Positions 1 to 48,656 of a stretch of 48,656 bases of DNA are shown one piece after another. Location: NCBI GenBank assembly GCA_026196615.1, contig JAPHSW010000144.1, forward strand, positions 87,987 through 136,642, read 5' to 3'. A program made the translations under genes and the position numbers. The notes beneath the pieces were generated by a model. That model was given only the letters and a program-made list of their open reading frames with translations. It was not told where the DNA came from and ran no database searches. Positions within the stretch are counted from its first letter, which is position 1. The number at the start of each line of letters is the position of its first letter. The DNA is from Gammaproteobacteria bacterium (GTDB taxonomy: Bacteria; Pseudomonadota; Gammaproteobacteria; GRL18).

Positions 1-152
1 CAGTTCAAAATCATGGTAATACCTCTGCTGCTTCTGTCCCTTTAGCACTTGATACAGCTGTAAGGGATGGTCGTATTAAACGCGGTGAAACAATATTGCT
101 GGAAGCTTTTGGTGGTGGGTTTACCTGGGGCTCTGCACTAGTTAAATATTAA
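1..152 (+). CDS. fabH: 3-oxoacyl-ACP synthase III (KAS III), C-terminal end only
   Basis: Only the last 49 codons lie in the window; the 5' part is cut by the left edge. FabH condenses acetyl-CoA with malonyl-ACP to start type II fatty acid synthesis. The visible peptide contains [11 protein letters not shown], the stretch with the KAS III active-site Asn, and ends with the family-typical [11 protein letters not shown] before the stop at 150-152. The following fabD, fabG, acpP and fabF confirm the standard gammaproteobacterial fab cluster. The identification rests on strong motif match despite the short length. Confidence 0.93.
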
Positions 153-251
153 TCTATCTTAAAAAAATTATAATAATAATGTTCTCAATGATTAATAGTT
201 TTGCTTATCTCTGTTATATTTGAGGAACATTAGTAAAAAAAGGATAAAATG

Positions 252-1202
252 ATGTCGATAGCCTTTATTTTTCCAGGTCAAGGTTCTCAATCCATGGGAA
301 TGCTTGGTAGCTTTGCAAATGAAAGCCCTGCTTATAATGAAATAATTATCTCAACATTTCAACAAGCCAGTGATGCCTTAGGTTTTGATCTTTGGCAGAT
401 GTGTCAAAATGGCCCTGAGTCTGAACTTAACACCACTCGAAATACCCAGCCTGCTATGCTTGCAGCTGGCTATGCACTTTGGCAAATCTGGAAGTCCAAA
501 GGTGGGGCTGCACCTGCGGTTCTAGCTGGACATAGTCTAGGTGAATATACTGCTTTGGTCTGTGCAGAAGCTATCGATTTTTCTGATGCCATTAATTTAG
601 TTGCTGCTCGTGGTCGATATATGCAAGATGCGATAAAAGACGATGAAGGAGCAATGGCTGCCATTCTGGGTCTTGAAAATGATGATGTCATTAAAGTGTG
701 TGATGAAACAGCAGAAGAGACTGGCAGAATAGTTTCAGCTGTAAATTTTAATGCTCCTGGTCAGGTTGTGATTGCAGGTCATAATGATGCAGTTGAACAA
801 GCAGTTGCTTTAGCAAAAAATACAGGTGCTAAAAAAGCAGTAAAATTGTCAGTAAGTGTCCCATCGCATTGCTCTTTAATGGATAGTGCAGGTGAGAAAT
901 TAGCAAAAAAATTATCAGGAATTAATATTGAACGTCCAGTGATTCCTGTTATTAATAATGTTCATGTCACCATTGAAAATGATGTCGATTCAATTCGTGA
1001 TTCATTGGTAAAACAACTGTCTAAACCCGTCAGATGGGTTGAAACAATAAATAAAATGGTTGCTGAAGGGACTGATCAAATCGTTGAATGTGGTCCTGGT
1101 AAGGTTTTAACGGGTTTAAACAAGCGTATTAATCGTCAAATGCCAACCCATCCGATTTTTGATACAGCAACAGTTGATAAAGTTTTTGAGGAACTATCTT
1201 AA
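252..1202 (+). CDS. fabD: Malonyl CoA-acyl carrier protein transacylase
   Basis: FabD moves the malonyl group from CoA to ACP, supplying extender units for fatty acid synthesis in the cytoplasm. The protein begins with the family GQGSQ motif. It carries the nucleophile motif GHSLGE (Ser about residue 95) and the catalytic His in VPSHCSLM (about residue 206). Length (316 aa) is normal. Two ATGs stand in tandem at 249 and 252. I chose 252 because the AAGGA at 240-244 is then 7 bases away, against 4 for 249. The stop codon overlaps the fabG start by one base (TAATG), so the two are translationally coupled. Confidence 0.96.
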   Translation: MSIAFIFPGQGSQSMGMLGSFANESPAYNEIIISTFQQASDALGFDLWQMCQNGPESELNTTRNTQPAMLAAGYALWQIWKSKGGAAPAVLAGHSLGEYTALVCAEAIDFSDAINLVAARGRYMQDAIKDDEGAMAAILGLENDDVIKVCDETAEETGRIVSAVNFNAPGQVVIAGHNDAVEQAVALAKNTGAKKAVKLSVSVPSHCSLMDSAGEKLAKKLSGINIERPVIPVINNVHVTIENDVDSIRDSLVKQLSKPVRWVETINKMVAEGTDQIVECGPGKVLTGLNKRINRQMPTHPIFDTATVDKVFEELS

Positions 1203-1945
1203 TGTCTATGGAAAATGAAGTTGCCCTGGTCAGTGGTGCCAGTCGTGGAATTGGTCAGGCTATTGCCCTGAATCTTGGAAAAAAAGGCGCTACTGTTATT
1301 GGTACAGCCACATCCGAAAAAGGGGCTGAAAATATTTCTAAATATCTAGAAGAAAATGGTGTCAAAGGTCAGGGAATGGTATTAAATGTTACTGATCAAA
1401 GTAGTATTGATGAGCTGTTATCTTCTATGAAAGACAATTATGAGATGCCATCAATTCTAGTTAACAATGCTGGTATTACTCGTGATAATCTTATGATGAG
1501 AATGAAAGATGATGAATGGGATTCAATTATTGAGACCAATCTGACATCTATTTTTAAATTATCTAAAGCATGTTTGCGTGCCATGATGAAAGCTAAATCT
1601 GGACGCATTATCTCAATTGCTTCTGTTGTTGGTTTGACAGGAAACCCTGGACAAGCAAATTATGCTGCTGCAAAAGCGGGTATTTTGGGTTTTACTAAAT
1701 CTTTAGCTCGAGAAATAGGTTCACGTGGTATCACTGTAAATGCTGTAGCACCTGGGTTTATTGATACAGATATGACTAGAGGTTTACCTGATGAAGCAAA
1801 GGCAGCCTTACTAAATCAAATTCCGCTAAATCGTTTAGGTGATGCAGATGAAATTGCTTCTGCAGTTGGATTTCTGGCATCAAAAGACGCGGCATATATA
1901 ACAGGTGAGACATTAAATGTTAATGGTGGAATGTACATGCCTTAA
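1202..1945 (+). CDS. fabG: 3-oxoacyl-ACP reductase
   Basis: NADPH-dependent reductase of the beta-ketoacyl-ACP intermediate, short-chain dehydrogenase family, 247 aa. Visible landmarks are the nucleotide-binding GASRGIG (residues 12-18), NNAG (88-91), catalytic Ser141 and the YAAAK motif (Tyr154, Lys158). The C-terminus (LNVNGGMYMP) is typical of FabG and separates it from general SDR enzymes. The start overlaps the fabD stop by one base. Its place between fabD and acpP is the standard order. Confidence 0.97.
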   Translation: MSMENEVALVSGASRGIGQAIALNLGKKGATVIGTATSEKGAENISKYLEENGVKGQGMVLNVTDQSSIDELLSSMKDNYEMPSILVNNAGITRDNLMMRMKDDEWDSIIETNLTSIFKLSKACLRAMMKAKSGRIISIASVVGLTGNPGQANYAAAKAGILGFTKSLAREIGSRGITVNAVAPGFIDTDMTRGLPDEAKAALLNQIPLNRLGDADEIASAVGFLASKDAAYITGETLNVNGGMYMP

Positions 1946-1966
1946 AGAATTTATTTTAAGGTTTTT
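1940..1966 (+). terminator. Weak hairpin with T-rich tail at the fabG stop
   Basis: Seven-base arms (CCTTAAA at 1940-1946, TTTAAGG at 1955-1961) enclose an 8-base loop and are followed by TTTTTC. The left arm overlaps the fabG stop codon. It has the shape of an intrinsic terminator or attenuator, but the stem is AT-rich and short. Partial read-through into acpP is possible. Confidence 0.3.
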
Positions 1967-2198
1967 CTTAAAATTAGGTGTTTACCTGACAAAATTCTCA
2001 AATTTTAGTGGAAAACCCTTAAATTCGAATATTTTAATGAACTAAATAATGGAAATTTTAACATCTAATACTGGTATATCGGATAAGATTTCTCTAAAAT
2101 AGCGTCACGTAAATAAACACACCTAATATTCAGGGACTTTCTGTCATTTGAAAATTATAAAAAGTGTGTAACAAAAGAATTATGGAGATTGAAAGAAA

Positions 2199-2438
2199 AT
2201 GAGTAGTGTTGAAGAAAGAGTTGCTAAGATTGTAGTTGAACAATTAGGTGTTAAAGAAGACGAAGTTAAATCTGAAGCGTCTTTCGTTGATGACCTTGGT
2301 GCAGATTCTCTAGATACTGTAGAATTAGTAATGGCTTTAGAAGAAGAATTTGGAACTGAAATTCCTGATGAAGAAGCAGAAAAAATTACAACAGTACAAC
2401 TAGCAATTGATTACATTAATGCAAATACTGACGCTTAA
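2199..2438 (+). CDS. acpP: Acyl carrier protein
   Basis: Carries growing acyl chains on a 4'-phosphopantetheine arm. The protein is 79 aa and strongly acidic. It contains the invariant [15 protein letters not shown] stretch with the pantetheine-accepting Ser37. A GGAG at 2184-2187 lies 11 bases before the ATG. It is set apart from fabG by about 250 bases and from fabF by about 300 bases, both containing inverted repeats. This fits separate or modulated expression of this abundant protein. Confidence 0.98.
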
Positions 2439-2449
2439 GATTAGTATTG

Positions 2450-2577
2450 TGATGGTATGATATAAATACCATCATATGTTATTGCATGTAATAACATATT
2501 GAAAATAGTTTAAATGTATATTTGTAAAGCCGCTTTTAACATTACTGACTTATAGTTTTGTTAAAATACGGCTTTAC
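2450..2577. repeat. Three consecutive hairpins in the acpP-fabF gap
   Basis: The 304-base gap from 2439 to 2742 holds no gene. It has three inverted repeats in series. First, TGATGGTAT (2450-2458) pairs with 2466-2474 over a 7-base loop. Second, ATATGTTATT (2474-2483) pairs with 2490-2499 over a 6-base loop. Third, a long nested stem has GTAAAGCCG (2524-2532) pairing with CGGCTTTAC (2569-2577) and TTTTAAC (2534-2540) pairing with GTTAAAA (2560-2566). The last could serve as a terminator or RNA-stability element for the acpP message. From 2578 to 2742 I see only AT-rich leader sequence, including TGTCGCTCAAG and TGTCGTTCAAG in direct repeat. Confidence 0.7.
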
Positions 2578-2742
2578 TTATTTATGGCCTGATACCTAAT
2601 ACTGTTCAAGTTATAAGCTAGCTCTCGGCTTAAGCTTTGATTATGGATGGCTTTAAGGGTTAGAATTAAGTTTAAGATTTTATGTCGCTCAAGTTTAATG
2701 TCGTTCAAGACTGTTTTGGGCTTTAGTTTTTTGGAGAATTTC

Positions 2743-3981
2743 TTGGCTAAGAGACGAGTTGTTATTACTGGAATGGGGATGGTTAGTCCTGTTGGATTAA
2801 GTGTTTCTGAATCATGGGACAATATTCTGGCTGGTAAAAGTGGTATTGCCCCGATCGAACATCTTGATACTAGTGCATTTGCTGTCAAGTTTGGTGGTTC
2901 AATTAGAAATTTTGATGTCACTAAATATCTGACACCCAAAGATGCCAAGAAAATGGATATTTTTATTCATTATGGCATGGCTGCAGCAATACAGGCTTTT
3001 GAAGATTCGGGTCTTGAAATAACTGAAGAAAATGCCTGGAAAGTGGGTGTTCATATTGGTTCTGGTATCGGCGGTTTACCTGGAATTGAAAGTGGTTATG
3101 ATAACTATCTCAAAGGCGGGCCGCGTAAAGTATCACCTTTTTTTGTACCTAGCAATATTATCAATATGATATCAGGCAATCTTTCTGTTATGTACGGTAT
3201 GAAAGGGCCAAACTTAGCGATAGCAACTGCTTGTGCCACAGCAACTCATAGTATTGGTGATGCAGCCCGGATTATTGAATATGGCGACGCTGATGTCATG
3301 ATTTCTGGTGGTGCTGAAATGGCTAGCTCACATTGTGGTCTTGCTGGATTTTCTGCAGCTCGTGCACTTTCTAAACGTAATGATGACCCACAAGCTGCCT
3401 CAAGACCCTGGGATAGAGATCGTGATGGTTTTGTGTTGAGTGATGGTGCGGGGGTGGTTGTTTTAGAAGAATATGAGCATGCTAAAGCACGTGGAGCCAA
3501 TATCTATGCCGAGGTGCTTGGTTTTGGTATGAGTGGTGATGCTTATCATATGACTTTACCATCAAAAGGTGGTGAAGGTGCAAGTCGTTGTATGGATTCT
3601 GCTTTAAGAAATGCTGGACTTAATCCCAATCAAATTGACTATGTTAATGCTCATGGCACATCGACTCCAGCAGGCGATCAGGCTGAAACAGATGCCGCTA
3701 AGCGGACATTTGGTGACCATGCTTATAATTTAACAATGAGTTCAACTAAATCCATGACGGGTCATTTGTTAGGCGCTGCAGGTGGTATTGAAGCAATATT
3801 TACAGCATTGGCTATCCGTGATCAAGTTGCTCCGCCAACGATCAACCTTGAAAATCCAAGTGATGGTTGTGATTTGGATTATGCTCCTTTAGTACCAAAA
3901 GAAATGAAAATTGACTATGCTATATCCAATTCGTTTGGTTTTGGTGGTACTAATGGAACCCTTATACTGGGGAAAGTTTAA
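2743..3981 (+). CDS. fabF: 3-oxoacyl-ACP synthase II (KAS II)
   Basis: Elongating condensing enzyme of fatty acid synthesis. The catalytic triad is visible: Cys164 in [10 protein letters not shown], His304 in NAHGTSTP and His341 in [11 protein letters not shown]. The C-terminus has [11 protein letters not shown]. The open frame extends upstream to an ATG at 2647, but that adds 32 residues with no counterpart in the family. I place the start at TTG 2743, six bases after a GGAG at 2733-2736. This gives [12 protein letters not shown] at the N-terminus and 412 aa, about the length of E. coli FabF. The start is an inference; the identity is certain. Confidence 0.96.
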
Positions 3982-3992
3982 TATCCATTAGT

Positions 3993-4020
3993 TAATGACT
4001 TAAGAGCTCTTAAGTCATTA
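3993..4020. repeat. Perfect 28-bp palindrome between fabF and pabB
   Basis: Both 14-base arms (TAATGACTTAAGAG and its reverse complement) match exactly around GAGCTC, with no spacer. It begins 11 bases after the fabF stop. There is no T-run behind it, so it is not a standard intrinsic terminator. It could be a dimeric-protein site or a mRNA 3' end hairpin. Confidence 0.75.
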
Positions 4021-4059
4021 TCAATTACACACTAAACTTACAAGATAAACTCATAGAAT

Positions 4060-5565
4060 ATGGCTCAAGCGTGTCAGTTAACAGAAATTTCTAAACACGA
4101 TTTTCCTGAGCTAATTCAGTTTTATCGCCACTTTCCAAAAAAATATCCCTTCTTATTAACAACATCCAGCCATCAAGACAAGCTTTTAAAAAATAACCAG
4201 GTCTCAGATTTTGATATATTATTCATCGAACCACAAGATTGGTTAAAGCTTGATCAGGATTTAAAGCTAACAAGTTCTAGTGCCGTTCCTATCGAGCCCA
4301 ATGAGTTTTTTCTTGATGCTTTTGATCGATTATTTTTATCTGAAAATCAATTGAGTAAAAAGGATTTTTTACAACAAAAAAAACCTTTTTTACCTTTCAC
4401 GGGGGGGTGGTTTGTTTTTCTTGCTTATGAGCTTGCCCAACAAATTGAACCTTGTCTGAATCTTAACTTTGATAAGCAACTACTTCCAGTTGCTTATGCG
4501 GCAAGGGTGAAGAAAGCTCTGATCTTTGATCATAACAATAATAAACTATTTTTTTTGAGTGAATTTGCTATTAACCATGAAGAAAGCCTTCAATCTTTAT
4601 TAGAAGATAGTAAAAAAATTCAACAATCTAAACAGGTAGAAACCAAGCCTGTAGAAACGAAGACCGAGTTAAATAACTCTCTGACAGAAGATGATAAAGA
4701 AATTTTTCTAGAGGCTGTTAGTGTTGTTAAGCGCTATATAAAAGAGGGTGATGTTTTTCAGGTTAATTTGTCCAGGCTCTGGGAATCTATATTTTCTTCT
4801 AATAACATTACTGAGCAAGCTTATTACCTTTCGCAATTACTCAGCAAGGAGAATCCTGCACCATTTTCTGGTCTTGCTAATATAGGGTCTGAAAAGGGCA
4901 TTGCTACCATTATTTCATCATCACCAGAACGTTTAATAAAAGTACAGGATAATTATCTTGAATCTCGTCCTATTGCGGGAACTCATCCTAGAGGTTATTC
5001 TGAAAAAGAAGATTCACGACTTTTAAAGGAGCTTCATGCTCATCCAAAAGAACAGGCTGAGCACATTATGCTTATTGATTTGATTCGCAATGATTTAGGG
5101 CGAGTGTGTGTGCCAGGTACAGTTTCGGTAGATGAACTGATGGTTAATGAAAGTTATGCCCATGTTCATCATATTGTTTCTAATGTTAGTGGTGAGTTAC
5201 AGGCTGATATAACACCCGGGAATATTATAAAAGCCATGTTCCCGGGAGGGACTATCACAGGCTGTCCAAAAGTTCGATGTATGGAAATCATTGCGGAACT
5301 TGAACAACAGTCTAGAGGCGCTTATACAGGTTCAATGGGGTATATTAATCTTGATGGGAGTATGGATTTAAATATTCTTATTCGTACCATGGTTCTTGAA
5401 GAAATTCCTGAACAGCAATCAGATAAAACAGCTAAGCAAAAAATTTGTTTTAGAGCGGGGGCTGGCCTGGTTTTTGACTCAATAGCAGAAAAGGAATTGT
5501 TAGAAACTCGTGCAAAAGCAAAAGGACTTCTTAAAGCATTGGGGGAGCATGATGAGCCTCAATGA
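4060..5565 (+). CDS. pabB: Aminodeoxychorismate synthase component I
   Basis: Chorismate-utilising enzyme that, with a glutamine amidotransferase (PabA) encoded elsewhere, makes 4-amino-4-deoxychorismate for folate. The N-terminal domain is PabB-like (PFLL near residue 30, FTGGWF near 113). The C-terminal chorismate-binding domain has GDVFQVNLSR (230-239), SSSPERL, RPIAGT (303-308), DLIRNDLGRV and GGTITGCPK. A repeated VETKPVETK stretch links the halves. In E. coli PabB the residue at Ala306 is the lysine of PIKGT, so this protein carries the TrpE-like PIAGT form. Overlap with pabC and the fab/pabC/mltG/tmk context favour PabB over TrpE. Length 501 aa. Confidence 0.88.
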   Translation: MAQACQLTEISKHDFPELIQFYRHFPKKYPFLLTTSSHQDKLLKNNQVSDFDILFIEPQDWLKLDQDLKLTSSSAVPIEPNEFFLDAFDRLFLSENQLSKKDFLQQKKPFLPFTGGWFVFLAYELAQQIEPCLNLNFDKQLLPVAYAARVKKALIFDHNNNKLFFLSEFAINHEESLQSLLEDSKKIQQSKQVETKPVETKTELNNSLTEDDKEIFLEAVSVVKRYIKEGDVFQVNLSRLWESIFSSNNITEQAYYLSQLLSKENPAPFSGLANIGSEKGIATIISSSPERLIKVQDNYLESRPIAGTHPRGYSEKEDSRLLKELHAHPKEQAEHIMLIDLIRNDLGRVCVPGTVSVDELMVNESYAHVHHIVSNVSGELQADITPGNIIKAMFPGGTITGCPKVRCMEIIAELEQQSRGAYTGSMGYINLDGSMDLNILIRTMVLEEIPEQQSDKTAKQKICFRAGAGLVFDSIAEKELLETRAKAKGLLKALGEHDEPQ

Positions 5566-6487
5566 TAATATAAAAACTCCTAAAACTGTCAGTGTCAGTG
5601 TCAGTGATCGTGGTTTTACTTATGGTGATGGTGTATTTGAAACTATTGCATACACTAATGGTGCTCTTGACCATTGGTCTTTACATTGGCAAAGACTGAT
5701 ATTAGGTTCCAAACGACTTGAAATTAATTTGCCTGATGAAAATTATTTTCTAGCTGAAATAGATCGTAAAATCTCTCAAGAATCAGATGTTACTAATCAA
5801 TTAGCAACGGAGCAACTAACAAAGAATAAAGTCATAAAAATCATTGTTACTCGTGGTGAAGGTGGCCGTGGTTATCTTTTTTCAAGCAAACATAAATCGA
5901 CTGTTATTGTTACTGTTCATTCTTGGCCTGAACGTTCTATCGATGACTATAAAAAGGGTATAAAGGCGATAGTCTGTCAAACATGTCTTGCCAAACAACC
6001 TGCACTAGCTGGTATTAAGCATCTTAATCGCTTAGAACAGGTTATTGCACGAAATGAATTTTCTGAAACAGATTATGAAGAAGGGATTATGCTATCTTGT
6101 TCTGAACACAGTTCAAAGCTTGATAGAATACTGATAGAAGGTACAAGTAGTAACCTTTTTTTTGTGAAGAACAATCAGCTATACACGCCTATAATTGATA
6201 CTTGTGGTGTTCAGGGTACAATGAGGCAAGCTGTTATTAATGTTGCGAAACAAAGAGGTCTTGTGGTCAAAGAAGATCATTTTTCACTAAAAGTATTAAA
6301 AACAGCTTCTGAAATTTTTTTTACTAATAGTATTTTTGGTGTAGTTCCTGTTTCTTCTATCTGTATCAATGATGAAATACAGTGGAATTATGCTCTAAAC
6401 AGAATATCAGGTGTTGATAATTTTCAATCAATAACAGGTTTGTTAATGATGACAATTAATAAAAATTTGAATAGACCTACTTTTTAA
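5552..6487 (+). CDS. pabC: Aminodeoxychorismate lyase (PLP, class IV fold)
   Basis: Splits aminodeoxychorismate into p-aminobenzoate and pyruvate. Family marks are SDRGFTYGDGVFET near the N-terminus, the PLP lysine in AGIKHLNRLEQV (Lys156), EGTSSNLF and GTMRQAV. The frame is open further upstream inside pabB. ATGs at 5549 and 5552 follow GGGGGAG (5541-5547), and 5552 gives the better spacing. The gene thus overlaps pabB by 14 bases. At 311 aa it is longer than E. coli PabC (269 aa), the extra being in insertions around residues 75-92 and 195-203. Confidence 0.92.
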   Translation: MSLNDNIKTPKTVSVSVSDRGFTYGDGVFETIAYTNGALDHWSLHWQRLILGSKRLEINLPDENYFLAEIDRKISQESDVTNQLATEQLTKNKVIKIIVTRGEGGRGYLFSSKHKSTVIVTVHSWPERSIDDYKKGIKAIVCQTCLAKQPALAGIKHLNRLEQVIARNEFSETDYEEGIMLSCSEHSSKLDRILIEGTSSNLFFVKNNQLYTPIIDTCGVQGTMRQAVINVAKQRGLVVKEDHFSLKVLKTASEIFFTNSIFGVVPVSSICINDEIQWNYALNRISGVDNFQSITGLLMMTINKNLNRPTF

Positions 6488-6529
6488 AAAAACGATATAA
6501 ACTCTAAAAATATAGAATTTAAACATATT

Positions 6530-7600
6530 ATGATAAAAAAATTATTATCACTACTCGCCATATTTATTATCACTGGTTCCGTTATTGCTGGTTGGTATTG
6601 GAATGAGTATAAGCTCTACCTTAAAACACCTATTTCACTGAATAATACGCTAGCATCACATGCTGCTCCACAAAATAATATAAAGGAATATCTTTTTAGT
6701 GTTAATAAAGGTGAACGAGTTCGTCATATTGCAGAAAATCTAAAAAAACTAGAAATTATTGAACATCCTGAATATTTTCGTCTTTATGCACGCTTATCTG
6801 ATAAAGCTGAAAAAATTAAAGCAGGTGAATACGTACTTAAATCCGGTATGACGATTGTTGATATCATTGATTTATTCGTATCTGGTAGGGTTAATCAATA
6901 TTCACTAACGATTGTTGAAGGTTGGACTCTTAAAGAAGCTTTAGAACATATAAATAACGATCCTAATTTACTAAAGACCTCAGTTATTGAATTCCCTTTG
7001 AATGAACAGTCTATAGAAAAACTTGCAAAAAAACTCAATAGTGAGAATAAAAATCTTGAAGGACTTTTATATCCTGATACATATAAATTTCCTAAAGGTA
7101 CCAGTGATTTTCAGTTTATAAAACGTTCCTTTGAAAACATGAATAAAATTTTGGCAGAAGAGTGGGCCAACCGAGATAAAGAAACACCTTTAAAATCTGC
7201 ATACGAAGCCTTGATTCTGGCTTCAATTGTTGAAAAAGAATCAGGAATTAGTAGTGAACGGAGTAAAATTGCAGGGGTGTTCATTCGTCGCATGAAGATA
7301 AAAATGAGGTTGCAATCTGACCCTACTATTATTTATGGTATGGGTGATCGCTATAAAGGAAATATCCGTCGAAAAGATATTAATGAAAAAACAGCTTATA
7401 ACACTTATCAAATTTCAAGATTACCTCCAACACCTATATCGATTCCAGGGCGAGAAGCGATACATGCTGTACTCCATCCAGATAAAGGAAAAAGTTTATA
7501 TTTTGTTGCTGATGGAACCGGCGGACATGTGTTTACAAATAATTTAAAAGCGCATAATAAAGCGGTTCGTAATTATTTACGAAAAATGAAAAATAAGTGA
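6530..7600 (+). CDS. mltG: Endolytic peptidoglycan transglycosylase (YceG family)
   Basis: Inner-membrane murein lytic transglycosylase thought to set glycan strand ends. An N-terminal membrane anchor (about residues 5-22) is followed by a periplasmic LysM-like region. The YceG catalytic domain follows with LEGLLYPDTY (177-185) and ASIVEKE (231-237), which holds the catalytic glutamate. RLQSDPTIIYG is also conserved. Length 356 aa is typical. It lies 42 bases after pabC and 25 before tmk, as in E. coli. Confidence 0.95.
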   Translation: MIKKLLSLLAIFIITGSVIAGWYWNEYKLYLKTPISLNNTLASHAAPQNNIKEYLFSVNKGERVRHIAENLKKLEIIEHPEYFRLYARLSDKAEKIKAGEYVLKSGMTIVDIIDLFVSGRVNQYSLTIVEGWTLKEALEHINNDPNLLKTSVIEFPLNEQSIEKLAKKLNSENKNLEGLLYPDTYKFPKGTSDFQFIKRSFENMNKILAEEWANRDKETPLKSAYEALILASIVEKESGISSERSKIAGVFIRRMKIKMRLQSDPTIIYGMGDRYKGNIRRKDINEKTAYNTYQISRLPPTPISIPGREAIHAVLHPDKGKSLYFVADGTGGHVFTNNLKAHNKAVRNYLRKMKNK

Positions 7601-7625
7601 GCATAATAATGATTGAGAAATTAGT

Positions 7626-8252
7626 ATGACAAAAGGCAAGTTTATCACCATTGAAGGTTCTGAAGGAGCCGGTAAATCCACTAATATTCGTTTTATTCAA
7701 GAATATTTACTGTCCAAAAATATAGAATTTATTTCTACTCGTGAACCAGGTGGTACTCCTATAGCTGAGAAAGTACGCGATCTTTTGTTGGATAAGTCTA
7801 ATACTAATCTTTGTGATGATTCTGAATTATTATTAATGTTTGCTGCACGAGCACAACATCTAAATGAATTGATTATACCAGCTCTAGAATCAGGGAAATG
7901 GGTAATAAGTGATCGTTTTACCGATGCCAGTTACGCTTATCAGGGTGGTGGGCGTGGTTTATCATGGCAAAAAATTTCACAATTAGAACAATGGGTTCAA
8001 GGTGATTTAAGACCTGATGGAACAATCTTACTTGATATACCTGTTGATATTGGGATGGAACGTGTTCGTGAACGTGGTGAAACGGATCGGTTTGAGCAAG
8101 AACAGCTCAGTTTTTTTAATCGTATCAGAGAGGCTTATTTGAAGTTAGCCTGGGAAAATCCAAACCGCTTTTATATTGTAGATACTCAACCGGCTATTGA
8201 GGATGTACACAAGCAGTTAATGTTAATTATGGATCAATTAAGCGCTTCATGA
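7626..8252 (+). CDS. tmk: Thymidylate kinase
   Basis: Phosphorylates dTMP to dTDP. The P-loop GSEGAGKS (residues 11-18), TREPGGTP (near 39) and the DRF motif with DASYAYQGGGRGL are all present in 208 aa, the usual size. The position between mltG and holB is the conserved gammaproteobacterial order. Confidence 0.97.
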   Translation: MTKGKFITIEGSEGAGKSTNIRFIQEYLLSKNIEFISTREPGGTPIAEKVRDLLLDKSNTNLCDDSELLLMFAARAQHLNELIIPALESGKWVISDRFTDASYAYQGGGRGLSWQKISQLEQWVQGDLRPDGTILLDIPVDIGMERVRERGETDRFEQEQLSFFNRIREAYLKLAWENPNRFYIVDTQPAIEDVHKQLMLIMDQLSAS

Positions 8253-8306
8253 TGTTTCTCTATTTCTCTTTTTAATTGAACTATGTAATTGAACAATTGA
8301 TAAAAA

Positions 8307-9458
8307 ATGCCTAAAACAACATCAAAAAACACTGTATCAGATAACGTAATAGTGGTTGATTATTCAACTTTGACTTATTATCCATGGCAGTTGTCAATTT
8401 GGGGGAAAATATTTTCAAGTCACTTTAAAAATAGTCTGAAACCAGAACAGTTTCCTCACGCAGTCCTACTTGCAGGTGTTTCAGGAATTGGAAAAAAAGA
8501 TTTGGCATTGTATTATGCAAAATCTTTATTGTGTCAGTCGCCTAAGAAAAATGAGCATACAGGTCAAGTAGAAGCCTGTCACTCAAACCTTGGTGATGAA
8601 TGCCGATCGTGTCAGCTTTTCAATTCAGCTAATCATCCTGATTTTGTTCATATTACAACTCCCGAAGAAAAAAAAGTAATTCCAGTTGACAGTATTCGTG
8701 AGTTGATAGAATGGAGTGTCTTAAGCAGTCAAATGGGTGGGAAAAAAGTTATTCTTATTGAGCCTGCTGAAGCGATGAACCCCAATGCATCAAATAGTTT
8801 ATTGAAAACTTTGGAAGAACCCGTTCCTGGTACAATAATTATCTTATTGACGAATAAGAAACAGGCTTTGTTACCTACCATTAGGAGTCGTTGTCAAACC
8901 ATTGATTTGCCTTTACCAGAGAAGCAATATGCTAAACCGTGGTTGCAACAAAAAGGATGTGACAACTCAGAGTTGTTATTATCTCTTGCTTCTGGTGCGC
9001 CTCTACTTGCTTTGGATATGACTCAAGTTGGGCAACTACATGTTCGGAATTCTATTATTAATCATTTACTTACAATCATTAATGGTAATACTGATCCAGT
9101 TAAAGTGGCAGAAGAATTATTTAAACAAACAAAAGTAAAGAAAACTAAAGTTCATAAAAACATGCCAAAGGCAAAAAAAGACACAAAACCAATGTTTATT
9201 TCTACTTATGACATTATCTATTGGACTGACTCGATTTTGTCAGATTTGGCACGATTGGCTCAAAACTGTGATCAAAATACAATAAACAATATTGATTTTA
9301 TTCAAAGCTTGCAGCCATTGTCACATAGACTAAACTTAAATAATGTTCTACAACTCTCTGATTTAATTAATAAAGCATATTTTGAAATTCAAGGCCAGGT
9401 AAATATTAATCTTTTACTTGAAAAATTGATGATTGACTGGAAAAATTGTTTAAAATAA
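8307..9458 (+). CDS. holB: DNA polymerase III subunit delta'
   Basis: Clamp-loader subunit. It has a degenerate P-loop (AGVSGIGKKDL), a Cys-rich zinc module (CHSNLGDECRSCQ preceded by a Cys in LLCQSP), the stretch SLLKTLEEP and the SRC motif in IRSRCQTI, all typical of delta'. At 383 aa it is longer than E. coli HolB. The excess is a Lys-rich insert around residues 275-300 and about 20 residues before the usual YPWQ start. No clear ribosome site precedes the ATG at 8307, so the N-terminus is less sure. Confidence 0.92.
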   Translation: MPKTTSKNTVSDNVIVVDYSTLTYYPWQLSIWGKIFSSHFKNSLKPEQFPHAVLLAGVSGIGKKDLALYYAKSLLCQSPKKNEHTGQVEACHSNLGDECRSCQLFNSANHPDFVHITTPEEKKVIPVDSIRELIEWSVLSSQMGGKKVILIEPAEAMNPNASNSLLKTLEEPVPGTIIILLTNKKQALLPTIRSRCQTIDLPLPEKQYAKPWLQQKGCDNSELLLSLASGAPLLALDMTQVGQLHVRNSIINHLLTIINGNTDPVKVAEELFKQTKVKKTKVHKNMPKAKKDTKPMFISTYDIIYWTDSILSDLARLAQNCDQNTINNIDFIQSLQPLSHRLNLNNVLQLSDLINKAYFEIQGQVNINLLLEKLMIDWKNCLK

Positions 9459-9510
9459 CCTATTTTGTGTTAGATAGTACTGAATTTTATTTATCACTCT
9501 ACATCAAGCT

Positions 9511-9534
9511 GTGTTAATATGCGTAACACTTTTT
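9511..9534 (+). terminator. Possible weak terminator between holB and pilZ
   Basis: GTGTTA (9511-9516) pairs with TAACAC (9524-9529) over a 7-base loop and is followed by TTTTT. The six-base stem is weak, so this is only a candidate. Confidence 0.3.
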
Positions 9535-9565
9535 GTAATCTAAAGAATTAAGAGTATCTCGTATT

Positions 9566-9919
9566 ATGATGCGACCAGGCCAGGCCAGACAAAGTATATT
9601 ATCTCTCTCGATTAAAGACAAAAATGCACTTTATGCAGCATATATGCCGTTTATTTCTAATGGTGGACTATTTATTCCAACTAACAAGCAATATAAATTG
9701 GGGGATGAAGTGTTTATGTTATTAACCTTGCTGGATGAAAAAGACAAACTACCGGTAGCTGGAAAAATAGTTTGGATTACTCCAATGGGTTCTCAAGGAA
9801 ATCGTGCAGCTGGTGTGGGTGTTCAATTCAGTGATCAAGATAATGGGCAAGCACAAAAGAAAATTGAAACTTATCTTGCAGGTGCACTAAAATCTGATAG
9901 GCCAACCCATACGATGTAA
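9566..9919 (+). CDS. pilZ: PilZ-domain type IV pilus assembly protein
   Basis: Small cytoplasmic protein (117 aa) of the stand-alone PilZ class. It matches the Pseudomonas/Xanthomonas-type PilZ needed for type IV pilus biogenesis, in both sequence pattern (NGGLFIPTNKQYKLGDEVF, GKIVWITP) and position after holB. No RxxxR c-di-GMP-binding motif is visible near the N-terminus, as in that class, so direct nucleotide binding is not expected. Two tandem ATGs (9566, 9569) are both possible starts. Confidence 0.9.
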   Translation: MMRPGQARQSILSLSIKDKNALYAAYMPFISNGGLFIPTNKQYKLGDEVFMLLTLLDEKDKLPVAGKIVWITPMGSQGNRAAGVGVQFSDQDNGQAQKKIETYLAGALKSDRPTHTM

Positions 9920-10086
9920 TTTTTTATAACTTTAAGCATTTTTGACTTACTCATGTTTTTACTAAGATGAAGAATACATGCCTCATTTGTTTTCATTAGA
10001 TACTCCTCAACTTTAAAAAATCTGTTTTATTAATTCATTTTTTAACCAGAACTCACTATTTTAAATTTTATTTAAAGAGAATTGTT

Positions 10087-10884
10087 ATGCCATTAAATTT
10101 TGTAGATTCCCATTGTCATCTTGATATGCTTGATTTATCAGAGTTTGATGATCATATGGATAATGTCATAGAGCAGGCCGAACAAAATCAAGTGAGTGAT
10201 ATTTTGAGTATTGCTGTTGATTTAAAAAGTTTTCCAAGAATTTTGGAAACAGCAAAAAAATATCCTAATGTTATGGCTTCGGTGGGTTTACATCCATGCC
10301 ATACACCGGAAGAAGTTATAACCATTGAACAGTTATCATCCCTTACTGTTGATTCCAATGTAGTGGCTATAGGCGAAACTGGACTAGATTATTATATGAA
10401 TGAAGGATCTGACCCTCTAGATCTTGATTTTGAGTGGCAACGTGAACGATTTAGAGTGCATATCAGGGCTGCGATACAAACTGGAAAACCTCTGATTATT
10501 CACACTAGAGATGCTAGAGAGGATACATTAAAAATTCTTGAGGAAGAACAAGCCCATAAAATTGGCGGAATTATGCATTGTTTTGTAGAAGATATAGCTA
10601 CGGCTCAACATGCATTAGCTATGGGATTCTATATATCATTTTCAGGTATTGTTACCTTCAAAAATGCTAAATCTATACAGGAAGTTGCTCAAATGGTTCC
10701 AGATGACCGCCTGTTGATTGAAACTGACTCACCTTATCTTGCCCCTGCGCCTATGAGAGGAAAAAAGAATCAACCTGCCTATGTTGCTTATATAGGTGAA
10801 TTTTTAGCAGATTTGAGAGGTACTAGTGTGGAACATATTGCTGCAATAACACGAGAAAATTATTTTAGATTATTTTTTAAATAA
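10087..10884 (+). CDS. tatD: TatD-family metal-dependent hydrolase (DNase)
   Basis: TIM-barrel metallohydrolase of the TatD/YcfH family, 265 aa. Metal ligands are visible in DSHCHLD (residues 8-14), GETGLDYY, IIHTRDA, MHCFVED and ETDSPYLAP. In E. coli the paralogue ycfH follows holB, so this is more exactly the YcfH subtype. The 167-base gap before it shows no clear structure; an AAGAGA precedes the ATG. Confidence 0.92.
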   Translation: MPLNFVDSHCHLDMLDLSEFDDHMDNVIEQAEQNQVSDILSIAVDLKSFPRILETAKKYPNVMASVGLHPCHTPEEVITIEQLSSLTVDSNVVAIGETGLDYYMNEGSDPLDLDFEWQRERFRVHIRAAIQTGKPLIIHTRDAREDTLKILEEEQAHKIGGIMHCFVEDIATAQHALAMGFYISFSGIVTFKNAKSIQEVAQMVPDDRLLIETDSPYLAPAPMRGKKNQPAYVAYIGEFLADLRGTSVEHIAAITRENYFRLFFK

Positions 10885-10983
10885 GTCATAAATAAAATGA
10901 ATTTCTAAGTTACTTGTCTTGTCTATTTTTATTCTACTGAGACGAAGTATTACCAAAAGTTTTACCTGTTTAATTTTAAAAAA

Positions 10984-11012
10984 TTCACTTTATATGGAAT
11001 ATCTCATATTAT
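10984..11012 (+). promoter_or_regulatory. Candidate sigma-70 promoter for the GGDEF-EAL gene
   Basis: TTCACT (10984-10989) and TATTAT (11007-11012) are separated by 17 bases and lie about 50 bases before the start codon. This is a pattern match in AT-rich DNA, so chance occurrence is likely enough to keep confidence low. Confidence 0.3.
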
Positions 11013-11063
11013 CTGCTATAAATAAAAGACAATAATAAAATATATAAATAAAAAATTTCATTA

Positions 11064-13571
11064 ATGTCTAAATTCACAAGCAATAGAACAAGAAGCTTAC
11101 GTAAACTTTATTTTTCTCAGACATTATTTCTTGGATTATTAATTTTCTCAGTTGCTTTATATTTCTTTAATGAAACAATTATAAGTAAACAGAAAGTTTT
11201 TGATGATCGTTCTTCAATCCAAAAAAAACTTTATATTGTTAATCAATTAGAAAATAATTTAATTGATATTTTTCGAAATATTGAACTTTTCTTGCTCGAT
11301 CCACTCATAGATAACCATGATGTACTGACTAATCAAAAAATAGCTGATTCTATTCATCTTAGTACAGAATTAAACCAATTATTTATTAGTGAATCTGAAA
11401 AGTTGACGATAAAATCCAGTAAACTTGAAACTCAGTTTATTCATTTTAAAGCAATTACATCTCATCTTTTTGAATCACGTATGAATGTAAACAAACAATT
11501 TCCTGGTTTAGCATTATCTGCAAATTCAATGGTAATGCCTCAACAATCTATTGCTAATAGCTTACAAATACTAATAGATGAAATTGAAAATGGTGATTTG
11601 GAACCAAAAAATAAAGACCTCTATCCTTGGCTATTAAAGGCTTATGCTCTTTGGATGAGTGAAATTTCTCAAGCCCGTATTTATTACACCAACCGTTTTG
11701 CCTCTTTTTCAACAAGTATTTTAGAAACTCAAGCTGAATCTTTAAATAACCTTCATGACAAATTTTTTAAATACCTTCAAAAATTTGAAAAAATTTATGC
11801 TAATGAAGACAGTTTTGAGGGAGTAGACAATATTAAAGATATAAAAAGAGATTCAGAAGAGTGGTTCAGACAATTTCAACAAGTGCGAAAACTCTCTGAA
11901 TCAAAGCAATGGCGTAGCGATAGCTATATAATGAAAACTTCAGTTATTCCACAATTTGATCGTATTTTTGAGGTATTACATGTAATTAAAGAATATCTGG
12001 ATCAAGAAGATATCTATATTCAAGAACAATTAAGTCAGACAACAAATAAGATATTTATTTTATTGGCTTCGATCATTATCTTATTTTTATTCTTTATCTT
12101 TACTATATTATTTTCTCTAGAGCGTATGATTTTCAGGCCCATTTCGTCAGTTTCACAGGCATTAAAATCCAGAGCTTTTGATCAAGATGTGCCTCCAATT
12201 ATAATTGGAAAGTCTCGAGAAATAAGAGATCTCGTAGAAGCATTCCAGGAAATGGATCATAAAATTAATCAGCGTCAAAGTGAACTTGAGCACCAGTCTC
12301 TTCATGATCATCTGACGGGGTTACCTAATAGACTTTTACTTAATCAGCGACTTGAATATCAAATATTAACCTCGAAACGAAACCAAAGCTGCTTTATATT
12401 ATGTTTGATGGATCTTGATAAATTTAAGGATGTCAATGATTCTCTTGGACATGCTAATGGTGATTTATTGTTAATAGAAGTTGCTAAACGTCTATCGAAT
12501 AGTATACGTCAAGTAGATACCATTGCACGTTTAGGTGGTGATGAATTTGCTATTTTACTTCCTGAAGTTAACCGTATAGAGTCGGAACAAGTTGCTGAAA
12601 AATTAACAGAATCTATTCATTCTAATTTTGTTATTAATGATCAAGTAATTAATATTGGTGGTAGTATTGGAATTGTCAGTTTTCCTGATGATGGAAGGAA
12701 TGCTAAAACTCTTCTTCAGTATGCGGATATTGCCATGTATTTTGCTAAGAGAAATAGGCTTAGCTATTCTTATTTTGATAATATATCTGATATTTATAAT
12801 AAAAATCGTTTGACCTTAACTAATGACCTTCGTCACGCCATTGAAAATAATAGCCTTGAACTTTATTACCAACCTCAAATTAACATTTCTAACAATCAAA
12901 TTTTCGGAGCTGAAGCACTATTGAGATGGCAACATCCTGAGTTTGGCTTTATTCAACCTGAAAAAATAGTAGAACTTGCAGAATACAGTGGTATCATTCA
13001 TCAGTTAACACTTTGGGTTATGGATAAAGCTATTGAACAAGGCAAAAGTTGGCATCTTGAAAATTATCCTTTGAATATCTCGGTTAATATTTCAGTTCAT
13101 GATTTTACTAACATTAATTTATGTCAGCAAGTTAATGAATTACTGATTAAACATCAATTTTCTAATAAATCACTGACCTTAGAAATTACAGAAAGTGGTA
13201 TGATGGAAAATTTATCACGTTCTGTTGAAGTTCTTAAATCTCTTAATAAAATGGGGGTTAACCTTTCAATAGATGATTTTGGAACTGGCTTTTCTTCGCT
13301 TTCCTATTTGAAACAGTTACCTGTTAATGAACTCAAAATTGATAAGTCTTTTGTGTTGGATATGGATAAAAATGAAAATGATTTAACTCTTGTTCAATCA
13401 ATTGTTCAATTAGGCCACAATTTGGGTTTAAAAGTTGTTGCTGAAGGGGTTGAAGAACAAATACATCTAGATTTAATTAGTCAGTTTGAGTGTGATATAT
13501 CTCAAGGCTATTTACATGGTAAACCACAAACTAAAGAAGAATTTCAACTTTATTTAGAGAGGAACATGTAA
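11064..13571 (+). CDS. Membrane GGDEF-EAL c-di-GMP turnover protein
   Basis: An 835-aa sensor for c-di-GMP signalling. Membrane segments at about 18-36 and 330-352 bracket a roughly 290-residue, mostly helical periplasmic region of no family I recognise. A HAMP-like linker follows, then GGDEF (GGDEF at 491-495) with an intact inhibitory RxxD at 482-485, then EAL with EALLRW (617-622), DDFGTG and AEGVEE. Both catalytic motifs look intact, so it could synthesise or degrade c-di-GMP. It is alone, with about 180 bases before and 120 after. The periplasmic ligand cannot be told. Confidence 0.93.
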   Translation: MSKFTSNRTRSLRKLYFSQTLFLGLLIFSVALYFFNETIISKQKVFDDRSSIQKKLYIVNQLENNLIDIFRNIELFLLDPLIDNHDVLTNQKIADSIHLSTELNQLFISESEKLTIKSSKLETQFIHFKAITSHLFESRMNVNKQFPGLALSANSMVMPQQSIANSLQILIDEIENGDLEPKNKDLYPWLLKAYALWMSEISQARIYYTNRFASFSTSILETQAESLNNLHDKFFKYLQKFEKIYANEDSFEGVDNIKDIKRDSEEWFRQFQQVRKLSESKQWRSDSYIMKTSVIPQFDRIFEVLHVIKEYLDQEDIYIQEQLSQTTNKIFILLASIIILFLFFIFTILFSLERMIFRPISSVSQALKSRAFDQDVPPIIIGKSREIRDLVEAFQEMDHKINQRQSELEHQSLHDHLTGLPNRLLLNQRLEYQILTSKRNQSCFILCLMDLDKFKDVNDSLGHANGDLLLIEVAKRLSNSIRQVDTIARLGGDEFAILLPEVNRIESEQVAEKLTESIHSNFVINDQVINIGGSIGIVSFPDDGRNAKTLLQYADIAMYFAKRNRLSYSYFDNISDIYNKNRLTLTNDLRHAIENNSLELYYQPQINISNNQIFGAEALLRWQHPEFGFIQPEKIVELAEYSGIIHQLTLWVMDKAIEQGKSWHLENYPLNISVNISVHDFTNINLCQQVNELLIKHQFSNKSLTLEITESGMMENLSRSVEVLKSLNKMGVNLSIDDFGTGFSSLSYLKQLPVNELKIDKSFVLDMDKNENDLTLVQSIVQLGHNLGLKVVAEGVEEQIHLDLISQFECDISQGYLHGKPQTKEEFQLYLERNM

Positions 13572-13695
13572 AACCTGCTTTCTTTTAATTTGTACATGGA
13601 AACATTAATAATTTTTTTATAGATGTTTTTTATTAACTAAGCTAGTATGAAACTATTATCTATATTCAATTCTTCAATTTAAAAAGGACTGCACA

Positions 13696-13917
13696 ATGAA
13701 AATAATTACAGTATTTTTTTTTATGTTTATATTGTCTCTACCTGTTTTAGCCGTACAGGATAAGGGTAAGGGAGCTGGTGGAACTCGAACTGAGCATGCG
13801 AGTAAAATGGGACTAGAAAAGGGAAATGCATGGGCAGGCTCTAAAGAAAAAAAAGAAAAGGGCAATTCTCAAGAGAAAGTAAAAAAAGAGAAAAAGGAAA
13901 AGAAAGCTAAAAAATAA
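13696..13917 (+). CDS. Small exported Lys-rich protein of unknown function
   Basis: A 73-aa protein with an N-terminal signal peptide (hydrophobic to about residue 18, cut near VLAVQ). A short Gly-rich region with HASKMGLEKGNAWAG comes next, then a tail of alternating Lys and Glu to the end. AAAGGA lies 10 bases before the ATG, and the reading frame shows normal coding character. The mature protein would be highly basic and probably disordered. No known family is recognised. It could bind anionic polymers or nucleic acid outside the inner membrane, but that is speculation. Confidence 0.7.
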   Translation: MKIITVFFFMFILSLPVLAVQDKGKGAGGTRTEHASKMGLEKGNAWAGSKEKKEKGNSQEKVKKEKKEKKAKK

Positions 13918-14025
13918 TTAAACTAGGGGAAGTTTCCTATGTATATATTATAAAAATGGCTTTTACTATAAGGGATTTTGATAGTTGAAAACATGATTTA
14001 AATGACGACTTAGTTGCTCAGATAT

Positions 14026-14343
14026 TTATCCATTTTTAAATCCCATTGGTTTCTTTCCTGACACAATATAGGCAAAGGCTAGAACTTCTGCAACAACTTT
14101 ATATAGTGATTCAGGGATATCTTCATATAATTCTAATTGAGATAATAAAACGGCTAAATCAGGATCTTCATGAATTGGAATGCCATGTTCTTTTGCCAGT
14201 TCAATAATTTGCTGCGCAATTTCATTCTGGCCTGTTGCTGTCACTTTTGGAGTTGGGTCAGATAAACTTTCATCATAATTTAAGGCAATTGCCTGCTTGA
14301 ATGGTTTATTTTCATTGTTTGTTTTTGAGGTATTTTTTTTCAT
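14026..14343 (-). CDS. FlhB C-terminal-domain-like protein
   Basis: A 105-aa protein resembling the cytoplasmic tail of the flagellar export-switch protein FlhB. It runs from the IALNYDESL region through TPKVTATGQ, IIELAKEHGIPIHEDPDLAVLLSQLE and IPESLYKVVAEVLAFAY. The four-helix membrane part is absent, and so is the NPTH self-cleavage motif that would stand just before IALNYD. Such stand-alone FlhB-like proteins are known in bacteria, often beside a FliK-like gene. Here the FliK-like gene is directly upstream, 24 bases away. It may interact with FliK or the export gate; its role is unproven. Confidence 0.88.
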   Translation of the reverse strand: MKKNTSKTNNENKPFKQAIALNYDESLSDPTPKVTATGQNEIAQQIIELAKEHGIPIHEDPDLAVLLSQLELYEDIPESLYKVVAEVLAFAYIVSGKKPMGFKNG

Positions 14344-14367
14344 TATATGGTTTCAATTTATTAGATA

Positions 14368-16089
14368 TTATACGCGTTCATCAACGATAAAATGGCTTTT
14401 AATCTGTTCTTTTTCTGCTTCTTTGGGTATTCCATGAAATGCTGCCAATTGTGAAATAGTAAAGCCTTCACTGGTTAAACGTTCATTGAGTAAATAAAAA
14501 TATTTTTGAAACAAAGCTTTGCTTTCTTTTTCTTCAGTCCAGAATTGAATTGCAAGATCTTTTTTATCCAATGTTATGTAAATTCTAATTCCACCCAATG
14601 ATTGTAAATAAAAAGCCATATTAACAGTCCAGATTTTATTACCAAGATCAGCCTCTTTTTCTTTAAATTCTTCTCTAATTTTTAATTGCAGTATTTCTTG
14701 TTGATCATTGTGACGAAAAGGTATTTCAAAATTCATTAAAGACTGATCGCTACTTTCTCTGCTTTGAAATTGTGTCACGACAATGCGTGATAAAACACTT
14801 TCAAGTTGATCAAGAATTCTATTTTGGATTAATAAATGGTTATTCAGTTGAAATAGGTTCGCATTAGCAACTGCTTTTTGTACCTGTGCATGTACAGTTT
14901 GAGCAGGTAAATCAAAAAAAGCAGTTGTGTGTACGTTTGGCTTTATAAGTCCATCGGTAGCTATACTTTTATATAAACTACTTTGCGCTGTGAGTAATTG
15001 AGGGGCTAAAATAGCTTCATTATTTTTGATTAAGTTAACTAACCGAGATAGGCCTGCTTTTAAATCTGTCGTTGATATTTGAGTATTTGTAATATTAGGT
15101 GGTGTTAGATTTTTTGTGTCAGATGTTATATTAGTATGATTTAAAGTGTGTTGTGTGACAGTATTTTGGGCTGAATTAAGTATTTTTGATTCTAAAAATT
15201 GTCCTGAGTTTTGTAAAGCACTTTTTACTTCTTTGCCTGTTGATAACTGAGATAATTGAGGAAATTGCTGTAATACACTATCAACCTGTGATTTAAATGC
15301 GGGTGTAAAAAACGTATTGGTTTGATTTGTTTGGGTAGAAATTTCTTTAAGTGATGCGATTAACTGTGGTAATGCTTGTTGTCGTGAAATAAGTTGATTT
15401 ATATATTGACTGACGATGTTGCTTTCTCTAGGTGGATGTTTTAATTCAAATGAAATATTAGATGCACTTTTATTGACTTGTAGCAATAGTTGTTGACCTG
15501 CCAGAATTTCAAGACTTGTCTTTATTTGTACCACTTGAGAGTTTTTTATAATCTCGTTGCTGATGCTCTTGTCATTTTGAGTAATAAGATTAAGTTGGGA
15601 TATTAGACTAGGACTAAATTGGCCTTCTTTATTGACCAGTAATGATGCCGTTCCGTTTTGTGAGCCCTGATAGACTATTGTTTGAAGCAGTTGCCCTGAA
15701 AACCATTGATTTACCGTTCCATTTGTTAATGGTGATGGCTTAAGTTGTGTTGTGGCTAAAGTATCAGCGAGTTTATGTTGTTGAACTCTGTCCTGGATGT
15801 AAAGTTGGGTGAATTCTCCTGGTAAGATATTTTTGGCACTAAGTAAGGCTTTTTGAGTATTAACACTTAATAAACCTTCGTTAGTTAAGTTTTGTAGTGT
15901 TTGTTTCAATAATAGGCCAATGGCAAGTCGTTGTTTCTCAGCAATTGCAGAGCTAAGCTTCGTATTGATAGTCTCGCTATTCAGATCTTTAATGCTGCTG
16001 ACATCTTTACTAGAATTGGTAGCCGAAGTTTTTTCGGATTCAATTTTATTAGTTTCAGCAGATATTTTTGATAAGTCAATGGGTTGCAT
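14368..16089 (-). CDS. FliK-like flagellar hook-length control protein
   Basis: A 573-aa protein, rich in Gln, Asn, Ser and Thr over its first 430 residues, as in the extended ruler part of FliK proteins. A C-terminal domain (about 455-555) matches the FliK C-terminal substrate-switch domain: LGGIRIYITLDKKDLAIQFW, then FQKYFYLLNERLTSEGF. Sequence in the N-terminal part is too relaxed for family assignment. It is followed by the FlhB-C-like gene on the same strand. No other flagellar gene is in the window, so it may be a second FliK-type protein and not the main hook ruler. Confidence 0.82.
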   Translation of the reverse strand: MQPIDLSKISAETNKIESEKTSATNSSKDVSSIKDLNSETINTKLSSAIAEKQRLAIGLLLKQTLQNLTNEGLLSVNTQKALLSAKNILPGEFTQLYIQDRVQQHKLADTLATTQLKPSPLTNGTVNQWFSGQLLQTIVYQGSQNGTASLLVNKEGQFSPSLISQLNLITQNDKSISNEIIKNSQVVQIKTSLEILAGQQLLLQVNKSASNISFELKHPPRESNIVSQYINQLISRQQALPQLIASLKEISTQTNQTNTFFTPAFKSQVDSVLQQFPQLSQLSTGKEVKSALQNSGQFLESKILNSAQNTVTQHTLNHTNITSDTKNLTPPNITNTQISTTDLKAGLSRLVNLIKNNEAILAPQLLTAQSSLYKSIATDGLIKPNVHTTAFFDLPAQTVHAQVQKAVANANLFQLNNHLLIQNRILDQLESVLSRIVVTQFQSRESSDQSLMNFEIPFRHNDQQEILQLKIREEFKEKEADLGNKIWTVNMAFYLQSLGGIRIYITLDKKDLAIQFWTEEKESKALFQKYFYLLNERLTSEGFTISQLAAFHGIPKEAEKEQIKSHFIVDERV

Positions 16090-16198
16090 TGTTATAGTTT
16101 CTGCTCATTTATGGTCTATATTATCAATATTAAGGCCGCTTATACTCTATTCTTTTCTCTATAAGAAGTATAAACTAAAAATAAAAAATAGGCATATA

Positions 16199-17032
16199 AT
16201 GAATAAAGAAACTCAATTATGGTATCTCAAAGCCAAAGGTCGAATTAAAGGACCATTTGCGTCGGGATTAATTAGTAAAAATATCTTATTGGGTCGCATT
16301 CAACCAAATGATCTTTTAAGTCAGGATAAAGAAAACTGGCGTAAAGCATCATCAATCCGTGAAATTATGCCGGATGTCATTAAGCACCGTAATGACGCTA
16401 ATTATAAAGAACGTCTTAAAGCAGCCAGAAGATGGGCAGATGAGCGTGATGAAGTGCGGGAATTGGATGTTAATGGTGAAGAAAAAATCTATACTCCAAG
16501 AAAGAAAGTCACTCACTTAAAGATTAAAACAACAGGTATATTAGGTCTTATTGGATTAATAGTGCTTTTTTCAGGTCTTATTTTTGCACTTTTTATGTTC
16601 ACGCCTGATGATCCACTGGCTCAAATTGATTGTTCAGCAAAAGCACAAAATGACATCGTTTATGATGGTTGTCATTTGCAACGTAAAGATTTTAGCAATC
16701 AAAGCCTAAAAAATAGTAGTTTCAAAAATAGCTTATTACAAAATACACACTTTGTTAAAGCTCAATTACAAGAGAGTCATCTGGATTATGCCAATTTATC
16801 TCATTCTGATTTATCAGGAGCAAATTTGACTCAGGCAAGTTTACGCGCTGTTGATCTTAGAAGTGCTGTTTTAGTTGGGACGATCTTTACAAAAGCAGAT
16901 TTAAGTTATGCAGATCTGACAGGGGCTAAAGCTTCAAAAATCAAAATTACAGGAACCAAACTTGCCCATACCATCTGGTTTGATGGCAGAGTTTGCGCCA
17001 AAGAGTCGGTTGGTCGTTGTCTTAATCGTTAG
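16199..17032 (+). CDS. Pentapeptide-repeat membrane protein with N-terminal GYF_2-like domain
   Basis: A 277-aa protein. Residues about 5-50 (LWYLKAKGRIKGPF, then NDLLSQDKENWRKAS) resemble the GYF_2/DUF4339 fold. A basic linker leads to a membrane segment near 112-136. The C-terminal part, presumably periplasmic, has consecutive pentapeptide repeats (ANLSHSDLSGANLTQASLRA, then DLRSAVLVG and KADLSYADLTGA). It ends in a short Cys-containing tail (GRVCAKESVGRCLNR). The open frame runs upstream to 15920 antisense to the fliK-like gene. I chose ATG 16199, where the GYF-like domain begins. Function unknown; pentapeptide repeats form right-handed beta-helices. Confidence 0.83.
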   Translation: MNKETQLWYLKAKGRIKGPFASGLISKNILLGRIQPNDLLSQDKENWRKASSIREIMPDVIKHRNDANYKERLKAARRWADERDEVRELDVNGEEKIYTPRKKVTHLKIKTTGILGLIGLIVLFSGLIFALFMFTPDDPLAQIDCSAKAQNDIVYDGCHLQRKDFSNQSLKNSSFKNSLLQNTHFVKAQLQESHLDYANLSHSDLSGANLTQASLRAVDLRSAVLVGTIFTKADLSYADLTGAKASKIKITGTKLAHTIWFDGRVCAKESVGRCLNR

Positions 17033-17037
17033 TTTTT

Positions 17038-17238
17038 TTAATGTTGCTTATCAAGACCAAAATCCATGCTATCAATTTTAAACCCCTCTGGAAAAACTTG
17101 ACTTAGACGTTTTTCAAATTCTTTGATTATTTCAACTTTATGCTGTTGAACGTCATAGTCACGAGAATTTTCAGTGATATTGTCAAGGTTGATATCCATT
17201 CTGAATTCAACATTAGGAGCTAATTTAATATGTGTCAT
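17038..17238 (-). CDS. Small conserved-looking protein of unknown function
   Basis: A 66-aa acidic soluble protein with no recognised family. A near-perfect ribosome site (AAGGAGG, complement of 17244-17250) lies five bases before the ATG, stronger than for most genes here. It ends five bases from the pentapeptide-repeat gene on the opposite strand. The sequence suggests a short alpha/beta fold. No membrane segment or metal motif is visible. Confidence 0.62.
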   Translation of the reverse strand: MTHIKLAPNVEFRMDINLDNITENSRDYDVQQHKVEIIKEFEKRLSQVFPEGFKIDSMDFGLDKQH

Positions 17239-17343
17239 GATAACCTCCTTATTTTATACTGGCTAAATTATACTTCTCTATTTTAAGTTTAGTTCAAAAT
17301 TTGACTTAGTTAATGTTTTTGGAAAACATTTCATTCAAAACTA

Positions 17344-17369
17344 TATAAATCATAGATTTATAGTACAAT
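17344..17369 (+). promoter_or_regulatory. Interrupted palindrome and -10-like element upstream of prmB
   Basis: TATAAATC (17344-17351) and GATTTATA (17355-17362) form exact arms around ATA. One base later comes TACAAT (17364-17369), a good -10 match about 30 bases before the prmB start. The palindrome would fill the -35/-10 spacer, a usual place for an operator. Binding protein unknown. Confidence 0.35.
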
Positions 17370-17402
17370 GTCATTTTTTTATTGTTAGCTTAAGGGTTTA
17401 AA

Positions 17403-18326
17403 ATGGCAAGAATCAATTACACCAAAGAGGCAATAGGTGATTCATTAGAAACAATTACTGACTTTATTCGTTGGGGAGCAAGTCTCTTTAAACAATCAGG
17501 TTTATTCTATGGTCATGGGAATGCTACAGCAATTGATGAAGCGGCTTATATTGTTTTACATACATTAAACCTTGAGCCTGATACTCATTCTGCCTATTTT
17601 TCATCAAAACTGACTGAAAACGAAAAACATGCACTTATTGATATTTTATTTCGTCGTGCTAAGGAAAAAATTCCTGCGGCTTACTTAACCAATGAAGCCT
17701 GGTTTGCGGGTCTGTCTTTTTATGTTGATGAACGAGTTTTAGTTCCACGCTCTCCAATAGCTGAGTTGATTCAAAAACATTATGAACCATGGGTTGATGT
17801 GGATAATGTTGAACAGATACTCGATCTTTGTACTGGAAGTGGTTGTATTGCAATTGCCAATGCTTATTATTTTCCTGAAGCTGAAGTAGATGCTGTAGAT
17901 ATTTCTGAAGATGCACTGGATGTTGCTTTACAAAATATTGAGAAGCATGGTTTGGTTGAACAGGTTAATATAATCCAATCAGACTTGTTTAGTAATTTAA
18001 AAGGCAAGCAATACGATATTATTGTATCAAATCCACCTTATGTGGATGCTGAAGATATGGCCAATATGCCGAATGAATTTTTGGCTGAGCCAGAAATTGG
18101 TCTTGCTGCTGGTGTCGATGGACTTGATTTAGTGACACCAATGCTTGAACAGGCTGCTGATCACTTATTTCCAGAAGGTATTCTAATTGTTGAAGTAGGT
18201 AATAGTGAGTATGCTTTACAAGAGCGTTATCCTGATTTACCTTTTTATTGGTTTGAATTTGAACATGGCGGCCATGGAATTTTTGTATTGACTAAAGAAC
18301 AATTGGTTGAATACTTTAATCATTAA
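17403..18326 (+). CDS. prmB: Ribosomal protein uL3 N5-glutamine methyltransferase
   Basis: SAM-dependent methyltransferase that modifies a glutamine of ribosomal protein L3. It has the SAM motif LDLCTGSGCIAI (residues 140-151) and the NPPY substrate motif (210-213, in IIVSNPPYVDAEDM). The N-terminal helical part has the PrmB pattern (FGHG-like FYGHGN, RVLVPRSPI). 307 aa, near E. coli PrmB size. In E. coli prmB precedes aroC. Here a two-component system on the opposite strand sits between them. Confidence 0.94.
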   Translation: MARINYTKEAIGDSLETITDFIRWGASLFKQSGLFYGHGNATAIDEAAYIVLHTLNLEPDTHSAYFSSKLTENEKHALIDILFRRAKEKIPAAYLTNEAWFAGLSFYVDERVLVPRSPIAELIQKHYEPWVDVDNVEQILDLCTGSGCIAIANAYYFPEAEVDAVDISEDALDVALQNIEKHGLVEQVNIIQSDLFSNLKGKQYDIIVSNPPYVDAEDMANMPNEFLAEPEIGLAAGVDGLDLVTPMLEQAADHLFPEGILIVEVGNSEYALQERYPDLPFYWFEFEHGGHGIFVLTKEQLVEYFNH

Positions 18327-18340
18327 AAGCCTTTAATCGT

Positions 18341-19768
18341 TTATAGTTTAAAGTGAATATTAACATTTAAGCCACCTGTCGGTGTTGATGTAAATTCAAT
18401 TTGACCATTATAAACACTGACAATATCCTGTACGATTGCAAGTCCTACACCGTGGCCTGGTGTAAATTCATCGGCTCGAACACCTCGCTTTGTAATATCA
18501 TTGATCATTTCTGAAGCAATTCCAGGCCCATCGTCTGAAATTTGAATTTGCAAACCAGAGTCATGGTGAGAGAGTTTTAGAAAGATATCTTTTTTACACC
18601 ATTTACAGGCGTTGTCCAGCAAGTTGCCCAGAACTTCCATAAAGTCACCTTCATCAATTTTAAATTGAATGTCATTAGACATATTTAGGTGAAAATTTAT
18701 GTCTTTTTCCCGATATATTTTTTTCATACTATCCAAAAGCATGTTCACAATAGGTGGCAATTGTAAGTATTGAATATGTGGTGAAGGGTTATTGGAGATT
18801 GCTCTTTGTAACTGATATTCAATAATTGAATTCATACGATCTACGGCATCATTAATGCTTATATAATTTGTCTCAAGTTCTTTTATTGATTGAGCTCCAG
18901 TTACTTTTGGTGTGAAATTATGACCACGAACAATGGCCAATGGTGTTTTGAGACTGTGTGCCAAATCACCTAAAGCATTACGATAACGTTGCTGTTGATG
19001 TCGTTCATAGTGGATTAATTGATTAATGTTTTGAGTAAGGAGTGTTATTTCATCAGGATATGATTTATTTAATAATTCTTGTTCGCCTTGCTCAACAGCT
19101 TTAATTTCTTGTTCAACTTCTCTGAGTGGTTTGAGTCCCCAACGCAGGATAAGAGATAAGGTAATAAATAAAATAGCTGACATGAGCAGTAAGTTAGTCC
19201 ACAAACTCAACTGATAGTCTGAAATTTTCTCATTTAAATGTGTTAGATCATCACTGATATGATAAATCAATGGGAATTTAGGATTTTTTAAATCCCAAAA
19301 AATGGCAATACTCAGTCCAATATAAGGTTTACCATTCACAGTATATTCTTGAAAAAACTTTTTACCATGAACATCTTTACCATTGTTTAATAATATCTTA
19401 GGAGGAATTGTTGACTCAATGTTTGAGTCAGATTGCCATAGAATGGTGCCATCGGCTTGAGTTATATATCCTGATAATTGTGAATATACGCTGTTATTTG
19501 AAGTCTTTTGAATCGCTAAATTGAAGGGAGAGGGCTCTATGGGACTGACCTGTAAATTAACCTCTTGAAAAGAAGGCAAAATTTCCCTATCTGCCATTAT
19601 TAAATAAACTTGACTTGTTAAACGCTCCTGAAGTGCTGAATAGGCACTATTGTAGAATGTTTTGCTTAAGGTTATACCCGTCAAAACCATAAAACTACTC
19701 ACAACAGCTATAATGCCAATGACTAGACGACTATTTATCGAAGTTAATTTAAAAAAAGAAAAGATCAT
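18341..19768 (-). CDS. PhoQ-like sensor histidine kinase
   Basis: Inner-membrane kinase, 475 aa. Transmembrane segments at about 14-34 and 189-208 flank a roughly 150-residue periplasmic sensor. A HAMP region follows, then the phospho-accepting His271 in LGDLAHSLKTPLA. The ATPase domain has LGNLLDNACKW and DDGPGIASEM. The H-box with SLKTPLA and the overall build resemble PhoQ. It lies 8 bases after the response regulator gene. I did not see a clear acidic patch of the PhoQ magnesium-sensing type, so the signal is uncertain. Confidence 0.88.
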   Translation of the reverse strand: MIFSFFKLTSINSRLVIGIIAVVSSFMVLTGITLSKTFYNSAYSALQERLTSQVYLIMADREILPSFQEVNLQVSPIEPSPFNLAIQKTSNNSVYSQLSGYITQADGTILWQSDSNIESTIPPKILLNNGKDVHGKKFFQEYTVNGKPYIGLSIAIFWDLKNPKFPLIYHISDDLTHLNEKISDYQLSLWTNLLLMSAILFITLSLILRWGLKPLREVEQEIKAVEQGEQELLNKSYPDEITLLTQNINQLIHYERHQQQRYRNALGDLAHSLKTPLAIVRGHNFTPKVTGAQSIKELETNYISINDAVDRMNSIIEYQLQRAISNNPSPHIQYLQLPPIVNMLLDSMKKIYREKDINFHLNMSNDIQFKIDEGDFMEVLGNLLDNACKWCKKDIFLKLSHHDSGLQIQISDDGPGIASEMINDITKRGVRADEFTPGHGVGLAIVQDIVSVYNGQIEFTSTPTGGLNVNIHFKL

Positions 19769-19776
19769 AAATGTTT

Positions 19777-20454
19777 TTATATTGCTTGCAAATTAAAGCA
19801 GTAACCTCTGCCTCTGATTGTTTCTATTGGTTTTAGTTCACTATTTGGATCAAGTTTTTTTCGTAGACGCCCCATTATGACTTCAATGACATTACTATCT
19901 CTATCTTCATCATGGGGATATAAATAATCGGCCAATTCTGACTTTGAAATCACTTTAGCGTGTCGACGCATCAAATATTCCAAAATTTTGTATTCAAACT
20001 CTGTTAACTCAAGAATATTTTCATTTAGAGAGGCTTGTTGGCTGTCAGGAGTCACACAAATTGGACCATAGCAGAGCTGTTCACTAGCACTATTTGAAGC
20101 TCGTCTCAACAAAGCGTTGATACGAGCTAGAAGTTCTTTCATGTGAAATGGTTTAACTAGATAATCATCTGCACCAGCTTCAAGGCCTTCAACTTTGTCT
20201 TGCCAACGACTACGTGCAGTTAAAATGAGAACAGGGAGTTTATTACCCGATTTTCTTAATTGTTTAATTATTTCAATACCAGAAATTTCGGGGAGCCCTA
20301 TGTCAATGATAGCAACGTCAACAGGATACTCAGAAGCAAAAAAAAGGCCTTCTTTCCCATTATCTGTAACATCCACAACAAAATTGTCTGATTCTAATTG
20401 TGTTGCTATTTGTTGTTGAAGCTGTAGCTCATCTTCAATAATTAAGGCACGCAT
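19777..20454 (-). CDS. PhoP-like OmpR-family response regulator
   Basis: 225-aa DNA-binding regulator. The receiver domain has the acidic pair Glu-Asp at 7-8, phospho-acceptor Asp51 (AIIDIGLP), Thr in LTAR and Lys in VKPF. The C-terminal winged helix carries LTEFEYKILEYLM, DRDSNVIEVIMGRLRKKLD and TIRGRGYCF. Close to PhoP in pattern. Transcribed with the kinase gene and divergent from aroC across 231 bases, in which no clear direct-repeat PhoP box was found. Confidence 0.92.
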   Translation of the reverse strand: MRALIIEDELQLQQQIATQLESDNFVVDVTDNGKEGLFFASEYPVDVAIIDIGLPEISGIEIIKQLRKSGNKLPVLILTARSRWQDKVEGLEAGADDYLVKPFHMKELLARINALLRRASNSASEQLCYGPICVTPDSQQASLNENILELTEFEYKILEYLMRRHAKVISKSELADYLYPHDEDRDSNVIEVIMGRLRKKLDPNSELKPIETIRGRGYCFNLQAI

Positions 20455-20685
20455 TTAATTTCCCCAAAGAGATTTTCGAGTCAAATATCATATGAATAAT
20501 CATTATTATAGCGGCTTAATATGTTACATCATACTGAGAATGCTTGTTGTAGTAGACAAATAGGATAAATAAACTCCTTTATTGTTCATTTATTGCTACA
20601 ATAAATAGAACGCTGTGAGTTGTTTGAGCGCGTTTTTTTAACAAAAACTCACCATTATTTAACTGATTATTTTGTGTAAGGTATT

Positions 20686-21807
20686 ATGTCTGGTAATTCT
20701 TTTGGAAAACTTTTTGTTGTTACATCATTTGGTGAAAGCCATGGTAAAGCTATTGGATGCATTGTAGATGGCTGTCCTCCTGGCTTAGAGTTAAGTGAGG
20801 CTGATTTACAGTTTGATCTAGATCGCCGTAAACCTGGAACTTCAAGGCATACAACGCAACGAAGAGAAGACGATGAAGTTCAGATTCTTTCAGGAATATT
20901 TGAAGGAAAAACGACTGGTACCCCAATTTCCTTATTGATTCACAATAAAGATCAACGTTCCAAAGACTATGGCAATATTAAAAATACTTTTCGACCTGGT
21001 CATGCCGATTATACTTATCAACAAAAATACGGCTTTCGTGATTATCGAGGAGGAGGGCGTTCTTCTGCTAGAGAAACTGCTTCAAGAGTGGCTGCAGGTG
21101 GTATTGCAAAGAAATATCTTAAAGATGTTTATGGTGTGGAAATTAGAGGATATTTGTCTCAATTGGGTCCAATAAAAACTGCACATCCTGGTGATGAGAA
21201 TTTTAATTGGGACTCTGTGAATAATAATCCATTTTTTTCACCTGATGAGTCTCAAGTGAAGCCAATGGAAGCATATATGGATGCGCTTCGCAAAGAGGGT
21301 AACTCTATTGGTGCTAAAGTGTCAGTAGTTGCTACTGGAATTCCTCCCGGTTTGGGGGAGCCCATTTTTGATAGACTCGATGCAGATATTGCTCATGCCA
21401 TGATGAGTATCAATGCGGTTAAAGGTATTGAAATTGGTGCAGGATTTGATTGTATAGAACAAAAAGGTACTGAGCATCGTGATGAAATAACCCCTCAGGG
21501 GTTTTTATCAAATCATGCAGGTGGTATTTTGGGTGGAATTTCATCAGGACAGGATATTAGTGTTCATATTGCACTTAAGCCCACATCAAGCTTACATTTA
21601 CCCGGACAGAGTGTTGATATCGATGGTAATCCAATTGAAGTGATCACTAAAGGACGTCATGATCCCTGTGTTGGTATTAGGGCGACACCTATTGCAGAAG
21701 CAATGCTTGCGATTACATTATTAGATCATCTAATGCGTCATAAGGCTCAAAATTCAGATGTACAATCTCAAACGCCAATTATTCCTGGAAGTGTTTCTGG
21801 CAGTTAA
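20686..21807 (+). CDS. aroC: Chorismate synthase
   Basis: Makes chorismate from EPSP using reduced FMN, the last shared step to aromatic amino acids, folate and quinones. Landmarks include [54 protein letters not shown] and [16 protein letters not shown]. Length 373 aa is slightly above E. coli AroC, with a short Ser/Gln tail. Chorismate is the substrate of pabB at 4 kb and precursor of the trpFBA products at 27-30 kb. Confidence 0.97.
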
Positions 21808-21872
21808 TAAGCAAGTGCATTTATTGAGTGATGACTAAGAGAATCAATCACAGAAAATGATTTTTACTAATT

Positions 21873-23015
21873 TTGATTAAACATATTCCTTACTGGCGCC
21901 TATCAAGTTTTTACTGGTTTTATTTTGCTACCTTAGGTGCCTTCATTCCCTATTTAGGTCTTTATCTCTCCGAATCAGGTTTCAGTTCTATAGAGATAGG
22001 TCAGTTAATGGCTATCATAATGGGTACTAAAATAGTTGCACCGTATCTATGGGGGTGGATTGCTGATCATCGTGGTAATCGTCTTGGCATCATTCGAATA
22101 GGTGCTTTTCTTACTGTTATTGGTTATTCGGGAATTTTTTTTGCTGAATCTTATTGGTGGTTGTTTTTTGTTTTATTTGTTTTTAGTTTTTTTTGGAATG
22201 CCATACTCCCACAATTTGAAGCATTAACCTTTAATCACTTAGAAAAAAATGAACATCAATACAGTTGGGTAAGAGTGTGGGGCTCATTGGGTTTTGTTTT
22301 TGCGGTAACCAGTGTTGGTTCATTACTAAGTACTATGAATACCTCAAATTTACCCATTGTTGTTTTAATATTACTTACAGGAATATTAGTTACAACTTTT
22401 CTTGTGTCCGATCATTCAGGTGTTCGTCATAGTAGTGGACATATCTCATTATTAAAAACCCTTAAGAATAAACATATTGTTGCTTTGCTAATTGCTTGCT
22501 TATTAGTTCAGGCTAGCCATGGTCCTTATTATACGTTTTACACAATTTATGCTGAATCCAATGGTTATGGTAAATCCTGGATTGGTGTTCTATGGGCAAT
22601 CGGTGTATTGTCTGAAGTGGTTGCCTTTGCCTTTATGCCATGGTTAGTTAGACGATTTGGGCTGAGATTTTTACTCCTGGCTAGCCTATTTTCGGGATCA
22701 CTTAGATGGCTGTTAATCGGTTTTTACATTGAAAACCCCTATATGACAACTTTTGCCCAAATTTTTCATGCATCAACCTTTGGTGTTTATCATGCAGTTG
22801 CTATTGCTTATATACATAAATATTTTAAAGGAAAAAACCAGGGAAAAGGTCAGGCACTTTATAGCAGTGTGAGTTTTGGTGTGGGGGGAGCAATTGGAAG
22901 TCTTTATGGCGGTTATCTCTGGGAAAGTAGTGGCGCGAGTATTACATTTACTGTTGCAGCATTGCTCTCTTTTATCGCTTTTGTTATTTCATGGAAATTT
23001 ACTCAAAAGGATTAA
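21873..23015 (+). CDS. MFS transporter (HcaT/3-phenylpropionate-permease-like)
   Basis: 380-aa integral membrane protein with about twelve hydrophobic segments. Family MFS_1_like (PPP/HcaT) is suggested by IPYWRLSSFYWFYFATLGAF at the N-terminus, the WGWIADHRGNRL loop and WVRVWGSLGFV. The start is a TTG at 21873, with no good ribosome site. It is kept because the IPYWRLS stretch is normally near the N-terminus in this family and the next ATG would cut into helix 2. It follows aroC by 65 bases. Substrate cannot be told. Confidence 0.87.
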   Translation: MIKHIPYWRLSSFYWFYFATLGAFIPYLGLYLSESGFSSIEIGQLMAIIMGTKIVAPYLWGWIADHRGNRLGIIRIGAFLTVIGYSGIFFAESYWWLFFVLFVFSFFWNAILPQFEALTFNHLEKNEHQYSWVRVWGSLGFVFAVTSVGSLLSTMNTSNLPIVVLILLTGILVTTFLVSDHSGVRHSSGHISLLKTLKNKHIVALLIACLLVQASHGPYYTFYTIYAESNGYGKSWIGVLWAIGVLSEVVAFAFMPWLVRRFGLRFLLLASLFSGSLRWLLIGFYIENPYMTTFAQIFHASTFGVYHAVAIAYIHKYFKGKNQGKGQALYSSVSFGVGGAIGSLYGGYLWESSGASITFTVAALLSFIAFVISWKFTQKD

Positions 23016-23123
23016 TGAGCAGTATAAACCCTAGGATAGATATATTCTTTATGCAGGTAATCCTTTATATCAAAGAATATTACTGATTGATAAAATAGCT
23101 TATATTTTAATCATATTGACAGG

Positions 23124-24041
23124 ATGTCAAGCTTTATGACTTATCAGGAAAACGCTACTTTTTACACAGATGTCATTTCTTCAGATGACTTTTCATTCCA
23201 AGACTCTTTGCCACATAATTTCTTGTTTCAAAATGAGGAGAATGCTTCGTTTAGTGATGAGTTTAAGAAAGAATTTAGTAATGATGTACTTTTAAAAATT
23301 GATTCACTTCAAGTAAAATCACAAAAGAGTATTTCAATAACAAATGATGTACTTAATCAAATTGTCCCCAATCAAGTCGATATTTATAAGTTTATTAATC
23401 CAGAAAAAAAAAGTAAGACTGTTAATTTATCAGCAGAATTAACACATGATGTTGTCGACAAAAATGCTTCTGAAAACAAAAATAATATTTTAGAATCTGT
23501 ATTTTCAGTTGAAAATTTAACTGAAACATCTCAAAACTTACCTGAAAATGTAGAAATTAAGATTGGAAAAGCTACTGATGTTTTTCATACAAGTGAGGAT
23601 ATTAATGAAATTCATAAACAATCAATAGAAAATAGGACTAAAGACTTTATAAAACTGACCCTGTTAAAACAAGATGGGGAAGAATCATATTCATCTATTA
23701 ATAGTTTGGATAACGAGTTTAAAGCTGTCAAAAATAGTATTGAGTCTGCTATTTTTGTTGATGAATTTGAACAAATCATCTCAAAATTAAGATTACAACT
23801 ACCATTAATAAAGGAAAATATTGATAATCTTGATTACCTTTTACAATTTAAATTATCAATTCACTTAATTAAAGTCTTATCTGAAATGATGCAGGCAGTT
23901 CATTTAAAGGAATTTTCTAATACAGTGTTAGAATTTTTAGATGATTTGGTTGATGGAAAATCAACAATTACACCTGAGATTGTTGAACACTTTTATCATG
24001 TTGTTGATTATTATAATTACTACAATGATTCAATAAAATAA
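23124..24041 (+). CDS. Protein of unknown function, acidic, two-part
   Basis: 305 aa, no recognised family. Residues 1 to about 200 are polar, Asn/Glu/Lys/Ser-rich and of low complexity, probably disordered. The last 90 residues look like a compact helical domain with regular hydrophobic spacing (LPLIKENIDNLDYLLQFKLS, then HLIKVLSEMMQAVHL). No signal peptide or membrane segment. Start ATG 23124 lacks a ribosome site. An ATG at 23136 has AGGA eleven bases before it and is an alternative. AT-rich codon use like its neighbours. Confidence 0.6.
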   Translation: MSSFMTYQENATFYTDVISSDDFSFQDSLPHNFLFQNEENASFSDEFKKEFSNDVLLKIDSLQVKSQKSISITNDVLNQIVPNQVDIYKFINPEKKSKTVNLSAELTHDVVDKNASENKNNILESVFSVENLTETSQNLPENVEIKIGKATDVFHTSEDINEIHKQSIENRTKDFIKLTLLKQDGEESYSSINSLDNEFKAVKNSIESAIFVDEFEQIISKLRLQLPLIKENIDNLDYLLQFKLSIHLIKVLSEMMQAVHLKEFSNTVLEFLDDLVDGKSTITPEIVEHFYHVVDYYNYYNDSIK

Positions 24042-24077
24042 AATTATGGATATTAATTTTTATAATAGGGAAATATT

Positions 24078-24605
24078 ATGATGAACTTAAAGCCGCTTTT
24101 TCTGTTGAGCATATGTTTATTTGGAAATTTAATAATTCATAATGCGATTGCATTTGAAGAAGTGATTCAAGAAATTGGGCTGGAAAAAATTGAAGCTCAA
24201 GGAATTTCTTTTGAGCAATCTCATTTATGCCCATATCCAATTGAATTAAAAGTAAAAATTTTTAATGATTTAAAAATTGCCGGGTTAAAAAAATTTAGTT
24301 ATCGTTGGATTATGAATGGTGAAATCCTTGAAACTAATGGACGATTTGAGGTTTATCCTACTGCATATGGTATGGGGTATGATACTGAAAAGACAATAGT
24401 TCATGTTGGACAAGATCCAGAAACAATTAAATACAAATATAAAGAAAATAATCCAGGTATTAATAAGTTAATAAGAGTTTTTGATACCGAAAATCCACCA
24501 AACTCTGGCTGGTATCAATTTTTAGCACTACCAGCGGGTGAAACAAACTGGGCTGATGCGGTAAAATCTAATAAAGCTGCTTATCAAATTAACTGTAAAT
24601 CATAG
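24078..24605 (+). CDS. Exported protein of unknown function
   Basis: 175 aa with a signal peptide (hydrophobic 6-25, likely cut after AIA). The mature part has two Cys (LCPYP and the C-terminal NCKS), which could form a disulfide. It is rich in beta-strand-type segments (FSYRWIMNGEIL, RFEVYPTAYG). No family is recognised. It starts 36 bases after the preceding unknown gene, and an AGGG lies upstream of tandem ATGs (24078, 24081). The two may be cotranscribed. Confidence 0.62.
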   Translation: MMNLKPLFLLSICLFGNLIIHNAIAFEEVIQEIGLEKIEAQGISFEQSHLCPYPIELKVKIFNDLKIAGLKKFSYRWIMNGEILETNGRFEVYPTAYGMGYDTEKTIVHVGQDPETIKYKYKENNPGINKLIRVFDTENPPNSGWYQFLALPAGETNWADAVKSNKAAYQINCKS

Positions 24606-24803
24606 TACCTTTTAGTGGGGTTGATGTTGGCTGGTAGAGTAATTTCTTATCGAGTTTTTTTGTTAAATTTCTCTAGTTGTATTATTAACTATTAAAATGA
24701 TTATTACTTCAATACCAATGTTTTTGAAAGGTATTCACACACTATCGGGTCTGTATGATAAATAAAGGTCAATTATTTGTACCTAATATGAGTCATAATT
24801 CCT

Positions 24804-25775
24804 ATGAAAACGATAAGCCTTGAACCTTTAAAGTTCTATACAATATTTTTCATCATTATCAGTGGTTTATTTGTATCTCAATCTGTTTTAGCTTTTTCTG
24901 ATTATAATGGCTTTGATGTCAGCGAACCTCTAATTAATATTGATGAAATTCATCATGGCGGACCTGCTAAAGATGGTATTCCTGCTTTAGATCATCCTAA
25001 ATTTATTAGTTTAAAGAGTGCGGGCTATCTACATGATGATGATCGTATTTTAGGTATGACATTTAATGGGGTATCCAAGGCCTATCCTATTAAAATTTTA
25101 AATTATCATGAAATTGTAAATGATGTTTTCAAAGCTACTGGGGGAAAAAATCAACCCGTTGTAATAACTTATTGCCCGCTATGTGGCAGTGGTATGGCTT
25201 ATAGCGCAACTATAAATGGTCATAACACAACATTTGGTGTTTCTGGCTTACTTTATAATAGCGATGTTTTACTATATGACAGGGAAACTGAATCACTTTG
25301 GTCTCAACTATTATCAAAAGCGATAAGTGGTCATCAAAAAGGGACTGAATTAGAAATGCTGGCATTGACCCATACGAGTTGGAAAGCCTGGAAAAAAGAT
25401 CATCCAGAAAGCATGGTTTTGAGTGATAAAACTGGTTTTAATAGAGATTATAGCAAAACACCTTATGGTGATTATGATCAAAGTAAAGCACTCTACTTTC
25501 CTGTTAGTCAGCTTAATAACGAATATCATCCAAAGGAATATGTTATTGGTTTAAAATTATTTGAGAAAACAAAAGCATACCCTTTTGCTGAATTATCAAA
25601 AATACAATCGCCATATAAAGACTCTTTTATGGGAAAAGAGCTGACAATCATTTTTGATGCAAAAAATAGAACTGGAAAGATATTGGATGAAAATAACAAA
25701 GAAGTCCCATCTGTTATGACTTTCTGGTTTGCATGGATGGCATTTTATCCAGAAAGTATTATTTTTAAGCGATAA
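24804..25775 (+). CDS. DUF3179 domain-containing exported protein
   Basis: 323 aa with a signal peptide to about residue 30. The body matches DUF3179: DIDEIHHGG-like start (INIDEIHHGGPAKDGIPALD), AYPIKILNYHEIVND, TYCPLCGSGMAY, GVSGLLYNSDVLLYDRET and LWSQL. Function of the family is not established; the CPLC pair suggests metal or redox chemistry in the periplasm. It converges on soxA with a 26-base gap. The 198-base stretch before it (24606-24803) shows no gene, only a 6-base inverted repeat AATACC/GGTATT. Confidence 0.85.
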   Translation: MKTISLEPLKFYTIFFIIISGLFVSQSVLAFSDYNGFDVSEPLINIDEIHHGGPAKDGIPALDHPKFISLKSAGYLHDDDRILGMTFNGVSKAYPIKILNYHEIVNDVFKATGGKNQPVVITYCPLCGSGMAYSATINGHNTTFGVSGLLYNSDVLLYDRETESLWSQLLSKAISGHQKGTELEMLALTHTSWKAWKKDHPESMVLSDKTGFNRDYSKTPYGDYDQSKALYFPVSQLNNEYHPKEYVIGLKLFEKTKAYPFAELSKIQSPYKDSFMGKELTIIFDAKNRTGKILDENNKEVPSVMTFWFAWMAFYPESIIFKR

Positions 25776-25801
25776 AATTTTTCATTGGAGGTGACTAAAT
25801 T

Positions 25802-26593
25802 CTAATATCTAACCGCAGGTGTTTCAATTTTCAGACCATTTCCTCGTGCATTTAAATAAATTTCTAAGTTTCTAAATTCATCTGAGTTTTGTTCGAATGT
25901 TTCCGCCCTAAGTGAACGAAAACATTCACGTAAACGTTGAGGTAAATTAACCATTTTTTGTGATTCAAGGCGGAATAATGGAAAACCATTAGTATGCCCC
26001 TGTGATAGCTTTTGTCCACGAAGCATTTGACCTGTATAAATATCATGACATTGTGAACAATTCATGTCCATTTGTCCAAATCGAGTAAAGTAAAAGGCTT
26101 TACCTGCTTCATAATAGGGTTTCATTTTTTCATTAATATCAACATTTACTTTTTCACCAAAAGCTTTATTTCTTATCATCGTTTCCAGGGCAAGCAATTG
26201 AATATCGTCATAAAGTAAGGGAAAATTTTCTAAACGTTCAACCCAACAGTATTGTATTTGATCCCTTAAGGTAACTGGCTTATCTAAAATTTCATGAAAC
26301 TTAGGGAATTGAGCTATACTTTTAGGTATAAATTTATTTCCATTCAATCCATGACAATTACTGCATTGGACTTCATTTTCACCAACCTCATTGTATATAT
26401 CCAAACCGTTTTCAATTACTGAAAAGCCAGGATTTTGAAAATCATCATTTTGTATTTCTTTAGCCTGTTCGCTAATGAACTCATAACCTGAAATTAACTC
26501 AGCATGTAGTATGATTGGTGTCAAACTGCACAGGATAGTGTTAATCAGGAAAAAAAACGTTATATAAGTAAAAGGAGAGTATTGCTTTCTCAT
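25802..26593 (-). CDS. soxA: SoxA, c-type cytochrome subunit of the SoxXA thiosulfate-oxidising complex
   Basis: Periplasmic; with SoxX it attaches thiosulfate oxidatively to the SoxYZ carrier. A signal peptide ends near residue 31. Two haem motifs are visible, CSNCH (77-81) and CSQCH (179-183), so this is the dihaem form. Cys224 in RECFRSLRAE matches the active-site (persulfide) Cys ligand of the second haem. Cys116 matches the Cys ligand of the first haem. SQGHTNGFPLFR is also family-typical. Length 263 aa is normal. It starts five bases after the soxX stop. No soxYZ, soxB or soxCD lies in the window. Confidence 0.92.
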   Translation of the reverse strand: MRKQYSPFTYITFFFLINTILCSLTPIILHAELISGYEFISEQAKEIQNDDFQNPGFSVIENGLDIYNEVGENEVQCSNCHGLNGNKFIPKSIAQFPKFHEILDKPVTLRDQIQYCWVERLENFPLLYDDIQLLALETMIRNKAFGEKVNVDINEKMKPYYEAGKAFYFTRFGQMDMNCSQCHDIYTGQMLRGQKLSQGHTNGFPLFRLESQKMVNLPQRLRECFRSLRAETFEQNSDEFRNLEIYLNARGNGLKIETPAVRY

Positions 26594-26598
26594 TATGT

Positions 26599-27081
26599 TT
26601 AAAAAGTCTTTGTTTGAATTGTCTTTAGAGTTATTAAATAAGAAACAATATCTTCTATATCCTGAGCACTGAGAATGGTAGTGTTTTCATAAATGGATGA
26701 AATTCGATTCATTTTTTCTGGTCCTCTAAAAAAACCGGGCATGATTGAATTAGGGTTAACCTGTTTCATATCGGTAACACGTAAACGTATTTGAGACTCA
26801 GTTAATCGTTGAGAAACTGCAATTAAAGAAGGCCCAATAGTACCGTGAAAATCATCCTCAGGAATAGGTAAGTGATGACAAGATAAACAATTACCTTTAT
26901 TTTTATTACGAACTAATTCACGTCCATTGCGGGGATCACCTTCTAAACCACCTAATGGGTTAAAAATGTTATCACCTTCGACAATATATTTTATTTCAGG
27001 AGATGCTGAAATATTATTTGAATAGAAGCAAAATAATACGATAAGACTATGAACTACTAATATATTTATTCTAACAAACAT
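26599..27081 (-). CDS. soxX: SoxX, c-type cytochrome subunit of SoxXA
   Basis: 160-aa periplasmic monohaem cytochrome c with a signal peptide (to about residue 26). It has the haem motif CLSCH (65-69), GTIGPSL, and the axial Met114 in NSIMPGF, all typical of SoxX. It accepts electrons from the SoxA reaction and passes them to the respiratory chain. It is first in a two-gene soxXA operon divergent from trpF. Confidence 0.9.
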   Translation of the reverse strand: MFVRINILVVHSLIVLFCFYSNNISASPEIKYIVEGDNIFNPLGGLEGDPRNGRELVRNKNKGNCLSCHHLPIPEDDFHGTIGPSLIAVSQRLTESQIRLRVTDMKQVNPNSIMPGFFRGPEKMNRISSIYENTTILSAQDIEDIVSYLITLKTIQTKTF

Positions 27082-27230
27082 AAAAAAGACATCAAAGAAA
27101 TTATGAAAAAACAGGTAAAGTAAACGAACTCATTATTATAAGGGATCATTTATGATAATGTTATGTTATCAGTATGAAAAAGCGATAAAATGTGGGATAA
27201 TTTCTCGTTTGAAGCTCAGTGTTTATAATA

Positions 27231-27842
27231 ATGATACAGATTAAGATTTGTGGTATCACAACGCCAGAAGATGCAAAAATGGCTTATGATTCAGGCGCTA
27301 ATGCGATTGGTTTGGTTTTCTATCCACCAAGTCCTAGACATGTCTCTATCGAGCAAGCCCGTGATATCACAAACTGCCTACCACCGTTCACAACAAGTGT
27401 TGCTTTATTTGTTAATGCAACACGAGAAGAGATTGAACAGGTTTTAGATATTGTACCCATTGATCTGATTCAATTTCATGGTGATGAAACTGAAGCGTTT
27501 TGCTCCTCATTTAAACGTCCTTATATCAAGGCTATACGGATGAAAGAAGGGCTTGATTTACACGTGTTACAGCATGAATATTCCAGTGCAAGAGGTTTAC
27601 TTCTTGATACCTATAAAAAAGGTGTACCAGGGGGAACTGGTGAAACATTCAACTGGGATAAAGTACCACATGACTTAGAAGTACCAGTTATTCTAGCAGG
27701 TGGTTTAGTTGCAGAAAATGTGAGACGTGCGATTAATATAGCCAGGCCTTATGCAGTTGATGTCAGTGGTGGCGTTGAAGCAAGTAAAGGCAGAAAAGAT
27801 AAACAAAAAATTATTCAATTTGTGAATAATGCAATAACTTAA
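27231..27842 (+). CDS. trpF: Phosphoribosylanthranilate isomerase
   Basis: Isomerises phosphoribosylanthranilate in tryptophan synthesis; 203 aa TIM barrel. The N-terminal KICGITTPEDA contains the catalytic Cys7, and AVDVSGGVE the catalytic Asp. The frame is open to a GTG at 27219, but ATG 27231 matches the normal N-terminus. First gene of the trpF-trpB-trpA-accD-folC block; trpE, G, D and C are not in the window. Confidence 0.96.
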   Translation: MIQIKICGITTPEDAKMAYDSGANAIGLVFYPPSPRHVSIEQARDITNCLPPFTTSVALFVNATREEIEQVLDIVPIDLIQFHGDETEAFCSSFKRPYIKAIRMKEGLDLHVLQHEYSSARGLLLDTYKKGVPGGTGETFNWDKVPHDLEVPVILAGGLVAENVRRAINIARPYAVDVSGGVEASKGRKDKQKIIQFVNNAIT

Positions 27843-27884
27843 ATTTTAAATTCATAATTGTAGATATTAACGGTAGTAATATTA

Positions 27885-29114
27885 ATGACAACACAGACAC
27901 AGGATCAATCAGAAAAAAAATTATCTGATATGCCCGATGAAAATGGACATTTTGGTCAATACGGTGGCATTTTTGTTCCCGAAACATTAATGGAGCCACT
28001 TGATGAGCTAAAAAAAGCTTATATTCATTTTTTTGAAGATCCAGATTTTATCGCTGAACTTGATAGTGATTTAGCCAATTATGTTGGTCGACCTTCTCCA
28101 TTGTATTTTGCTGAACGTTGGAGTCGTGAGTTGGGTGGAGCAAAAATTTATCTTAAACGTGAAGATCTTAACCATACTGGTGCTCATAAAGTTAATAATA
28201 CAGTAGGACAAATGCTGTTGGCTAAACGTATGGGCAAAACTCGTATTATCGCTGAAACAGGTGCAGGGCAACATGGTGTTGCAACAGCGACAGTTGCAGC
28301 TCGTTTAGGTCTAGAGTGTATTGTCTACATGGGAGCTGAAGATATTCAGCGCCAGGCTCTAAATGTGTATCGTATGAAACTTCTAGGTGCCAAAGTGGTT
28401 TCTGTTGAATCAGGTTCCAGGACACTTAAAGATGCACTTAATGAAGCAATGCGTGACTGGGTAACCAATATTGATAATACTTTTTATATTATTGGTACTG
28501 CAGCGGGGCCTCACCCTTATCCTGCAATGGTTAGAGATTTTCAAGCTGTTATTGGGCGAGAAGCCAAAGAACAGATCATGGCACATGAAGGACGACTTCC
28601 TGATGCTCTTGTGGCCTGTATTGGCGGTGGTTCAAATGCAATTGGTTTGTTTTATCCTTTTATTGATGATATGGATGTTTCCATTTATGGTGTAGAAGCA
28701 GCAGGTCATGGTCTTGAGACGGGTGATCATGCCGCACCTTTATGTGCAGGTAAGCCTGGAGTATTACATGGAAATCGAACTTATCTTATGGAAGACAGAC
28801 ATGGTCAAATCATCCCAACTCATTCAGTTTCTGCAGGCCTGGACTATCCAGGCGTTGGTCCTGAACACTCCTGGTTGAAAGATATCGGTCGAGCTAATTA
28901 CGTTGCTGTGACTGATGAAGAAGCCTTGAAAGGTTTTCACGATCTGACATTGACTGAAGGCATTATGCCTGCACTAGAATCCAGTCATGCAATTGCCTAT
29001 GTTACAAAATTAGCACCGACTATGGATAAAGATCAAATTATTATTATGAACTTGTCAGGACGTGGTGATAAAGACATACATACTGTTGCTACTATTGATG
29101 GCATTGAATTTTAG
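27885..29114 (+). CDS. trpB: Tryptophan synthase beta chain
   Basis: PLP enzyme joining indole and serine to tryptophan. The PLP lysine is Lys102 in HTGAHKVNN, and the phosphate-binding loop is [15 protein letters not shown] and [10 protein letters not shown] are also present. 409 aa, usual length, with an extra polar N-terminal stretch before GHFGQYGG. Lies 42 bases after trpF and 60 before trpA. Confidence 0.98.
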
Positions 29115-29174
29115 CTTGAAAAGCATATATTTTAGAATTACTTTTGTATAAAAGTACTAGAGAGAATTGAGTAA

Positions 29175-29996
29175 ATGAGTCGAATTAAAGGTTGTTTTGA
29201 ACAGCTTAAAAAAGATAATAAAAAAGCATTGGTTCCTTATGTTGCTGCCGGTGATCCAAACCCTGAAATTACTCTTGATTTAATGCATTCTATGGTTGAG
29301 TCAGGGGCAGACATTATTGAATTAGGTGTTCCTTTTTCTGATCCCATGGCTGATGGTCCTGTGATTCAAAAAGCCAGTGAGAGGGCATTGATATATGGTA
29401 CTTCATTAACTGATGTTTTGGGGATAATTAAAAATTTTCGTGAAACAAATAATAAAACTCCTGTTGTATTAATGGGATACTTGAATCCTATTGAAGTTAT
29501 GGGCTATGACAAATTTGCGAGTATGGCCAGTGATGCCGGTGTGGATGGTGTTTTAACCGTTGATATTCCACCAGAAGAGGCTGAAACCTATATTCCAGCT
29601 CTAAGAGAATTTGATTTAGATCCTATTTTTTTATTGTCGCCAACCACGACAAAAGAGCGTATGAAACTTATTTGTCAATATGCTAGTGGATTTATTTATT
29701 ATGTTGCAGTCAAAGGAGTAACAGGAACTTCTGCATTAGATACTGCTGCTGTAGCTAAGCGATTAGAAATTATTAAAGAGATTACAGATTTACCCGTTGG
29801 TGTTGGCTTTGGTATTAAAAATGCTGAAACTGCTTCTGCAATTGGCCAGGTTGCAGAAGCAGTAGTGGTCGGTAGTGCCTTAGTCAATCTTGTAGAACAA
29901 AATGCTCATGCTCTCAGTAATGAAGATGCAAATAAAAAAATAATCAAAGAAATTAGTCAAGTATTGTCATCAATGCGTACCGCATTGGATGCTTGA
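29175..29996 (+). CDS. trpA: Tryptophan synthase alpha chain
   Basis: Releases indole from indole-3-glycerol phosphate and channels it to TrpB. Catalytic Glu49 (IIELGVPFSDP) and Asp60 (MADGPVIQ) are in place, as is the phosphate-binding GFGIKN. 273 aa, normal length. Confidence 0.98.
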   Translation: MSRIKGCFEQLKKDNKKALVPYVAAGDPNPEITLDLMHSMVESGADIIELGVPFSDPMADGPVIQKASERALIYGTSLTDVLGIIKNFRETNNKTPVVLMGYLNPIEVMGYDKFASMASDAGVDGVLTVDIPPEEAETYIPALREFDLDPIFLLSPTTTKERMKLICQYASGFIYYVAVKGVTGTSALDTAAVAKRLEIIKEITDLPVGVGFGIKNAETASAIGQVAEAVVVGSALVNLVEQNAHALSNEDANKKIIKEISQVLSSMRTALDA

Positions 29997-30044
29997 AGCG
30001 ATTAATACTGTCGCAAGACAAGAATAACAACACGAGAAATAAAT

Positions 30045-30899
30045 ATGAATTGGTTTACACGCTTATTACCATCTATTAGTACTGATGGTGCATCAAAGAA
30101 AGCTGTACCTGAAGGCTTATGGGACAAGTGTCCAGCCTGTAGTGCAGTTTTATACAGAGTTGAACTTGAAAGAAATCAAGAAGTTTGTCCAAAATGCGAT
30201 CATCATATGCGCATTAGAGCTAGAAAACGTCTTGAAAACCTTTTTGATGAAGGTTCTATCACTGAATTATCAGCAAATCTGGAACCTGTTGATGAATTGA
30301 AGTTTAAGGATTCAAAAAAATATAAAGATAGAATTATTGCTGCTCAAAAAGCAACTGGTGAAAAAGATGCTCTGATTACAATGGAGGGTAAAATTAATGA
30401 CTTTCCTCTTGTAGTTGCAGCCTTTGAATTTCGTTTTATGGGTGGTTCTATGGGAGCCGTAGTCGGCGAAAAATTTGTAAGAGCTGTCAACCAATGCCTT
30501 GAAAAAGATTTACCATTTGTTTGTTTTTCTGCAAGTGGTGGTGCCAGAATGCAGGAGGCTCTTTTTTCATTAATGCAAATGGCCAAAACCAGTGCTGCTT
30601 TAGGAAAAATGCGCAGAAGAGGATTACCATTTATCTCGGTAATGACTGATCCAACTATGGGTGGTGTTTCTGCTAGTTTTGCTACATTGGGTGATATTAA
30701 TATGGCAGAGCCTAATGCATTGATTGGCTTTGCCGGCCCTCGTGTTATTGAACAAACTGTTCGAGAAAAACTTCCTGAAGGATTTCAACGTAGTGAATTT
30801 TTACTTGAACATGGTGCTATCGATATGATTGTTTCTCGTCTTGAAATGGGCGAAAAACTGGTTAATGTACTTTCTATGTTGATGAATAAACGAGCTTAA
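30045..30899 (+). CDS. accD: Acetyl-CoA carboxylase carboxyltransferase subunit beta
   Basis: With AccA it transfers the carboxyl group from biotin to acetyl-CoA, giving the malonyl-CoA used by fabD. An N-terminal zinc finger uses Cys29, 32, 48 and 51. The crotonase-fold domain has [11 protein letters not shown] and [11 protein letters not shown]. 284 aa. The trpA-accD-folC linkage is a common gammaproteobacterial order. Confidence 0.97.
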
Positions 30900-30958
30900 A
30901 CTTGTTTTTTTATTATATAAGCCACTCTATTACACAGATTTGATGCTAAAAGATTGAT

Positions 30959-32338
30959 ATGTTTAAAACCCTTAATGAGTGGTTAGACTGGCAGGAAACA
31001 TTACATCCATCTGAAATAGACTTAGGCTTGGAAAGAGTTGAAAAAGTACTTCATCGGTTAATTCCTGAATGCATTTCAGCTTCACGCCAGTTTGTTTCAC
31101 CTTATACAATAGTTACTGTGGCTGGGACTAATGGTAAAGGTTCTTCAGTGGCTATGCTTGAATCGATTTTAGTCGAAGCGGGTTATAAAGTTGGTAGTTA
31201 CACCTCTCCACATCTTCTTAAATATAATGAAAGAATAAAAGTTAATCAGATTCCTGTGACTGATGAGTTTATTTGCGATTCATTTGAAAGAATAAATACT
31301 TCAAGAGGTGAGCTTTCTTTAACCTATTTCGAGTTCGCTACTTTAGCAGCTATTGATATTTTTTATTATCAGTCCTGTGAAATTGTCATTCTTGAAGTAG
31401 GCTTGGGTGGAAGGCTTGATGCGGTTAATGTGGTTGATGCTGATGTTGCTTTGGTAACAACGGTTGATATTGACCATCAAGAATGGCTTGGCTCTGATAG
31501 AGACAGCATTGGTATTGAAAAAGCAGGTATTTTTCGCCAAAACAAGCCTGCGATTTATGGTGATTCTGATATGCCGCAAAGCATTCAGAGAATTGTTGAT
31601 CAAAAACAGCTATCCTTGTATCAATATTCTGTTGATTATCATTCCGAAAGTAGGAGTCAACAATGGGACTGGTTGATTTCTACTGCTAAGCAAATTAAAA
31701 ACAATGGTAATAAGTTGACACTGTCTTGTCGTTATAACTTACCAATGCCGAATTTAAGTGGTACTGCGCAATTAAAAAATGCTTCCAATGTTTTAATGGT
31801 GTTAGAGTTATTAAGGAAAACTTTTCCTGTTACTCAAGCTGAAATAAAACGAGGATTACAAAATATTCAGCTACCCGGGCGTTTTCAGATTGTTTCAACA
31901 GAGCCTTTGGTTATTCTTGATGTTGCTCATAATGTGCAGGCAGTTCAAGTTCTTAATGACTCAATAAAGAGTTTAAATCAAAGTTCATCTGGAAAAATTC
32001 ATGTTATTGTCGGTATGTTAAGGGATAAAGAAGTTTTAGATGTACTTTCTGTTTTAGCACCTATTGTTCATAGTTGGCGGGTTATTGATTTGAATTCACC
32101 AAGGGCGATGCCAGCAGAAGATATAAAAGCACTTTTAATAAATAATAAGCTATTGAGTAATGGTGAGGATAAAAAAATTCAATGTTTTTCAAATTTTGAA
32201 CAGGCTTATAAAAATTTTTGTACAGATAATTTAATGCTAAATTCGATTGATACTTTACTGGTATTTGGATCTTTTTTTACTGTGACTGATGCCCTCCATT
32301 TCTTTCAATCTTCAGATAAAATGATGACTCATGAGTGA
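30959..32338 (+). CDS. folC: Dihydrofolate synthase/folylpolyglutamate synthase
   Basis: Adds glutamate to dihydropteroate and folates, downstream of pabB/pabC. Mur-ligase fold: P-loop TVAGTNGKGSS, SYTSPHL, EVGLGGRLDAVNV, VDIDHQEWLG and LDVAHN are all visible. 459 aa, slightly above usual. The last eight bases overlap the next gene. Confidence 0.96.
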   Translation: MFKTLNEWLDWQETLHPSEIDLGLERVEKVLHRLIPECISASRQFVSPYTIVTVAGTNGKGSSVAMLESILVEAGYKVGSYTSPHLLKYNERIKVNQIPVTDEFICDSFERINTSRGELSLTYFEFATLAAIDIFYYQSCEIVILEVGLGGRLDAVNVVDADVALVTTVDIDHQEWLGSDRDSIGIEKAGIFRQNKPAIYGDSDMPQSIQRIVDQKQLSLYQYSVDYHSESRSQQWDWLISTAKQIKNNGNKLTLSCRYNLPMPNLSGTAQLKNASNVLMVLELLRKTFPVTQAEIKRGLQNIQLPGRFQIVSTEPLVILDVAHNVQAVQVLNDSIKSLNQSSSGKIHVIVGMLRDKEVLDVLSVLAPIVHSWRVIDLNSPRAMPAEDIKALLINNKLLSNGEDKKIQCFSNFEQAYKNFCTDNLMLNSIDTLLVFGSFFTVTDALHFFQSSDKMMTHE

Positions 32339-32948
32339 AGAAAAAAATATAAATATAAAACAGCGTATTATAGGCGCTTTAGTGCTAGTTTCATTAGGTA
32401 TTATAATAATTCCAATGCTCCTTAACGGTGGTGCAACTTCCAGTCAATCAATATCAGGTGAGAATATTCCTCCTGTACCCAAAGAACTCAAAAAAGTTTT
32501 ACCCAAAGTACCACAACCAATAGTTATGCCCGCTGCTAAAACTGTTAAAGCATACCCTGAACGAACAAGTTCTAACTCTAAAAAATTAGTTGAGAAATCA
32601 ACAACAACAGAACCTAATAAGGTAATAGAGGCTAAATCTGAAGCAGTACATAGTGAATCTGTCACTCAGCCAAAATATAAAAAGGCAAAAAAACCAACTT
32701 CTACTAAAATTGATACGGCATATACATTACAAATTGCTAGTTTTAGTAAGAAAAGTAATGCTGAATCTTTGCAAAATAAATTACGTAAAAAGACATATAA
32801 GGCCTATATTGAATCAATTTTAACTTCAAAAGGTAGAATTTATCGTCTTCGAGTGGGGCCTTATTTGAATTTTGATCAAATTTCCAGACAAAAAAATAAA
32901 ATTGAAAAGGAATTTAAATTAAAAAATACGGCTATTATTAAATATTAA
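32331..32948 (+). CDS. dedD: SPOR-domain cell-division protein (DedD-like)
   Basis: 205 aa. A short cytoplasmic start, a membrane segment (about 12-28), a Lys/Pro/Ser/Thr-rich periplasmic linker and a C-terminal SPOR domain (about 127-205: YTLQIASFSKKSNAESLQNK, then YRLRVGPYLN). SPOR domains bind denuded septal peptidoglycan. It overlaps folC by 8 bases and precedes cvpA, exactly as dedD does in E. coli. Confidence 0.9.
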   Translation: MSEEKNINIKQRIIGALVLVSLGIIIIPMLLNGGATSSQSISGENIPPVPKELKKVLPKVPQPIVMPAAKTVKAYPERTSSNSKKLVEKSTTTEPNKVIEAKSEAVHSESVTQPKYKKAKKPTSTKIDTAYTLQIASFSKKSNAESLQNKLRKKTYKAYIESILTSKGRIYRLRVGPYLNFDQISRQKNKIEKEFKLKNTAIIKY

Positions 32949-33085
32949 TTGAGATTATTTATAGAGCTGTTTTGTCTTTAACCATCTAAAGAATTTAGTA
33001 GTGCTGTCGAGTGAATTGAGATAAAATGATCTGCTTGATTTCCTTTTGAGCTTTTACTTTACTTATATAAAGTTGAGAATAATAA

Positions 33086-33583
33086 GTGTCACTTATTTGG
33101 CCTGATTATATTATTTTTGTCATAATAGCTGTTTCTGCAGTGATTAGTTTGCTCCGCGGTTTTGTCCGTGAATCGCTTGCTCTGGCAGGCTGGGTATTGG
33201 CTATATGGGTGAGTTTTATATATATGCATCAAATGGCTATTTTCATTGATCCTTACTTGAATCTACCACCATCAATTCTTTCTCTGGTTTCTTTTTCACT
33301 ATTATTTATTTTGACATTGATTGTTTCTGCTTTGGTTAGTAATTTGATTGCATCATTAGTTGATAAAACAGGTTTATCTGGTACAGATCGGGCAATTGGG
33401 ATGTTATTTGGTATTGCTCGAGGTATTATCATGGTTGGTATTTTAATATTATTGGCGGGTTTTACTTTAGTTCCACAAGATCCCTGGTGGAAAGAATCAG
33501 TCTTAATTCCGCATTTTCAACAGCTTGCAATTATGATGAAGGACTTTTTACCTCCTCATATTGCTGCGAAACTTCATTATTAG
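33086..33583 (+). CDS. cvpA: CvpA family membrane protein
   Basis: 165-aa inner-membrane protein with about four hydrophobic segments and the CvpA pattern DYIIFVIIAVSAVISLLRGF, FVRESLAL and GTDRAIGMLFGIARG. Start is GTG at 33086. In E. coli cvpA is needed for colicin V export; its wider role is unclear. The next gene is purF, 16 bases on, as in E. coli. Confidence 0.93.
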   Translation: MSLIWPDYIIFVIIAVSAVISLLRGFVRESLALAGWVLAIWVSFIYMHQMAIFIDPYLNLPPSILSLVSFSLLFILTLIVSALVSNLIASLVDKTGLSGTDRAIGMLFGIARGIIMVGILILLAGFTLVPQDPWWKESVLIPHFQQLAIMMKDFLPPHIAAKLHY

Positions 33584-33599
33584 TGTAGGTGTATAACTT

Positions 33600-35111
33600 A
33601 TGTGTGGCATTATTGGTATTGTTGCAAAAAACAATGTTAATCAGGATCTTTATGATGGTTTAACAGTTCTTCAACATAGAGGACAGGATGCTGCTGGAAT
33701 AGTCACATATGATGACAAGCGTTTGCATCTGCGTAAAGGAAATGGTTTAGTAAAAGATGTATTTACTACTAATGACATGATGCGTTTACAAGGTCATATG
33801 GGAATAGGGCATGTTCGTTACCCAACAGCAGGTAGTTCGTCTTCAGCTGAGGCTCAACCACTCTATGTGAATTCACCCTATGGTATCGCTTTGGCTCATA
33901 ACGGCAACTTAACTAATGCTCATGAGTTAAAAGAAGAAATCTATAATCAGGATCTAAGACACCTTAATACTGACTCTGACTCAGAGGTTCTATTAAATGT
34001 CTTTGCCCATGAGGTGCAAACCTCTCATAAATTGCGTATCAATGAAGAAGATGTATTCAAAGCCATTGGAGCTGTTCATAAACGTTGTCGTGGTGCTTAT
34101 GCCAGTGTTGCGATGATAACAGGCTATGGTATTGTCGGATTTAGAGACCCTAATGGTATTCGTCCTGTCGTTTATGGCCAGAGAAATACGCCGGAAGGAA
34201 AAGAGTATTGTATCGCTTCTGAAAGTGTTGCTCTTGATGTTATAGGGTTTGAGTTGATTGATGATATCAAACCTGGTGAAGCCGTTATTATTACAGCTGA
34301 AGGTATTGTTTATACCCAGCAATGTGCAGAAAATCCTCGGTATACCCCCTGCATTTTTGAGCACGTTTATTTTGCACGCCCTGATTCTATTATGGACAAT
34401 ATTTCAGTTTATAAAGCACGTTTACGAATGGGCGAAAAACTGGCAAAGAAGATTTTGAAAACGTTTCCAGATCATGACATTGATGTAGTTATGCCAATTC
34501 CAGATACAAGCCGTTCTTCTGCATTAGAATTGGCCAATTCACTAGGTGTTCGCTATCGAGAAGGTTTTATGAAAAATCGATATATTGGCCGTACTTTTAT
34601 TATGCCAGGACAAAAACTGAGAAAAAGCTCTGTTAAGCAAAAATTGAATGCTATGGAACTGGAATTTAAAGGTAGAAATGTTTTATTAGTTGATGACTCA
34701 ATTGTTCGAGGTACGACTTCAAGTCAAATTGTCAAGATGGCGCGTGAAGCTGGTGCTAAAAAGGTTTATTTTGCTTCAGCTTCGCCAGCAGTAAAGTATC
34801 CAAATGTTTATGGTATTGATATGCCATCCCCTGAAGAGTTTGTTGCTCATAACCGTAATTCTAAAGATATTGCTGATGAAATTGGTGCTGATTGGTTAAT
34901 TTATCAAGATTTAGAGGATTTAATTCAATCATGCCATCGCGGTAATAAACATATTACTGAGTTTGATTGTTCTGTCTTTAATGGTGAATATGTGACAGGA
35001 GATATTGATAAAAAATATCTTTTTGATATTAACCAGCGACGTAATGATAACGCTAAACAAAACAAGCTTGAACGTGAAAATGAGATTCTTGATATTCACA
35101 ATAGTGAGTGA
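33600..35111 (+). CDS. purF: Amidophosphoribosyltransferase
   Basis: First committed step of purine synthesis (PRPP + Gln). Nucleophile Cys2 follows the start Met in MCGIIGIV. The PRPP-binding motif [14 protein letters not shown] is present. No iron-sulfur cysteine pattern was seen. 503 aa matches the E. coli type. Confidence 0.97.
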
Positions 35112-35207
35112 TTATTAATTTATAAATTTTTACATATTCGTTCAACTGGAAGTGGCTCAGCTACTTGATTTATCATATCTATGCCCTATGATTAAATATG
35201 AATATAT

Positions 35208-38200
35208 TTGACTGAAGGCAATTTCTCATTGGAACGAAGAACTTATAATCGATCACCTGTAAGGCTTGATGCAGTTGTGCATGATCGGATGTATCGTTCG
35301 TGGGACTTTATCATTGAAGACTTTGGTTTTGATGGTCTCCGATTATCCTGGAATAACAAAGAATTAATGCCTGGAAGTATTGGTGTTGATGATCTCCTTG
35401 ACGTTAAATTTACCATTAAATCTGATGTAAAATCTGACCAGCATATTGAAGAAGTAGACTATCACCTTGAAGTTAAAGTTATTCGTGTTTTGGATCAAGG
35501 ACTTGCTGTCACACTGTTTAATCCAGGTTTGGATGCGTTAGCTGAACTTAGTAGGAAACAACATCAAAGTGGCATGCATGGTGATGCAACTCTTGCTCGC
35601 ACTCTAGATAAAAAATCACAAAATCTACTTGATACTGTGAGACATAGTTTTATAAAAAATATGTCTCACATGACAGAAATTTTTTTACCAATTGTTCATG
35701 ATGAGTTATTTCGACAAGCTGAAAGCTCTTCAAATAATACTGAACAAACGCTTTATTTTGATGCTATTAATACTCTTAATAAAACCAAGAAAAGTCTTAA
35801 AATTCAATTTATTAAACTTTTAGAAAAGCATCTTAATACATGCTGTGAAGGAAACAAAAAAAATAATAAAAAACAAGATTTTGATGAGTTAGAATTGATT
35901 GACCAAAATGATTATGAAAACTGGTTGGCAGTTAATCAGCTTATAATTCATGTATCACCTCTTTATGAACAAGAGTTGATTGAAATTGAGTTAAGACTGG
36001 CACATTTACTTAATACTGACATAAAAAACCTTACTGAAAATCCTTTTTCACCAGAAACAATTTTTAACAGTTTTAGTGAAACCATTCATAACCACTTTTT
36101 GAATAATGATATTCTACTCATTCTTTATCATCAGTTTAAAAAAGTTGTCGACAGTAAATTATTTGATACTTACAAAGAGATCAATAAAATCTTTATTGAT
36201 CAGAATATACTTCCAATAATTGAAAAGAAAAAATTAAAAATAGTTAAAGAATCTTCAGGAAGTGATATTTCTTCAAGGGATAATTTTTCAACTAAAACTG
36301 ATGAATCTGCAACGACGGAATTATCTGCAAATTCTAATCATAGTGCAAAGCAACAACCCCAAAATCAGATAGAAAATAATTCAAATGCTTCGTTTGGAAA
36401 CAACAATCAAGCATTGGCTTCAAATGCGCATCTCAGTGAAATAAATACAATTAACAATAATGTTAATTTGGTGCCAACTTATCAGACTCTTAAAGAGCTT
36501 CTTTCTTTTCAAAATGGTGAAGAAGTTGATGGACTATCACAAGACTTTTTTGATTCTGATGAATATAAGAATCAACTAGACTACCTTATTTCTGAATTAA
36601 CTCAAATACAGTACAAACAAGCCAAAGATGTTACACAGAATGGAATTACTCCTTTTGATTTAGAATCACTTGTACAAAATTGTATTAAAAAAGAAATCTT
36701 CTCAATTGAAATAAAAAATGAATTTGAATATACAGTTGATATTATTAAACGCTTGTTTGATTCCATTCAGAATGATGCCTGGCTAGGTCGTCCTGTAAAA
36801 AAACTTTTATCTTTATTAAAAATTCCATTACTAAAAGTTTCTTTGCTTCATAAAGATTTTTTTGAATCCTGGTCAAATCCAGCTCGAATATTAATGAACA
36901 AATTGGCCATGGTTGATTTTGATGATGAAAAAAATAACTTTTATCTCAAAGCTCATTCTTTTGTTCTTTTTATCTTAAAAAATTATGATAAAGACTTAAG
37001 TGTGTTTTCTAAGGTTCAAGAGGTTCTTACTGAGCTTTTAGATATTCAATCAAAACATTATAAAAAAAATGTGAATAGAGTTGTCACACATTGGAATGCC
37101 CAACAAGTTGTTACTAATGAAATTGCCAATCGACTGGCAGGGAAATCGACTCCATTAATTATTGCTGATTTTATCAGTTACCAATGGCTTCCTATTCTTG
37201 TTAATACCTACCTTAAACAAGGCAAAGAGAGCAATCAATGGAGTCAGTATTTGCAAGCTCTTGATATGTTAATTTTAAGTATGAGTGGGGATGTAAGTGA
37301 AGAATTTATTGATAAAGATGTTATTTTATTTATCATAAAACAAGGTTTGGAAGAAAATGGTCAGCTCAATAAAAAGATAATTGATGCTATAAGTTTATTT
37401 TTATCTGAAGGGAAATCAGATAATGGTGTACAACTTGATTATGAAAGTATCATCAAATTGCTCATCAATGGTTATGCTCTTTCTGATAAATCAGCTTTTG
37501 CAAAAATTAATAAGGGTGTTACTGACGCAATGGCTTTGGCCAACAAAGCCATTGCAAAACGATTGAAAGTTAATGATTACGTTAATTTTAAGCAACATTT
37601 AAAGAAAGATACCGAAAGAGGCAATAGAATCACTCGCCTACAATATATATGGGGAAGTGATGCTCAAAATGTTTTTGTTTTTTCTGGAAGAACTGGTCAA
37701 CAACAAGCGGTTTTTAATTTAACAGAAGTGATTTCTATGTTGGATAATGGTCAATTATGTCCGACTAAAGATTATGATCTTCCATTACTGGAAAGAAGCT
37801 TATATGCAATTCTAGGTGATGTTCATGATGATCTGGCAAAAGACAGTGTGTTGGATAAGCTGACAGGACTTATCAATCAAAAAGAATTTGTACGTCTTTT
37901 AACTCAAAAGCTTCAGGGAAGAAAGAAGGATGACTCTGAATGTACTCTCTTTTTGATTGATATTGATCATTTTAGTTTGATTAATGATACTTGTGGCTAT
38001 GATGCTGGTGATCAATATATTTCTGAAATTTCAAGAGATATTAAGAACAGTTTACCATCGGATGTGATCTGTGCACGTTATGGTACATGTGAATTTATTG
38101 TTTTGCTTCCTGGATATTCAGAAGTTGAAGCATCAATAATTTCTGAGTCACAACGATGCTTAGTGAACCACCATAATTTTAAATGGGATGATAAAGAATT

Positions 38201-39155
38201 TACTATGACGGCCAGTATTGGTCAGGTATCCATTAGACAACGAGCTGAAATTGGCGTATTTATTAAGGCGGTTGTTACTGCCTCTACAATTGCTAAAGAA
38301 ACAGGGCGTAATAGAGTCCATTTAATTGAATATGATGCTCTAGAGCTTAATTACCGTCAGGAGTTGCAAATTTGGGCAACTAAAATTGAACATATGGTAA
38401 AAAATAATAGGTTTGATATACGTGGCCAACGTTTACACCCTATTCTTGATGAATCAGCTCTACAGCATTATGAAATGTTATTATTGGTTAAAGATGATAA
38501 TGATGATTTTATGCCCCCATCAGAGTTTATTGAAGCGGCAGAATTGTACAATAAGATGGCTGAAGTTGATCGTTGGGTAATTAATTATGTATTTGACTGG
38601 TTTAGTAGGCATCCTGAACAGCTTGAAATAATGGGAGGGATTGCCATTAACCTATCTGGACAAAGTTTGAATGATGTGGATTTTTATCCTTTTATACTGG
38701 ATGTTTTTCAACAATATCCATCAATTCCTCATAATAGAATTTGTTTTGAAATTACTGAAACAATGGCAATTAATAATATTAGTCATGCCAATAATATTAT
38801 TCATACGATTAAAGAAATGGGATGTGAATTTTCATTAGATGATTTTGGAACAGGGCAGTCTTCTTATGCATACTTAAAAAATCTTCCTGTCGATTATTTA
38901 AAAATTGATGGTGTGTTTATTAAAGACATTGCTAATAATCCTGAAGATAAAGCAATGGTTAAATCTATTAATGAAATTGGACATTTTCTTGGTATGAAAA
39001 CGGTTGCTGAATATGTTGAAAATGATGAGATTGTTGCAATTTTAAAAGAAATTGGTGTTGATTATGTTCAGGGTTATGGTGTTGAAAAACCTATCTTTAT
39101 TACGCAATACATGGATGTAATAGAATCAAGAGGAACTGATAAAATATTGTCATAA
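35208..39155 (+). CDS. PilZ-DUF1631-GGDEF(degenerate)-EAL protein
   Basis: A 1315-aa cytoplasmic protein. An N-terminal PilZ-type domain (about 8-105) keeps an RxxxR (RTYNR), while the second motif is altered (DFGFDG instead of D/NxSxxG). Residues about 130-870 match the DUF1631 type, with a low-complexity Asn/Ser/Gln linker near 370-425. The GGDEF domain has GTCEF at 959-963, so cyclase activity is unlikely. The EAL domain has EML (1089-1091) for EAL, but keeps INLSGQ, FEITET, DDFGTG (Asp1211-1212), KID, AEYVE and QGY. It could still be a phosphodiesterase. Start is TTG at 35208 without a clear ribosome site; TTG 35229 is an alternative. Confidence 0.85.
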   Translation: MTEGNFSLERRTYNRSPVRLDAVVHDRMYRSWDFIIEDFGFDGLRLSWNNKELMPGSIGVDDLLDVKFTIKSDVKSDQHIEEVDYHLEVKVIRVLDQGLAVTLFNPGLDALAELSRKQHQSGMHGDATLARTLDKKSQNLLDTVRHSFIKNMSHMTEIFLPIVHDELFRQAESSSNNTEQTLYFDAINTLNKTKKSLKIQFIKLLEKHLNTCCEGNKKNNKKQDFDELELIDQNDYENWLAVNQLIIHVSPLYEQELIEIELRLAHLLNTDIKNLTENPFSPETIFNSFSETIHNHFLNNDILLILYHQFKKVVDSKLFDTYKEINKIFIDQNILPIIEKKKLKIVKESSGSDISSRDNFSTKTDESATTELSANSNHSAKQQPQNQIENNSNASFGNNNQALASNAHLSEINTINNNVNLVPTYQTLKELLSFQNGEEVDGLSQDFFDSDEYKNQLDYLISELTQIQYKQAKDVTQNGITPFDLESLVQNCIKKEIFSIEIKNEFEYTVDIIKRLFDSIQNDAWLGRPVKKLLSLLKIPLLKVSLLHKDFFESWSNPARILMNKLAMVDFDDEKNNFYLKAHSFVLFILKNYDKDLSVFSKVQEVLTELLDIQSKHYKKNVNRVVTHWNAQQVVTNEIANRLAGKSTPLIIADFISYQWLPILVNTYLKQGKESNQWSQYLQALDMLILSMSGDVSEEFIDKDVILFIIKQGLEENGQLNKKIIDAISLFLSEGKSDNGVQLDYESIIKLLINGYALSDKSAFAKINKGVTDAMALANKAIAKRLKVNDYVNFKQHLKKDTERGNRITRLQYIWGSDAQNVFVFSGRTGQQQAVFNLTEVISMLDNGQLCPTKDYDLPLLERSLYAILGDVHDDLAKDSVLDKLTGLINQKEFVRLLTQKLQGRKKDDSECTLFLIDIDHFSLINDTCGYDAGDQYISEISRDIKNSLPSDVICARYGTCEFIVLLPGYSEVEASIISESQRCLVNHHNFKWDDKEFTMTASIGQVSIRQRAEIGVFIKAVVTASTIAKETGRNRVHLIEYDALELNYRQELQIWATKIEHMVKNNRFDIRGQRLHPILDESALQHYEMLLLVKDDNDDFMPPSEFIEAAELYNKMAEVDRWVINYVFDWFSRHPEQLEIMGGIAINLSGQSLNDVDFYPFILDVFQQYPSIPHNRICFEITETMAINNISHANNIIHTIKEMGCEFSLDDFGTGQSSYAYLKNLPVDYLKIDGVFIKDIANNPEDKAMVKSINEIGHFLGMKTVAEYVENDEIVAILKEIGVDYVQGYGVEKPIFITQYMDVIESRGTDKILS

Positions 39156-39262
39156 GATGTTTGTTAATTGTCTTACTAAAGATTTTATCGTTTAAATGAG
39201 CTTAAAGTAACGCTTAATGTGCACCTGAAATTCTATTTTTATGCAACCTACTGAAAACAACT

Positions 39263-40006
39263 CTAAGACTGCGCGTTAATAATTTGACCATTTACTGCTT
39301 TGCTATCATCACCCATTAAATAAAGGTAGCTATTCATAATATCTTCTGGATTAGCAATGGTGTTTGGGTTTTCACCAGGGAATGCTTTTGAACGCATTGT
39401 GGTTGCAACTTTACCAGGGTTGATGCTATTAAAACGTATGTTGGTATTCACATCCATTTCGTCAGCAAGAATTTGCATCATGTTATCACCAGCGGCTTTG
39501 CTGATACCATATGCTCCCCAATAAGCTTTGCCCTTGATACCGACATCATCACTGGTAAAAATGACAGAAGAATTATCTGACTTTTCTAAAAGTGGAATAC
39601 ACATTCTTGTTAGCATATAAGGAGCTTTAAGATTAACGTGCATTACTTTTTCCCAATGTTCCATATCATATTGAGCAATAGGCATAAGTGTTCCAAGAAG
39701 AGCTGCATTATGTAAAATACCATCTAAACGACCAAATTCTTTATCAAGTGTTATTTGCATATCTTCATAATCTTTACCAGTAGCACCTTCCAGGTTCATA
39801 GGATATATGGCAGGTTGAGGGCCATTGTTTTGTTCAATTTCATCATAAACCACTTCAAGTTTTTCAATGGTTTTTCCCAACAATATAACGGTAGCACCAT
39901 ATTGAGCATAAGTTTTAGCTGCTGTTTTACCTATTCCATCACCAGCGCCTGTTACTAAAATAACTCGATCTTTTAATAAATGTGCAGGTGCAGAATAATT
40001 ATACAT
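39263..40006 (-). CDS. yciK: YciK-family short-chain dehydrogenase
   Basis: 247 aa oxidoreductase of the SDR family. It has TGAGDGIGK at the NAD(P) site, HNAALLG, catalytic Ser in FTSDDVG and Tyr/Lys in YGISKAA. The pattern is that of YciK, whose substrate is unknown. In many gammaproteobacteria yciK directly follows gph and ubiG. Here the squalene genes lie between them. AGGA precedes the ATG by 8 bases. Confidence 0.88.
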   Translation of the reverse strand: MYNYSAPAHLLKDRVILVTGAGDGIGKTAAKTYAQYGATVILLGKTIEKLEVVYDEIEQNNGPQPAIYPMNLEGATGKDYEDMQITLDKEFGRLDGILHNAALLGTLMPIAQYDMEHWEKVMHVNLKAPYMLTRMCIPLLEKSDNSSVIFTSDDVGIKGKAYWGAYGISKAAGDNMMQILADEMDVNTNIRFNSINPGKVATTMRSKAFPGENPNTIANPEDIMNSYLYLMGDDSKAVNGQIINAQS

Positions 40007-40073
40007 TCAGGAAATCCTCAACTGTGAACTGTTTGATTTAAAAACTTAATAAAATTATTTTAGCGATATTTTG

Positions 40074-41486
40074 CTACAGGGTAAAGTCACAGGGACTGTT
40101 TCTATCAATAATTAATTTTGCAGCACGTTGACCACTTCTTACTGCACCTTCTAAAGTTGAAGGATAGTGTGTATTAGTATAGTCACCTGCGAGAAAAAGT
40201 CCTGGTATTTTTGTTGTATTTTGAGGACGTTGACTTTCAATATTAACTTGACAGCTGAAAGTGGCTTTTTTTTCTATGATGACTTGAGAATCAAGTATAT
40301 TGGGCAGATTAGGAATACAAAATGATAATTCTTCATGAACTTTTTTTACCAGGAGATGGTGTTCCATTTTGATATGTAATCCAGGTCCACTGATTATGAC
40401 TGCAATGAGTCCTGGTTGATGAGTTAATGAACGATCAATAGCCCATTGTGAAGTGGTATTAAACAAGCCTATCATATTATGTGTAAGTGTGACAGATGAA
40501 GGGTATTGAATATAAACTGTACAGATAGGTTCATATTTATACAGAAGAGAAGCATTATCAGGTTTTAATATAATTGGATAATGGTGTAATAATTGCTCTT
40601 TAAAAGATTGAATAAATTTATTACAAATATGTGCTGGTGTTGCTATAACAATGTTTTGGCTCTTGTAGGATTGTTTTCTTGTTTTGATGTTAAACTCAAC
40701 AGTATTTTCTTTACTTTCTGAAAAAACTTCTATTTGGAGGACTTTTTCTTCACAATTAATACGCCCATTATGTTTAGTAATATAAGTAGATGCAGGGTTA
40801 CAAAATATCTCAGAAAGATTATGACGAAAAAATAATAGATCAGAATCAGAATTTTTTTTACTAAAGCTATCTTTTAAAACATTAAGAAAAACTTGTCCGG
40901 ATGCATTCTTTATGGGGGTATTCATAGTTGCTAAACAAAGAGGTTCCCATAATGCACTAATAACTTTTTCTGATTGGGAGTGCTTTGATAGTAATTGCCT
41001 AACACTGACATCATGTTTTAGTTTATAGCCTGTAATGTTTAAAATGAGAGACATTTTTATAATTTTATATCGATCATAATAGGATAAACCAGAGATATTA
41101 ATAAAAGCTGAAATTAAATGAAGGGGGGCAGGTAATTGAGGTGATTTTAATTGTATAAGGGGATTTTCTTTTGAATACAAATTCAACTCAAGAGATTGTC
41201 GTTCAAGAAAATCATCTTCATGGATACCAATTAACTTAAATAATTCAAGAGTTGAATGATAGGCACCCAACATAATATGTTGGCCATTATCAATTGTTTG
41301 TTGAGAAATAAAAGATTTAAAGTTAACAGCTCTGGCTCTGCCACCAATTTGCCGAGCTGACTCAAGTATAGTAACTTTGTATCCATGGTGTGATAATGTG
41401 ATAGCACAGGCCAGACCACTCCAGCCTCCGCCAACAACAATGACTTCGTCAAGATTAGATGTTGTCTTATTTTTATTTTTGTGCAA
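40074..41486 (-). CDS. hpnE: HpnE, hydroxysqualene dehydroxylase (FAD amine-oxidase family)
   Basis: Last enzyme of the HpnCDE route, reducing hydroxysqualene to squalene. An FAD-binding VIVVGGGWSGLACAITL lies near the N-terminus with GGRARAV after it. LFLAGDYTNTHYPSTLEGAV, with SGQRAA following, marks the C-terminus. No ATG is available. The frame reaches a TTG at 41519, but TTG 41486 has GAGAG seven bases upstream and puts the FAD motif closer to the N-terminus. I prefer 41486 (about 470 aa). It overlaps the hpnD end by 14 bases (47 if 41519 is used). Confidence 0.88.
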   Translation of the reverse strand: MHKNKNKTTSNLDEVIVVGGGWSGLACAITLSHHGYKVTILESARQIGGRARAVNFKSFISQQTIDNGQHIMLGAYHSTLELFKLIGIHEDDFLERQSLELNLYSKENPLIQLKSPQLPAPLHLISAFINISGLSYYDRYKIIKMSLILNITGYKLKHDVSVRQLLSKHSQSEKVISALWEPLCLATMNTPIKNASGQVFLNVLKDSFSKKNSDSDLLFFRHNLSEIFCNPASTYITKHNGRINCEEKVLQIEVFSESKENTVEFNIKTRKQSYKSQNIVIATPAHICNKFIQSFKEQLLHHYPIILKPDNASLLYKYEPICTVYIQYPSSVTLTHNMIGLFNTTSQWAIDRSLTHQPGLIAVIISGPGLHIKMEHHLLVKKVHEELSFCIPNLPNILDSQVIIEKKATFSCQVNIESQRPQNTTKIPGLFLAGDYTNTHYPSTLEGAVRSGQRAAKLIIDRNSPCDFTL

Positions 41487-42324
41487 GTTTAAACTCTCGA
41501 CGCGCTGTAGTCCAGGCAATCCAAAGCTTCTTTAGTTTGGCAATTCGGACACGTTTTTCCAGAACAGGATAATGTTGTGATTGTATTTTCTTTAACAAAG
41601 AGAAATAAATCTCTGCCATAATAATTCCGGTTCGTTGTGTATAACGATCATTTGTATCAAGATAGTCGAATGCTTTTTTATAATACTGTGTTGCTCTATC
41701 AGCGTGAAAAGAAAACAAAGCAAGTGTCTGAGGAGTGTTTCTATTAGCAGTCAGCATGCTTTGAGTGACTCCAAATTGCATTAATTCTTCTTGTGGAAGA
41801 TAAATTCGACCACGTTCTACATCTTCTTTAACATCTCTTAAAATATTTATTAATTGTAAAGCAATACCGAGATTTTTGGCATATTCATGAGTATTACTGT
41901 CTTTGTAACCTAAAATCTCTATAGTGAGCAATCCTACAACTCCAGCAACGCGATAACAGTAAAGAGAAAGTTCATTGAAAGTATTGTAATGTGTTGTATG
42001 CAAATCCATTTCCATACCAGAGATTAATTCTAAAAAAAATTTTTCTTTTAGTGGAAAATGTTTTAAAGCTGTTTTTAAAGCCAATGTAACAGGGTGATTG
42101 GGCTTGTCATGAAAAAGATTGTGGATTTCACCACGCCACCAATTTAGTTTACTGGCTGCAATTGATAGATCAGAACATTCATCAACAATATCATCAACTT
42201 CTCGACAATAGGCATATAATGCTGTCATGGCCTGTCTTTGAGTATCATTTAAAAATAAAAAGCTGTAGTAAAAGCTGGAACCACTGTGTTGTGTTTTTTC
42301 CTGACAATATTCATCTGGTGTCAT
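41473..42324 (-). CDS. hpnD: HpnD, presqualene diphosphate synthase
   Basis: Joins two farnesyl diphosphates to presqualene diphosphate. 283 aa with the two Asp-rich motifs of the squalene/phytoene synthase family: CREVDDIVDE (near residue 40) and LRDVKEDVERGRIYLP. YCYRVAGVVG lies between them. HpnD and not HpnC is inferred from position upstream of hpnE and from the motif form. Phytoene synthase is an alternative, but the linked HpnC and HpnE make it less likely. Confidence 0.9.
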   Translation of the reverse strand: MTPDEYCQEKTQHSGSSFYYSFLFLNDTQRQAMTALYAYCREVDDIVDECSDLSIAASKLNWWRGEIHNLFHDKPNHPVTLALKTALKHFPLKEKFFLELISGMEMDLHTTHYNTFNELSLYCYRVAGVVGLLTIEILGYKDSNTHEYAKNLGIALQLINILRDVKEDVERGRIYLPQEELMQFGVTQSMLTANRNTPQTLALFSFHADRATQYYKKAFDYLDTNDRYTQRTGIIMAEIYFSLLKKIQSQHYPVLEKRVRIAKLKKLWIAWTTARREFKLAQK

Positions 42325-42380
42325 ATAGGTTTCTAGTTTGGTTATTTGTTATATTAAAAAAAATGTCATAATTTCAATAT

Positions 42381-42410
42381 TTATCACATAATTAAATCAA
42401 ATGTTATACT
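42381..42410 (+). promoter_or_regulatory. Candidate promoter for the 89-aa gene in the hpn locus
   Basis: TTATCA (42381-42386) and TATACT (42405-42410) are 18 bases apart in the 231-base divergent gap (42325-42555). An exact TATAAT also exists on the minus strand at 42411-42416 facing hpnD, without a good -35. AT-rich background makes chance matches likely. Confidence 0.28.
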
Positions 42411-42555
42411 ATTATAAGTATTAGTACAGATGTTTGATAGTTTGTGTTTGAGAGTTTAATTGATTTCTATTTAATGATGATAAATGCACACAATACGACA
42501 AGCTATCAATGAGTGACATGTTGAAGAAATTATTAAAAGCATAGGGAAGCCTAAA

Positions 42556-42825
42556 ATGTCCGCAGTTGATAAAGAAGTCAATTACTCAGTGGTTTTTATG
42601 GGGGAAATCATTACTGGCTTTGAAAAACAACAAGTTATGTCAAACTTAGAAAATATTACGCGCATGCCAGCTGATGAAATTGAGAAGAAATTTTTTAATG
42701 AGTCTGTTAAACGGATTGTCATTAAAAAAACGAGCGACCTGGAAAAAGCTAGAAAATACCATGGGAAATTCTCTAGAGCAGGCATGGCGGTAGGGATACA
42801 AATGGATTTTGAAGAGACTGAATAA
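42556..42825 (+). CDS. Small protein of unknown function inside the hpn locus
   Basis: 89 aa, soluble. The pattern (YSVVFMGEIITGFEKQQVMS, then NLENITRMPADEIEK, VIKKTSDLEKARKYHGKFSRAG) resembles a small proteobacterial domain of unknown function that I recall at the N-terminus of various membrane proteins, with the same FxGxxxxGF, VxxNL, KK and AxxYxxxFxxAG spacing. AGGGAAG precedes the ATG by 6 bases. It lies between hpnD and the Cache-AlbA_2 gene but on the opposite strand, and converges on the latter with 25 bases between the stops. Confidence 0.72.
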   Translation: MSAVDKEVNYSVVFMGEIITGFEKQQVMSNLENITRMPADEIEKKFFNESVKRIVIKKTSDLEKARKYHGKFSRAGMAVGIQMDFEETE

Positions 42826-42850
42826 ATCTCATATTTTGTGTTTGCCATCT

Positions 42851-44491
42851 CTAGTACCGATTTTGTACATATTTTAATACTTTACTCACCGATAATTTGA
42901 CACTGGCTGGCCCACTTCGGATGTAAAAATCCTCATTGTTTTTATTGTATAAAAAAGTTGGGCGATCGGCTCTCTCGCACTCGATAACAAGAATTGTTTT
43001 TCCCTCAATTTCATTAATAATTAAATTAATATAATTTGAAAATTCCAGACCAATGTGTTGGCTGAGTAGGTTTTTAAAGTGAAGTAAAATTTTATCCTCA
43101 TTTTCAAATTCATCTTCTTCAATGCCAAGTATATTGGCATCGTCATCTACACCGATTAAAAGAATCCCACCATGTGTATTCATGAATCCTACCAAACCTT
43201 TTAACCAGGCAATTTCAATTTCCTTACCATTTTTACCACTCTTCAAGTTTTTTCGCATAGTGGATTTAAATTCTAGAGTTTCACTTTCTCCCAAACGCAA
43301 GAGATGATAAATTTCATTGGTAAAATCATTTGAAAAGATACTGGTTTTTGGAACGTCTTTTAGCTGATGGGCGTATTTTTTAACTAAAATATTTGCCATA
43401 CCAATAGCAATAATAATAAGTAAAACAATGCCTGTGAGTATAAAAATGATATTTTCATTAATAATATCAATGAGTTCTTTTTCTGGGACAATAACTCCTC
43501 CATAGATGGAACTATTGTAAGTATCTAATTTAAAAATTTTATACCACCAAAGCTTTCCATTTCTTGAAAAACTCATGGGTGTATCCAGTTGACTGTTATT
43601 TTTTAACCAGTTGTTAACTGAATCAAAAATGACATAATTGCTTACATTATTACCAGGTACATATAAACTTCCCTTGGATGATGAGCCCTTTACAACCGGG
43701 TGATTACCCGGTGGCAAAATTATTTCACCACTTGGACTAATTAAATATGAAATATCTTTTTTTCCAATACTTACGTTAGAAAGTGATTGAGCAATATCTG
43801 AGAGTGCTACATCAAAAGCCAGTACATAAGTCGTTTTATTTTCATCTTTCCAGCTGGTGACACCGGTCACACCAGGTATTTGTTGAGTGTAAAAATTATA
43901 AGGTTTTGTCCAATGAATTGGGTACTCAACGGTTGTTGTGAGCCCTAGTTGATACCAGGGTCTTTTTTTGGGTTGATAGTCTATGGTTTCTTGCCATTCT
44001 TTAATTAATACATTATTACTGCTCCATAGTTGCCAAAGTACTGTGCCTTCATCATATTTTTTAGGGTTAATGTGCCTTGATAACCAGTTTTCATCTTTTC
44101 TGGAAAAAAAGTACTCGTCCCCATCTGATGTTGCAAGTATTACGGACGAGATTTGCGGCAATGTTTCTAAAATTGGAATAAAACGTTTATTAAAAGTACT
44201 TTTCTTTTCTGGTGTTAGTTGTTCAAGTTCAGCCCATTTTCTGGATAAAGTTAAATTATTGCTGATTGGATCAAATATTTGATGGTTTTTATCAAGTACT
44301 AATTCTTTTGCTGAAGATATAATCGCTTGAGTGATATTATCCTGTACCTGTTTTGAATAAAGATAAGAAAGAAATAAGAATAATGATATTAAAAGTAAAA
44401 CTAGTAATGTGATATCACGTGTTAACCTGTTACGGACTGAATTTGTTGTGCTCAGGAGTTTTTTTAGAGGAGTTTGATCAATTGTTGTCAT
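42851..44491 (-). CDS. Membrane double-Cache sensor fused to an AlbA_2 (Schlafen-type) domain
   Basis: 546 aa. Membrane segment 28-45. A periplasmic region of about 300 residues with the Cache hallmark KRPWYQLG (about 176-183) and a second lobe (SYLISPSGEIIL) follows. The second membrane segment is 348-369. The cytoplasmic AlbA_2 domain (about 400-532) has ESETLEFKSTMR, LVGFMNTHGGILLIGVDDDANILGI and FYIRSGPASVKL. AlbA_2 (PF04326 type) occurs in transcription regulators and Schlafen-like nucleases. Glu402, Glu407 and Lys409 are candidate functional residues. No kinase, HAMP or methyl-accepting part is present. It lies between hpnC and hpnD on the same strand. Ligand and output are unknown. Confidence 0.87.
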   Translation of the reverse strand: MTTIDQTPLKKLLSTTNSVRNRLTRDITLLVLLLISLFLFLSYLYSKQVQDNITQAIISSAKELVLDKNHQIFDPISNNLTLSRKWAELEQLTPEKKSTFNKRFIPILETLPQISSVILATSDGDEYFFSRKDENWLSRHINPKKYDEGTVLWQLWSSNNVLIKEWQETIDYQPKKRPWYQLGLTTTVEYPIHWTKPYNFYTQQIPGVTGVTSWKDENKTTYVLAFDVALSDIAQSLSNVSIGKKDISYLISPSGEIILPPGNHPVVKGSSSKGSLYVPGNNVSNYVIFDSVNNWLKNNSQLDTPMSFSRNGKLWWYKIFKLDTYNSSIYGGVIVPEKELIDIINENIIFILTGIVLLIIIAIGMANILVKKYAHQLKDVPKTSIFSNDFTNEIYHLLRLGESETLEFKSTMRKNLKSGKNGKEIEIAWLKGLVGFMNTHGGILLIGVDDDANILGIEEDEFENEDKILLHFKNLLSQHIGLEFSNYINLIINEIEGKTILVIECERADRPTFLYNKNNEDFYIRSGPASVKLSVSKVLKYVQNRY

Positions 44492-44571
44492 AAGAAGCCA
44501 AAATAGAGAAAAAGAATAATTTTTTTACTGATTAAGATTATTGTCTGCATTTGTTGAAATAAAGGCAAGCA

Positions 44572-45477
44572 TTAAGTGTAAGAAAAGAGTCCATGTAAGA
44601 TAATTCTAAACTTATCAAAATGGCTGAGTCTGGGACGCTGATAAATTGAGTGTGTATTTTTCTCTAGCTTATTTAAGATGATTTTACCTCCTGAAAAAAT
44701 CATTCTTATTTCAATGGCAAATCGTCCAGAGAGGTTTGAACATAGTGGCTTTCCATAGTCATATAGTTTATTGGTTCGATTTAGTTGGTGTTTAAAAAAT
44801 GCCTGGGTTTTATCATTATTTAAATGATTTTTGATATCATCAATGGATATTTGGTATTTTGATAATTCTTCAAGAGGTAGATATAATCGGTCATTTTCAT
44901 CAATATCTTGTCCAATATCTTGATAAAAATTAATGAGTTGTAAACCAGTACAAATAGCATCAGAATGTTCAAGATTTTCTTTACTTGCACTTTTGTTTAG
45001 ATAGAGCAAAATTTGACCTACGGGATTTGCACTTAAACGGCAATAATCAAGTAACTCATCGAAGGTTTGATAACGTTGTTTTGTCACATCTTGTTTAAAA
45101 GCATTAATCAGATCATAAAATAGTTGTAATGGAATTTGAAAGCGATAAATTGTATCTGCTAAAGCAATAAAAATAGAGCTTTCGCTTTGGTGTAAAAATT
45201 CAGCTTTATTGTTCCCAGAGTATTTATCTAATGAACCACTAATTTGATCCAGCTCATCAATATACTGATTAAGAAGTTTTAATCTTTCATGATCATTATA
45301 ATTTCCTTCATCTGCAAAATCATCAGCAGTTCGGGCAAAAGCATAAACTGCACTGACAGGATATCGTAATTTTCTAGTCAACAGGTGTGATGCGACGGGG
45401 AAATTTTCGTAATGATTTTTTGCTATAGCCATGCAGTATTTATAGGCATGGGCCGTTTTTTGTTCTAATGTTGGCAT
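44572..45477 (-). CDS. hpnC: HpnC, hydroxysqualene synthase
   Basis: Converts presqualene diphosphate to hydroxysqualene. 301 aa of the squalene/phytoene synthase family with ENFPVAS, FARTADDFADE as the first Asp motif, and NFYQDIGQDIDENDRLYLP as the second. ENFPVAS near the N-terminus is typical of HpnC. It is separated from hpnD/hpnE by the Cache-AlbA_2 gene, with 80 bases between hpnC and that gene. No squalene-hopene cyclase is seen nearby. Confidence 0.9.
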   Translation of the reverse strand: MPTLEQKTAHAYKYCMAIAKNHYENFPVASHLLTRKLRYPVSAVYAFARTADDFADEGNYNDHERLKLLNQYIDELDQISGSLDKYSGNNKAEFLHQSESSIFIALADTIYRFQIPLQLFYDLINAFKQDVTKQRYQTFDELLDYCRLSANPVGQILLYLNKSASKENLEHSDAICTGLQLINFYQDIGQDIDENDRLYLPLEELSKYQISIDDIKNHLNNDKTQAFFKHQLNRTNKLYDYGKPLCSNLSGRFAIEIRMIFSGGKIILNKLEKNTHSIYQRPRLSHFDKFRIILHGLFSYT

Positions 45478-45651
45478 TTGATGTAAATTTATTTAGAAAA
45501 TAAAGAATTAGCTACACTTCTTTAACTAAGATGTAATATACTTCAATATTCATAAAATAACTATAATATAAATATTCTTTACAATTGACTGGTGTATCCA
45601 TTTAATGGCATCAGGTTTAATTTAATTGTGGTATTCTGAGGTACACCTGTA

Positions 45652-45840
45652 ATGAAAGATTTGTTATTGGGCTTATTGATTGGTGGAATAGTAGGTTTGT
45701 GGTTTGGCGTCAACCTGGGCAAAGATCAGCCTCTTATGACCAATCCATTTGCTGACAAAAACAGTATGAAAGAATTCAATGAAAAATTTGAAAAACTTCA
45801 GCAAGATGTGAGTGAAAAGAGTAAAGAACTATATAACTAA
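45652..45840 (+). CDS. Small single-span membrane protein (YtxH-like)
   Basis: 62 aa. A Gly-rich N-terminal membrane segment (LLLGLLIGGIVGLWFGVNLG, about residues 4-23) is followed by a charged amphipathic helix with regular Lys/Glu spacing. That is the build of YtxH-type small proteins, but the match is only by architecture. GAGG lies 10 bases before the ATG. Divergent from hpnC over 174 bases with no clear structure. Confidence 0.65.
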   Translation: MKDLLLGLLIGGIVGLWFGVNLGKDQPLMTNPFADKNSMKEFNEKFEKLQQDVSEKSKELYN

Positions 45841-45844
45841 TCAA

Positions 45845-45868
45845 AAAAAGCAGTTGATGACGCTTTTT
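45845..45868. terminator. Possible bidirectional terminator between the YtxH-like gene and gph
   Basis: AAAAAGC (45845-45851) pairs with GCTTTTT (45862-45868) over a 10-base loop, and each strand ends in a T-run. A second hairpin, TAAGTTAA (45911-45918) with TTAACTTA (45929-45936), overlaps the gph stop codon. The two genes converge here, so a two-way terminator would make sense. Confidence 0.42.
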
Positions 45869-45933
45869 AGAGAGCTCCACTGTAGTTTGAGTTATAGCAG
45901 GGGTTAAATTTAAGTTAACTACTTTTATTTAAC

Positions 45934-46581
45934 TTATAAAAAGTTTTCAACTTCTTTGGGATGTTTAATCATTTCATCGGCTCCCCAGTTTTCTGGAGTG
46001 TCATTGGCTTCTATATAACCAAATAAAGCCGTCAGTGTGGTCATTCCAGCAGCATTTCCTGCAATAATATCCCGTTCAGCATCTCCAATATATAGGCACT
46101 CTTTTGGGGCGACACTAATTTCTCGGCAGGCATAATAGAGTGGTTCTGGATGAGGCTTTCTTTCAGTTGTGGTATCACCACTGACGATAGTGCCTGCTCT
46201 ATTTGAATAGCCCATTTGTTCCATTAATGGATCGGTTAGCCAGCCCGGCTTATTGGTGACGATTCCCCAGGTTATTTGTTTGTTTTCGAGAGTTTCTAAT
46301 AGCTCATTAATACCATCAAATACGGTGGTTAGATTACTGATGTTGGCTTGGTAAATTTCCAATAATCTTAACCTAAGTCTTTCAAAATCAGCATGTTGCT
46401 CATTAAAGTTAAAGCCAAGTTTAATTAGAGCAATGCCGCCATGAGAAACCATAGGTCGAATAGTTTCAAAAGGGAGGGGAGACTTGCCTTCTTCAATCAA
46501 AACTTGATTGAGAGATGCAGCCAAATCTGGAGCTGTATCTGCAAAAGTCCCGTCTAAATCAAAAAGTACTGCTTTAATCAT
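45934..46581 (-). CDS. gph: Phosphoglycolate phosphatase (HAD family)
   Basis: Removes phosphate from 2-phosphoglycolate. 215 aa. HAD motif I FDLDGTFADTAPDL (Asp8, Asp10) at the start, VTNKPG as motif II, KPHPEPLYYA as motif III and IGDAERDI as motif IV. Position after ubiG supports Gph; the substrate is by family and context. Confidence 0.92.
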   Translation of the reverse strand: MIKAVLFDLDGTFADTAPDLAASLNQVLIEEGKSPLPFETIRPMVSHGGIALIKLGFNFNEQHADFERLRLRLLEIYQANISNLTTVFDGINELLETLENKQITWGIVTNKPGWLTDPLMEQMGYSNRAGTIVSGDTTTERKPHPEPLYYACREISVAPKECLYIGDAERDIIAGNAAGMTTLTALFGYIEANDTPENWGADEMIKHPKEVENFL

Positions 46582-46630
46582 TGTAATTGTTTGCTACCAT
46601 TTTTATAAATTAAAGAGTTTACTAATCTCA

Positions 46631-47398
46631 TTAAGTGGGAAAATCATTTGGACAAGCATGAATCAAATAATTGATATCAACGTCATCACTTAAAACGCAA
46701 TGGCCTGTAAGTGGATTATAGGTCATACCTGAAATGTGTTGAGTTTTTAGGTCTGCTGCACGGATCCACTGATCCATTTCTGCAGGACGGATGAATTTTT
46801 TGAAATCATGTGTACCTTTAGGCAATAATTTCATTATGTATTCAGCACCAATAATAGCCATTGCATAGGATTTGGCATTACGGTTAACGGTTGAAAAAAA
46901 GACATGTCCATCTGGTTTTACTAATTTTTTACAAGCTGTGATGATTGAACCTGGATCAGGAACGTGCTCTAACATTTCAAGACAGGTCACAATATCATAT
47001 TGGCCAGGAACTTCATCAGCCAACTCTTCAACAGTGATTTTTTTATAAGTGACTTTTTCTCCTGATTCATATAAATGCATTTTTGCAATGGTGAGATTAG
47101 CATCACCCATGTCAATTCCAGTTACATCAGCACCTTCATGTGCCATACTTTCAGACAAGATTCCACCGCCGCAGCCAACATCGAGAATAAGTTTGCCATT
47201 CAGACCATTTGCTCTTGTTTTTATATATTCTAATCGTGCTGGATTAAGATCATGTAACGGTTTAAATTCACCTTCTTTATCCCACCAACGTGTTGACATC
47301 GCTTCAAACTTGGCTACTTCTTGTGGATCAACATTAGAAAAACTATTGTTGTTGCTATCCTTATTATTCTGAGAATTTTGTTGGTGTACAGTTGTCAT
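46631..47398 (-). CDS. ubiG: Ubiquinone biosynthesis O-methyltransferase
   Basis: Performs both O-methylations of ubiquinone synthesis with SAM. 255 aa. SAM motif [44 protein letters not shown] near the N-terminus and FIRPAEM are characteristic. It has a slightly longer Asn/Ser-rich N-terminus than E. coli UbiG. 49 bases upstream of gph in the direction of transcription. Confidence 0.96.
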
Positions 47399-47527
47399 TC
47401 TATTCCTGAATCTATCATTAATTTATGTCTATTATCATTAATTTTGTTATAAAAGTCGAAATTTAAAGCACTAATAATGTCATCTTATGGTCTTAATAAT
47501 GGTTATGATTGTTTGAATTCTTATCAA

Positions 47528-48656
47528 TTATGATTTCAACTGGATTTTATCGCCCCATTTTTTTGCTTTTTGTAAGATTTGCTCTGTATCTAAAGTGGTT
47601 AAATGACGATTATTCAATAAGTGTTTCCCTTGAACCCAGACATCTGTGATTTGCTCTCTGCTTGAAGAATAAACAATTTGAGAAATGGGGTTGAAAATAG
47701 GCTGTGTTTCAATTTTTTTCAAATCAATCGCTGTGATATCAGCGGCCTTACCATTAGATAAAGAGCCTGTTATTGAATCAAGACCAAGTGCTTTAGCACC
47801 ATTAAGAGTGGCCATTTTTAGTGCTACATGAGCTGGAATTATGGATGCGTTTTCAGCAACTGCTTTAGACAATAGGGCTGTTGTTCTCATTTCGCTTAAC
47901 ATGTCTAAATCATTATTACTTGCAGCTCCATCTGTTCCAATGGCTGTATTTATTTTACTGTCAGAAAGTTTTCCAACTGGACAGAAACCACTGGCTAATT
48001 TCAGGTTGGATTCTGGACAGTGGACGATATGAACGCCATGGTGTTTTAAGAGTTCAATTTCATAATCTTCAAGTTGTGTCATATGAACAGCGATAAGGAG
48101 TGGAGACAAAAGTCCTAATTTTTCAAGACGAGCAATCGGTCGCATTCCAGTGTTTGATACCGAATCATTAACTTCATCTTGTGTTTCATGCAGGTGTATA
48201 TGTATGGGAATATCTAACTTTTCAGCATAAATTTTTATTTGTTCCAGTGGGCCATCAGAAACAGTATAAGGTGCATGAGGGGCAAATGCAGTCGAAATTA
48301 AAGGGTGGTGTCGATATTGTTCATGTAATTGCAAGCCCTTATGTAAATAATCTTCACTGTCTTTAGCCCATGCTGAGGGGAAATCAATCATAATCAGACC
48401 TAATGATACACGAATGCCTGCTTCTTCAGCTGATTTTGCTGTAGCGTCAGGAAAAAAATACATATCATTAAACGTTGTTGTACCACTACGAATCATTTCA
48501 GCTATAGCCAAATCAGAGCCATCTTTCACAAATTGGTAATTAACATGTTGACCTTCAGCTGGCCATATATGTTCTGATAACCATTCCATGAGAGGGAGAT
48601 CATCTGCTAAACCACGCATTAAAGTCATTGCGGCGTGCGTATGGGTATTGATAAAT
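47528..48656 (-). CDS. mtaD: TrzA/MtaD-type amidohydrolase (5-methylthioadenosine/S-adenosylhomocysteine deaminase), 5' end cut
   Basis: Zn-dependent deaminase of the amidohydrolase superfamily. The reading frame continues through the right edge, so the first part is missing. An internal ATG at 48628 is not the start, because the codons before it encode the metal motif NTHTHAAM. Other ligands are in IHLHETQDEV, IAVHMTQLE, VHCPESNLKLASG and GTDGAASNNDLDM. In related bacteria this gene precedes ubiG-gph, and MTA/SAH deaminase activity is the usual annotation. Other substrates within the family cannot be excluded. Confidence 0.88.
   Translation of the reverse strand, partial: FINTHTHAAMTLMRGLADDLPLMEWLSEHIWPAEGQHVNYQFVKDGSDLAIAEMIRSGTTTFNDMYFFPDATAKSAEEAGIRVSLGLIMIDFPSAWAKDSEDYLHKGLQLHEQYRHHPLISTAFAPHAPYTVSDGPLEQIKIYAEKLDIPIHIHLHETQDEVNDSVSNTGMRPIARLEKLGLLSPLLIAVHMTQLEDYEIELLKHHGVHIVHCPESNLKLASGFCPVGKLSDSKINTAIGTDGAASNNDLDMLSEMRTTALLSKAVAENASIIPAHVALKMATLNGAKALGLDSITGSLSNGKAADITAIDLKKIETQPIFNPISQIVYSSSREQITDVWVQGKHLLNNRHLTTLDTEQILQKAKKWGDKIQLKS

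Follow-up and report, generated by a model that had tools for sequence, protein, structure and literature searches.

The window, i.e., the whole 48,656-nt stretch of gammaproteobacterial DNA that was analyzed, carries on its minus strand a gene for a transmembrane receptor that lies among squalene genes in the order hpnC, receptor, hpnD, hpnE.

44572..45477, minus strand: hpnC, the upstream neighbor, 80 bp from the receptor gene (TIGR03464 over cut-off; conserved synteny)
42851..44491, minus strand: dCache-AlbA_2 transmembrane receptor, whole gene (ATG start, 546 aa)
41473..42324, minus strand: hpnD, the downstream neighbor, 526 bp from the receptor gene (TIGR03465 over cut-off; synteny)
40074..41519, minus strand: hpnE, hydroxysqualene dehydroxylase (TIGR03467 over cut-off)

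The receptor open reading frame is a real gene, as its orthologs in the window's family are 65–84% identical and its Cache part shows a dN/dS of ∼0.09 relative to the nearest relative. Its product is composed of the following parts, all encoded on the minus strand.

44357..44413, minus strand: first transmembrane span (TM1), residues 27–45 (hydropathy; helix 19–89 in the model)
43457..44356, minus strand: periplasmic double Cache domain, residues 46–345 (profile matches, model and structure search)
43811..43978, minus strand: span of the dCache_1AA-type ligand motif, Y172, R177, W179, Y180, Y198 and D227 (alignment to PctA, 5ltx; conservation)
43394..43450, minus strand: second transmembrane span (TM2), residues 348–366 (hydropathy; model)
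43292..43393, minus strand: conserved juxtamembrane linker without HAMP, residues 367–400, including KKYAHQLKDVPKTSI
42893..43288, minus strand: SLFN_AlbA_2 domain, residues 402–533 (Pfam 1.7e-22; pLDDT ∼95)
43286..43288, minus strand: E402, equivalent of rSLFN13 E205 (conservation and profile alignment)
43265..43273, minus strand: E407-F408-K409, equivalents of rSLFN13 E210 and K212 (conservation and profile alignment)
43142..43144, minus strand: D450, equivalent of rSLFN13 D248 (conservation and profile alignment)

A preliminary description of this DNA had proposed two membrane spans bracketing a Cache region with an RPWY motif, followed by an AlbA_2-like domain and lacking any kinase, HAMP, GGDEF or methyl-accepting part, and our analysis bears out each element of this anatomy. 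The hydrophobic spans lie at residues 27–45 and 348–366, with positive residues ahead of TM1 placing the N-terminus inside; the RPWY motif corresponds to R177-Y180; and SLFN_AlbA_2 (PF04326) matches the region after TM2 with 80.6 bits compared to a gathering cut-off of 25.3. Neither Pfam nor NCBIfam returned a kinase, HAMP, GGDEF or MCP signaling domain in the receptor, and a weak NCBIfam match to the N-terminal part of the phosphodiesterase GepA (6.4e-6) is confined to the sensor region. The strand and the hpnC/hpnD surroundings are not mentioned in the preliminary description. Thus, the protein is a Cache sensor that is connected via TM2 directly to an AlbA_2 domain.

At the sequence level, dCache_1 (PF02743) matches the sensor at 1e-5 with 25.6 bits, which is under the gathering cut-off of 45, and it is also sub-threshold in the relatives L046 and L037. 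An AlphaFold2 model built on a 73-sequence alignment of relatives reached a mean pLDDT of 89.5; an earlier prediction with 16 close orthologs had left the AlbA_2 part below 55, which the 73-row alignment cured. The model superimposes on 6ios with a Z score of 19.3 over 226 residues (rmsd 3.1), indicative of a double Cache fold, and the best structure matches of the Cache part are amino-acid receptors, namely Mlp24 with proline (Z 19.3), Tlp3 with leucine (Z 18.9) and PctA (Z ∼17.9). The Cache identity is therefore settled by fold, despite the sub-threshold Pfam score. Neither of the two outcomes named in the preliminary description as refuting it thus occurred: the AlbA_2 match is clear, and the Cache part is matched by its fold as well as by sequence scores under the threshold. 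Among the matches listed in the whole-model structure search there were only Cache domains, which filled the list and left the AlbA_2 fold itself unmatched there, so that the identity of the AlbA_2 domain comes from sequence profiles.

Alignment to PctA places Y172, R177, W179, Y180, Y198 and D227 of the receptor on Y121, R126, W128, Y129, Y144 and D173, so that all six positions of the dCache_1AA motif match; we assembled these positions from the discussion of PctA-type motifs in PMC10104139 and PMC11245519. An amino acid is thus a good prediction for the ligand class of this receptor. All six positions are kept, in a relaxed form, in 51 of 66 full-length relatives and are incomplete in the other 15. 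The losses include all eight members of a Desulfocapsa-type, nhaA-linked clade, in which D227 is replaced by serine and R177 by T, S, M or E. Among close orthologs, the AlbA_2 domain is the most constrained part of the protein, with 88–96% identity versus 66–79% for the Cache part. A divergent sensor on a fixed output fits a single output that is exposed to inputs which change.

A profile of this AlbA_2 subfamily searched against the PDB retrieved only Schlafens at significant E-values (rat 5yd0, 8.8e-9; SLFN11, 1.7e-8; SLFN14; SLFN12), and SLFN5 was also retrieved. In the profile alignment the ESETLEFK-equivalent stretch falls on ESASIEFK of rSLFN13 and GVDD on GVDD. Hence E402, E407 and D450 correspond to the rSLFN13 carboxylates E205, E210 and D248, and K409 to K212 (5yd0 numbering derived from printed chain positions with an offset of 13). 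These four residues, i.e., the three carboxylates and the nearby lysine of the Schlafen active site, are invariant in 73 of 73 sequences, with the adjacent D449 being variable (D in 19, A in 21, E in 11 and N in 10). Cleavage by SLFN13 was reduced when any of the three carboxylates was mutated, and the E205A and E210A mutants had no activity at all (PMC5862951). The lysine K212 is present in the cleavage-proficient Schlafens SLFN13 and SLFN12 and absent from the inactive SLFN5 and mSlfn2 (PMC8789055).

The preliminary description had left undecided whether the domain binds or cuts nucleic acid. The invariant SLFN13 carboxylates and lysine lean towards cutting, and nuclease activity is plausible on sequence grounds. 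The same residues also occur in AlbA_2 domains of other architectures, some of them annotated as DNA-binding, so that the triad and the EFK motif are a signature of AlbA_2 in general and denote an intact site rather than proof of catalysis. The receptor could instead be a membrane regulator similar to CadC or ToxR. Its AlbA_2 domain would then bind DNA or RNA but leave it uncut, and would regulate neighboring genes, for example hpnC-hpnD, at the level of transcription or translation. Human SLFN5, which keeps the triad yet does not cut, would fit such a regulator, as would the hpnC/hpnD synteny, which suggests a local target, and studies of pAgo and SAMD9 describe AlbA_2 as DNA-binding (PMC6299218, PMC5445408). 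However, the DNA binding in these studies is itself inferred, the receptor has no helix-turn-helix match, and plain binding would not need three absolutely constrained acidic residues and a lysine; we consider this alternative unlikely, though worth keeping in mind. That the catalytic set is invariant in different phyla, and in other architectures too, also speaks against a scaffold whose AlbA_2 domain recruits a partner protein and neither binds nor cuts nucleic acid. Our literature search found no activity for any bacterial membrane AlbA_2 protein, which would suit such a scaffold, but we regard it as improbable.

The Schlafen core consists of two lobes in one chain plus a zinc finger. According to Pfam and the model, the receptor contains one AlbA_2 domain only, and the CCCH zinc finger of the Schlafen C-lobe is missing from its translation, C505 being the sole cysteine of the domain. 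A two-lobed clamp would therefore depend on dimerization, with a homodimer supplying the second lobe. Receptors of the dCache type commonly act as dimers. A precedent for a nuclease assembled from Schlafen-domain proteins on separate chains, one of which is membrane-anchored, is PUCH of C. elegans (PMC10567574).

Taken together, we propose that the receptor is a one-component system in which a Schlafen-type endoribonuclease, dimeric and tethered to the membrane, is controlled by a small molecule in the periplasm (here probably an amino acid); we give this reading a probability of roughly 45%. In this model, the ligand of the double Cache domain would be a small molecule (for this lineage, most likely an alpha-amino acid), and its binding would shift the long N-terminal helix, the TM2 helix and the conserved juxtamembrane linker. 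This shift may change how the two cytoplasmic AlbA_2 domains of the putative homodimer face each other, and the paired domains could give rise to a cleft like that of Schlafens, in which the E-E-D/K active sites are intact. Such a cleft would cut base-paired RNA near the membrane (candidate substrates are tRNA, rRNA or structured mRNA), and this cutting could tune translation, or genes for the envelope or ion homeostasis, to conditions in the medium outside. In the window's family, the receptor may be tied to the squalene genes and thereby to squalene synthesis. Of the one-component membrane signaling suggested in the preliminary description, the direct wiring of a sensor to AlbA_2 stands, based on domain matches, a confident model, conservation and its presence in at least 76 species; signaling to a nucleic-acid target would follow from the anatomy.

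A scan of 84,980 species genomes yielded 129 relatives, with tblastn confirmation and 80 kept, all of which are lower bounds. Of these, 76 form one cluster and are full-length or nearly so, which puts the same architecture in at least 76 species from Gammaproteobacteria (Chromatiaceae, Competibacteraceae, Sedimenticola), Desulfobacterota, Myxococcota and Kiritimatiellota. The receptor is nevertheless rare: in an even sample of 398 Pseudomonadota genomes besides the window's own, matches at 1e-30 were mainly half-protein, and the window genome encodes a single PF04326 protein. The closest Cache relatives elsewhere carry SpoIIE phosphatase, guanylate cyclase or histidine kinase outputs, indicating that AlbA_2 occupies the slot of a signaling output. 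Conversely, the same AlbA_2 subfamily is also found in fusions with GmrSD_N, with a Methylase_S-like protein and with a short membrane stub; thus, the receptor joins two known modules that each occur in other fusions. Our literature search, in which subscription papers were thinly covered, retrieved nothing that pairs AlbA_2 with Cache, and we regard the dCache-AlbA_2 receptors as an undescribed family.

The GmrSD_N and Methylase_S-like proteins carry their AlbA_2 domain at the C-terminus (L049:6471-8732, L055:5813-7936, L050:1908-3620). Four short proteins of 263–277 aa have membrane spans at the N-terminus together with an AlbA_2 domain in which these invariant residues are likewise kept (L051:6406-7203, L052:1130-1963, L053:3058-3873, L054:7053-7844).

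The fusion of this subfamily to GmrSD_N restriction proteins and a Methylase_S-like protein could also hint at an anti-phage or suicide function, in which the receptor would be a membrane arm that translates an infection signal at the surface or envelope into tRNA cleavage. In line with this, bacterial Schlafen RNases have been linked to defense and BREX loci (PMC12839542). On the other hand, the receptor is a single-copy gene that is mostly inherited in place beside housekeeping genes, and its neighbors are metabolic and ion-transport genes rather than defense genes; PADLOC gave no match (0 families). We consider such a function highly improbable, and a defense-system origin of the receptor was likewise set aside as weak, given the lack of a PADLOC match and of defense genes among the neighbors.

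The order hpnC-receptor-hpnD is found in 13 genomes (the window and 12 others) from two genera, and four more contigs keep one flank of it as far as they extend. In G018, which belongs to another genus of the family, hpnC and hpnD are separated by 28 bp with no receptor in between, indicating that hpnC-hpnD-hpnE is probably the ancestral cluster, into which the receptor was inserted. One genome, G001 (L037), carries the receptor gene elsewhere. The cluster is compact in G006, with 15 bp from the receptor to hpnD and a further 5 bp to hpnE. In most of the other genomes a small opposite-strand ORF separates receptor and hpnD, which speaks against one simple transcript.

In the window, this interval contains an 89-aa ORF on the plus strand (42556-42825) without a Pfam match, and the ORF cluster at this place is conserved in 11 loci of the family. 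Another plus-strand ORF of 62 aa (45652-45840) is located between hpnC and a phosphoglycolate phosphatase-type gene, and nine related loci have an ORF of 72–99 aa at the same place and in the same orientation. A GGDEF/EAL-like protein of 1315 aa (35208-39155, plus strand) adjoins the cluster and is kept in many genomes of the family.

Whether the position of the receptor reflects an action on the squalene genes is evenly balanced in our estimate. A mere hitch-hiking between hpnC and hpnD, which would be compatible with any mechanism, is suggested by the single insertion event in one family, by the different neighbors in other lineages and by the relocation in G001; retention of the position in 13 genomes of two genera and the tight spacing in G006 argue against it.

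As for the pathway itself, no N-terminal squalene-hopene cyclase domain (PF13249) was found in the window genome, which is 99% complete, nor any CrtI-family desaturase past 1e-15. The C-terminal cyclase domain (PF13243) gave two short partial matches in the family, one in a 6181-aa open frame and one in a 411-aa frame. A role in hopanoid regulation was dropped for these reasons. A full hpnCDE set (40074-45477) beside neither enzyme points to squalene itself as the product, and the pathway of the window genome probably ends there. Squalene is a lipid that might prevent proton leakage (PMC4158274).

In other lineages the receptor has different neighbors, and in four of them it comes after a gene for a Na+/H+ antiporter or a K+ channel. 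In Desulfocapsaceae, nhaA is located directly upstream, typically at a distance of 3–19 bp and often behind an Mla-type lipid-transport cluster; a CPA2 antiporter is directly upstream in two separate lineages and a K+ channel in a Desulfobacula. Overall, a cation antiporter or channel, a category picked after the data were seen, occupies position −1 in 12 of 63 loci outside the window's family (in Desulfobacterota and Myxococcota lineages), compared to 3 among all other neighboring ORFs (704 ORFs in total). On the tree, nhaA has a single origin and CPA2 has two, so that these correspond to about four independent events. Squalene, antiporters and lipid transport might share a theme of membrane permeability. 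In a wider and more tentative version of our proposal, these proteins would be a widespread family of receptors with housekeeping roles, whose membrane-tethered Schlafen-type endoribonuclease is gated directly by an amino acid from outside the cell or by a related envelope signal, outside immunity and for membrane and ion homeostasis; we hold this to be possible, with the odds leaning against it.

Two further arrangements were observed. L124, L121 and other Desulfocapsa loci, in which the amino-acid motif is lost, combine Mla-type lipid transport, nhaA, the receptor and a xylose-isomerase-like TIM barrel protein. In four Chromatiaceae-related loci (L107:9647-10897, L075, L086 and L111), a CCA-adding/poly(A) polymerase-type gene is convergent with the receptor, and these loci do not cluster clearly on the tree. 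An adjacent CCA-adding gene is of interest because the acceptor end of tRNA is where SLFN13 cuts.

Bacterial receptors signal mostly via phosphorylation, cyclic nucleotides, methylation or DNA-binding domains, and Schlafen domains have been studied mainly in immunity and small-RNA processing. The receptor may show how outside signals reach RNA directly. If the proposal is correct, this conserved family, which combines an intact Schlafen active site with a ligand pocket that can be predicted, would be a case of a Schlafen nuclease that a ligand controls directly in everyday physiology, and would offer a small ligand-switchable system for studying how Schlafen lobes are activated. The proposal is testable, since relatives of the receptor are found in cultured hosts, e.g., Thiocystis violacea, Marichromatium gracile and Thiorhodococcus drewsii.

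Among the known systems that come closest are the 2TM-AlbA_2 (L051-L054) and GmrSD_N-AlbA_2 proteins (L049, L055), whose AlbA_2 domains belong to the same subfamily with 29–39% identity and share its invariant residues; these proteins lack a Cache sensor. A Schlafen-type domain is likewise present in bacterial RNases that are found near BREX and carry a minimal histidine kinase and wHTH; in contrast to the receptor, these are defense-linked, have other fused domains and are not transmembrane Cache receptors (PMC12839542). PUCH of C. elegans (TOFU-1/TOFU-2/SLFL-3 or -4) builds a Schlafen-type nuclease from separate chains with a TM helix in one subunit, but is a heterotrimer that processes piRNA precursors and has no extracellular sensor (PMC10567574). 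The AlbA_2 lobe, E-E-D triad and EFK lysine of the Schlafen core nucleases (rSLFN13, SLFN11, SLFN14) align residue by residue with the receptor, which differs from them in being bacterial, single-lobed, free of zinc finger, linker and helicase domain, and fused to a membrane sensor. On the sensor side, the receptor resembles the dCache_1AA receptors PctA, Mlp24 and Tlp3 and the proline-binding diguanylate cyclase sensor 7k5n in fold and amino-acid motif positions; whereas their outputs are chemotaxis or GGDEF, the receptor described here carries an AlbA_2 domain, connected without a HAMP domain.
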